Of a stretch of DNA of 34,331 nucleotides, positions 1 to 34,331 are shown piece after piece (positions within the stretch are counted from its first letter, which is position 1; each line of letters starts with the position of its first letter). Position numbers and translations under genes: made by a program. Source of the DNA: a virus; the IMG/VR virus record IMGVR_UViG_3300012920_000125, positions 1-34,331 of that record; one strand, given 5' to 3'. The notes beneath the pieces were generated by a model. The model saw nothing but the letters and a program-made list of their open reading frames with translations, was not told the origin of the DNA and did not search any database.

Positions 1-1173
1 AAAAATCATGGTATGCATAGTACAAGTGATAACGTAACTATTGCTGGTATTGCTGCTGGTACATATAATGGTCTTGCACACGATAAGATTAATGGCACTT
101 ACACAACAATTTCAAATATAACTTTAGATAGTTATGATGTTCTTTCAACTAGTTCCACAAATGCTACTGCAACAGGTGATGTTGGTGGCTCAAGTATCAC
201 TGCTACACAAAACAGATTATTTGATGTAATGCAATTACAAATAGGAAATTTATTAACACCTGGTACAACTCTTACATCTACATTAAGATCAACAACTGGT
301 AAGTCAGTTCACGGTTCAGAAACACCATTTAGTTTACAGGCTTCAACGGCTGCGGAGAATATCGTTTTAAATGATAATATTTACTTTGATAATCCAAGAT
401 TAGTTGCAAGTTCAATAAATGAAACAAATGAAATGTCAGGTTCTAAATCATTATTTGTTGATTTAACATTAAGTTCAACAAACGCAAACTTATCACCTGT
501 AGTTGATTTAAAACGTATCAATGCTTTTGCAATTTCAAACAGATTAAATAATCCTACAGTATCATCAACAGATACATTTACAGGTGATGGTTCAACAACC
601 TTATTTACTTTATCTGGTACACCATCAAGTGTTCATATTTTATCAGTTAAAAAAGATGGTAAAAAATTACAACCAGTTGATGACTTTACAGTTTCAGGAA
701 CAGGTTTAACAATGACTACAGCACCTGCAAGTGGTTCAAAAGTTGTTGCAAAAATTACAAATACAGTTGACTTTGAAGAAGACACTGCTACAGAGGGTGG
801 TTCATCTGCAGGTTCATACATCACTAAACCAATTAATTTAGCAAACCCTTCAACAGCTTTAGATGTTAGATTGGCTGCAAGTGTCAGATCAACTTCAGAA
901 ATAGAATGTTATTTTAGATTATCAGGCGGAGAAGAAACAAGAAGAATTGAAGATATAACTTATACACCATTTAATACAGATGGTAGTTCAGATACTACTG
1001 TTGATCCATCAATAGGTGATACTGTGTTAGATGATGATTTTAAAGACTACAAATTTAGTGCGAGTGCTTTACCTGAGTTTACATCTTTTCAAATTAAGAT
1101 TGTATTTAAAGGTACTAACTCGGCTCTACCTGCAAGATTAAAAGATTTGAGAGCAATTGCACTGGCGGTATAA
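1..1173 (+). CDS. Virion structural protein, C-terminal part (5' truncated by window edge)
   Basis: The reading frame is open from base 1 (K-N-H-G-M-H) and ends at TAA 1171-1173, so the first in-frame ATG at 13 is probably internal and the gene starts outside the window. The asparagine-his-gly-met-his lead-in and the C-terminal block (KPINLANPSTALDVRLAAS, then EFTSFQIKIVFKGTNSALP) are, from memory, typical of a large virion structural protein encoded near the baseplate genes of T4-like marine phages. Roughly residues 186-250, counted from the ATG at 13, form a GDGSTT...DFTVSGTGLTMTTAPASG module that also makes up most of the small protein at 2566. The product is rich in Ser and Thr and has no enzyme motif. 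Its exact place in the virion is inferred, not seen. Confidence 0.75.
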   Translation, partial: KNHGMHSTSDNVTIAGIAAGTYNGLAHDKINGTYTTISNITLDSYDVLSTSSTNATATGDVGGSSITATQNRLFDVMQLQIGNLLTPGTTLTSTLRSTTGKSVHGSETPFSLQASTAAENIVLNDNIYFDNPRLVASSINETNEMSGSKSLFVDLTLSSTNANLSPVVDLKRINAFAISNRLNNPTVSSTDTFTGDGSTTLFTLSGTPSSVHILSVKKDGKKLQPVDDFTVSGTGLTMTTAPASGSKVVAKITNTVDFEEDTATEGGSSAGSYITKPINLANPSTALDVRLAASVRSTSEIECYFRLSGGEETRRIEDITYTPFNTDGSSDTTVDPSIGDTVLDDDFKDYKFSASALPEFTSFQIKIVFKGTNSALPARLKDLRAIALAV

Positions 1174-1174
1174 T

Positions 1175-1393
1175 ATGAGTAATGTAAAAGTACAAGGTTT
1201 TGATAATTTAGTTAGAGATACAAACACTAACGCAATTATTTCAACAAACGTTAGTGATTACAGACTTTATATGCAAAGAATTAAGATGAGAGAGAATCAA
1301 CAAGATGAAATAAGAAGTGCTGTAAAAGAAATAAATAATATTAAGAAAGACATAAGAGAAATTAAAGAATTAATTAGAGAGATTGTAAAATAA
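1175..1393 (+). CDS. Small coiled-coil protein, hypothetical
   Basis: Seventy-two residues. I chose ATG 1175, one base after the upstream stop codon, instead of an in-frame start at 1157 that would overlap the previous gene. The first half (KVQGFDNLVRDTNTNAIIST) looks like a short folded or binding segment. The second half (about residues 35-72) is a charged amphipathic helix rich in Lys, Glu, Arg and Ile with heptad-like spacing, so a coiled coil is likely. Very small proteins of this kind recur between structural genes in marine T4-like phages, where they may act as assembly adaptors. That role is inference. Two bases separate it from the next ATG, so the two are probably translated together. 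Confidence 0.6.
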   Translation: MSNVKVQGFDNLVRDTNTNAIISTNVSDYRLYMQRIKMRENQQDEIRSAVKEINNIKKDIREIKELIREIVK

Positions 1394-1394
1394 A

Positions 1395-1952
1395 ATGGCT
1401 ATAAGATCAGTTGCAACTACAGACACATTAGAAACGTTTAGAACCACGTTTAATAGTTTAGGTACAGACAGTGGCGATTTAACGTCTTTAAATACCACTG
1501 ATAAATCAAATTTAGTAGCTGCGTTAAATGAAGTTTTATCTAATACTTCTTCATTCTTTTTAAGAGATTCTACTTCTTCAGTGCAAGAAATAACTACTGG
1601 TAACACATTAAATGTTGTCGGAGTGTCTAATCAAACAACTGCCACAGTATCAGCAACAGATACCCTTACAGTAGGTCTTGCAAGTACAATATCAGGTTTA
1701 ACAAGTATTTCTGCAACAACATTAACAGATGGCACTGCCTCTATTAATAGTGGTGCTTTAACAGGTGTTACTAATATTACGGCTAGTGGCACAATAACTG
1801 ACGGAACTGCGTCAATGGCAAGTGGTTCTATCACAGGATTAGTTAATTTAACTGGCTCGGGTACAGTTAATTTTACCACGGATGTACAAGTAAATAGTGT
1901 ATCTGTGGCAACAAAACCCTTTGCAATAGCACAAAGTATTGCATTAGGATAA
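1395..1952 (+). CDS. Fibre-like structural protein with repeated Thr/Ser/Gly beta segments
   Basis: A protein of 185 residues. Residues 1-60 look helical (ETFRTTFNSLGTDSGDL, then NLVAALNEVLSN). From about residue 70 the sequence becomes short Thr/Ser/Gly/Ala repeats, such as TDGTASINSGALTGVTNIT followed by TDGTASMASGSITGLVNLT, typical of beta-helical or triple-stranded phage fibres. The C-terminus, KPFAIAQSIALG, is nearly the same as the C-terminus of the much longer fibre-like protein at 9757 (QAFCIAQAIALG), which suggests a shared attachment or trimerisation tag. It lies two bases after the small coiled-coil gene. The fibre assignment rests on composition and repeats; I recognise no specific T4 counterpart. 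Confidence 0.6.
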   Translation: MAIRSVATTDTLETFRTTFNSLGTDSGDLTSLNTTDKSNLVAALNEVLSNTSSFFLRDSTSSVQEITTGNTLNVVGVSNQTTATVSATDTLTVGLASTISGLTSISATTLTDGTASINSGALTGVTNITASGTITDGTASMASGSITGLVNLTGSGTVNFTTDVQVNSVSVATKPFAIAQSIALG

Positions 1953-1960
1953 TTTTGCAT

Positions 1961-1968
1961 TATAAATA
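1961..1968 (+). promoter_or_regulatory. T4-type late promoter box TATAAATA
   Basis: Exact TATAAATA in the 40-base gap before the structural gene at 1993. It leaves a leader of about 20 bases containing the ribosome site AAGGAAA at 1980-1986. T4 late promoters are defined by this single -10 box, read by the gp55 sigma factor, which is encoded at 31586. Confidence 0.8.
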
Positions 1969-1992
1969 TAAATATTAATAAGGAAAATAACA

Positions 1993-2361
1993 ATGGCTAA
2001 TGATTTTAAAAGATTTGCAAAACCAAACGTAGGAACGAGTACAGGTGCGTCAGGTGACGCTATCTATACGGTGCCTGCAGGCGCTGGTTCTACTGCATTA
2101 GAATCAATCATTATCGGTATTTCTATCTGCAATAAAAACTCTGCTGAAAGAACAGTCGGTATCTTTTTAGATAACGAAGATGGTTCAAATGATGCATATG
2201 TTGTAAACGGATTAAAAGTACCTGGTAATACTACGGTTGAGATTATGCAAGGTAACAAAATTGTTGTACAAAACGATGGAACAACAGGTGATGTAATCAG
2301 AGCAGAGGCTTCTGCTGGTTCATCAATTGACGTTGTACTATCTGTTTTAGAAGACGTATAA
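1993..2361 (+). CDS. Small virion structural protein
   Basis: A protein of 122 residues, beta-rich and with no enzyme motif. The central part (ALESIIIGISICNKNSAER, then VPGNTTVEIMQGNKIVVQND) resembles small jelly-roll-like structural proteins seen beside tail-fibre genes in marine myophages. The gene has its own late promoter (1961) and a purine-rich ribosome site 6-13 bases upstream, which suggests strong late expression as expected of a virion component. The C-terminal stretch AEASAGSSIDVVLSVLEDV is a predicted closing beta strand. A structural role is well supported by context and composition, but its position in the particle is unknown. A head or tail decoration protein is an alternative. 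Confidence 0.6.
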   Translation: MANDFKRFAKPNVGTSTGASGDAIYTVPAGAGSTALESIIIGISICNKNSAERTVGIFLDNEDGSNDAYVVNGLKVPGNTTVEIMQGNKIVVQNDGTTGDVIRAEASAGSSIDVVLSVLEDV

Positions 2362-2377
2362 TAAATAGGAACTAATA

Positions 2378-2563
2378 ATGCCTGTTAAAAGTTTAAACAT
2401 TACAAAAGCTAATAGTACCACACAAGCTGGTGCTCAGATTAAAAAGGTAGATGGTTCAACTTATTTAAAAGTTTCATCTACAGTTTATAATCCAAATGAT
2501 GAAGGTGAAACAAGAGAAATAAATCAAAGTACAGGATACTTTGGAACAAAAATAGGATCATAA
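2378..2563 (+). CDS. Small hypothetical protein in the tail-fibre cluster
   Basis: A 61-residue product starting at ATG 2378, about 10 bases after the sequence AATAAATAGGA (2360-2370). That sequence combines a degenerate late-promoter box with a short AGGA ribosome site. The sequence (SLNITKANSTTQAGAQIKKV, then YNPNDEGETREINQSTGYFG) is polar with predicted beta strands and no cysteine, membrane segment or known motif. The ORF fits neatly between neighbours: 16 bases after the previous stop and 2 bases before the next start. It is most likely a small virion or assembly protein, on position alone. Confidence 0.5.
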   Translation: MPVKSLNITKANSTTQAGAQIKKVDGSTYLKVSSTVYNPNDEGETREINQSTGYFGTKIGS

Positions 2564-2565
2564 AA

Positions 2566-2808
2566 ATGGTAAGATATATACAAGGAAAAGATAGACCTAC
2601 TGAAATTAATACCAGAGTTGCATCTGGCGATGGTTCTACAACAGGATTTACAGTTACTCAAAATCAAACAGTAGATAAAGTCATTGTTACAGAAAACGGT
2701 GTCGTACAAAGACCAACAACAGATTATACAATTTCAGGAACAACTCTAACTTTTACGACTGCTCCAGCAGCAGGTGTGCAAATTATAATTAGAGAAATGC
2801 CTGTCTAA
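2566..2808 (+). CDS. Small protein made of a single GDGSTT-type fibre module
   Basis: Eighty residues. After a basic N-terminus (MVRYIQGKDRP) the rest is one recognisable beta module, ASGDGSTTGFTVTQN, then VTENGVVQRPTTDYTISG and TLTFTTAPAAGVQIIIRE. Modules of this type recur in phage tail fibres and in the virion protein at the left edge of this window, where the same order GDGSTT, D-x-T-x-SGT and TTAPASG is found. A stand-alone copy could be a fibre-tip, linker or decoration subunit. The gene is 2 bases from its upstream neighbour and ends 28 bases before the glycine-rich adhesin gene. Confidence 0.6.
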   Translation: MVRYIQGKDRPTEINTRVASGDGSTTGFTVTQNQTVDKVIVTENGVVQRPTTDYTISGTTLTFTTAPAAGVQIIIREMPV

Positions 2809-2823
2809 TAGGATTTAGAGGGA

Positions 2824-2831
2824 GATAAATA
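2824..2831 (+). promoter_or_regulatory. Variant late promoter box GATAAATA, 5 bases before ATG
   Basis: GATAAATA then TAGTT then ATG 2837. The whole 16-base string GATAAATATAGTTATG recurs exactly at 8450-8465 before another fibre gene. There is no ribosome site between box and start; the GGAG at 2820-2824 lies upstream of or within the box and so would not be in an mRNA starting here. Confidence 0.6.
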
Positions 2832-2836
2832 TAGTT

Positions 2837-4396
2837 ATGACAACTAAGATTACAAAAGACAATGTTACTGCTAGTACACTAACTACTACAGAAATAAGTG
2901 ACGGTACGTTATTAAACGCTGATGTTGCTTCAAATGCTGCTATTGCCATATCAAAAATTGATGGTGCGGCTTCAAGTTCAGATTTAAACACAATTAAAGA
3001 TAACATTGGTCTTTTAGGATTTAAAATGGCAGTAAACGAAGGTTTAACTGTATTTAATTTTGTAGATGGAGTAGTTGATGAATTTAATGATGAGTCTGGA
3101 ACAGACGAATCAGAATCCTCTAACGATAATTATGTTGCCGCTGACGATATTTACACAAACAACTTTTCTGCTGGTAACTCATTTGTACAATTTTCAACTA
3201 ATAACTTTGGTAACGAACCAGACACAGTAACATCAGGAACAGGTGGTAACGAAGCAAACGCTGCTTTCGCAACTTACACAGTACCATCTGGTATGACTTC
3301 AATCTCAGTTAAGAGTTGGGGTGCTGGTGCAAGTGGATTATCTCCTGGTGCTGGTAACTGGGGGCAACCATTCTCATCTGGAGGTGGCGGTGGTTACGTA
3401 GAAGGTGATATTGCATGTTCTCCAGGTCAAACAATTTATTTTGGAACTGCAAGTAATAGTTCTCCACCTGACCCGTCAATTGGTGCTGCTTACGGCGGTG
3501 GTGCATCTGTTAAGTTTACAAACAGAGGTGCTGGTGCAGGATTAGTTACAAACGCAGCTTCATTCGCACAAATTTCATCTGCTCCACAATTATACTTAGT
3601 ATCAGGTGGTGGTGGATCTGCTGGTGGTACACAAGGTAGAAATGGTGGTGCTGGTGGTGGTCTATCAGGTCAAGCTGGTTCTGGTGGTAATGGTGGTTCA
3701 CAAAGTAGTGGTGGTTCACCAGGTGGTGGATTTTTAGAAGGTGGTAACAGAAATGACGGTCCAAATCCTTGGGCATATTATGGATTAGCTGGTGGTGGTT
3801 ACTACGGTGGTGGTACTGCACAAGGACCTAATGGACAAGCTGGTCAAGGTGGTGGCGGTGGTTCATCATATTATGGTAACCCAAATATTTCAAACGGTGC
3901 AACTGAAGGTGGTAATGGCGCAGAGGGTGGCGGAGTAGGCGAACCCGAATATGGAGTTGATACACCGAGTACAGTTAACGAGGGATATTTTGGTCCACCT
4001 GAACCTTCACCTAATGGTGCTGAATCAGGATTTACAACACTGTCAGGATCGTTTGAACAAGTAGGTCAACCAGGTGGTGGTAATACTACACTTGTTTCTG
4101 CAACATTTACTGCTCAATCTGCACCATCAAGTGCTAGAATTGTAGTATTTAATGAAAATGTTGATACACCTACACTTAACACAGATGTTATCGCACAAGT
4201 AAGTAGAGATGGTGGTTCAAACTATTCAAATGCAACATTAACTGATAGTGGTTATGTAACAGGATCATCTGGTCAAAGAATTTTAACTGGAACGGCAGAC
4301 GTATCAGGTCAACCTTCTGGTACAAATATGAGATGGAAAATAACATTGGCTAACGCAACTGTTAAGGTACATGGTGTATCTTTACAGTGGTCTTAA
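2837..4396 (+). CDS. Glycine-rich tail-fibre or adhesin protein
   Basis: A protein of 519 residues. Residues 1-45 (TASTLTTTEISDGTLLNADV) resemble the N-terminal attachment strand of marine phage fibres. Residues about 83-100 are an acidic Ser/Asp/Glu linker. Residues about 140-160 start a beta domain (TYTVPSGMTSISVKSWGAG) that opens a very glycine-rich region, about 161-416, with runs such as SSGGGGGYVEGD and GGAGGGLSGQAGSGGNGG. The C-terminus (about 425-519) is a beta sandwich-like domain ending VKVHGVSLQWS. Glycine-rich repeats of this kind form polyglycine-II sandwiches in phage adhesins such as gp38 of S16-like phages, so receptor binding is a reasonable inference. The late box 5 bases upstream supports late expression. 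Confidence 0.75.
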   Translation: MTTKITKDNVTASTLTTTEISDGTLLNADVASNAAIAISKIDGAASSSDLNTIKDNIGLLGFKMAVNEGLTVFNFVDGVVDEFNDESGTDESESSNDNYVAADDIYTNNFSAGNSFVQFSTNNFGNEPDTVTSGTGGNEANAAFATYTVPSGMTSISVKSWGAGASGLSPGAGNWGQPFSSGGGGGYVEGDIACSPGQTIYFGTASNSSPPDPSIGAAYGGGASVKFTNRGAGAGLVTNAASFAQISSAPQLYLVSGGGGSAGGTQGRNGGAGGGLSGQAGSGGNGGSQSSGGSPGGGFLEGGNRNDGPNPWAYYGLAGGGYYGGGTAQGPNGQAGQGGGGGSSYYGNPNISNGATEGGNGAEGGGVGEPEYGVDTPSTVNEGYFGPPEPSPNGAESGFTTLSGSFEQVGQPGGGNTTLVSATFTAQSAPSSARIVVFNENVDTPTLNTDVIAQVSRDGGSNYSNATLTDSGYVTGSSGQRILTGTADVSGQPSGTNMRWKITLANATVKVHGVSLQWS

Positions 4397-4436
4397 TATC
4401 TAACTTTTAAAAGTAGGATATATATTATGATTGATT

Positions 4437-5153
4437 ATGTGGTTCAAAGAAAAACTAGCAAAAACTGAAACTATTGGATGGACACTTGAGCCTTCAAGTG
4501 CAACTGTTATTTGGGGTGAGCCTCAAAAAATAGAAATATCTAAAGAAGATTTAACAAGTTACAATATGTGTCCTGCACATATTAATCACAATTCAAAACA
4601 TTATCAAATATTAAGTCCTTATGATGTTGAGTTAACATTTGACAAAGATAAAAAATTTTTTAATCACAAAAAAGCAAATATACCTGAAGATAAAATCTTT
4701 AGTGATTTTCATGGAAATGGTGTATTTAAAGTTATGCCTGATGAAGGTTGGCTATGGGATAAACCTATATTTCAAATAAACACACCTTACATTTTCTTTT
4801 CAGATAATAAAAATGCAATGATAGAAATTATGGCACCTATAAAACATTATCACAATTATCCAGGCATAGTTATGAATGGCTCTTACAACATATATAATTG
4901 GATTAGACCTTTAAACTTTGGGTTACATTGGGTTGATACTGAAAAACCTTTTGTACTAAAAAAAGGTGAACCATTATTTACAATTAGAGTTTCTGGTGTG
5001 CATAATTATAAACTACAGTATCAAAAATGGGATAGTGATTTACAAACTATGAAAAATGAAATACACAGAGTAACAAGTCAAGTCAAAAATTCTTTTTCAT
5101 TTGCAAAAAACTTATTTCATAGGCGGCCTAAATATTTAATAAAGAGGAGTTAA
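4437..5153 (+). CDS. Uncharacterised protein resembling the DUF6065 family
   Basis: ATG 4437 is preferred (238 residues, MWFKEKLAKTETIGW). An ATG at 4427 is in a frame that stops after 13 codons, and an in-frame TTG at 4431 would add two residues. The middle shows a gly-asn-gly segment (FHGNGVFKVMPDEGWLWDKP), a conserved-looking HYHNYPGIVMNGSYNIYNW block and a late KKGEPLFTIRVSG block. That order of blocks matches my memory of DUF6065 proteins from bacteria and marine phages, whose function is unknown. There is no signal peptide or membrane segment, and the C-terminus is basic (FHRRPKYLIKRS). It lies between fibre genes and an oxygenase cluster, and the gene behind it starts 1 base after its stop. 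Confidence 0.4.
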   Translation: MWFKEKLAKTETIGWTLEPSSATVIWGEPQKIEISKEDLTSYNMCPAHINHNSKHYQILSPYDVELTFDKDKKFFNHKKANIPEDKIFSDFHGNGVFKVMPDEGWLWDKPIFQINTPYIFFSDNKNAMIEIMAPIKHYHNYPGIVMNGSYNIYNWIRPLNFGLHWVDTEKPFVLKKGEPLFTIRVSGVHNYKLQYQKWDSDLQTMKNEIHRVTSQVKNSFSFAKNLFHRRPKYLIKRS

Positions 5154-5154
5154 T

Positions 5155-5928
5155 ATGGGATTTGATTTTAGAAAACACGTTCCTACACAGTGGAAACATA
5201 AGTTACCAAATGAAAATGAATATAAACCTGAGGTACATGATCTACATAATAGAAAATATTTAGAGGAAGAAGTCGCAAAAGGTAATTTACCTCAAAGTGT
5301 GTTAGTTGAACACTATGAAAAATTTAAAGATACTGATGAAGATAGAGAAAGACGTTGGAGAAGAGAAGCAATCATAAAAGAGCTAAATGAAGAAAATATA
5401 AAACTTTTCCAAGAAAGTAAAGAAAACCCTAAGAGTTTTTTAAAACGTATGGAAAAAATAGGACGTTATGTTTCTAAATGGTGGTTTAGAAAACCACCTA
5501 AATCTATTGGTAGAGGTAGACTAGTTCAACGTATTGATGGTTCTTGGCAACAAGAATATAAACCTGATAGTTCTAAAAGAATTGGAAAATGGTTACAAGA
5601 TGCAGAGCAAGGACAAGTATTTAAAAACAGTAGAAAATTTAATGGTCAGTTTTTAGCAAAATATAAACGCCCTACAGACGAAATAATGTACAGATCACAT
5701 GAAGCCAAAAAGGAAAGAAAAAATATTTTATGGAATAAAATGTTAGAATTAACAAATAACTTTGGTAGAGGTTTTGAAGATCCTAGAAGAGGTAGACCAG
5801 GTTATGGTGTAAATCAAATAAGGCCAACTGTAAATAATCCTAACCCAAAAAGACAACCTAATTCTCCTAGAGGTGGTGATGCAGATTGGGAAGTAAACCC
5901 AAAGGATACGTCTGGTAAGTTAAAATAA
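5155..5928 (+). CDS. Hypothetical basic protein, no recognised family
   Basis: A 257-residue product with many Arg, Lys and Trp. The ribosome site AAAGAGGAG (5141-5149) sits well before ATG 5155. About residues 40-100 are highly charged helix (YEKFKDTDEDRERRWRRE, EENIKLFQESKENP). A central tract reads KWWFRKPPKSIGRGRLVQR and the C-terminal third is Pro, Asn, Gly and Arg-rich (DPRRGRPGYGVNQIRP), probably disordered. This composition would suit nucleic-acid or protein binding, but no fold or motif is recognisable. It is directly behind the DUF6065-like gene and 21 bases before the first oxygenase. Function unknown. Confidence 0.6.
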   Translation: MGFDFRKHVPTQWKHKLPNENEYKPEVHDLHNRKYLEEEVAKGNLPQSVLVEHYEKFKDTDEDRERRWRREAIIKELNEENIKLFQESKENPKSFLKRMEKIGRYVSKWWFRKPPKSIGRGRLVQRIDGSWQQEYKPDSSKRIGKWLQDAEQGQVFKNSRKFNGQFLAKYKRPTDEIMYRSHEAKKERKNILWNKMLELTNNFGRGFEDPRRGRPGYGVNQIRPTVNNPNPKRQPNSPRGGDADWEVNPKDTSGKLK

Positions 5929-5949
5929 ATAGAAACTGAAATTTATATA

Positions 5950-6789
5950 ATGAGTAATTTAGTAAAACATCCATTTATCATATTTAAAAATGCATTAACA
6001 GATAAACAATGTGCTGATATTATTAGAATAGGTTTGTCTAAAATGACTTTAGTTTCATCTAACAAAGGTGAAGACTCTATAAAAGCAAGAACGCTAGATC
6101 AAAAACAAAAAATAAATGACACTGCTGTTCCTATGGCAGATGTAACTTACGAAGATTTACAAAATAAAAATTTTAAACATTACGTTAGAGATAGTAGTGT
6201 ATCGTGGTTAAATGATAAATTTATTTATGATATGATACATCCCTTTGTACAAAAAGCAAATATAGATGCAGGTTGGGGTTATCAATGGGATTATTCTGAA
6301 CAATGTCAATTTACAGTTTATAATGAAAAACAATTTTACAATTGGCATGCTGATGGTGGAGGTGATGCACACGCAGCCTGTAAACCTTTAAGAAAAATAT
6401 CTGATGGAGTTTATAAAGAACTTGCATGGAATTTTTCTAAAAAAGAATTATTAAAAAATGAAGATGGTAGTTATATTGAAAGAGATGCAAAAATGAAAGA
6501 AGATGGAACACCTTTAGGTTATTGTTCTGAAAATAAAAATATGTGGGGTAAAGTTAGAAAATTATCAGTTACAGTTAATCTAACTAATCCTGAAAATTAT
6601 GAAGGCGGTGATTTAAAATTTGATTTAGGTCCACACAGAAAAGAAGGTAGATATAAAATATCAAATGAAGCAAGAGAAAGAGGTTCTATTGTTGTTTTTC
6701 CATCTCATGTATTTCATCAAGTAACACCAGTAACAAAAGGCACACGATATTCATTAGTGATGTGGAATGTAGGTTGGCCATTTATTTAA
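5950..6789 (+). CDS. 2-oxoglutarate/Fe(II)-dependent oxygenase (prolyl-hydroxylase-like)
   Basis: A 279-residue enzyme of the 2OG/Fe(II) double-stranded beta-helix superfamily. The metal triad is visible as H133-x-D135 (FYNWHADGGG) with a distal H256 (SHVFHQVTPVTKGTRYSLV), and R266, ten residues later, is placed to bind 2-oxoglutarate. The block YEGGDLKFD (about 217-225) is the usual core strand. Between HxD and that strand lies an insertion of roughly 60 residues (about 140-200), larger than in the short PKHD hydroxylases. Family members use O2 and 2OG to hydroxylate proteins, nucleic acids or small molecules; the substrate cannot be told from sequence. It starts a run of three oxygenase genes. 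Confidence 0.85.
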   Translation: MSNLVKHPFIIFKNALTDKQCADIIRIGLSKMTLVSSNKGEDSIKARTLDQKQKINDTAVPMADVTYEDLQNKNFKHYVRDSSVSWLNDKFIYDMIHPFVQKANIDAGWGYQWDYSEQCQFTVYNEKQFYNWHADGGGDAHAACKPLRKISDGVYKELAWNFSKKELLKNEDGSYIERDAKMKEDGTPLGYCSENKNMWGKVRKLSVTVNLTNPENYEGGDLKFDLGPHRKEGRYKISNEARERGSIVVFPSHVFHQVTPVTKGTRYSLVMWNVGWPFI

Positions 6790-6797
6790 GGAGTAAT

Positions 6798-7397
6798 ATG
6801 AAAAGTCCAGATGAAGTATTAGATTATAAAGGTGATAAGATACACACAAACAAAGATTTTTGCTCAGTGTTGTATTCAGATTTTTTAACAGATGTACATG
6901 TAAAAGCAATTAAAGATTCAATATTACCTGATTTATGGTTATCAGGCGAAACAGTTAAAGGTAGTGTTGATAAATCATTAAGAAATGTTAGACAACAAGT
7001 GTGTACAATGAATGAAAAAGGTTGGCCTTTAGAACAAATATTAGAGTTTGCTAGACAAGCAAATAATAATAGGTATAAGTTTGAACTACAAGGATTTTTA
7101 TCTTATGACGTGCCACAGATTATGGAATATGATGTAGGTGGTCATTATGATTGGCATATTGATGTAGGTAATGAAGTACCAAATAGAAAGTTAAGTTTTA
7201 CAATACAACTATCTGACTCGTCTGATTATGAGGGTGGTGACTTAGAGTTTTTAAATACAAATGTAAAAAAAGAACATTTAAGAAAAAAAGGTGTTGCAAT
7301 AATTTTTCCATCTTTTTTACCTCATAGAATCACACCAGTTACAAAAGGTGTTAGACATGCTATAGTAGGTTGGATACATGGAGAAACATTTAAATAA
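6798..7397 (+). CDS. 2-oxoglutarate/Fe(II)-dependent oxygenase (PKHD-type)
   Basis: A 199-residue product from ATG 6798, chosen because AAGGAG at 6788-6793 is well placed. An earlier in-frame ATG at 6762 would overlap the previous gene by 28 bases. The PKHD-type pattern Y-x2-G-x2-Y-x2-H-x-D is present (Y111 to H120 and D122), with YEGGDLEF (about 144-151), distal H176 and R186, as in the upstream paralogue (both have FPS...H..TPVTKG.R). The close resemblance of the C-terminal halves to those of the gene at 5950 suggests divergence from a common ancestor. The stop codon overlaps the start of the third oxygenase by one base (TAATG), so translation is likely coupled. Substrate unknown. Confidence 0.88.
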   Translation: MKSPDEVLDYKGDKIHTNKDFCSVLYSDFLTDVHVKAIKDSILPDLWLSGETVKGSVDKSLRNVRQQVCTMNEKGWPLEQILEFARQANNNRYKFELQGFLSYDVPQIMEYDVGGHYDWHIDVGNEVPNRKLSFTIQLSDSSDYEGGDLEFLNTNVKKEHLRKKGVAIIFPSFLPHRITPVTKGVRHAIVGWIHGETFK

Positions 7398-8068
7398 TGC
7401 AAGTAGAATATTATTTTCCAACTCAAATATATTTTAAAGACTTAGACATTGACAATGAAAGTCTAGCGAAAAAAATAAGAGATTGGCGAGATAGAGATGA
7501 AGGTATAACAAGATCAAATAGACTAGGTTGGCATAGTGCAATTGATATGCATCACAGAGATGAATACAAAGATTTTACAAATGCTTTATTTAATTCAATG
7601 CGAGAAGTAATGGACAAAGAGTGTTATCATCCTAATTTAGAACCTCTTATAGGTACAATGTGGGCAAATGTTAATGAAAAATATGCTTATAATAGTACAC
7701 ATGTTCATCCAGGCTCTTTATGGTCAGGTGTTTACTATGTTACTGCACCTGAAGATAGTGGTGACTTATTAATAAAAGATCCAAGATCAGGACCTCAAAT
7801 ATTAGATCCACGTAGAGATGAAAAGAAAGAAAGACCAAGACAATTATGGACTGAGGTAAAATATAAACCTACGGTGGGTAGGCTTATAATATTTCCAGGT
7901 TGGTTACCACATGAAGTAGCACCAAATCAAAGTGAAGATGAGAGAATATCAATATCTTTTAATACAAATACTAGTTGGCAAAAAAATAAGTATGTAAAAG
8001 TTGAAAGAAAAGGGCATGAAACTGGTGGTAATATAACTGAATCTACGTTCAAAAACAGATATAAATAA
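7397..8068 (+). CDS. Putative 2OG/Fe(II) oxygenase of the TIGR02466-like family
   Basis: A 223-residue protein. The N-terminus (EYYFPTQIYFKDLD) and the block MWANVNEKYAYNSTHVHPGS, followed by LWSGVYYV, fit the TIGR02466/2OG-FeII_Oxy_5 family. The first metal site appears as H102-V-H104 instead of H-x-D. The distal site is H172 (FPGWLPHEVAPNQSEDERIS) with R183 eleven residues later as the probable 2OG ligand. Marine T4-like phages often carry members of this family; no substrate is established. It shares one base with the preceding oxygenase gene. Its last codons contain the late promoter of the next gene (8060-8067). Confidence 0.85.
   Translation: MQVEYYFPTQIYFKDLDIDNESLAKKIRDWRDRDEGITRSNRLGWHSAIDMHHRDEYKDFTNALFNSMREVMDKECYHPNLEPLIGTMWANVNEKYAYNSTHVHPGSLWSGVYYVTAPEDSGDLLIKDPRSGPQILDPRRDEKKERPRQLWTEVKYKPTVGRLIIFPGWLPHEVAPNQSEDERISISFNTNTSWQKNKYVKVERKGHETGGNITESTFKNRYK
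8060..8067 (+). promoter_or_regulatory. T4-type late promoter box TATAAATA
   Basis: Exact TATAAATA embedded in the last codons (AGA TAT AAA TAA) of the third oxygenase gene. It drives the structural gene at 8088 with a short leader that includes AAAGAGGG at 8072-8079 as the ribosome site. Confidence 0.75.
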
Positions 8069-8087
8069 TAACAAAGAGGGATAAACA

Positions 8088-8438
8088 ATGGCGGTAAACT
8101 CAGTATTAAATCTAAGAATTGACCAAGGTTCAACATTCAGTCAGGAAATAACAGTAAAAGATAGTTCTGGAGATGCGTTTGATTTGACAGGACACACAGC
8201 GTCAGCAAAAATGGCGTTAGGTTATTCATCAACTCGAACTAGAGTAAGTATGACTGCAACAATAAATGCTGATGCAACTACAGGTAAAATTACACTTTCA
8301 TTAACTGCCGATCAAACTAATTCGTTGGATGCACCTGCTAGATATGTTTATGATGTAGAAATTCTTAAAACATCTGATAGTACGGTTACTAGAGTTTCTG
8401 AAGGTATTATTACAACATTTCCTAGTGTTACTACATAA
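8088..8438 (+). CDS. Small beta-rich virion or baseplate protein
   Basis: A 116-residue product. The opening NLRIDQGSTFSQEITVKDSSGD followed by FDLTGHTASAKMAL, then KITLSLTADQTNSL and ARYVYDVEIL, is a repeating beta-strand pattern. It resembles N-terminal domains of phage upper-baseplate proteins (BppU-like) and related small proteins of marine myophages that carry an LTG...A motif. It has its own late promoter (8060) and ribosome site, which supports high late expression. The resemblance to BppU is from memory and is weak. The structural role itself is well supported by context: it separates the oxygenase cluster from two fibre genes. Confidence 0.6.
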   Translation: MAVNSVLNLRIDQGSTFSQEITVKDSSGDAFDLTGHTASAKMALGYSSTRTRVSMTATINADATTGKITLSLTADQTNSLDAPARYVYDVEILKTSDSTVTRVSEGIITTFPSVTT

Positions 8439-8449
8439 GTCCCTTATTA

Positions 8450-8457
8450 GATAAATA
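8450..8457 (+). promoter_or_regulatory. Variant late promoter box GATAAATA, 5 bases before ATG
   Basis: GATAAATA, TAGTT, ATG 8463, identical over 16 bases to the site at 2824-2839. No ribosome site lies between box and start codon. Confidence 0.6.
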
Positions 8458-8462
8458 TAGTT

Positions 8463-9719
8463 ATGTCTGATAATATACTAGAAAACTTACTAAACATCAA
8501 AGAGCAAGTTGTTAAAAAGAGCAATAATGAAGATAAAAAATTAGCTCTGTTAGAAGATGTGTTTTCTATATCTAAATTAGAGAGTGCAAAAACAAATAAA
8601 AATCTAAAAGAAAATGAAGTTAATCTAGTAGACTCATTATTAGGTTTAGCAGAGTCATTTAAATCATTACCTGAAAAAACAGTAAAAGAAATTGTAGTAT
8701 CTAATAATGATGCAAATATATTTGAAGATTTAACTAATTTCTTAACAACGACTAGAAACAATATAACATTAAAAGAAAATCCTTTAATGGCTGATGCAAC
8801 CAAAGCTATCAGTAATGCATTAACACCTAAACATTTAAAACCTGTATCTGATTATGAAATAGATAAGTTTAGTGTAATGGAAAAAGTTACTAAGACTGCA
8901 AAATCAATTAAAGAACAAATTGATACTGAAGACTTTACGTTAGATCAATTACAAAAAGAATTTAGTAGGTTCAAACAACTTACAACACTTCAATTACAAT
9001 CACTTGGCGGTGGTGGTAGCACAAAAATATCCAATATGGATGATGTTGATGTTTCAGGACAACAAGATGGATACGCATTAAAATATAATGCATCAACAGG
9101 TAAATATGACTTTGGTGAAGTTGCAAGTGACTTATCTGCTGTTAGTCAAAATATTATACCAGACGGTGATGGCACTAGAGATATAGGTTCAACTGCTAAA
9201 GCATTTAACAATGGATATTTTAAAAATGTTTATGTAGAGGGTTCTACTTTAGAAGTAAGTACAGACGCAACTTTAACAGGTAACACAACATTAGGTAATG
9301 CAAGTACAGACACTATTACAGTAAATGGTAGATTTACAACTGCGTTAGTACCTGATACAAACGTTGCATATGATTTAGGAACATCATCATTAAGATGGAG
9401 AGATATTTACTTGTCAGGTAATACAATTGACCTTGCAGGTGCAACTATATCGGGTGATGGTACAGGTGCAATTACTATATCTGCTTCTGGTGCAACACTA
9501 CCTGTAGGTTCAAAAGTTGGTACTTCATCAATTGCGGCCGCTGATGCAAACACTGGTGTTGTTACTAAATCAGTACCATTATTTACGGCTGCTGGAGGAT
9601 TATCATCTGCGGCTACAACATTTACAATGGCCGCTGGATCTAGTCAGGCCTCTGTGTTTACTGCATTTACAAAAGCAAATGGTACCACACAAAGTAAATT
9701 TGAATTGTTTAGTTTTTAG
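8463..9719 (+). CDS. Tail-fibre-like structural protein
   Basis: A 418-residue product with two parts. Residues 1-180 are helical and charged (NILENLLNIKEQVVKKSNNE; TLDQLQKEFSRFKQLTTLQL), probably a coiled-coil shaft or attachment domain. A GGGGS hinge follows at about 182-186. The rest is fibre sequence, with SNMDDVDVSGQQDGYALKYN (a motif common in phage fibres) and two related beta repeats, IIPDGDGTRDIGSTAKAFNN...VEGSTLEV and LVPDTNVAYDLGTSSLRWRDIYLSG. The C-terminus (QSKFELFSF) ends with alternating aromatics. No enzymatic domain is visible. It could be a long or short tail fibre or a fibre connector. Confidence 0.7.
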   Translation: MSDNILENLLNIKEQVVKKSNNEDKKLALLEDVFSISKLESAKTNKNLKENEVNLVDSLLGLAESFKSLPEKTVKEIVVSNNDANIFEDLTNFLTTTRNNITLKENPLMADATKAISNALTPKHLKPVSDYEIDKFSVMEKVTKTAKSIKEQIDTEDFTLDQLQKEFSRFKQLTTLQLQSLGGGGSTKISNMDDVDVSGQQDGYALKYNASTGKYDFGEVASDLSAVSQNIIPDGDGTRDIGSTAKAFNNGYFKNVYVEGSTLEVSTDATLTGNTTLGNASTDTITVNGRFTTALVPDTNVAYDLGTSSLRWRDIYLSGNTIDLAGATISGDGTGAITISASGATLPVGSKVGTSSIAAADANTGVVTKSVPLFTAAGGLSSAATTFTMAAGSSQASVFTAFTKANGTTQSKFELFSF

Positions 9720-9730
9720 TGTATAACTTA

Positions 9731-9738
9731 TATAAATA
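9731..9738 (+). promoter_or_regulatory. T4-type late promoter box TATAAATA
   Basis: Exact TATAAATA in the 37-base gap before the fibre gene at 9757. The ribosome site GAAGAGGAG lies at 9742-9750. Confidence 0.8.
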
Positions 9739-9756
9739 GTCGAAGAGGAGAAATTT

Positions 9757-11094
9757 ATGACAGCAAAAACACCAATTAGAACGGTATTTGATGGTGAAGG
9801 AAATGCAACAGGTTTAGCAGAATTTCAGTCTGGTGAATTTGTAGGTTTAACTCATGGTGGTTTAGGTGCTTCCTTATCTATCGGCTCAGCAGGACAGGTT
9901 TTAAAAGTCAATTCAGGTGGCTCAGCGTTAGAGTTTGGAGCTGTTGAAGCCATTGTTAATATAGATAACGCTACAAATTTAGAAAGTGCTACACTCGCTT
10001 CTACTGATAAATTTTTAGTATCTGATGGAGGTACTGAAGGTCGAGCAACGTTAGCTCAAATTGCGACTGCTACAAAAGATACAACTGTTACACTTACAAA
10101 TAAAACACTTTCAGGTGCATCAAACACTTTTTCAAATATACCTACTAGTGCAATATCATTTTCTGGATCAACAATTAGTGGTATAACAAATTTAACTGCT
10201 GGTGGTATTAATATTGTAGGAAACTCAATCACTTCAGCAGACTCAACCGTTATTCAAATGGGTGAGAGTTTAAGTATAACAGGTAGTTTAACACAATCTG
10301 GTAATACAATTACATTAGGTACAAATACCTCTGGTAGAATTTTAGTTGCTGATGGATCAGGTTTTACTTCGCAAGATGTTACTTCACTTGCAGAAATATC
10401 ATCTGTTGCAAATGATGATGTATTTTTGGCAATTGATACTTCAGGTGGTGGTCTTAAAAAAATTGCAAGATCGGCTGTTGTATCAGGACTTGCATCATCA
10501 AGTGCCATATCAAATGTAGTAGAAGATACAACTCCTCAACTTGGTGGTGATTTAGATGCACAAGGTAATGATGTAGAAGATGTGGGTTATTATTCTCACA
10601 GATCACCAGATGCTACTGTTACACAAACTTTAGCAGTTACAGTTGTAACTAAAACAACTGAACATACTGCATATGGTGATGGTTCATCAAGTGGTTATGC
10701 AATTAACGGACATGAGGGACCTGTATTACAATTATCACAAGGTGTATATAAATTTGACCAAGCAGATAGTTCAAACAGTGGTCACCCATTAAGATTTTAT
10801 GATACGGCAGATAAGAATGCTGAATATACAACAAATGTTACGACTTCAGGTACACCTGGACAAGCAGGTGCTCATACAACTATAACAGTTACAAAAGCAA
10901 CTCCTTCAGTTTTACATTATCAATGTTCCGCTCATGCAAACATGGGTAGTGTTGCAAATGTAGTTGGTAGTGAATCGCCAAGAGTTACAGATGGTTTATC
11001 AGGCGAAAGTGGTGTTAGTTTAACTATGCCATCAGCATCTGGTACAATAGGTACTCAGGCATTTTGTATTGCACAAGCAATCGCATTAGGTTAG
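9757..11094 (+). CDS. Tail-fibre-like protein with a C-terminal cupredoxin (type-1 copper) domain
   Basis: A 445-residue protein. Residues 1-65 (FQSGEFVGLTHGGLGASLSI, GQVLKVNSGGSALEFG) and repeats such as VTLTNKTLSGASNTFSNIPT (about 111-130) are classic marine phage fibre sequence. About residues 318-403 look like a plastocyanin/amicyanin-type domain: GPVLQLSQGVYKFDQ, then GHPLRFY with H343, a long loop, then LHYQCSAHANMGSVANV with C390, H393 and M396. The Cys-x2-His-x2-Met spacing is that of amicyanin, and with the upstream His it makes a full type-1 copper ligand set. The C-terminus QAFCIAQAIALG matches the protein at 1395. Copper binding is inferred from ligands only; the domain may be just structural. 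Confidence 0.72.
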   Translation: MTAKTPIRTVFDGEGNATGLAEFQSGEFVGLTHGGLGASLSIGSAGQVLKVNSGGSALEFGAVEAIVNIDNATNLESATLASTDKFLVSDGGTEGRATLAQIATATKDTTVTLTNKTLSGASNTFSNIPTSAISFSGSTISGITNLTAGGINIVGNSITSADSTVIQMGESLSITGSLTQSGNTITLGTNTSGRILVADGSGFTSQDVTSLAEISSVANDDVFLAIDTSGGGLKKIARSAVVSGLASSSAISNVVEDTTPQLGGDLDAQGNDVEDVGYYSHRSPDATVTQTLAVTVVTKTTEHTAYGDGSSSGYAINGHEGPVLQLSQGVYKFDQADSSNSGHPLRFYDTADKNAEYTTNVTTSGTPGQAGAHTTITVTKATPSVLHYQCSAHANMGSVANVVGSESPRVTDGLSGESGVSLTMPSASGTIGTQAFCIAQAIALG

Positions 11095-11119
11095 TCGTAA
11101 AAATAATTAGGAGAATGTA

Positions 11120-11938
11120 ATGGCAATACCAGCCACAAGGGAAACACTAAAACAATACGCATTAAGAAATTTAGGTAAGCCTGTTATTGAAATAAATGTT
11201 GATGACGATCAACTAGAAGATAGAATTGATGAGGCCATACAATATTTTCAGCAGTATCACTATGATGGTATTAGAAGAACATATTTAAAATACAAGTTAA
11301 CATCTGCCGACAAAACTAGATTATCTGCAAAAAATCCTGTAAGTGAATCTGCAACTGACAGTGTGTCAGGTAACTCAACAACTTGGTACGAAGATAATAA
11401 TTATCTTGTAGTTCCATCAAGTGTTATATCTGTAATAAACATATTTCCTTTTTCAGATAAAGGTAATTTAAATCTATTTGATGTTAGATACCAATTAAGA
11501 TTAAATGATCTTTATGACTTTTCTTCAACAAGTGTAATAAATTACGATATAGTATTAAGACATTTAGATTTTTTAGATCATGTATTAGTAGGTGAAAAAC
11601 CAATCAGATTTAATCAACATGATAATAGATTATATATTGATATGGATTGGACAAACGATTTAGCAACAGACGAGTATATTGTGATTGAGTGTTATCGTAA
11701 ATTAGACCCAGCAACTTATACAGATGTTTTTAATGACATATACTTAAAAAGATATGTAACTGCTTTATTTAAAAAACAATGGGGTGCTAATTTATCTAAA
11801 TTTGATGGTGTAACTATGATAGGTGGTGTGCGATTAAATGGTCAACAATTGTACTCAGAAGCATTAGCAGACTTAGAAAAACTAGAACAACAAATCAGAT
11901 CAACTTACGAATTAAATCCAGCAATGATGATAGGATAA
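11120..11938 (+). CDS. 13: Neck protein gp13
   Basis: A 272-residue product, a little shorter than T4 gp13 (309). The start MAIPATRETLKQYALRNLG followed by PVIEINVDDDQLEDRIDEAI and QYFQQYHYDG is the hallmark of gp13 in T4-like marine phages. The middle carries a hydrophobic VVPSSVISVINIFPF segment and the C-terminus ends ELNPAMMIG. In T4, gp13 and gp14 form the neck complex that closes the filled head and joins it to the tail. A ribosome site TTAGGAG (11107-11113) precedes the ATG. The gene ends 4 bases before gp14, giving the usual gp13-gp14-gp15 order. Confidence 0.93.
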   Translation: MAIPATRETLKQYALRNLGKPVIEINVDDDQLEDRIDEAIQYFQQYHYDGIRRTYLKYKLTSADKTRLSAKNPVSESATDSVSGNSTTWYEDNNYLVVPSSVISVINIFPFSDKGNLNLFDVRYQLRLNDLYDFSSTSVINYDIVLRHLDFLDHVLVGEKPIRFNQHDNRLYIDMDWTNDLATDEYIVIECYRKLDPATYTDVFNDIYLKRYVTALFKKQWGANLSKFDGVTMIGGVRLNGQQLYSEALADLEKLEQQIRSTYELNPAMMIG

Positions 11939-11942
11939 TGCC

Positions 11943-12728
11943 ATGGCCGTTAATCATTATTTTCAAGGAGGTAACGGAATTGGCAGTCAATCTGAAAAAA
12001 GACTTTATGAAGATTTAATCATAGAGAATTTAAAAATTCACGGACACGACTGTTATTATCTTCCAAGAACAATAGTAAACCAAGACTTAATATTAGGTGA
12101 AGATGTTGCATCAAAATTTGATGACTCTTATCTATTAGAAATGTATATGGAAACCACTGAGGGTTTTGCAGGTGAACAAGAATTAATTAATAAGTTTGGT
12201 TTAGAGATTAGAGAAGATACAACATTTACAATATCAAAAAGAAGATTTGAAACGGCAGTTGACAATCCTGCAAACTTAATTAAATCAGGTAGACCAAATG
12301 AAGGTGATATAATTTATATGCCTTTAATGAATAGTTTTTTTGAGATACAGTTTGTAGAAGATCAGGAACCTTTCTTTCAACTAGGTCAATTACCTGTTTA
12401 TAAATTAAGAGTAACACGTTGGGAATACAGTTCAGAAAGAATTGATACTGGAATTACAGATATTGACGCTGCCGAAGACAAATATACATTAGATCAATTG
12501 CAACATCAAGTATCATTAGAAAATGAAGTTGGATCATTATTGTTAGAAAACGATAGTGTAGATGGTGAAAATAATTATTTCTTACTTGAAACTTATGCTT
12601 TACAAACTCAATCAACTTATGCAGATAACACTGATTTAGATAATCAGGCAGGTTTTGATACAGCATCCACAGCAGATGATGTACTTGATTTTACTGAACG
12701 TAACCCGTTTGGAGATGTGGATTTTTAG
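11943..12728 (+). CDS. 14: Neck protein gp14
   Basis: A 261-residue product, near the length of T4 gp14 (256). The N-terminus MAVNHYFQGGNGIGSQSEK, followed by RLYEDLIIENLKIHGHDCYY and LPRTIVNQDLILGED, is diagnostic for this family. The C-terminal 60 residues are acidic and Asn/Asp-rich and end with DFTERNPFGDVDF, a tail that resembles other marine gp14 proteins. It is a head-neck component that acts with gp13 after DNA packaging. It is directly followed by gp15 with no gap: the TAG stop ends at 12728 and the next ATG is at 12729. Confidence 0.93.
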   Translation: MAVNHYFQGGNGIGSQSEKRLYEDLIIENLKIHGHDCYYLPRTIVNQDLILGEDVASKFDDSYLLEMYMETTEGFAGEQELINKFGLEIREDTTFTISKRRFETAVDNPANLIKSGRPNEGDIIYMPLMNSFFEIQFVEDQEPFFQLGQLPVYKLRVTRWEYSSERIDTGITDIDAAEDKYTLDQLQHQVSLENEVGSLLLENDSVDGENNYFLLETYALQTQSTYADNTDLDNQAGFDTASTADDVLDFTERNPFGDVDF

Positions 12729-13529
12729 ATGTTTGGAACTTATTTTTATAACGAAAGTATGAGAAGAATGACCATTGCATTTGGTCAGATGTTCAATAAC
12801 ATACAAATAAAAAGAAAAGACTCAAATGGAAGTGTTGTACAGTCTATTAGAGTACCACTTGCATATGGTCCTAAAGAAAAATTTTTAGTTAGATTAAATC
12901 AACAACCAAGTTTGAACAACAGAGAATTTGCAATTACTTTACCAAGAATGGGTTTTGAAATATCAGGTATTGAATATGATGCAAGTAGAAAATTAAATAG
13001 AATACAAAAATTTAAAAGAGTTAAAACAGATAAAGAAGGTAAGGTAATGGATTATAACTATATGCCTGTGCCTTACAACATATCTTATAACTTGTTTATA
13101 TTTACTGCATCTGCCGAAGCAGGTTTACAAATCGTAGAACAGATATTACCATTTTTTCAACCCGATTATACTGTAACTGTAAATGCAATACCAAGTTTAA
13201 ATATTAAAAGAGATGTACCTATTGTATTAAAGACTGTTAATTATGATGACAATTATGAAGGTGAATTTACTAAAAGAAGAGCAGTAATTTACACATTAGG
13301 GTTTACTGCAAAAACATACTTGTATGGACCTGCATCTACTCAAAAAACAATTAAAGAAGTGCAATCAGATTTATATTCTGATACGCCTACATCAACAAGA
13401 GAAAGTAGAATTGTTATTACACCTAATCCAACTAGTGCTGATGCAGATGATGATTTTGGATTTACAACAACAATAACAAATTACACAGACAGTAAAACGT
13501 ATAATCCTACTACAGATACAGACGAATAA
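12729..13529 (+). CDS. 15: Tail sheath stabiliser / tail completion protein gp15
   Basis: A 266-residue product (T4 gp15 has 272). The start MFGTYFYNESMRRMTIAFGQ, followed by MFNNIQIKRKDSNG, and the block QQPSLNNREFAITLPRMGFE are typical of gp15. It forms the ring that caps the tail tube and sheath and provides the head-binding face. The C-terminal 60 residues (after FTAKTYLYGPAS) are Thr/Ser/Asp-rich and probably flexible. Together with gp13 and gp14 it forms a compact neck operon. The next gene, a halogenase, starts 20 bases later behind a separate late-type box. Confidence 0.93.
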   Translation: MFGTYFYNESMRRMTIAFGQMFNNIQIKRKDSNGSVVQSIRVPLAYGPKEKFLVRLNQQPSLNNREFAITLPRMGFEISGIEYDASRKLNRIQKFKRVKTDKEGKVMDYNYMPVPYNISYNLFIFTASAEAGLQIVEQILPFFQPDYTVTVNAIPSLNIKRDVPIVLKTVNYDDNYEGEFTKRRAVIYTLGFTAKTYLYGPASTQKTIKEVQSDLYSDTPTSTRESRIVITPNPTSADADDDFGFTTTITNYTDSKTYNPTTDTDE

Positions 13530-13535
13530 AACTCG

Positions 13536-13543
13536 TCTAAATA
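13536..13543 (+). promoter_or_regulatory. Possible variant late promoter box TCTAAATA, 6 bases before ATG
   Basis: TCTAAATA, TACATT, ATG 13550. It differs from TATAAATA at one base and is placed like the 5-base-spaced boxes. No ribosome site lies upstream of the halogenase start, so initiation would be nearly leaderless. Confidence 0.45.
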
Positions 13544-13549
13544 TACATT

Positions 13550-15013
13550 ATGAAACACTTTGTTATATTAGGCAGTGGCACAGCTGGTTGGCTAACTGCA
13601 TTATTCATTCGTAAGATATTACCTCAATCAAAAATTACAGTCGTAGGAAGTAAACAAGTTGGTATTGTAGGAGTTGGTGAAGCAACCACGCCTCATATCA
13701 TAGGTTTTTTACAATTTATAAATGTCAATCCATTTGATTTTATAAAAAAGACTGGTGGTACAATTAAACAAGGCATTAGTTTTGAAAATTGGAATGGTGA
13801 TGAAAAAAAATATTTTCATGGATTTTTAGAAAAAAATGAAATGAATACATTTCATATACCAAATGTTTTTGACAATGATTGTATGAGTCACTATTTAAAT
13901 CTTATAAACAAAAAAGGTTTAGATTATAACGAATATGTTTATGGTGCAAAGTTATCATATGAAAATAAAGTTGATACAAAAAATATGGGTTTTGCTTTAC
14001 ACTTTGACACACATTTATTATCAAAGTATTTACAAGACATTGCTACTCAAAGAAATATTAATTTTGTAGATGGTAAATTTAGAAATGTTGAAACAAATGA
14101 TAAAAATGATATAACAAAAATAATACTAGAAGATGAAAGAGAAATTGATTTAGATTTTATTTTTGACTGTACAGGATTTGCAAGATTAATAATTGATAAA
14201 CACTATAAAGTAAAATGGAATAGTTATTTAAAACATTTACCTATGAAAAAAGGTATACCTTTTTATTTAAAACAAGATGAAGATATAATGCCATATACAC
14301 AAGCAATTGCAATGAAAAATGGTTGGATATGGAAAATACCCTTACAACATAGATATGGTGCAGGTTATATATTTGATAGTGATTACATAACACCAGATCA
14401 AGCACAACAAGAAGTAGAAGAGTTTTTAGGACATGATATTCAAATTAATAAACTAATATCATTTGAAGCAGGTCGTTATGAAAAGTATTGGGTTAATAAT
14501 TGTATTGCTGTAGGATTATCAGGTGGTTTTATTGAACCACTAGAATCAACTTCAATATTTTTAACTTTACAACAACTATCAATATTAAGAGATTACTTGC
14601 CATCTTTAGTAGGTAATGATATAAAAAACAAAGAATATTATAATAGAGTTGTTTGTCACAATAGTGATGAGTGTAGAAATTTTGTTTACTTACATTATCT
14701 AACTAAAAGAAATGATAGTCAATTTTGGAAAGATTTTAAACAAAAAAATTTACCACCAGACAATTTTAAAGAAACATTAACTAAACTAAAAGATAATAAT
14801 TTTTCAAATTTAGATTTAGATCAAAACTATTGCAATGCTAATTTTGCAGATTTTTCATTTAAGTATGTTTGTAATGGATTACAATTATATGAAAAAGAGA
14901 TTGACATAACAGGACTTGAAAACGTAGTACCTACAGTAGAAGATTATAAAAAACAAATAGATTATAAAGTTGCAAATGCACAGTCGCATAAACAGTTTTT
15001 ACAAACACTATAA
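13550..15013 (+). CDS. Flavin-dependent halogenase (tryptophan halogenase family)
   Basis: A 487-residue FAD-dependent halogenase (PF04820 family). Visible features are the FAD-binding GSGTAGW (8-14), GVGEATTPHI (about 41-50), K73 (GGTIKQGISFENW) aligning with the catalytic lysine of PrnA, the W-x-W-x-I-P signature (259-264) and EPLEST (329-334), whose second Glu (E332) aligns with the catalytic Glu of PrnA. All key residues are therefore kept. Family members use FADH2, O2 and halide to make a bound hypohalous species that halogenates an aromatic substrate. The best-known phage member, VirX1 from a marine cyanophage, prefers iodide. No flavin reductase is visible here. It lies between gp15 and gp16 and is probably late-expressed; the substrate is unknown. 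Confidence 0.9.
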   Translation: MKHFVILGSGTAGWLTALFIRKILPQSKITVVGSKQVGIVGVGEATTPHIIGFLQFINVNPFDFIKKTGGTIKQGISFENWNGDEKKYFHGFLEKNEMNTFHIPNVFDNDCMSHYLNLINKKGLDYNEYVYGAKLSYENKVDTKNMGFALHFDTHLLSKYLQDIATQRNINFVDGKFRNVETNDKNDITKIILEDEREIDLDFIFDCTGFARLIIDKHYKVKWNSYLKHLPMKKGIPFYLKQDEDIMPYTQAIAMKNGWIWKIPLQHRYGAGYIFDSDYITPDQAQQEVEEFLGHDIQINKLISFEAGRYEKYWVNNCIAVGLSGGFIEPLESTSIFLTLQQLSILRDYLPSLVGNDIKNKEYYNRVVCHNSDECRNFVYLHYLTKRNDSQFWKDFKQKNLPPDNFKETLTKLKDNNFSNLDLDQNYCNANFADFSFKYVCNGLQLYEKEIDITGLENVVPTVEDYKKQIDYKVANAQSHKQFLQTL

Positions 15014-15016
15014 ATA
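15009..15016 (+). promoter_or_regulatory. T4-type late promoter box TATAAATA, 5 bases before ATG
   Basis: Exact TATAAATA overlapping the halogenase stop codon, then GTTAT and ATG 15022 of the small terminase gene. No ribosome site is possible between box and start. Confidence 0.7.
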
Positions 15017-15021
15017 GTTAT

Positions 15022-15486
15022 ATGAGTAAATTAGAGGACAAAGTTAACGAGATATTAGGTATAGACCCTAAAGAATCTAAAAAAGAAGTTGTATCTACAC
15101 AACAAGAATTTAAGGCACCAGTACCTCGTAACGAAGATAAAAACAAACCTGATGTAGATAATGATTATGAGTATAGTAGAGAAAACTATTATAATTTAAT
15201 TGATAAAGGTAACGAAGCAATACAAGGTATATTAGATGTTGCAAAAGAAGGTCAACATCCTAGAGCATACGAAGTTGCAGGTGCTTTAATAAAAAATGTT
15301 GCTGATACTGTAGATAAACTACAAGACTTACAAAAAAAATTAAAAGATTTAAAAGAAGTGCCTAAGTCAGCAAACCCACAAATTAAAAATGCTTTGTTTG
15401 TAGGCTCTACTGCTGAGTTACAAAAAATGTTGAAAAAGAAAAGTGAGAAGATAGTTGATGCAGACAGTGAAGACAAATCTGAATGA
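15022..15486 (+). CDS. 16: Small terminase subunit gp16
   Basis: A 154-residue product, close to T4 gp16 (164). The start MSKLEDKVNEILGIDP and the acidic linker before NDYEYSRENYYNLIDKGNEA, then ILDVAKEGQHPRAYEVAGAL and DTVDKLQDLQKKLKDL, give the gp16 layout: a central helical oligomerisation hairpin (about residues 52-115) with flexible ends. It recognises packaging substrate and stimulates gp17. In the T4 group gp16 normally lies beside gp17; here two genes intervene (15458-16392). The promoter box is 5 bases upstream of the ATG. Its 3' end overlaps the following oxygenase gene by 29 bases. Confidence 0.88.
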   Translation: MSKLEDKVNEILGIDPKESKKEVVSTQQEFKAPVPRNEDKNKPDVDNDYEYSRENYYNLIDKGNEAIQGILDVAKEGQHPRAYEVAGALIKNVADTVDKLQDLQKKLKDLKEVPKSANPQIKNALFVGSTAELQKMLKKKSEKIVDADSEDKSE

Positions 15487-16108
15487 ATATAATTTACCTT
15501 ATGATAGTTTTATAGGTGGTTGGTATATACCTGATTATTTGTGTGATGGATTAATTAATTATCATAAACAGTCAGATAAAAAAGTGGCAGGTAAAGTTAA
15601 TTCAACCAAAGCAGGTAATCGTACTGATTATACAGATAGTGCTCACAAAGTATCAACAGATGTTTATATTGATCCACTTGATAAAGAAAACTCTAAGTTG
15701 ATTAGAGAATATATGGCACATTTAGGATTGTGTTTAAAACAATATACAGAAAGATATCCTTTTGTTGATGAGATGTCTCCTTATGGTCTTGTTAGTCCTT
15801 ATAATATTCAACATTATAAACCTGGTGAAGGTTTTAAAAGTTGGCATTATGAAAGAGGTAGTATGAGAACATCAAAAAGAGTATTAGTTTTTATGACTTA
15901 TCTAAATGATGTTAAAGATGCAGGTACAGAGTTTTTCTATCAAAAACTAGTAACACCTGCAAAAAAAGGTTTAACTGTAATATGGCCAACTGATTTTACT
16001 CACACACATAAAGGTGTTATAACAAATAAAGATGAGAAGTATATTTGTACTGGTTGGTTTGATTTATTAGATGATGAACAAAAGAAATACTTACATAAAA
16101 TAGACTAA
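15458..16108 (+). CDS. 2OG/Fe(II) oxygenase inserted between terminase genes
   Basis: A 216-residue product. I take ATG 15458 as start (a TTG three bases earlier adds one residue). Both overlap the end of gp16 by about 30 bases, and the only ATG nearer the gp16 stop is in a dead frame. The metal ligands appear as H130-Y-E132 (FKSWHYERGS), an H-x-E variant, with distal H184 (DFTHTHKGVITNKDEKYI) and K194 ten residues on for 2-oxoglutarate. YLNDVKDAGTEFFYQ is the usual core strand. Sequences of this shape, with KYICTGWFDL at the end, are common in marine phages. The last base of the TAA stop is the first base of the next ATG (TAATG). Confidence 0.85.
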   Translation: MQTVKTNLNEYNLPYDSFIGGWYIPDYLCDGLINYHKQSDKKVAGKVNSTKAGNRTDYTDSAHKVSTDVYIDPLDKENSKLIREYMAHLGLCLKQYTERYPFVDEMSPYGLVSPYNIQHYKPGEGFKSWHYERGSMRTSKRVLVFMTYLNDVKDAGTEFFYQKLVTPAKKGLTVIWPTDFTHTHKGVITNKDEKYICTGWFDLLDDEQKKYLHKID

Positions 16109-16392
16109 TGAAAGTTTTAAAGGCAAAGAATAATCTAAATAACCATACTTTTAAAATAAGTGATTTAAAATATATAAAAACAATGAGACCATTAAAAGAA
16201 TTACTTGACGGTGAAGAATTGCAAGACCCTATTGAAGTTATAAAACATGAGGTATCAAAGACACAAAGATATGGTGCAAATGGTAAATTGTATAAAGAAA
16301 AAAAATTAAGTGTGTGGAAAGGCAGTCAAAGAATACAAGCTGCATTAAAATTAGGATACACACACATAGAGGGTATATTTAAAAATGGATAA
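16108..16392 (+). CDS. ParB-like domain protein
   Basis: Ninety-four residues. The pattern LKELLDGEELQDPIEVIKHE followed by VWKGSQRIQAALKLGYTHIE corresponds to the ParB/sulfiredoxin-type fold: a P-I-x-V strand, then a basic G-(S/N)-x-R turn and A-A-x-x-L-G-x-x-x-I. In ParB proteins this domain binds CTP and in relatives acts as a nuclease or kinase; the residue set here is too short to choose. It shares one base with the oxygenase upstream (TAATG) and 8 bases with gp17 downstream, so it is probably translated with the packaging enzymes. A role in DNA site recognition during packaging is speculative. Confidence 0.65.
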   Translation: MKVLKAKNNLNNHTFKISDLKYIKTMRPLKELLDGEELQDPIEVIKHEVSKTQRYGANGKLYKEKKLSVWKGSQRIQAALKLGYTHIEGIFKNG

Positions 16393-18025
16393 TAAAGATG
16401 CATATTTAGGTAATCCTAATCTTAAAAAAGTTAACACACCACAAGAATTTACAAAAGATCAGATCATTGAATATCAAAAGTGTGCAGACGATCCACTATA
16501 TTTTATGGAAAAATATGTGAAAATTGTATCACTTGATGAAGGTTTAGTGCCTTTTAAAATGTATGATTTTCAAAGAAAGATTGTACAAACAATACATGAT
16601 AATAGATTTACAATTTGTAAACTACCAAGACAATCAGGTAAGTCAACTACAACAATTTCTTATTTGATGCATTATGCAATGTTTAATCCTAATTCTAATA
16701 TTGCTATTCTTGCTAACAAATCTTCTACTGCAAGAGATATATTAGGTAGATTACAACTCGCATATGAAAATTTACCTAAATGGTTACAACAAGGTGTAAT
16801 TAATTGGAACAAAGGTAATATAGAATTAGAAAATAAATCAACAATAGTTGCAGCCGCAACATCTTCAAGTGCGATTCGAGGTGGTTCATACAACATTATA
16901 TTCCTTGATGAGTTTGCTTTCGTACCTACAAACATTGCAGAATCTTTCTTCAGTTCAGTATATCCTACAATCTCTGCTGGTAAAAATACAAAGATGGTCA
17001 TAGTTTCTACACCATATGGAATGAATCAATTTTACAAACTATGGATTGATGCAGAAAATAAAAGAAACGATTATATACCTATTGAAGTACATTGGTCAGA
17101 GGTTCCAGGTAGAGATGAAAAATGGAAAGAACAAACAATCAGAAACACAAGTGCAGAGCAATTTCAACAAGAGTTTGAATGTGAATTTTTAGGTTCTGTA
17201 AACACATTGATTAGTCCATCTAAAATTAAAAATATTGCATATATGAATCCTATCAAAACTTCAGGTGGTGTAGATATATTTGAAGAACCAAAAAAAGGTC
17301 GTATCTATGCAATACCAATTGATGTTGCAAGAGGTGTTGATAAAGATTACTCAGCATTTTTAGTTATAGATGTAACATCAATGCCATATAAAGTAGTTGC
17401 CAAATATAGAAGCAATGAAGTTAAACCTTTTATTTTTCCTAGTATAATTGAAAAAGTTGCAAAGGGATATAATAATGCTCACTTATTAGTTGAGGTAAAT
17501 GATTTAGGTCAACAAATTGCAGAGGCATTACAATTTGAATTAGAGTACGATAATATAATGATGACTACACAAAAAGGTCGAGCAGGTCAAATATTAGGTG
17601 CAATGTACAGTGGTAGAGGCACATCATTAGGTGTACGTATGACAAAACAAATTAAAAGAATAGGTTGTGCAAATATCAAAACTTTAGTTGAAGGTGACAA
17701 GATATTTGTTAATGATTTTAACATTATTGAAGAGATGTCAACTTTTGCAAAAAGAGGGCAATCATGGCAGGCCGAAGATGGTGCAAATGATGACTTAATG
17801 ATGTGTTTAGTTATTTTTGGTTGGTTATCAAATCAACCTTATTTTAAAGAGTTAACCAATACAAATGCTCGCTTGAAAATGTATGAAGAACAACAAAATC
17901 TTATTGAACAAGATATGGCACCCTTTGGCTTTGTTGATGATGGCGTAAACACAGTAGAAGAAGAGCAACCATTTAAAGATGAATTTGGTGAAGTTTGGCA
18001 TCCTGTTACACGTAAGGGGTTATAA
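16385..18025 (+). CDS. 17: Large terminase subunit gp17
   Basis: A 546-residue packaging ATPase-nuclease (T4 gp17 has 610). Domains in order: N-terminal ATPase with Walker A RQSGKS (82-87), Walker B IIFLDE (171-176) and coupling motif VSTP (207-210), then the C-terminal RNase H-like nuclease with D313 (IPIDVARGVDKDYSAF), E370 (LLVEVNDLGQQIAE) and a late acidic site in EDGANDDLMM. It powers DNA translocation into the prohead and makes headful cuts. The start MDNKDAYLGNPNLKKVN is usual for marine T4-like gp17. It overlaps the ParB-like gene by 8 bases and is followed by a 113-base gap before the sheath gene. Confidence 0.97.
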   Translation: MDNKDAYLGNPNLKKVNTPQEFTKDQIIEYQKCADDPLYFMEKYVKIVSLDEGLVPFKMYDFQRKIVQTIHDNRFTICKLPRQSGKSTTTISYLMHYAMFNPNSNIAILANKSSTARDILGRLQLAYENLPKWLQQGVINWNKGNIELENKSTIVAAATSSSAIRGGSYNIIFLDEFAFVPTNIAESFFSSVYPTISAGKNTKMVIVSTPYGMNQFYKLWIDAENKRNDYIPIEVHWSEVPGRDEKWKEQTIRNTSAEQFQQEFECEFLGSVNTLISPSKIKNIAYMNPIKTSGGVDIFEEPKKGRIYAIPIDVARGVDKDYSAFLVIDVTSMPYKVVAKYRSNEVKPFIFPSIIEKVAKGYNNAHLLVEVNDLGQQIAEALQFELEYDNIMMTTQKGRAGQILGAMYSGRGTSLGVRMTKQIKRIGCANIKTLVEGDKIFVNDFNIIEEMSTFAKRGQSWQAEDGANDDLMMCLVIFGWLSNQPYFKELTNTNARLKMYEEQQNLIEQDMAPFGFVDDGVNTVEEEQPFKDEFGEVWHPVTRKGL

Positions 18026-18036
18026 ATTATGGGTAT

Positions 18037-18044
18037 TATAAATA
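18037..18044 (+). promoter_or_regulatory. T4-type late promoter box TATAAATA
   Basis: Exact TATAAATA in the gap between gp17 and gp18, giving a leader of about 90 bases to the sheath gene, the longest in the window. TATAAATT at 18020-18027 could be a second weak box. Confidence 0.75.
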
Positions 18045-18070
18045 TCAGTAGTATGAATTTTAACTATGGG

Positions 18071-18086
18071 CGTAAGAAAACTTACG
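18071..18086 (+). other. Short hairpin in gp18 leader
   Basis: CGTAAG, AAAA loop, CTTACG: a 6-bp stem inside the leader from the promoter at 18037. The following bases are A-rich rather than T-rich, so this is not a typical terminator. It may stabilise the 5' end of the sheath mRNA. Confidence 0.4.
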
Positions 18087-18109
18087 AGTTATGAATAAAA
18101 AAATTAAAA

Positions 18110-18125
18110 TAATTAAGCTTAATTA
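18110..18125 (+). repeat. Perfect 16-bp palindrome before gp18 ribosome site
   Basis: TAATTAAGCTTAATTA is its own reverse complement and abuts the ribosome site AAGGAG (18125-18130). It could be an operator or a weak RNA stem; its exact symmetry is what can be seen. Confidence 0.5.
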
Positions 18126-18138
18126 AGGAGAAAAACCT

Positions 18139-20088
18139 ATGGCATTTCAAGTATCACCAGGTGTTCTCGTACAAGAAAGAGATTTAACAAGAATCATTCC
18201 TGCTGTATCAACTTCTATCGGCGCTTTTGCTGGTGAATTTAGACAAGGTCCAGTAGATGAGATCGTTTCAATCTCTAGTGAACAACAATTAGTAGATACT
18301 TTCGGTAAACCTGATGCAAGTAATTTTGAACACTTCTTCAGTGCCGCTAGTTTCTTACAATATTCTAATGCGTTGAGAGTTGTACGTGCTACAAATTCTG
18401 GTTTAGAAAATGCGACTTCAAGTGGGTCGGGTATTCTAATAAAAAATACACAAGATTATGAAGACAATTATGCTGATGGTTCTGGTGTGGTGGGAACATT
18501 CGCCGCTAGAACTGGTGGAGCATGGGGTAACAATTTATTAGTTGCAACTTGTCCAACAGCAACTGCATTTGAACAAACACTTTCTACAGGTAACCAAGTC
18601 GCTTCTGCTGGAGCAGTAGGAGACACTACAGTAACAGTTGATGATATTGATTTAGCAAGTAACGTAATCAATGTTGGAGACATTATTGAGTTTTCAACAA
18701 CTGCTGATGCTGTTGACTTTGACGATGGTGACCAATACAGAGTAACTGCTGTTAATACTTCAACAAACGTAATGACAATCGTTCAACATCCTAGAGGTGC
18801 TGGTGGATTAAAAAGAGTTGTTGCAGATAATAGTAGAATAAAAAGAAGATGGAGATATTACGATCAAGTTGATGGTGCTCCAGGAACTTCAGCATATGTA
18901 TCTGATAGATCAGGTTCAGGTGATGAAATACACGTTGTAGTCGTTGATGAAGACGGTGGTGTTTCAGGTGTTCCAGGAACAGTTTTAGAAACGTTTTCTA
19001 AACTATCAAAAGCTGCTGACGCAAAAACTCCACAAGGAGATGTAAACTACTATCCAACTGTAATTCAGAATAAATCTAGTTACATTTTTTGGATGGACCA
19101 TAATACTTCAGGATCAAATTGGGGTAACAATGCAAGTGGAACAACTTACACTGCTGTTGATACACCTTCATCTGAATCATTATCAGGTGGAGCAAATGGT
19201 TCTGCTATTACGGATGCTTTACTAAAAACTGCATATGAAAAATTCAGAGATGCTGATACAGTAGATGTTGGATTAATGATTGCAGGTCCTAGTGGAAGTT
19301 CAACACACGTTGACAATCTAATTACTATCGCTGAAGACAGAAAAGATACTGTTGTTTTTGCATCACCTCAAAGAGCTGATGTTGTGGGTATTACTAATAG
19401 TGAAACACAGGCAACAAACGTAATTGACTTCATTGATAATATTAGATCATCTTCATATGTTGTATTTGACAGTGGGTACAAATACACTTACGACAGATAC
19501 AATGACGTTTACAGATATGTACCATTAAATGGTGACATTGCAGGTTTGGCTGCTAGAACAGACTTAACTGCTGACTCATGGTATTCACCTGCTGGGTTAA
19601 ACAGAGGTATTATCAGAGGCGCTGTAAAACTTGCGTTCAATCCTACAAAGGCACAAAGAGATAGATTATATCCAAAAAGAATTAATCCAGTTGCAACGTT
19701 CCCAGGAACTGGCACTGTATTATTTGGAGATAAAACTGGTCTATCTTCACCAAGTGCGTTTGATAGAATCAATGTAAGAAGATTGTTCATTACTTTAGAG
19801 AAGGCAATATCAACTGCTTCTAAATTCCAATTGTTTGAGTTCAATGATGAATTTACAAGAGCGAACTTTAGAAACATTGTAGAACCTTTCCTAAGAGAAG
19901 TACAAGGTAGAAGAGGTATCACAGACTTCTTAGTAGTTTGTGATGAAACTAACAACACAGGCGAAGTAATTGATAGAAATGAATTTGTTGCTGAAATCTT
20001 TATTAAACCAGCAAGAAGTATCAACTTTATCACATTATCTTTCGTTGCAACAAGAACTGGCGTTTCTTTTGAAGAAGTCGCAAGTTAA
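18139..20088 (+). CDS. 18: Tail sheath protein gp18
   Basis: A 649-residue contractile sheath subunit (T4 gp18 has 659). The N-terminal SPGVLVQERDLTRIIPAVST and VSISSEQQLVDTFGKPDASN are the hallmark of myovirus sheath proteins. The C-terminal core (RRGITDFLVVCDETNNTGEV, then FIKPARSINFITLSFVATRT) matches the conserved sheath fold that builds the intertwined mesh. The gene has a strong ribosome site (AAGGAG) and a long structured leader. C-ending Asn, Phe and Asp codons seem more frequent than in the accessory enzyme genes, as expected for a very abundant product. Confidence 0.97.
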   Translation: MAFQVSPGVLVQERDLTRIIPAVSTSIGAFAGEFRQGPVDEIVSISSEQQLVDTFGKPDASNFEHFFSAASFLQYSNALRVVRATNSGLENATSSGSGILIKNTQDYEDNYADGSGVVGTFAARTGGAWGNNLLVATCPTATAFEQTLSTGNQVASAGAVGDTTVTVDDIDLASNVINVGDIIEFSTTADAVDFDDGDQYRVTAVNTSTNVMTIVQHPRGAGGLKRVVADNSRIKRRWRYYDQVDGAPGTSAYVSDRSGSGDEIHVVVVDEDGGVSGVPGTVLETFSKLSKAADAKTPQGDVNYYPTVIQNKSSYIFWMDHNTSGSNWGNNASGTTYTAVDTPSSESLSGGANGSAITDALLKTAYEKFRDADTVDVGLMIAGPSGSSTHVDNLITIAEDRKDTVVFASPQRADVVGITNSETQATNVIDFIDNIRSSSYVVFDSGYKYTYDRYNDVYRYVPLNGDIAGLAARTDLTADSWYSPAGLNRGIIRGAVKLAFNPTKAQRDRLYPKRINPVATFPGTGTVLFGDKTGLSSPSAFDRINVRRLFITLEKAISTASKFQLFEFNDEFTRANFRNIVEPFLREVQGRRGITDFLVVCDETNNTGEVIDRNEFVAEIFIKPARSINFITLSFVATRTGVSFEEVAS

Positions 20089-20107
20089 TAGTAGAGGAGA
20101 ATAAAAA

Positions 20108-20635
20108 ATGGCAAACATTAACGACTTCAAAGCTAAACTTGCTGGCGGTGGCGCTAGAAATAATCAGTTTAAGGTAACAATGCCTTTTCCTGGTTATGCA
20201 CAAGTTGGTGGCGAAATAGAAGACCTTGCATTTTTATGTAAGTCAACTTCATTACCTGCTATGAACATTGGTACAGTTGCTGTACCTTTTAGAGGCAGAT
20301 CAATTAAAATCGCTGGTGATAGAACAATTCCAAATTGGTCTATTACTGTATTAAACGATACAGATTTTAAATTGAGAAATGCTTTTGAAAGATGGCAGAA
20401 TGGTATCAACAACATGACTGACAACGAAGGATTAACAAATCCTGTTGATTATCAAGTTGATGCGTTCATAGATCACTTAGATAGAAACGGTAATACAATT
20501 AAGTCATACACTTTAAGAGGAGCATTTCCGACTGGAATCTCAGACATTAGTTTAGATTTTGCGGAAACAACTGATATTGAAGAGTTTGGTGTGACATTTG
20601 AATACCAATATTTTGAAAGTAACACGACTACTTAA
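20108..20635 (+). CDS. 19: Tail tube protein gp19
   Basis: A 175-residue tube monomer (T4 gp19 has 163). Typical elements are NNQFKVTMPFPGYAQVGG, the FLCKSTSLPAMNIGTVAVPF block that forms the tube beta barrel, and RTIPNWSITVLNDTDFKLRN. It polymerises into the inner tube inside the gp18 sheath. A ribosome site GAGGAG (20094-20099) lies 8 bases before the ATG. It is followed directly by a long hairpin and a late-type promoter, so transcription of gp20 can restart here. A divergent tube-fold relative lies at 27531. Confidence 0.95.
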   Translation: MANINDFKAKLAGGGARNNQFKVTMPFPGYAQVGGEIEDLAFLCKSTSLPAMNIGTVAVPFRGRSIKIAGDRTIPNWSITVLNDTDFKLRNAFERWQNGINNMTDNEGLTNPVDYQVDAFIDHLDRNGNTIKSYTLRGAFPTGISDISLDFAETTDIEEFGVTFEYQYFESNTTT

Positions 20636-20644
20636 TAGTAGTTA

Positions 20645-20673
20645 ATATGGGGGTGCTTTTTGCACCCCTATAT
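20645..20673 (+). terminator. Strong hairpin after gp19, possible terminator
   Basis: GGGGTGC and GCACCCC pair around a TTTTT loop. The stem extends outward through a G-T pair and ATAT/ATAT to 12 bp in all. It is G+C-rich in an A+T-rich genome, but no T-run follows, so it may act as an attenuator or RNA-processing site instead of a full terminator. Confidence 0.6.
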
Positions 20674-20680
20674 ATAAATG
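20673..20680 (+). promoter_or_regulatory. Possible late promoter box TATAAATG before gp20
   Basis: One mismatch to TATAAATA, located right after the gp19 hairpin and 15 bases before ATG 20696. AAGGAG (20684-20689) is the ribosome site. Confidence 0.5.
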
Positions 20681-20695
20681 TAACAAGGAGATATA

Positions 20696-22210
20696 ATGGC
20701 TGAATTATTTGGATTTTCAATAACCAGATTAAAAAAGCAAAACGATCCCAAGCAAAGTTTCGTAACGACACAAGCAGATGATGGTACTGCCACAGTTGCT
20801 GCTGGGGGTTTTTTTGGTTCGTATCTGGATATGGAAGGTACGGCAAGAAGTGAAGCAGAATTAATAAGAAGATATAGAGAAATATCACTACATCCAGAAG
20901 CTGATATGGCAATTGAGGATATTGTAAACGAGGCTGTGGTTGCAAATGAAAATAGAGATCCAGTTAGAGTTTTAACAGATCAATTATCTTATGGTAAAGA
21001 CATCAAAAAAAGAATAGACGAAGAATTTAAAAACGTATTAAAATTATTAAGTTTTAATACAAAAGGGCATGATATATTCAGACGTTGGTATGTTGATGGT
21101 AGAGTTTTCTATCAAAAAGTTATTGACAGAGAAAACCCTAAAAGAGGTATTGTAGAATTAAAATACATTGACCCTCGTAAGATTAGAAAAATTAGAGAAG
21201 TTAGAAAGAAAAGACCTGACGTACCATCACCATCTGCTATCAATACTTTAGCAGTTGTTGATGAATATGTTGAGTATTATTTATTTAATGACAAAGGTGT
21301 TGCAGGAACAACAGGTGCTGCTGGTGTAAAAATTGCACCTGATACAATTGCATTTTGTCCATCAGGATTAGTTGACCAAAACAAAAACATGGTCTTGTCT
21401 TACTTACATAAGGCAATCAAACCAGTAAATCAATTAAGAATGATTGAAGATGCAACTGTTATTTACAGAATTGCAAGAGCACCTGAAAGAAGAATATTTA
21501 AGATTGACGTAGGTAATTTGCCTAAAGTAAAAGCTGAACAATACCTAAGAGATGTTATGGCAAGATATAGAAACAAACTTGTCTATGATGCATCAACTGG
21601 TGAAGTTAGAGATGATAGAAATTACATGTCAATGTTAGAAGATTTTTGGTTACCAAGTAGAGAAGGTGGTAGAGGTACAGATATTACTACACTACCTGGT
21701 GGATCAAATCTTGGAGAAATTGCAGATATAGAATATTTTAGAAGTAAACTATATCGAAGTTTAAATGTACCAGTTAGTAGATTAGAGTCTAACTCTGGTT
21801 TTAGTCTTGGTCGTTCAACTGAAATTACTAGAGATGAACTTAAATTTACAAAGTTTGTACAAAGATTAAGAAAGAAATTTACCGAATTATTTAATGACAT
21901 TTTAAGAACACAACTTGTTTTAAAAGGTATAATTGCTGAAGAAGATTGGTTTGATATTCATCAAAACATTGTTTATGATTTTATACAAGACGGTTACTTT
22001 GCAGAATTAAAACAGGCAGAAATGTTAAATGAAAGATTAACTCTCGCAAACAGCATGAGAGATTATATTGGTAAATTTTTCTCAGTAGAATATGTTAGAA
22101 AACATGTATTAAAACAATCTGAAAGAGAAATTGAAGAAATGGATAAACAAATCAAAAAAGAAATTGATGATGGTATTATTTCTTCACCAGAAACACAAGT
22201 TATAGAATAG
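20696..22210 (+). CDS. 20: Portal vertex protein gp20
   Basis: A 504-residue portal subunit (T4 gp20 has 524). The N-terminal half has GGFFGSYLDMEGTARSEAEL, then LHPEADMAIEDIVNEAV. The core shows RRWYVDGRVFYQKVIDRENP and LKYIDPRKIRKIREVRKK, and then the well-known LPGGSNLGEIADIEYFRSKL followed by YRSLNVPVSRLESNSGFSLG. These are the blocks used in environmental g20 surveys. Twelve copies form the channel at one capsid vertex and are the docking site for gp17. AAGGAG precedes the start. It ends 9 bases before the small core gene. Confidence 0.97.
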   Translation: MAELFGFSITRLKKQNDPKQSFVTTQADDGTATVAAGGFFGSYLDMEGTARSEAELIRRYREISLHPEADMAIEDIVNEAVVANENRDPVRVLTDQLSYGKDIKKRIDEEFKNVLKLLSFNTKGHDIFRRWYVDGRVFYQKVIDRENPKRGIVELKYIDPRKIRKIREVRKKRPDVPSPSAINTLAVVDEYVEYYLFNDKGVAGTTGAAGVKIAPDTIAFCPSGLVDQNKNMVLSYLHKAIKPVNQLRMIEDATVIYRIARAPERRIFKIDVGNLPKVKAEQYLRDVMARYRNKLVYDASTGEVRDDRNYMSMLEDFWLPSREGGRGTDITTLPGGSNLGEIADIEYFRSKLYRSLNVPVSRLESNSGFSLGRSTEITRDELKFTKFVQRLRKKFTELFNDILRTQLVLKGIIAEEDWFDIHQNIVYDFIQDGYFAELKQAEMLNERLTLANSMRDYIGKFFSVEYVRKHVLKQSEREIEEMDKQIKKEIDDGIISSPETQVIE

Positions 22211-22219
22211 GAGTAAAAT

Positions 22220-22570
22220 ATGTCGGAACATACTAAAAACTTTATTGATGCCCTTGCACAAGGCGATAATGCAGATGCAGGAGAACACTTTAAAAGTTCG
22301 TTAAGAGATAAAGTTGGAGATGCGTTAGATACACAAAGAACAACAATTGCACAAAATTGGTTTAATGGAGCAAATGAAGATGCAGAAACAAAACCAACTT
22401 CTTTAGAAGCTGGTGAACAAAACTTTAGTGAACCAAAACCTAACGTAACAGAACCATCAGCACAGACAGCTGAAGTAATTGACACACAAGGTAATAAATT
22501 AGACGTAAGTCCTGAGGCACAACAACCAACTGCCGAAGTACCAGTTGCAAATGAAACAGACAGTCAGTAA
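22220..22570 (+). CDS. Putative prohead core protein, gp67-like
   Basis: A 116-residue product, assigned mainly by position after gp20 and before gp21, where T4-like phages carry gp67 and gp68. The first 50 residues (TKNFIDALAQGDNADAGEHF, then DKVGDALDTQRTTIAQNWF) form a predicted helix resembling small core proteins of marine T4-like phages. The remainder is an acidic, Pro/Glu/Thr-rich disordered tail (EPSAQTAEVIDTQGNKLDVS, then QQPTAEVPVANETD), as expected of a scaffold component destroyed by the gp21 protease. AGGAGTAAAA serves as ribosome site. It overlaps the next gene by about 20 bases. Confidence 0.5.
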   Translation: MSEHTKNFIDALAQGDNADAGEHFKSSLRDKVGDALDTQRTTIAQNWFNGANEDAETKPTSLEAGEQNFSEPKPNVTEPSAQTAEVIDTQGNKLDVSPEAQQPTAEVPVANETDSQ

Positions 22571-22796
22571 AATATTTGAAAGCAGAAAATTAATAAACTC
22601 AAAAAGTTTTGAGAGTTTATCACCTGTTTACAAAGATGCTGTAAAAGATTTCTTAGAAGTTATAGATGAACAACAAGGTAACTTTATAGAAAAATTTGAA
22701 GGAGCAGTTGATAAAATTGCTCAACATCATAATATTAACAAACAAAAACTTTATGATTATTTTGATAAAGAAACAAACGAACAACTAGGAGTGTAA
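22551..22796 (+). CDS. Small helical protein in the core cluster (gp68-like position)
   Basis: An 81-residue product from ATG 22551; an in-frame TTG at 22545 adds two residues. The sequence is helical and charged: ESRKLINSKSFESLSPVYKD, VKDFLEVIDEQQGNFIEKFE, then AVDKIAQHHNINKQKLYDYF. It starts inside the end of the gp67-like gene and has no ribosome site of its own other than coding sequence, so translation is probably coupled. Position matches T4 gene 68 (prohead core), but sequence similarity cannot be shown by eye, so the assignment is tentative. Confidence 0.45.
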   Translation: MKQTVSKIFESRKLINSKSFESLSPVYKDAVKDFLEVIDEQQGNFIEKFEGAVDKIAQHHNINKQKLYDYFDKETNEQLGV

Positions 22797-22803
22797 AGGA
22801 GCT

Positions 22804-23178
22804 ATGGCTATTACAACAAAAATTTTGTCTGATACAAAATCACATGCCAAAGTATTGCTCACTTTTAACAATGATTCTGCTACAACAGCGGCTGCTGTTG
22901 ACGGTAGTGGGTTAAGTGGACATGCTAATGGTGCAAAGTTACATATCAATCATATAAATTATGGTATAACAGGTAGATTGAAATTAGAATTTAAAGGTGC
23001 TTCAAGTGATGTAGAGGCGATTAATTTATCTGGTGCAGGAGTTTATTACGGTGCAGTAATTAAAAATACGGCTGTAAATACGACTGTGACTGGTGGCGAT
23101 ATACAAGGTACAACTGTTTCGGCAACAGGTTATGCTTTGTTAACATTACAAAAAATTGATATGGGTGAAAACTCATAA
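22804..23178 (+). CDS. Small beta-rich protein, first of three related copies
   Basis: A 124-residue protein between the core genes and gp21. It shares a scaffold with the next two genes: an N-terminal T-T-x-L/I-x-D-T segment (TTKILSDTKSHAKV), a strand pair then A/V-x-x-LSGxGxY (AINLSGAGVYYG), a Gly-rich turn (GDIQGTT) and a last hydrophobic strand (YALLTLQKIDMG). The common order implies gene triplication. Its place between portal, protease and capsid genes, and its small size, fit a head decoration or cement protein. A core component is the alternative. AAAGGAGC precedes ATG. It overlaps the next gene by one base. Confidence 0.55.
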   Translation: MAITTKILSDTKSHAKVLLTFNNDSATTAAAVDGSGLSGHANGAKLHINHINYGITGRLKLEFKGASSDVEAINLSGAGVYYGAVIKNTAVNTTVTGGDIQGTTVSATGYALLTLQKIDMGENS

Positions 23179-23537
23179 TGACAATTTCTACTACTACACT
23201 TGTTGATACAAGTAATAAAACTATTACTAAGGCATCAGGTGTTGGTAGTGAAATTGGTGAAAAAATAGTTGATACATTTTCATTATCTGGTGCAACTAGT
23301 GAACCTAAAGTATCTGTTGCACATGTATATTATGAAATAGATGGTGGAGAAGTAACTTTATATTTTGAAAACGATAACACAAAAGAAGTTATTTTATCAG
23401 GTAGAGGAAATTACGGTTTAAAACCAAATGAAGAAAGAATTAAAGACGTTGTAGGAAATATATTACTTGATAGTGATAGTGATGTAAATTCATACAACAT
23501 AATATTAGAAACGCAAAAAGAATCAGGATTTAATTAA
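23178..23537 (+). CDS. Small beta-rich protein, second of three related copies
   Basis: A 119-residue product with the same outline as its neighbours: TTTLVDTSNKTITKASG at the start, VTLYFENDNTKEVILSGRGN with the LSGxGxY signature (LSGRGNYGL), GNILLDSDS where the others have GDIQGTT or GDVLLST, and a final YNIILETQKESGFN. It shares one base with the first copy (TAATG) and lies one base from the third, so the three are probably translated from one mRNA. Divergence between copies is high, which argues for old duplications followed by specialisation. Function unknown; a capsid accessory protein is likely by position. Confidence 0.55.
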   Translation: MTISTTTLVDTSNKTITKASGVGSEIGEKIVDTFSLSGATSEPKVSVAHVYYEIDGGEVTLYFENDNTKEVILSGRGNYGLKPNEERIKDVVGNILLDSDSDVNSYNIILETQKESGFN

Positions 23538-23538
23538 A

Positions 23539-23931
23539 ATGGCAGACACAGTAACAACACAAACAATTGCTGATACATCTGGTGTAAAGTTTGTAACAAA
23601 ACTAACAAACTTATCAGATGGTACTGGTGAAACTTTAGTTAAAAAAGTTGATGCTTCAGAATTAACTTTTATGACTGAAGATGGTAATAGAAAAATATCT
23701 AAAATATTTTGGTCAGTAAACACTGCAAATCCTAAATCGGCAGTAGAAATTATATGGGATGGAGCTACCAACGCAACTGCATTATTGTTATCAGGTAACG
23801 GTTATTGGGATTTAAGAACTGCTGGTAACGAGGTAGTAAATAACTCTACAACACCTACAGGTGATGTACTTTTATCAACAAAAAACTTTGCAGTGGGTGA
23901 TAATTATACGTTAATTATAGAGTTTAGGTAG
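23539..23931 (+). CDS. Small beta-rich protein, third of three related copies
   Basis: A 130-residue member: TTQTIADTSGVKFVTKLTN, then VEIIWDGATNATALLLSGNG with LSGNGYWDL, then GDVLLSTKN and a last strand YTLIIEFR. Of the three copies this one has an aromatic-rich middle (KIFWSVNTANPKSAVEIIWD). There is a short gap before the late promoter of gp21. Same inference as for the other copies; I recognise no named family. Confidence 0.55.
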   Translation: MADTVTTQTIADTSGVKFVTKLTNLSDGTGETLVKKVDASELTFMTEDGNRKISKIFWSVNTANPKSAVEIIWDGATNATALLLSGNGYWDLRTAGNEVVNNSTTPTGDVLLSTKNFAVGDNYTLIIEFR

Positions 23932-23939
23932 AAAAAGTT

Positions 23940-23947
23940 TATAAATA
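23940..23947 (+). promoter_or_regulatory. T4-type late promoter box TATAAATA
   Basis: Exact TATAAATA 18 bases before ATG 23966, followed by the purine-rich ribosome site CGAAGAGAGAG (23951-23961). Confidence 0.8.
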
Positions 23948-23965
23948 TTACGAAGAGAGAGAACT

Positions 23966-24610
23966 ATGAAATTAATATCGGAAGAAATTAGTAACGCAGA
24001 GTATCTTGTAGAAGAGAAAAACGGTAAAAAAGAATACAAAATTAAAGGTGTATTCTTACAATCAGACCTTAAAAATAGAAATGGACGTGTATATCCTAAA
24101 GAGATTCTTCAAAAAGAAGTAACACGTTATAACAAAGAATTTATTAATCGTAATCGTGCATTTGGTGAACTAGGACATCCAGATGGTCCTACAGTAAACT
24201 TAGAAAGAGTTTCACATATGATTAAAAGGTTATATCCAGAAGGAAATAACTTTATAGGTGAGGCAAAAATTATGGATACACCTTATGGTAAGATCGTAAA
24301 AGGTCTTATTGATGAAGGCGCACAACTAGGGGTTTCAAGTAGAGGTATGGGATCAATAGTGCAAAGAAATGGTGCAAATTACGTAAAAGACGATTTTTAT
24401 CTCGCAACTGCGGCTGACATAGTTGCAGACCCAAGTGCTCCAGACGCTTTCGTAGAAGGTATTATGGAAAACAAAGAGTGGGTGTGGGAAAACGGTATTT
24501 TAGTTGAAAAGGAATTAGAGTCTTGGAAACTAGAATTGATGAGAACTAAACAGAGAGCTTTAGAAGAAAAGAAAATTAAAGTCTTTGAAACGTTCCTCAA
24601 AAAACTATAA
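23966..24610 (+). CDS. 21: Prohead core protease gp21
   Basis: A 214-residue serine protease, almost the length of T4 gp21 (212). The block QSDLKNRNGRVYPKEILQKE is diagnostic. The catalytic His is in GELGHPDGP (H71) and the catalytic Ser in LGVSSRGMGS (S124 or S125), with FYLATAADIVADPSAPDAF after it. It matures the prohead by cutting core and capsid proteins after the motif (I/L)-x-Glu. Its probable target in the capsid protein of this window is FISE|AAPT (see gp23). It has its own late promoter and ribosome site. Confidence 0.96.
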   Translation: MKLISEEISNAEYLVEEKNGKKEYKIKGVFLQSDLKNRNGRVYPKEILQKEVTRYNKEFINRNRAFGELGHPDGPTVNLERVSHMIKRLYPEGNNFIGEAKIMDTPYGKIVKGLIDEGAQLGVSSRGMGSIVQRNGANYVKDDFYLATAADIVADPSAPDAFVEGIMENKEWVWENGILVEKELESWKLELMRTKQRALEEKKIKVFETFLKKL

Positions 24611-24612
24611 TT

Positions 24613-24620
24613 TATAAATA
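24613..24620 (+). promoter_or_regulatory. T4-type late promoter box TATAAATA
   Basis: Exact TATAAATA immediately after the gp21 stop codon; the leader to ATG 24669 is about 40 bases and contains a palindrome and AAGGAG. Confidence 0.8.
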
Positions 24621-24633
24621 GTAATTAACAAAG

Positions 24634-24651
24634 AAAATAAACGTTTATTTT
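24634..24651 (+). repeat. Perfect 18-bp palindrome in gp22 leader
   Basis: AAAATAAACGTTTATTTT is an exact inverted repeat of 9-bp arms. It lies between the late box at 24613 and the ribosome site AAGGAG (24656-24661). As RNA it could form only a weak A-U stem with little loop, so a DNA-binding site is also possible. Confidence 0.5.
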
Positions 24652-24668
24652 AAATAAGGAGATTTTCA

Positions 24669-25853
24669 ATGGCCGAAACGCAAAAGAAAATTGAGGCGAT
24701 GGAACAAGAAGCGGTGGTTGAAGCTAGTGCTAATCCACAGGCTGATGCTCCGAAGAAGAATGCTGTTGCGGCTGAACCTTCACATCTTAAAACAGATTAT
24801 AAAGATTTAGGCTCAGCAGTTGTAAAACCAACTGACAGCAATCCTGACGCTTCACAAGATACAAAAGAAGTTTCTGGTGATCCACAACAAAAGAGTGAAG
24901 TTGCTCCTGAGCAATCTCATATCGCTGGTGTGAAGAAAGAAGAAACTGAAAAGAACTCCGATGAAAAAGAAGAAGTTAAAGAAGGCGAAATGCCAAAAGC
25001 TGCTTTAGACGCTTTGAAAAAGAAGCAAGAAAAAGAAGAAGGTTATGGTATGAAGAAAGCCTCTTATCACGCTGACGCTGATAAAGAAACTAAAAAAGAA
25101 GAAACAACTTATGATGTTTCTGCTGACGTAGATGCTTTAACTAAAGACGAAGATTTATCGGAAGACTTTAAAAACAAAGCAAAGACTATTTTTGAAGCTG
25201 CAATCAACGAAAAAGTAAAAGTTGAAACTGCAAAATTAGAAGAGTCTTACGCACAAAAATTTGAAGAAGATACATCTAAATTCAAAAACGAACTTACAGA
25301 GAAAGTCGACTCTTACCTAAACTACGTTGTAGAAGAGTGGATGAAAGAAAATGAGATCGCTTTAGAAAGAGGTATCAAAGGTGAAATCGCTGAGGACTTT
25401 ATCAGTGGTCTTAAAAAATTATTTGAAGATCACTATATTGATGTTCCAGACGAAAAATATAATGTATTAGAAGATCAGGCGAACAAAATTGAAGAGCTTG
25501 AGAAAAAACTTAATGAGTCAATCGAAAAGAATGTTGAACTTAATAAGTCAAATGGTGAATTAGTAAGACAAGACGTTATTGACGAAGTGTCTAAAGATTT
25601 ACCAGATACGGCAAAAGAAAAGTTTAACTCTTTAGTAGAATCAATAGAGTTTTCTAATGCTGACGATTTTTCAAACAAAGTAAAAACTATTAAAGAGTCT
25701 TACTTTGGTGCAAAAAAAGAAGAATCATCAAATAATGTAGATGATGTGGCGGCAAGTCCAGATCAACCAATTACGGAAGATTTGAGCAATGCAATGGCTG
25801 CTTACACCGCCGCTATAAGCAAAACAAAAGATATTAAAATATCTAACAAGTAA
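24669..25853 (+). CDS. 22: Prohead core scaffold protein gp22
   Basis: A 394-residue scaffold protein, longer than T4 gp22 (269). Residues 1-160 are a Lys/Glu/Asp/Pro-rich, low-complexity extension (KEETEKNSDEKEEVKEG; KKQEKEEGYGMKKA). From about 170 the conserved gp22 region begins (YDVSADVDALTKDEDLSEDF, KNKAKTIFEAAINEKVKVET), then a long coiled coil and VEEWMKENEIALERGIKGEI, which is diagnostic. It assembles the core around which gp23 builds the head and is degraded by gp21. Between gp21 and gp23 it fits the canonical order. The N-terminal expansion is the odd feature. Confidence 0.93.
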   Translation: MAETQKKIEAMEQEAVVEASANPQADAPKKNAVAAEPSHLKTDYKDLGSAVVKPTDSNPDASQDTKEVSGDPQQKSEVAPEQSHIAGVKKEETEKNSDEKEEVKEGEMPKAALDALKKKQEKEEGYGMKKASYHADADKETKKEETTYDVSADVDALTKDEDLSEDFKNKAKTIFEAAINEKVKVETAKLEESYAQKFEEDTSKFKNELTEKVDSYLNYVVEEWMKENEIALERGIKGEIAEDFISGLKKLFEDHYIDVPDEKYNVLEDQANKIEELEKKLNESIEKNVELNKSNGELVRQDVIDEVSKDLPDTAKEKFNSLVESIEFSNADDFSNKVKTIKESYFGAKKEESSNNVDDVAASPDQPITEDLSNAMAAYTAAISKTKDIKISNK

Positions 25854-25874
25854 TAATATAGGGAGAAAAGTATA

Positions 25875-27233
25875 ATGTACTTATCAGAAACATTAGAAAA
25901 AAAATGGCAGCCAGTCCTAGAGCACGGTGATTTACCAAAAATCAACGACTCTTACAGACGTGCCGTTACAAGTGTTATCCTTGAAAACCAAGAGAAAGCA
26001 CTAAAAGAAGACAGAGCGTTCATTTCAGAAGCAGCTCCAACAAACAGTACAGACGCTTCTTACATGCAAAATTGGGATCCAATCCTAATTTCTTTAGTAA
26101 GAAGAGCAATGCCAAACTTGATTGCATACGACATTTGTGGTGTACAACCAATGACTGGTCCTACTGGTTTGATCTTCGCAATGAGATCAAAATATACTTC
26201 ACAAGGTTCTTCATCTGAAGCACTTTTTGATGCTGCTGACACTGACTACGCTGGTAGAAACAAAGCTGGTTCATCTGTTGATGGTTTCTCATCAACTGCT
26301 GATTCAGGATCAAACCCAAGTGTACTAAACGACAGTCCATCAGCTGGTACTTACACAACTGGTACTGGTATGACAACTGCGGCTGCTGAGGCTCTAGGTG
26401 ATGCATCTGGAAACTCATTTGCAGAAATGGCTTTCTCAATTGAGAAATCAACTGTAACTGCAAAAAGCAGAGCGTTAAAGGCTGAGTACACAATGGAACT
26501 TGCACAAGACCTTAAAGCAATTCACGGCTTAGATGCTGAAACTGAACTTGCGAACATTTTATCTGCTGAGATCCTTGCTGAGATCAACAGAGAAATCGTA
26601 AGAACAATTTACATCAACGCTGAAAAAGGTGCTTCTGCAAACACTGGTTCGATCAACACAACTACTGAAGGTATCTTTGATTTAGATACAGACTCAAATG
26701 GTAGATGGTCAGTTGAAAGATTCAAAGGGTTAATGTTCCAAGTAGAGAGAGAAGCAAATACAATCGCACAAAGAACACGAAGAGGAAAAGGTAACATCCT
26801 AATCACTTCTTCAGATGTTGCTTCTGCTTTACAAATGGCTGGTGTATTAGATTACGCACCTGCGTTAAACAACAACTTACAAGTTGATGACACAGGAAAC
26901 ACTTTTGCTGGTGTATTAAACGGCAGATATAAAGTGTACATTGATCCATATTCAGCAAATCAGGCTGCAAACCAATACTTTGTAGTAGGTTACAAAGGTA
27001 CTTCACCTTACGACAGTGGTATATTCTACTGCCCATATGTACCTCTACAAATGGTAAGAGCAGTTGGTCAGGACACGTTCCAACCAAAAATCGGGTTTAA
27101 GACTAGATACGGTATCCAGGCTAACCCATTTGCTGAAACTGCTGCTAACAGTGCAAACGCTGTTATCAACGGTGCTGGTTCTGCAAACTCAAACAGATAC
27201 TACAGAAGAGTACAAGTACAAAACTTAATGTAA
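25875..27233 (+). CDS. 23: Major capsid protein gp23
   Basis: A 452-residue HK97-fold capsid subunit (T4 gp23 has 521). Key blocks: NWDPILISLVRRAMPNLIAY, DICGVQPMTGPTGLIFAMRS, then KSRALKAEYTMELAQDLKAI, HGLDAETELANILSAEILAE and a C-terminal PKIGFKTRYGIQANPF. The stretch FISE(52)|AAPT agrees with the gp21 cleavage rule (I-x-E), so about 52 residues are probably removed on maturation. AGGGAG is the ribosome site. Asn, Tyr, Phe and Asp codons end mostly in C here, unlike in the neighbouring accessory genes. A strong terminator follows. Confidence 0.97.
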   Translation: MYLSETLEKKWQPVLEHGDLPKINDSYRRAVTSVILENQEKALKEDRAFISEAAPTNSTDASYMQNWDPILISLVRRAMPNLIAYDICGVQPMTGPTGLIFAMRSKYTSQGSSSEALFDAADTDYAGRNKAGSSVDGFSSTADSGSNPSVLNDSPSAGTYTTGTGMTTAAAEALGDASGNSFAEMAFSIEKSTVTAKSRALKAEYTMELAQDLKAIHGLDAETELANILSAEILAEINREIVRTIYINAEKGASANTGSINTTTEGIFDLDTDSNGRWSVERFKGLMFQVEREANTIAQRTRRGKGNILITSSDVASALQMAGVLDYAPALNNNLQVDDTGNTFAGVLNGRYKVYIDPYSANQAANQYFVVGYKGTSPYDSGIFYCPYVPLQMVRAVGQDTFQPKIGFKTRYGIQANPFAETAANSANAVINGAGSANSNRYYRRVQVQNLM

Positions 27234-27254
27234 TATTTGTTGAAATACAATATC

Positions 27255-27283
27255 AAAAAGGGGGCTTCGGCCCCCTTTTTTTT
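27255..27283 (+). terminator. Rho-independent terminator after gp23
   Basis: GGGGGC, TTCG loop, GCCCCC, then eight T. The stem is extended by A-runs that pair with the T-run. It is a textbook intrinsic terminator with the extra-stable UUCG tetraloop and the clearest in the window, closing the head gene cluster. Confidence 0.95.
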
Positions 27284-27285
27284 AG

Positions 27286-27293
27286 CATAAATA
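27286..27293 (+). promoter_or_regulatory. Variant late promoter box CATAAATA, 5 bases before ATG
   Basis: CATAAATA, AAAGT, ATG 27299, directly after the gp23 terminator, so this gene can only be transcribed by read-through or from this box. There is no ribosome site. Confidence 0.55.
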
Positions 27294-27298
27294 AAAGT

Positions 27299-27526
27299 AT
27301 GAAAAACGTATTAGTGCAATATCTTTGGATTTTTTCAATAACTGCTGGTTTACTTACAGCAGCACTATTATTAATACCTGAAAAGAAAAATAGATTAGAG
27401 TTTATTGAAGAAGAAATAAAAAAAGTACAAGAACATCAAAAGATACTTACAGAAAAAGAAAAAGAATTAGAAAAACTTGCCACTGAAAAAGATTGGGAAG
27501 AAGTAGATAAACAGACGGATAAATAG
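27299..27526 (+). CDS. Small membrane protein with coiled-coil tail
   Basis: A 75-residue protein. Residues about 4-27 (VLVQYLWIFSITAGLLTAAL) form one hydrophobic transmembrane segment or uncleaved signal anchor. Residues 29-75 are a highly charged helix (IEEEIKKVQEHQKILTEKEK) with a heptad pattern. There is no cysteine or lipobox, and no fit to classical holins with two or three membrane spans. By topology it could be a small spanin-like, membrane-anchoring or virion injection-related protein; the sequence does not decide. Its stop codon lies inside the promoter box of the next gene. Confidence 0.6.
   Translation: MKNVLVQYLWIFSITAGLLTAALLLIPEKKNRLEFIEEEIKKVQEHQKILTEKEKELEKLATEKDWEEVDKQTDK
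27518..27525 (+). promoter_or_regulatory. Variant late promoter box GATAAATA, 5 bases before ATG
   Basis: GATAAATA overlaps the stop codon of the membrane protein gene, then GTAGT and ATG 27531. Confidence 0.6.
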
Positions 27527-27530
27527 TAGT

Positions 27531-28154
27531 ATGACTACTACAAACTCGTATAATAGACAACCTACTAAATTAGACTATGCAAGTCCTACACAGTTTAAGT
27601 TTTCTATCATCAAATTACCTAAAGTAGAATATTTTTGTACTTCGGTAAATATACCAGGCATTACATTAGGTGCAGTAAGTCAACCTACACCTCTAAAGAA
27701 TTTACCTGGACCAGGTGATAAGTTAACTTATGATGATTTAACTATGACATTTCTTGTAGATGAAAATTTAGAAAACTACCAAGAAATACATGGTTGGTTA
27801 GTTGGTTTAGGTTTTCCAGAAAGTAGAACTCAATTTCAAAACTTACTAAATGCAGGTAGTGATAGATTTCCTACTAGTTCAGGCTCAGTATCAACTGAAC
27901 CAGGTAAGGTAAAATACGGTGCAGTAGGCACAGGTGGTATATTTTCAGATGCCACATTAACAATTTTGACTAGTAAAAATAATCCACAATTAGAAGTTAG
28001 ATTTTCAGATTTATTTCCTACTTCATTAAGTGGGTTAGATTATGGTCAACAAACAGGCGATGTAAATTATTTAAGTGCTACAGTCAATTTTAAATACTCA
28101 ATATACAAATTTGCTGGTGTTGGCAGTAGTACAACAAGTGTAACAACTTCGTAA
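27531..28154 (+). CDS. Tail tube-fold protein, gp3- or gp54-like (tail completion)
   Basis: A 207-residue protein. NRQPTKLDYASPTQFKFSII, then LPKVEYFCTSVNIPGITLGA and DLTMTFLVDENLENYQEIHG, parallel the gp19 tube subunit (FLCKSTSLPAMNIGT, then WSITVLNDTDFKLRN). It is therefore a tube-fold relative. In T4-like marine phages the gene after gp23 and before uvsY is usually annotated gp3, the tail-tube terminator. T4 gp3 has 176 residues. A gp54-type tube initiator is the alternative by fold. The family fold is well supported; the exact T4 number is inferred from position. Late box 5 bases upstream. Confidence 0.65.
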   Translation: MTTTNSYNRQPTKLDYASPTQFKFSIIKLPKVEYFCTSVNIPGITLGAVSQPTPLKNLPGPGDKLTYDDLTMTFLVDENLENYQEIHGWLVGLGFPESRTQFQNLLNAGSDRFPTSSGSVSTEPGKVKYGAVGTGGIFSDATLTILTSKNNPQLEVRFSDLFPTSLSGLDYGQQTGDVNYLSATVNFKYSIYKFAGVGSSTTSVTTS

Positions 28155-28158
28155 AACC

Positions 28159-28187
28159 TTGACTTTTTGTGGGTTTTATGTTATGAT
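28159..28187 (+). promoter_or_regulatory. Sigma70-type promoter for uvsY
   Basis: TTGACT (28159-28164), 17-base spacer, TATGAT (28182-28187). The distance from the -10 box to ATG 28196 is 8 bases, so the transcript would begin at or only 1-2 bases before the start codon. Confidence 0.75.
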
Positions 28188-28195
28188 AGGATATT

Positions 28196-28624
28196 ATGGA
28201 TTTAGAAAAATTACAAGAACAATCAGATATTGATTTAAAAATTAATGATACTGAACTAGATTTAGAGTCATTAAAAACCCCTCAACTTCACAACAAGTAT
28301 TTAAAACACTTAACTAAATTTAAGTTAATGCTTACAAGAGCAGAAACGGAACTTGCAAAGATTAAAAAAGAAAAGTGGGAATACTATACAGGTAAAGCAG
28401 ACGCTTCAGTGTATGCACAAAAACCTTTTAATTTAAAATTATTAAAAACAGATGTTGACAAATATATAGATGCTGATGAAGAATATCAAAAAGCAAAAAC
28501 TAAAGTTACATATTTAGAAACTACTGTTGATTTTTTAGATAGAACTATTAGACAAATATCTAACAGAGGTTTTACTATAAAGAACGCAATAGACTGGAAA
28601 AGGTTTACTAGTGGTGCAATTTAA
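28196..28624 (+). CDS. uvsY: Recombination mediator UvsY
   Basis: A 142-residue product (T4 UvsY has 137). SLKTPQLHNKYLKHLTKFKL and KKEKWEYYTGKADASVYAQK are conserved UvsY blocks, and the C-terminal helix RTIRQISNRGFTIKNAIDWK matches the family. UvsY loads the UvsX recombinase onto single-stranded DNA coated with gp32. A sigma70 promoter immediately upstream fits expression before the late phase, in contrast to the late boxes around it. It is followed 18 bases later by an oxygenase gene that separates it from uvsW. Confidence 0.93.
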   Translation: MDLEKLQEQSDIDLKINDTELDLESLKTPQLHNKYLKHLTKFKLMLTRAETELAKIKKEKWEYYTGKADASVYAQKPFNLKLLKTDVDKYIDADEEYQKAKTKVTYLETTVDFLDRTIRQISNRGFTIKNAIDWKRFTSGAI

Positions 28625-28629
28625 CCAGG

Positions 28630-28637
28630 CCTAAATA
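28630..28637 (+). promoter_or_regulatory. Possible variant late box CCTAAATA, 5 bases before ATG
   Basis: CCTAAATA, ATTAC, ATG 28643. It is a two-base departure from TATAAATA, but the spacing to the start codon is the same as at five other genes. No ribosome site. Confidence 0.4.
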
Positions 28638-28642
28638 ATTAC

Positions 28643-29404
28643 ATGCATAAAGATTATGAAGAAAAATATTATAAGGTAGTTAAAGGTGCTGTACCTAAAG
28701 ATGTGTGTTCTTTTTTATACACTTATACGAGAATAAAATCTTTGTGTGCTCGTACACTAATTAATACAAATTATCCTAAATATGAACCAGAACATCATGG
28801 TAAGTTTGGTGAAAGACAAGTAGCAGGTGCATATGCATTGTATGGTGATCCTGTAATGGAAACTTTACTAGCAATGACTTGTGAAATTGCATCTAAAACA
28901 ATAGGATTAAATTTAGAACCTACATACACTTATTGGCGTATGTATGAAAAAGGACATGATTTAAAAAGACATAAAGATAGAGGTAGTTGTCAACACTCAG
29001 CAACTTTATGTTTAGGATATGATAAATCAAACTTAAAAGATCAATCATACAATTGGCCTATGTACGTTGGACCTGTAGATGGTGAAAGAAATACAGATGG
29101 TGTACCTATTTACTTAGAACCAGGTGATATGTTATTTTATAACGGTTGTCAATTAGAACATTGGAGAGATCCATTACTTGCAAAAAATCAATCGCAAGTA
29201 TTTTTACATTATGTAGATAAAGATGGTCCTTTATATGATACATGTAAGTTTGATGCAAGACCTCATTTAGGTTTACCTGGTGCTTACAGAGATTCTGAAA
29301 AGTACATGGAAACAATTGAAATAGTAGGTAAACATTACAATAATAAATTAAGCGAAGAAGAAAAAGCACAAATAAGAAAAGAACTTGGTTTAGACCCTAA
29401 GTAA
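28643..29404 (+). CDS. 2OG/Fe(II) oxygenase between uvsY and uvsW
   Basis: A 253-residue product, the fifth oxygenase in the window. The first metal pair is H110-K-D112 (GHDLKRHKDRGSCQHS), and the distal His is H173 (PGDMLFYNGCQLEHWRDPLL). TYTYWRMYEKGHDLKRHKD, then LEPGDMLFYNGCQLEHW, resembles small phage oxygenases of the prolyl-hydroxylase type. The usual Arg or Lys ten residues after the distal His is replaced by a Q/S-rich stretch (KNQSQVFLHYVD), so 2OG binding may differ. It sits inside the recombination gene block. Substrate unknown. Confidence 0.8.
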   Translation: MHKDYEEKYYKVVKGAVPKDVCSFLYTYTRIKSLCARTLINTNYPKYEPEHHGKFGERQVAGAYALYGDPVMETLLAMTCEIASKTIGLNLEPTYTYWRMYEKGHDLKRHKDRGSCQHSATLCLGYDKSNLKDQSYNWPMYVGPVDGERNTDGVPIYLEPGDMLFYNGCQLEHWRDPLLAKNQSQVFLHYVDKDGPLYDTCKFDARPHLGLPGAYRDSEKYMETIEIVGKHYNNKLSEEEKAQIRKELGLDPK

Positions 29405-29411
29405 TTTTATT

Positions 29412-30893
29412 ATGACTACAACTCGGTATCTTATTATTGATAAAAAAAATGAAGTCTATCTTAAAATAGAAGCTGACTCTGATATTCGAAGAGAGTTAGG
29501 CGAATACTTTACATTTGAAGTACCTGGTTTTAAATTTATGCCACAATATCGTAGTAGAGTGTGGGATGGTAAAATACGTTTATTCTCTTATGCAACAGGT
29601 CAAATATATGTAGGATTATATCCATATATTTTAGATTGGTGCAAGAAAAATGACGTACATGTTGTAGATGGTACAAAAATAAAAGAAACTAAAGTTGATA
29701 CTCAAAAAGTAGATGACTTTATAAAAGCATTAAAAATACCTATGGAAGTTAGAGATTATCAAAAAAATGCTTTTATTCATGCAGTAAAACAAAATAGAAC
29801 ACTACTATTATCGCCTACGGCATCAGGTAAATCACTTATTGTCTATCTATTAGTAAGATTTAATCAACTAAGACTTAGTAAAAAAATATTAATTATTGTA
29901 CCTACAACATCACTAGTAGAACAATTATTTAAAGATTTCAAAGACTATGGATATAATAGTGAAAGAAATGTACACAAAATATATCAAGGACATGATAAAG
30001 ATACAAATAAAAATGTAATTATATCTACGTGGCAATCAATTTATAATTTACCTAAAAAATGGTTTTCACAATTTGATATGATAATAGGTGACGAAGCACA
30101 TTTATTTAAAGCAGTTAGTTTATCTAAAATAATGAATAAATTAGAAAAGTGTAAGTATAGAGTTGGACTAACTGGTACACTTGATGGCACTAAAACACAT
30201 AAGTTAGTATTAGAGGGTTTATTTGGTACTGTAAATAAAGTTGTATCTACAAGTGAACTACAAGAAAGAAAACAACTTGCTGAGTTAAAAATTATTTGTT
30301 TGATACTTCAACATGATTCAGTTGCAAGAAATTTTTTAAAAGATAAAACATACCAAGAGGAAATGGATTACATAGTTTCTAACACTAAAAGAAATAAATA
30401 CATTAGAAATCTTTGTTTATCATTACAAGGTAATTCATTATGTTTGTTTCAATACGTAGAAAAACATGGTGAAATTTTAAAAAAATTAATCCAAGAAAAG
30501 GCAAAAGATAAAAAAGTTTTTTATGTACATGGTGGAGTAGAAGCAGATGAAAGAGAAAAAATTAGAGAAATTACAGAGAAGTCGGATAACGCTATTATTA
30601 TTGCTAGTTATGGCACTTTTTCCACTGGTATTAACATTAGGAATTTACATAACATTGTTTTTGCTTCTCCTTCAAAGTCTAGGATTAGAAATCTACAATC
30701 TATAGGTAGAGGTCTTAGATTAAAAGATAACAATTCAGCTGCTACATTATACGACATTGCAGACGATTTAACTTACAACGAAAAAGAAAATTACACTCTA
30801 GCACACTTTAGAGAAAGAATAAATATTTACAGTGGTGAAGAATTTAATTACGAAATACATAACGTAGAGTTACCAAATGCATCAAAGTTATAA
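29412..30893 (+). CDS. uvsW: DNA/RNA helicase UvsW
   Basis: A 493-residue SF2 helicase (T4 UvsW has 503). An N-terminal substrate-binding domain (about 1-95) is followed by RecA-like domain 1 with RDYQKNAF (Q motif, about 114-121), Walker A SPTASGKS (134-141) and DEAH (227-230), TGTLDG (254-259), then RecA-like domain 2 with QSIGRGLRL (429-437) as motif VI. In T4 UvsW unwinds branched DNA and R-loops, switching replication from origin-dependent to recombination-dependent modes. It shares 17 bases with the next gene. Confidence 0.95.
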   Translation: MTTTRYLIIDKKNEVYLKIEADSDIRRELGEYFTFEVPGFKFMPQYRSRVWDGKIRLFSYATGQIYVGLYPYILDWCKKNDVHVVDGTKIKETKVDTQKVDDFIKALKIPMEVRDYQKNAFIHAVKQNRTLLLSPTASGKSLIVYLLVRFNQLRLSKKILIIVPTTSLVEQLFKDFKDYGYNSERNVHKIYQGHDKDTNKNVIISTWQSIYNLPKKWFSQFDMIIGDEAHLFKAVSLSKIMNKLEKCKYRVGLTGTLDGTKTHKLVLEGLFGTVNKVVSTSELQERKQLAELKIICLILQHDSVARNFLKDKTYQEEMDYIVSNTKRNKYIRNLCLSLQGNSLCLFQYVEKHGEILKKLIQEKAKDKKVFYVHGGVEADEREKIREITEKSDNAIIIASYGTFSTGINIRNLHNIVFASPSKSRIRNLQSIGRGLRLKDNNSAATLYDIADDLTYNEKENYTLAHFRERINIYSGEEFNYEIHNVELPNASKL

Positions 30894-31302
30894 TAATATA
30901 AAAATTATAAAACTCATCAATGGTGATGATATTGTATGTGTATTACCAGCAGATCAGTTACCACCATCTGAAAAAATACTCAGAATGGAAAAACCTTTAC
31001 AAATAAAATATGTACCTCAAATGACACCTGATGGTTTAAGAGATTATATCGCATTAATTAAATGGGCAGCTTATACACCAGATAAAATTATTTCAGTGCC
31101 TATGAGTAAAATTATTACTATTACAAATGCGTCTAAAGAGATGGAAAAGAGTTATAAGCATTTATCAAAGACTTATGATGATGCACCTATACCTAAAAGA
31201 AAACAAAGTAGATACTCTACTAAAAAATTCTCTTTAAAAGAAAATGAAGATATTAATGAAATATGGGATCAGTTTAAAGATATATCTAAAACTAAGCATT
31301 AA
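30877..31302 (+). CDS. Hypothetical protein, possible Sm/SH3-like barrel
   Basis: A 141-residue product starting inside the last codons of uvsW. The N-terminus has the feel of a small barrel (IKIIKLINGDDIVCVLPADQ, then EKPLQIKYVPQMTPDG), with IALIKWAAYTPDKIISVPMS after it and a charged disordered tail with RKQSRYSTKKFSLKENED. Genes of this sort commonly follow uvsW in marine T4-like phages. An Lsm-like, RNA- or protein-binding role is only a guess from the strand pattern. No catalytic motif or membrane segment. Confidence 0.55.
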   Translation: MHQSYNNIKIIKLINGDDIVCVLPADQLPPSEKILRMEKPLQIKYVPQMTPDGLRDYIALIKWAAYTPDKIISVPMSKIITITNASKEMEKSYKHLSKTYDDAPIPKRKQSRYSTKKFSLKENEDINEIWDQFKDISKTKH

Positions 31303-31316
31303 CTAATTTAGCCTTA

Positions 31317-31553
31317 ATGACCGCCGACACGCTCATTATACACAAAAAACGTGAAAAGTCAAGCCTGTCCGAATGGCATGTTAAGGTAACATATAACAGT
31401 GATAATTGGAAGAAATATTGTGAATTAAACTATACATTTAAAGGCACACCTACAACACTAGAAAAAAGAATTTGGAAACACTATGAAACTAACTACGAAG
31501 ATTATGGCAAAGCAGAGGCAGTTGAAGTTGAATTAATTACGTCTGTGCATTGA
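31317..31553 (+). CDS. Small hypothetical protein before gp55
   Basis: A 78-residue protein: HKKREKSSLSEWHVKVTYNS, then YTFKGTPTTLEKRIWKHYET. I do not recognise a family. It looks like a compact alpha/beta domain without cysteine. The first 20 codons use GCC, GAC, ACG, CTC and CTG, which are rare elsewhere here. The last codons contain part of the -35 element of the next promoter. Expression of this gene may need read-through from uvsW. Confidence 0.5.
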   Translation: MTADTLIIHKKREKSSLSEWHVKVTYNSDNWKKYCELNYTFKGTPTTLEKRIWKHYETNYEDYGKAEAVEVELITSVH

Positions 31554-31583
31554 CAAAATTGAACAAATGTGTTATATTATAAT
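31550..31583 (+). promoter_or_regulatory. Sigma70-type promoter for gp55
   Basis: TTGACA (31550-31555), 17 bases, TATATT (31573-31578), with an overlapping TATAAT at 31578-31583 as an alternative -10. ATG 31586 is only 7 bases after the well-spaced -10, so the transcript would be leaderless or nearly so. Confidence 0.78.
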
Positions 31584-31585
31584 CT

Positions 31586-32119
31586 ATGGCAGCAAAAAAA
31601 GAACATTACGTAAATAATAAAGAATTTCTACAGGCAATGATTGATTATAAAAAATCAGTCAATAAAGCAAAAAGAGAAAAACAAAACAAACCATCAGTAC
31701 CTAATTATATTGGTGAGTGTTTTTTGAAGATTGCAAATCACTTATCTTACAGACCTAATTTTATAAATTATACTTTTAGAGATGATATGATTAGTGATGG
31801 TATAGAAAACTGTTTACAATATTTGGATAACTTTGATCCTAAAACATCAAAAAATCCTTTTGCTTATTTTACACAAATCATTTTCTTTGCATTTGTAAGA
31901 AGAATACAAAAAGAAAAGAAACAAACAATCATCAAACATAAACTTATATTAGATAATAACTATGATGATGTTGCATTAAACCCTAATGATGATAGCGATT
32001 TTAAAAATCAGTTTAGAGAATACTTAGCAAAAAATTCAAATATTCAAATAGAACAACCAAAGAAAAGAAAAAAATCTGTAAGAAAAAAATCTAAAAAGTC
32101 TTTAGATTTCTTTATGTAA
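31586..32119 (+). CDS. 55: Late-transcription sigma factor gp55
   Basis: A 177-residue product (T4 gp55 has 185). PSVPNYIGECFLKIANHLSY, then FRDDMISDGIENCLQYLDNF and NPFAYFTQIIFFAFVRRIQK, is the conserved sigma domain 2-like region that melts the TATAAATA box. The C-terminus is a Lys/Arg-rich tail (KKRKKSVRKKSKKSLDFF), where T4 gp55 carries its clamp-binding motif; the final hydrophobic LDFFM may do this. It drives the late promoters found throughout the window and is itself placed behind a sigma70 promoter. It shares one base with the second halogenase gene (TAATG). Confidence 0.94.
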   Translation: MAAKKEHYVNNKEFLQAMIDYKKSVNKAKREKQNKPSVPNYIGECFLKIANHLSYRPNFINYTFRDDMISDGIENCLQYLDNFDPKTSKNPFAYFTQIIFFAFVRRIQKEKKQTIIKHKLILDNNYDDVALNPNDDSDFKNQFREYLAKNSNIQIEQPKKRKKSVRKKSKKSLDFFM

Positions 32120-33714
32120 TGAAAACAAAAATAGACGAGATAGTTATCGTTGGTGGTGGTACAGCTGGATGGGCAACTGCCACCATGTTATTAGATAGAA
32201 CAGATGCAAACGTTACTGTAGTTGCATCAAAAGAAATACCTACTATAGGTGTGGGTGAAAGCACAACAGCACGTTTTCATGGATTATTAAACATAAGCAA
32301 TGGTAGAGTTGAAAAAGATAATATTTCTTTTTTAAATGAAACAGGTGCAACTTATAAATTTGGTATTAAACACACTGATTGGAGAGTTAAAGGTGAACAT
32401 TTTTATTCTCCATTAGGTGATAATTATCAAAATCACACAACGTATCCAACACCAGAATATGATAATTTAAGAACTTATGCAACGTCAAAAGGTTTATCAC
32501 AATCAGAGTTTTATAATAGTTATCTTTTAGAACAAAATAAAGTTAACTGTGTTGATATTAATGATGACAAGTATAAAAATATTTTTGGTGATAATAAAAA
32601 AATAAAATTAAATGTACCTAAGGCCTATCATTTAGATACGTATAAAACAGGAGTTTATTTAAAAGATAGATGTTTACGATCAAAAGGATGCAATTACATA
32701 GATGATGAAGTTGTTAGTTGTAAGAAAAATGATTTTGGTTTTATTCAACATTTAATTACTAAAACAGGTAAACAAGTAAGTGGTGATTTGTTTATTGATT
32801 GTACAGGATTTAAAAGATTATTAATTAGTAAATTTTATGATAATGAGTTTATATCTTATAAAGATAATCTATTAGTTAACAGTGCTATACCTTTTCATCT
32901 TAAAAATAAAAAAGATGAACCTATTAGAACATACACTCATGCATGGGCTCAAAAGTATGGTTGGTTGTGGGAGATACCTTTACAAGAAAGAAAAGGTTGT
33001 GGTTATGTTTACTCAGATAACCATACTACAGATGATGAGGCGCTAAAAGAAATAGAACAAGTTTATGGTCACAAAATAGAACCTAACAAAGTAATCAAGT
33101 TTGAAACAGGTAGAGTTAAACAACCTTGGATTAAAAATGTATTATCAACTGGTCTTGCAACTGCTTTTATAGAACCGCTAGAAGCAACATCAATACATTG
33201 CACAGTAACACAAATTGCAGAGTTTATTGAAAATTACTACACCAAAACTATGAACTTTAGTAATCAAAGTTTAATTAATATGTACAATGATAACATAGGA
33301 AATATGTGGGATGATTACAGAGATTTTTTAATTATGCATTATCAATCAAAAAGAATAGACACACATTTTTGGATTGATTCGTCAAATATAAAAAGACATA
33401 CACATTGGTTGAAGTCACGTTTAGAAATATGGAAAGATAGAATGCCAAGGTTATTTGATTATCAAGCACCAAACAAAGGTAGAGGTTTTTATGATTTTGG
33501 TCTAACTTTATATTTACAAATATTAATGGGTATGAAGTTACTTAAAAAAGAAATGGCAGAAAAAGAACTAAAAGAATTTGGTATATATGACACTACAAAA
33601 GAATGGTACGATAACTTTAAAAACTATTCTCAATATTGTGTTGAAAGATCATTAACAACAAATGAATATTATAAAGACCCTAACAAATACGAGAACGAAT
33701 ATAAAACAATATGA
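32119..33714 (+). CDS. Flavin-dependent halogenase, second copy
   Basis: A 531-residue halogenase (PF04820 family). FAD motif GGGTAGW (12-18), GVGESTTARF (about 44-53), K80 (GATYKFGIKHTDW) at the PrnA catalytic lysine position, W-x-W-x-I-P at 282-287 and EPLEAT at 352-357, with E355 as catalytic Glu equivalent. The residue after it is Ala where PrnA and the copy at 13550 have Ser. It is longer than the first copy, chiefly in the central and C-terminal parts. The start overlaps the gp55 stop and its own stop overlaps the gp47 start (ATGA), so it is inserted seamlessly in the operon. The two copies are clearly divergent. Substrate unknown. Confidence 0.9.
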   Translation: MKTKIDEIVIVGGGTAGWATATMLLDRTDANVTVVASKEIPTIGVGESTTARFHGLLNISNGRVEKDNISFLNETGATYKFGIKHTDWRVKGEHFYSPLGDNYQNHTTYPTPEYDNLRTYATSKGLSQSEFYNSYLLEQNKVNCVDINDDKYKNIFGDNKKIKLNVPKAYHLDTYKTGVYLKDRCLRSKGCNYIDDEVVSCKKNDFGFIQHLITKTGKQVSGDLFIDCTGFKRLLISKFYDNEFISYKDNLLVNSAIPFHLKNKKDEPIRTYTHAWAQKYGWLWEIPLQERKGCGYVYSDNHTTDDEALKEIEQVYGHKIEPNKVIKFETGRVKQPWIKNVLSTGLATAFIEPLEATSIHCTVTQIAEFIENYYTKTMNFSNQSLINMYNDNIGNMWDDYRDFLIMHYQSKRIDTHFWIDSSNIKRHTHWLKSRLEIWKDRMPRLFDYQAPNKGRGFYDFGLTLYLQILMGMKLLKKEMAEKELKEFGIYDTTKEWYDNFKNYSQYCVERSLTTNEYYKDPNKYENEYKTI

Positions 33715-34331
33715 AAATAGCACTTTTAAATGATACTCACTTTGGTGTGAGAAATGATAGTCCTGCATTTATAGAATATCAAAATAAGTTTTATGATGAA
33801 ATATTTTTTCCTTATCTAATAGAAAACAATATAAAAACACTCATACATTTAGGTGACGTGGTTGATAGAAGAAAGTTTATCAATTTTCAAACTGCTCATA
33901 ACTTTCAAACTAAGTTTTGGAAAAGACTATGGGACTTAAAAATAGATACACATATTATATTAGGTAACCATGACACTTACTATAAAAATACAAATGAAGT
34001 AAATTTTACACACCTAATTAAATCATTTGATGGAGTTAATGAACCATGGATTTATACAGATGCAAAACAAGTAAACTTTGATGGACTTGACATAATGTTT
34101 ATACCATGGATTTGTGATGAAAACGAAAAAAGAACTTTAGAAACATTATCAAATTCTACTGCTCAAATTGCAATGGGTCATTTAGAAGTAAAAGGTTTTG
34201 AAATGCATAATGGCGTGATAAACAATCATGGATTTGAAAAAGAAAACTTTAAGAGATTTGAAAAAGTAATGTCTGGTCACTTTCATAAAAAGTCAGATGA
34301 TGGCCACATTTATTATCTTGGCACACAATAC
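33711..34331 (+). CDS. 47: Recombination endonuclease subunit gp47, N-terminal part (3' truncated)
   Basis: Open for 207 codons from ATG 33711 to the window edge; T4 gp47 has 339 residues. It is a calcineurin-like phosphoesterase of the SbcD/Mre11 type: D8-x-H10 (NDTHFG), GD and D-R in LIHLGDVVDRRKF (about 44-56), GNHD (85-88), GH (156-157) and SGHFH (188-192). With gp46 it processes DNA ends for recombination and host DNA breakdown. Overlaps the halogenase stop by 4 bases. The rest of the gene, and presumably gp46, lies beyond the window. Confidence 0.95.
   Translation, partial: MKIALLNDTHFGVRNDSPAFIEYQNKFYDEIFFPYLIENNIKTLIHLGDVVDRRKFINFQTAHNFQTKFWKRLWDLKIDTHIILGNHDTYYKNTNEVNFTHLIKSFDGVNEPWIYTDAKQVNFDGLDIMFIPWICDENEKRTLETLSNSTAQIAMGHLEVKGFEMHNGVINNHGFEKENFKRFEKVMSGHFHKKSDDGHIYYLGTQY

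Follow-up and report, generated by a model that had tools for sequence, protein, structure and literature searches.

The window analysed here, meaning the whole stretch of 34,331 bases of a virus record, contains a tail-fibre gene and, just downstream, genes for the neck and tail sheath of a virion (Table 1). T4-like markers were also found elsewhere in the window (portal gp20, tail sheath, tube, terminase and protease), and its source is considered to be a T4-like marine phage. Residues 283-401 of the fibre protein matched PHROG 30742, annotated as 'tail fiber protein', with an E-value of 5.4e-39, a significant profile match that meets the criterion for membership of that family. The fibre gene is placed immediately upstream of two neck/connector genes and a sheath stabilizer gene, for which reason it was assigned to the virion module. 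A nearly identical gene order was observed in the Methylophilales phage Melnitz-3, whose corresponding fibre also carries the domain described below.

This domain lies in the C-terminal part of the fibre, where the family profile matched positions 10624-10956 (E 9e-56), and it was the only match of the profile in the window record. A preliminary description, made from the sequence alone, had proposed a type-1 copper (cupredoxin) domain with H343, C390, H393 and M396 as ligands in a 445-residue protein. The placing of the four residues held exactly; the proposed domain bounds, residues 318-403, held only in part, as the conserved unit begins earlier.

Two tryptophan halogenase genes are also found in the window, at 13550-15013 and 32119-33714 (PF04820, E 2e-109; PHROG 2928, E 8e-108), the former being located within the structural module. 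Matches to 2OG-Fe(II) oxygenases were observed in four genes (5950-6789, 6762-7397, 7397-8068 and 15455-16108), the first three of which form a tandem array a short distance upstream of the fibre genes.

Table 1. Coordinates of the fibre gene, its putative copper ligands and its neighbours in the window
Feature	Coordinates	Strand	Remarks
Neighbouring fibre-like protein without the domain	8463..9719	+	PHROG matches including tail fiber
Tail-fibre protein ORF	9757..11094	+	445 aa; cupredoxin-like domain near the C-terminus
Cupredoxin-like domain	10624..10965	+	Residues about 290-403 of the fibre
H343, putative copper ligand 1 (GHPLRFY)	10783..10785	+	Invariant, 81/81 representatives; paired with the plastocyanin His by hhalign
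C390, putative copper ligand 2, thiolate (YQCSAHANMG)	10924..10926	+	78/81; directly after model strand 102-106
H393, putative copper ligand 3 (YQCSAHANMG)	10933..10935	+	78/81; lost only jointly with Cys
M396, putative axial ligand (YQCSAHANMG)	10942..10944	+	80/81; Met replaced by Gln in one other family member
Neck/connector proteins (Ad2-like, Hc2-like) and tail sheath stabilizer	11120..13529	+	PHROGs 211, 460, 227

Predicted fold and relationship to blue copper proteins

Structure prediction, which the preliminary description had proposed as a check, returned a confident cupredoxin fold for the window domain (AlphaFold2 on alignment A1; pLDDT 92), with nine strand elements in cupredoxin order. 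In this model, H343 is followed at once by a short strand, and the penultimate strand leads directly into the Cys, so that the Cys-His-Met loop connects the last two strands, as it does in plastocyanin. The ligand order expected of a cupredoxin, in which His is followed by Cys, His and an axial Met and the last three precede the final strand, was met. A Foldseek search of the PDB yielded only cupredoxin-fold proteins among the first 24 matches, headed by rusticyanins (prob 0.98, E 8e-3) and followed by multicopper oxidases and copper nitrite reductases. A compact family member, modelled from 37 sequences (pLDDT 95.5), gave as its best match a three-domain copper nitrite reductase (E 3.2e-4, prob 1.00, TM 0.55-0.60), with rusticyanin, plastocyanin and pseudoazurin at lower ranks, including a pseudoazurin carrying an engineered amicyanin loop. 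Cupredoxins accounted for 46 of the 50 best PDB matches of this member, a tally in which a coagulation factor VIII entry is counted for its cupredoxin-type domains, and the other four were SO1698. The Foldseek TM-scores reached only moderate values (0.4-0.6), and the rmsd was large outside the core. As far as a predicted model can tell, the requirement for a Greek-key beta-sandwich that has about eight strands and resembles solved cupredoxins is met, and there is little doubt that the domain adopts the cupredoxin fold; this remains a model prediction, and the distances between ligand side chains are not in evidence.

An ordinary Ig-like or lectin domain was considered and rejected. None of the Pfam matches of this kind (Ig_C17orf99, DUF7497, SpaA_3, CBM_4_9 and At5g54830) reached threshold, and they were scattered; the Foldseek ranking, which prefers cupredoxins, also disfavours such an identity. 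One BFVD relative of the domain bears the name of immunoglobulin-domain protein. Three other BFVD entries (A0A481Z6J5, A0A481Z7Q7 and A0A481YWX9), which are predicted 'beta-sandwich' proteins from giant viruses of pithovirus- and marseillevirus-like type, gave E-values from 7e-8 to 1e-6 against the phage domain model.

At the sequence level, the direct signal was weak. The window domain matched pseudoazurin 3tu6 in a phmmer comparison with an E-value of 0.0085, and the NCBIfam pseudoazurin model TIGR02375 with 16.0 bits (E 0.0074), not reaching its equivalog cut-off of 109.85 bits. PF00127 (cut-off 21.2 bits) was not listed for the window protein or for any of 25 relatives, nor was a match to it found anywhere in the window record, and family profiles run directly against the PDB in an HMM search gave E-values of only 0.1-0.24. 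Because of this weakness, the homology rests on a bridging protein, on profile-profile comparison and on the comparison of folds.

The bridge was found in the genome of Prochlorococcus MIT 9201, in which the family profile A3 retrieved a 134-aa protein (E 3.8e-7) with a signal-like N-terminus. This protein scores 29.4 bits against PF00127, above the cut-off, and also matches plastocyanins in the PDB; in its alignment with the phage family, the His, Cys and His residues correspond. Prochlorococcus PF00127-type proteins of this kind, 134-137 aa long and distinct from plastocyanin, were located at L252:457-861 (-), L253:403-816 (-) and L254:396-800 (+); with their signal-like N-termini, they link the phage family with blue copper proteins. 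When the family was compared by hhalign with 66 plastocyanin- and pseudoazurin-type sequences, a score of 29.0 (P 8e-5) was obtained with His, Cys and His again aligned, against 11.9 for the reversed control and no more than 16.7 across 30 column permutations. The expectation of homology to bona fide cupredoxins with aligned ligands was met, and the window protein is concluded to be a cupredoxin relative, yet one outside PF00127 as curated. Thus, the cupredoxin domain of the preliminary description is held up by sequence and predicted fold, being backed by the Foldseek fold, the PF00127 bridge, the profile-profile score and the rarity of ligand loss, while copper binding and the convergence of the ligands remain inferences.

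Conservation of the ligands and distribution of the module

The four ligands, H, C, H and M, were invariant in alignment A1, which comprised 25 sequences. Since the patterns used in gathering relatives can contain the Cys-His stretch, a second sample (A2) was drawn solely by the segment between H343 and C390 and was blind to the ligands. It contained 76 distinct domains, 75 of them complete at the site, and the full HCHM set was present in 72/75, which excludes a chance motif. In the three exceptions, Ser and Asp replace the Cys and the second His. This Ser/Asp group consists of fibre domains (L131, L133 and L175, with YYQSDND or YYESDND) and provides a natural control lacking the site.

Among 81 non-redundant representatives, for which the counts per column are given in Table 1, HCHM was found in 78, HSDM in two and HNNY in one; the ligand columns were among the most conserved, and positions 391, 392, 394, 395 and 398 varied widely. 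A larger set of 207 distinct complete domains comprised 202 HCHM, three HSDM, one HNNY and one HCHQ, so that the five departures correspond to four joint losses of Cys and His and one change of Met to Gln. It should be considered that part of this larger set was collected with patterns including Cys and His, and that all these counts refer to related sequences and not to independent events. Neither Cys nor the second His was lost alone in the sets of 75, 81 and 207 domains. Such all-or-none retention of the pair matches what a shared metal site would predict, metal binding itself being inferred. The preliminary description had stated that frequent loss of Cys or His in homologues would refute the copper site, and no such frequent loss was seen.

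The single HCHQ case was found in a Prochlorococcus single-cell assembly (L243, open frame (+) 3393, residues 1502-1632), and an axial change from Met to Gln is known in stellacyanin (PMC4059628). Pro follows the first His in 74 of the 81 representatives, as does Pro344 in the window fibre. Degenerate copies were observed in P-HM2 gp7, MED4-213, ACG-2014d and S-M1, in which the first His is replaced by Lys or Arg and the Cys-His-Met loop is absent.

The preliminary description had also regarded such a domain as unusual for a fibre, and this claim failed, the module being common in marine phage fibres. The domain was recovered by tblastn in 210 phage records, from phages of Synechococcus, Prochlorococcus, Pelagibacter and Methylophilales, and the proteins that contain it bear the annotations tail fibre, gp9 connector, gp7 baseplate or virion structural protein. 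Among the reference loci with the domain are those of Kyanoviridae, the S-TIM group, a 39-kb pelagiphage and the Autographiviridae podovirus P-SCSP2, and hundreds of further copies occur in marine metagenome viruses of IMG/VR. A scan of bacterial genomes revealed it in SAR11 and Prochlorococcus assemblies and, in marine Bacteroidetes, within open frames some 5,500 to 9,200 aa long; a few short MAG contigs among all these matches may be viral. These giant Bacteroidetes frames (L226, L230, L232, L234 and L241) are probably surface proteins. No copper-type name is assigned to the domain above threshold in Pfam, NCBIfam or PHROGs, and no description of a cupredoxin domain in a phage fibre was found in the open-access literature searched. 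The domain is concluded to be a large, widespread and unnamed family that is not peculiar to the window phage.

A putative copper site on the virion and its alternatives

The computation shows the fold, the family, the conservation of the ligands and the all-or-none retention of Cys and His. From these results, the His/Cys/His/Met site is likely to be a functional metal site, in the absence of binding data. That the metal is copper is an inference favoured by a modest margin, and the same guarded preference applies to the reading as a whole, namely that the fibre carries a copper-binding cupredoxin module, no copper having been observed. Should copper be bound, a role in adhesion or stability is the probable one; this role is less certain than the module itself, and the presence of copper in the virion and a function in stability or adhesion instead of electron transfer are likewise inferred.

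In the proposed explanation, the C-terminal part of the fibre would be a cupredoxin-fold module with an intact type-1 ligand set (His343, Cys390, His393 and Met396) and an amicyanin-like loop, serving as an exposed building block in marine phage fibres, in baseplates and in the giant surface proteins of some marine bacteria. Each copy would take up one copper ion, probably in seawater after release or at the cell surface, given how little free copper is present in the cytoplasm during virion assembly. With the ion bound, the two ligand loops, which lie at the same end of the sandwich, would be locked and may then stabilise the host-contacting surface or form part of it. A generic role of this kind is considered likelier than participation in an electron-transfer chain because the module recurs on exposed virion and bacterial surfaces and has no redox partner nearby. 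The preliminary description had suggested a redox or copper-dependent adhesion element; adhesion or stability is the inferred preference here, and a redox function is possible but unsupported.

Other explanations may account for the conserved site. The module could be a cupredoxin-fold structural element that holds zinc or iron in the virion without involvement of copper. In the cytoplasm, the site of virion assembly, copper is less available than zinc or iron, and iron in fibres has a precedent in the His-x-His pairs of T4 gp37 (PMC11705849). However, the ligand set and the loop spacing are those of type-1 copper, and blue copper sites tolerate a change from Met to Gln, the sole axial substitution seen, so this explanation is judged unlikely. 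Still less probable is a fold kept without any metal, in which the four residues would be retained for folding or another non-metal reason and the domain would be an Ig-like decoration of cupredoxin descent. The persistence of copies without the site (the first copy of P-HM2 gp7, ACG-2014d, S-M1 and the L131/L133/L175 group) and the immunoglobulin name of the BFVD relative speak for it; against it, the ligands are kept or lost as a set, with Cys and the second His never lost singly, and the positions between them vary freely.

A redox-active copper, by which the fibre would swap an electron with a component of the host surface or signal contact through copper reduction, is also regarded as very unlikely. 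Cupredoxins act mainly in electron transfer (PMC4059628), and relatives of the domain exceed the plastocyanin/azurin cut-off. However, no redox partner, second cofactor or electron-transfer gene was identified beside the fibre gene, and the occurrence of one and the same module in fibres, in gp9 and gp7, and in giant surface proteins of bacteria points to a generic unit exposed on surfaces. A bolder reading, itself unlikely, holds that redox-active or host-recognised copper on the fibres of marine tailed phages is used in adsorption or contact sensing, for instance by docking on surface proteins with which SAR11, cyanobacteria or methylotrophs handle copper, and that phage particles constitute a separate reservoir of protein-bound copper in surface seawater.

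The preferred reading remains a copper-binding, non-enzymatic module with a role in adhesion or stability. Cyanophages, pelagiphages, methylotroph phages and a podovirus all retain the complete type-1 set and, if this reading is true, copper would belong to the structure or the function of virions that abound in the ocean, tying phage attachment to trace-metal chemistry. The papers found on metal in phage fibres discuss only iron (T4 gp37 and the Trojan Horse hypothesis). The finding also names a widespread module now hidden under 'tail fiber' and 'hypothetical protein'. PHROG 30742, 27200, 693 and 677 (tail fibre, gp9-type) contain the domain and are annotated only as tail fibre, connector or unknown, with no mention of a copper-type domain.

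Comparison with known metal-binding proteins

The predicted cupredoxin fold and the His...Cys-His-Met order are common to the phage domain and to plastocyanin, pseudoazurin, amicyanin (PF00127) and rusticyanin, and the Cys-x2-His spacing is that of plastocyanin and pseudoazurin. Cys-x2-His-x2-Met is the ligand loop of amicyanin. The window loop, CSAHANM, matches it and the family keeps the spacing, so this claim of the preliminary description held; the amicyanin loop CTPHPFM is the one named in PDB entry 2vmj, among the Foldseek matches. Unlike the curated small blue copper proteins, the phage domain scores below the PF00127 and pseudoazurin cut-offs, has long loops between the first His and the Cys, and is embedded in a fibre instead of being a free secreted carrier. 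Plastocyanin, azurin and amicyanin carry an Asn directly after the first His, which bonds to the Cys loop. The window fibre does not meet this criterion and, since Pro replaces the Asn, its second-sphere bonding must differ from that of the small blue copper proteins. Multicopper oxidases have His-Pro at their type-1 site.

The closest true PF00127 relatives found were the secreted Prochlorococcus proteins (L252-L254) and flavobacterial PF00127 domains (L255-L257), which resemble the phage domain in having HP after a strand and YYxC-x2-H. However, the Prochlorococcus proteins differ in their signal-like N-terminus, their Cys-x2-His-x4-Met spacing and their location outside the virion. Among phage fibres, iron binding by His-x-His pairs is established for T4 gp37 and has been predicted for an Alteromonas phage as well (PMC11705849). 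These systems share with the window fibre the presence of conserved histidines in a tail fibre and a proposed role in attachment (PMC11705849), but they involve octahedral iron held by paired histidines, whereas the window fibre presents a His/Cys/His/Met set within a single domain of predicted cupredoxin fold.
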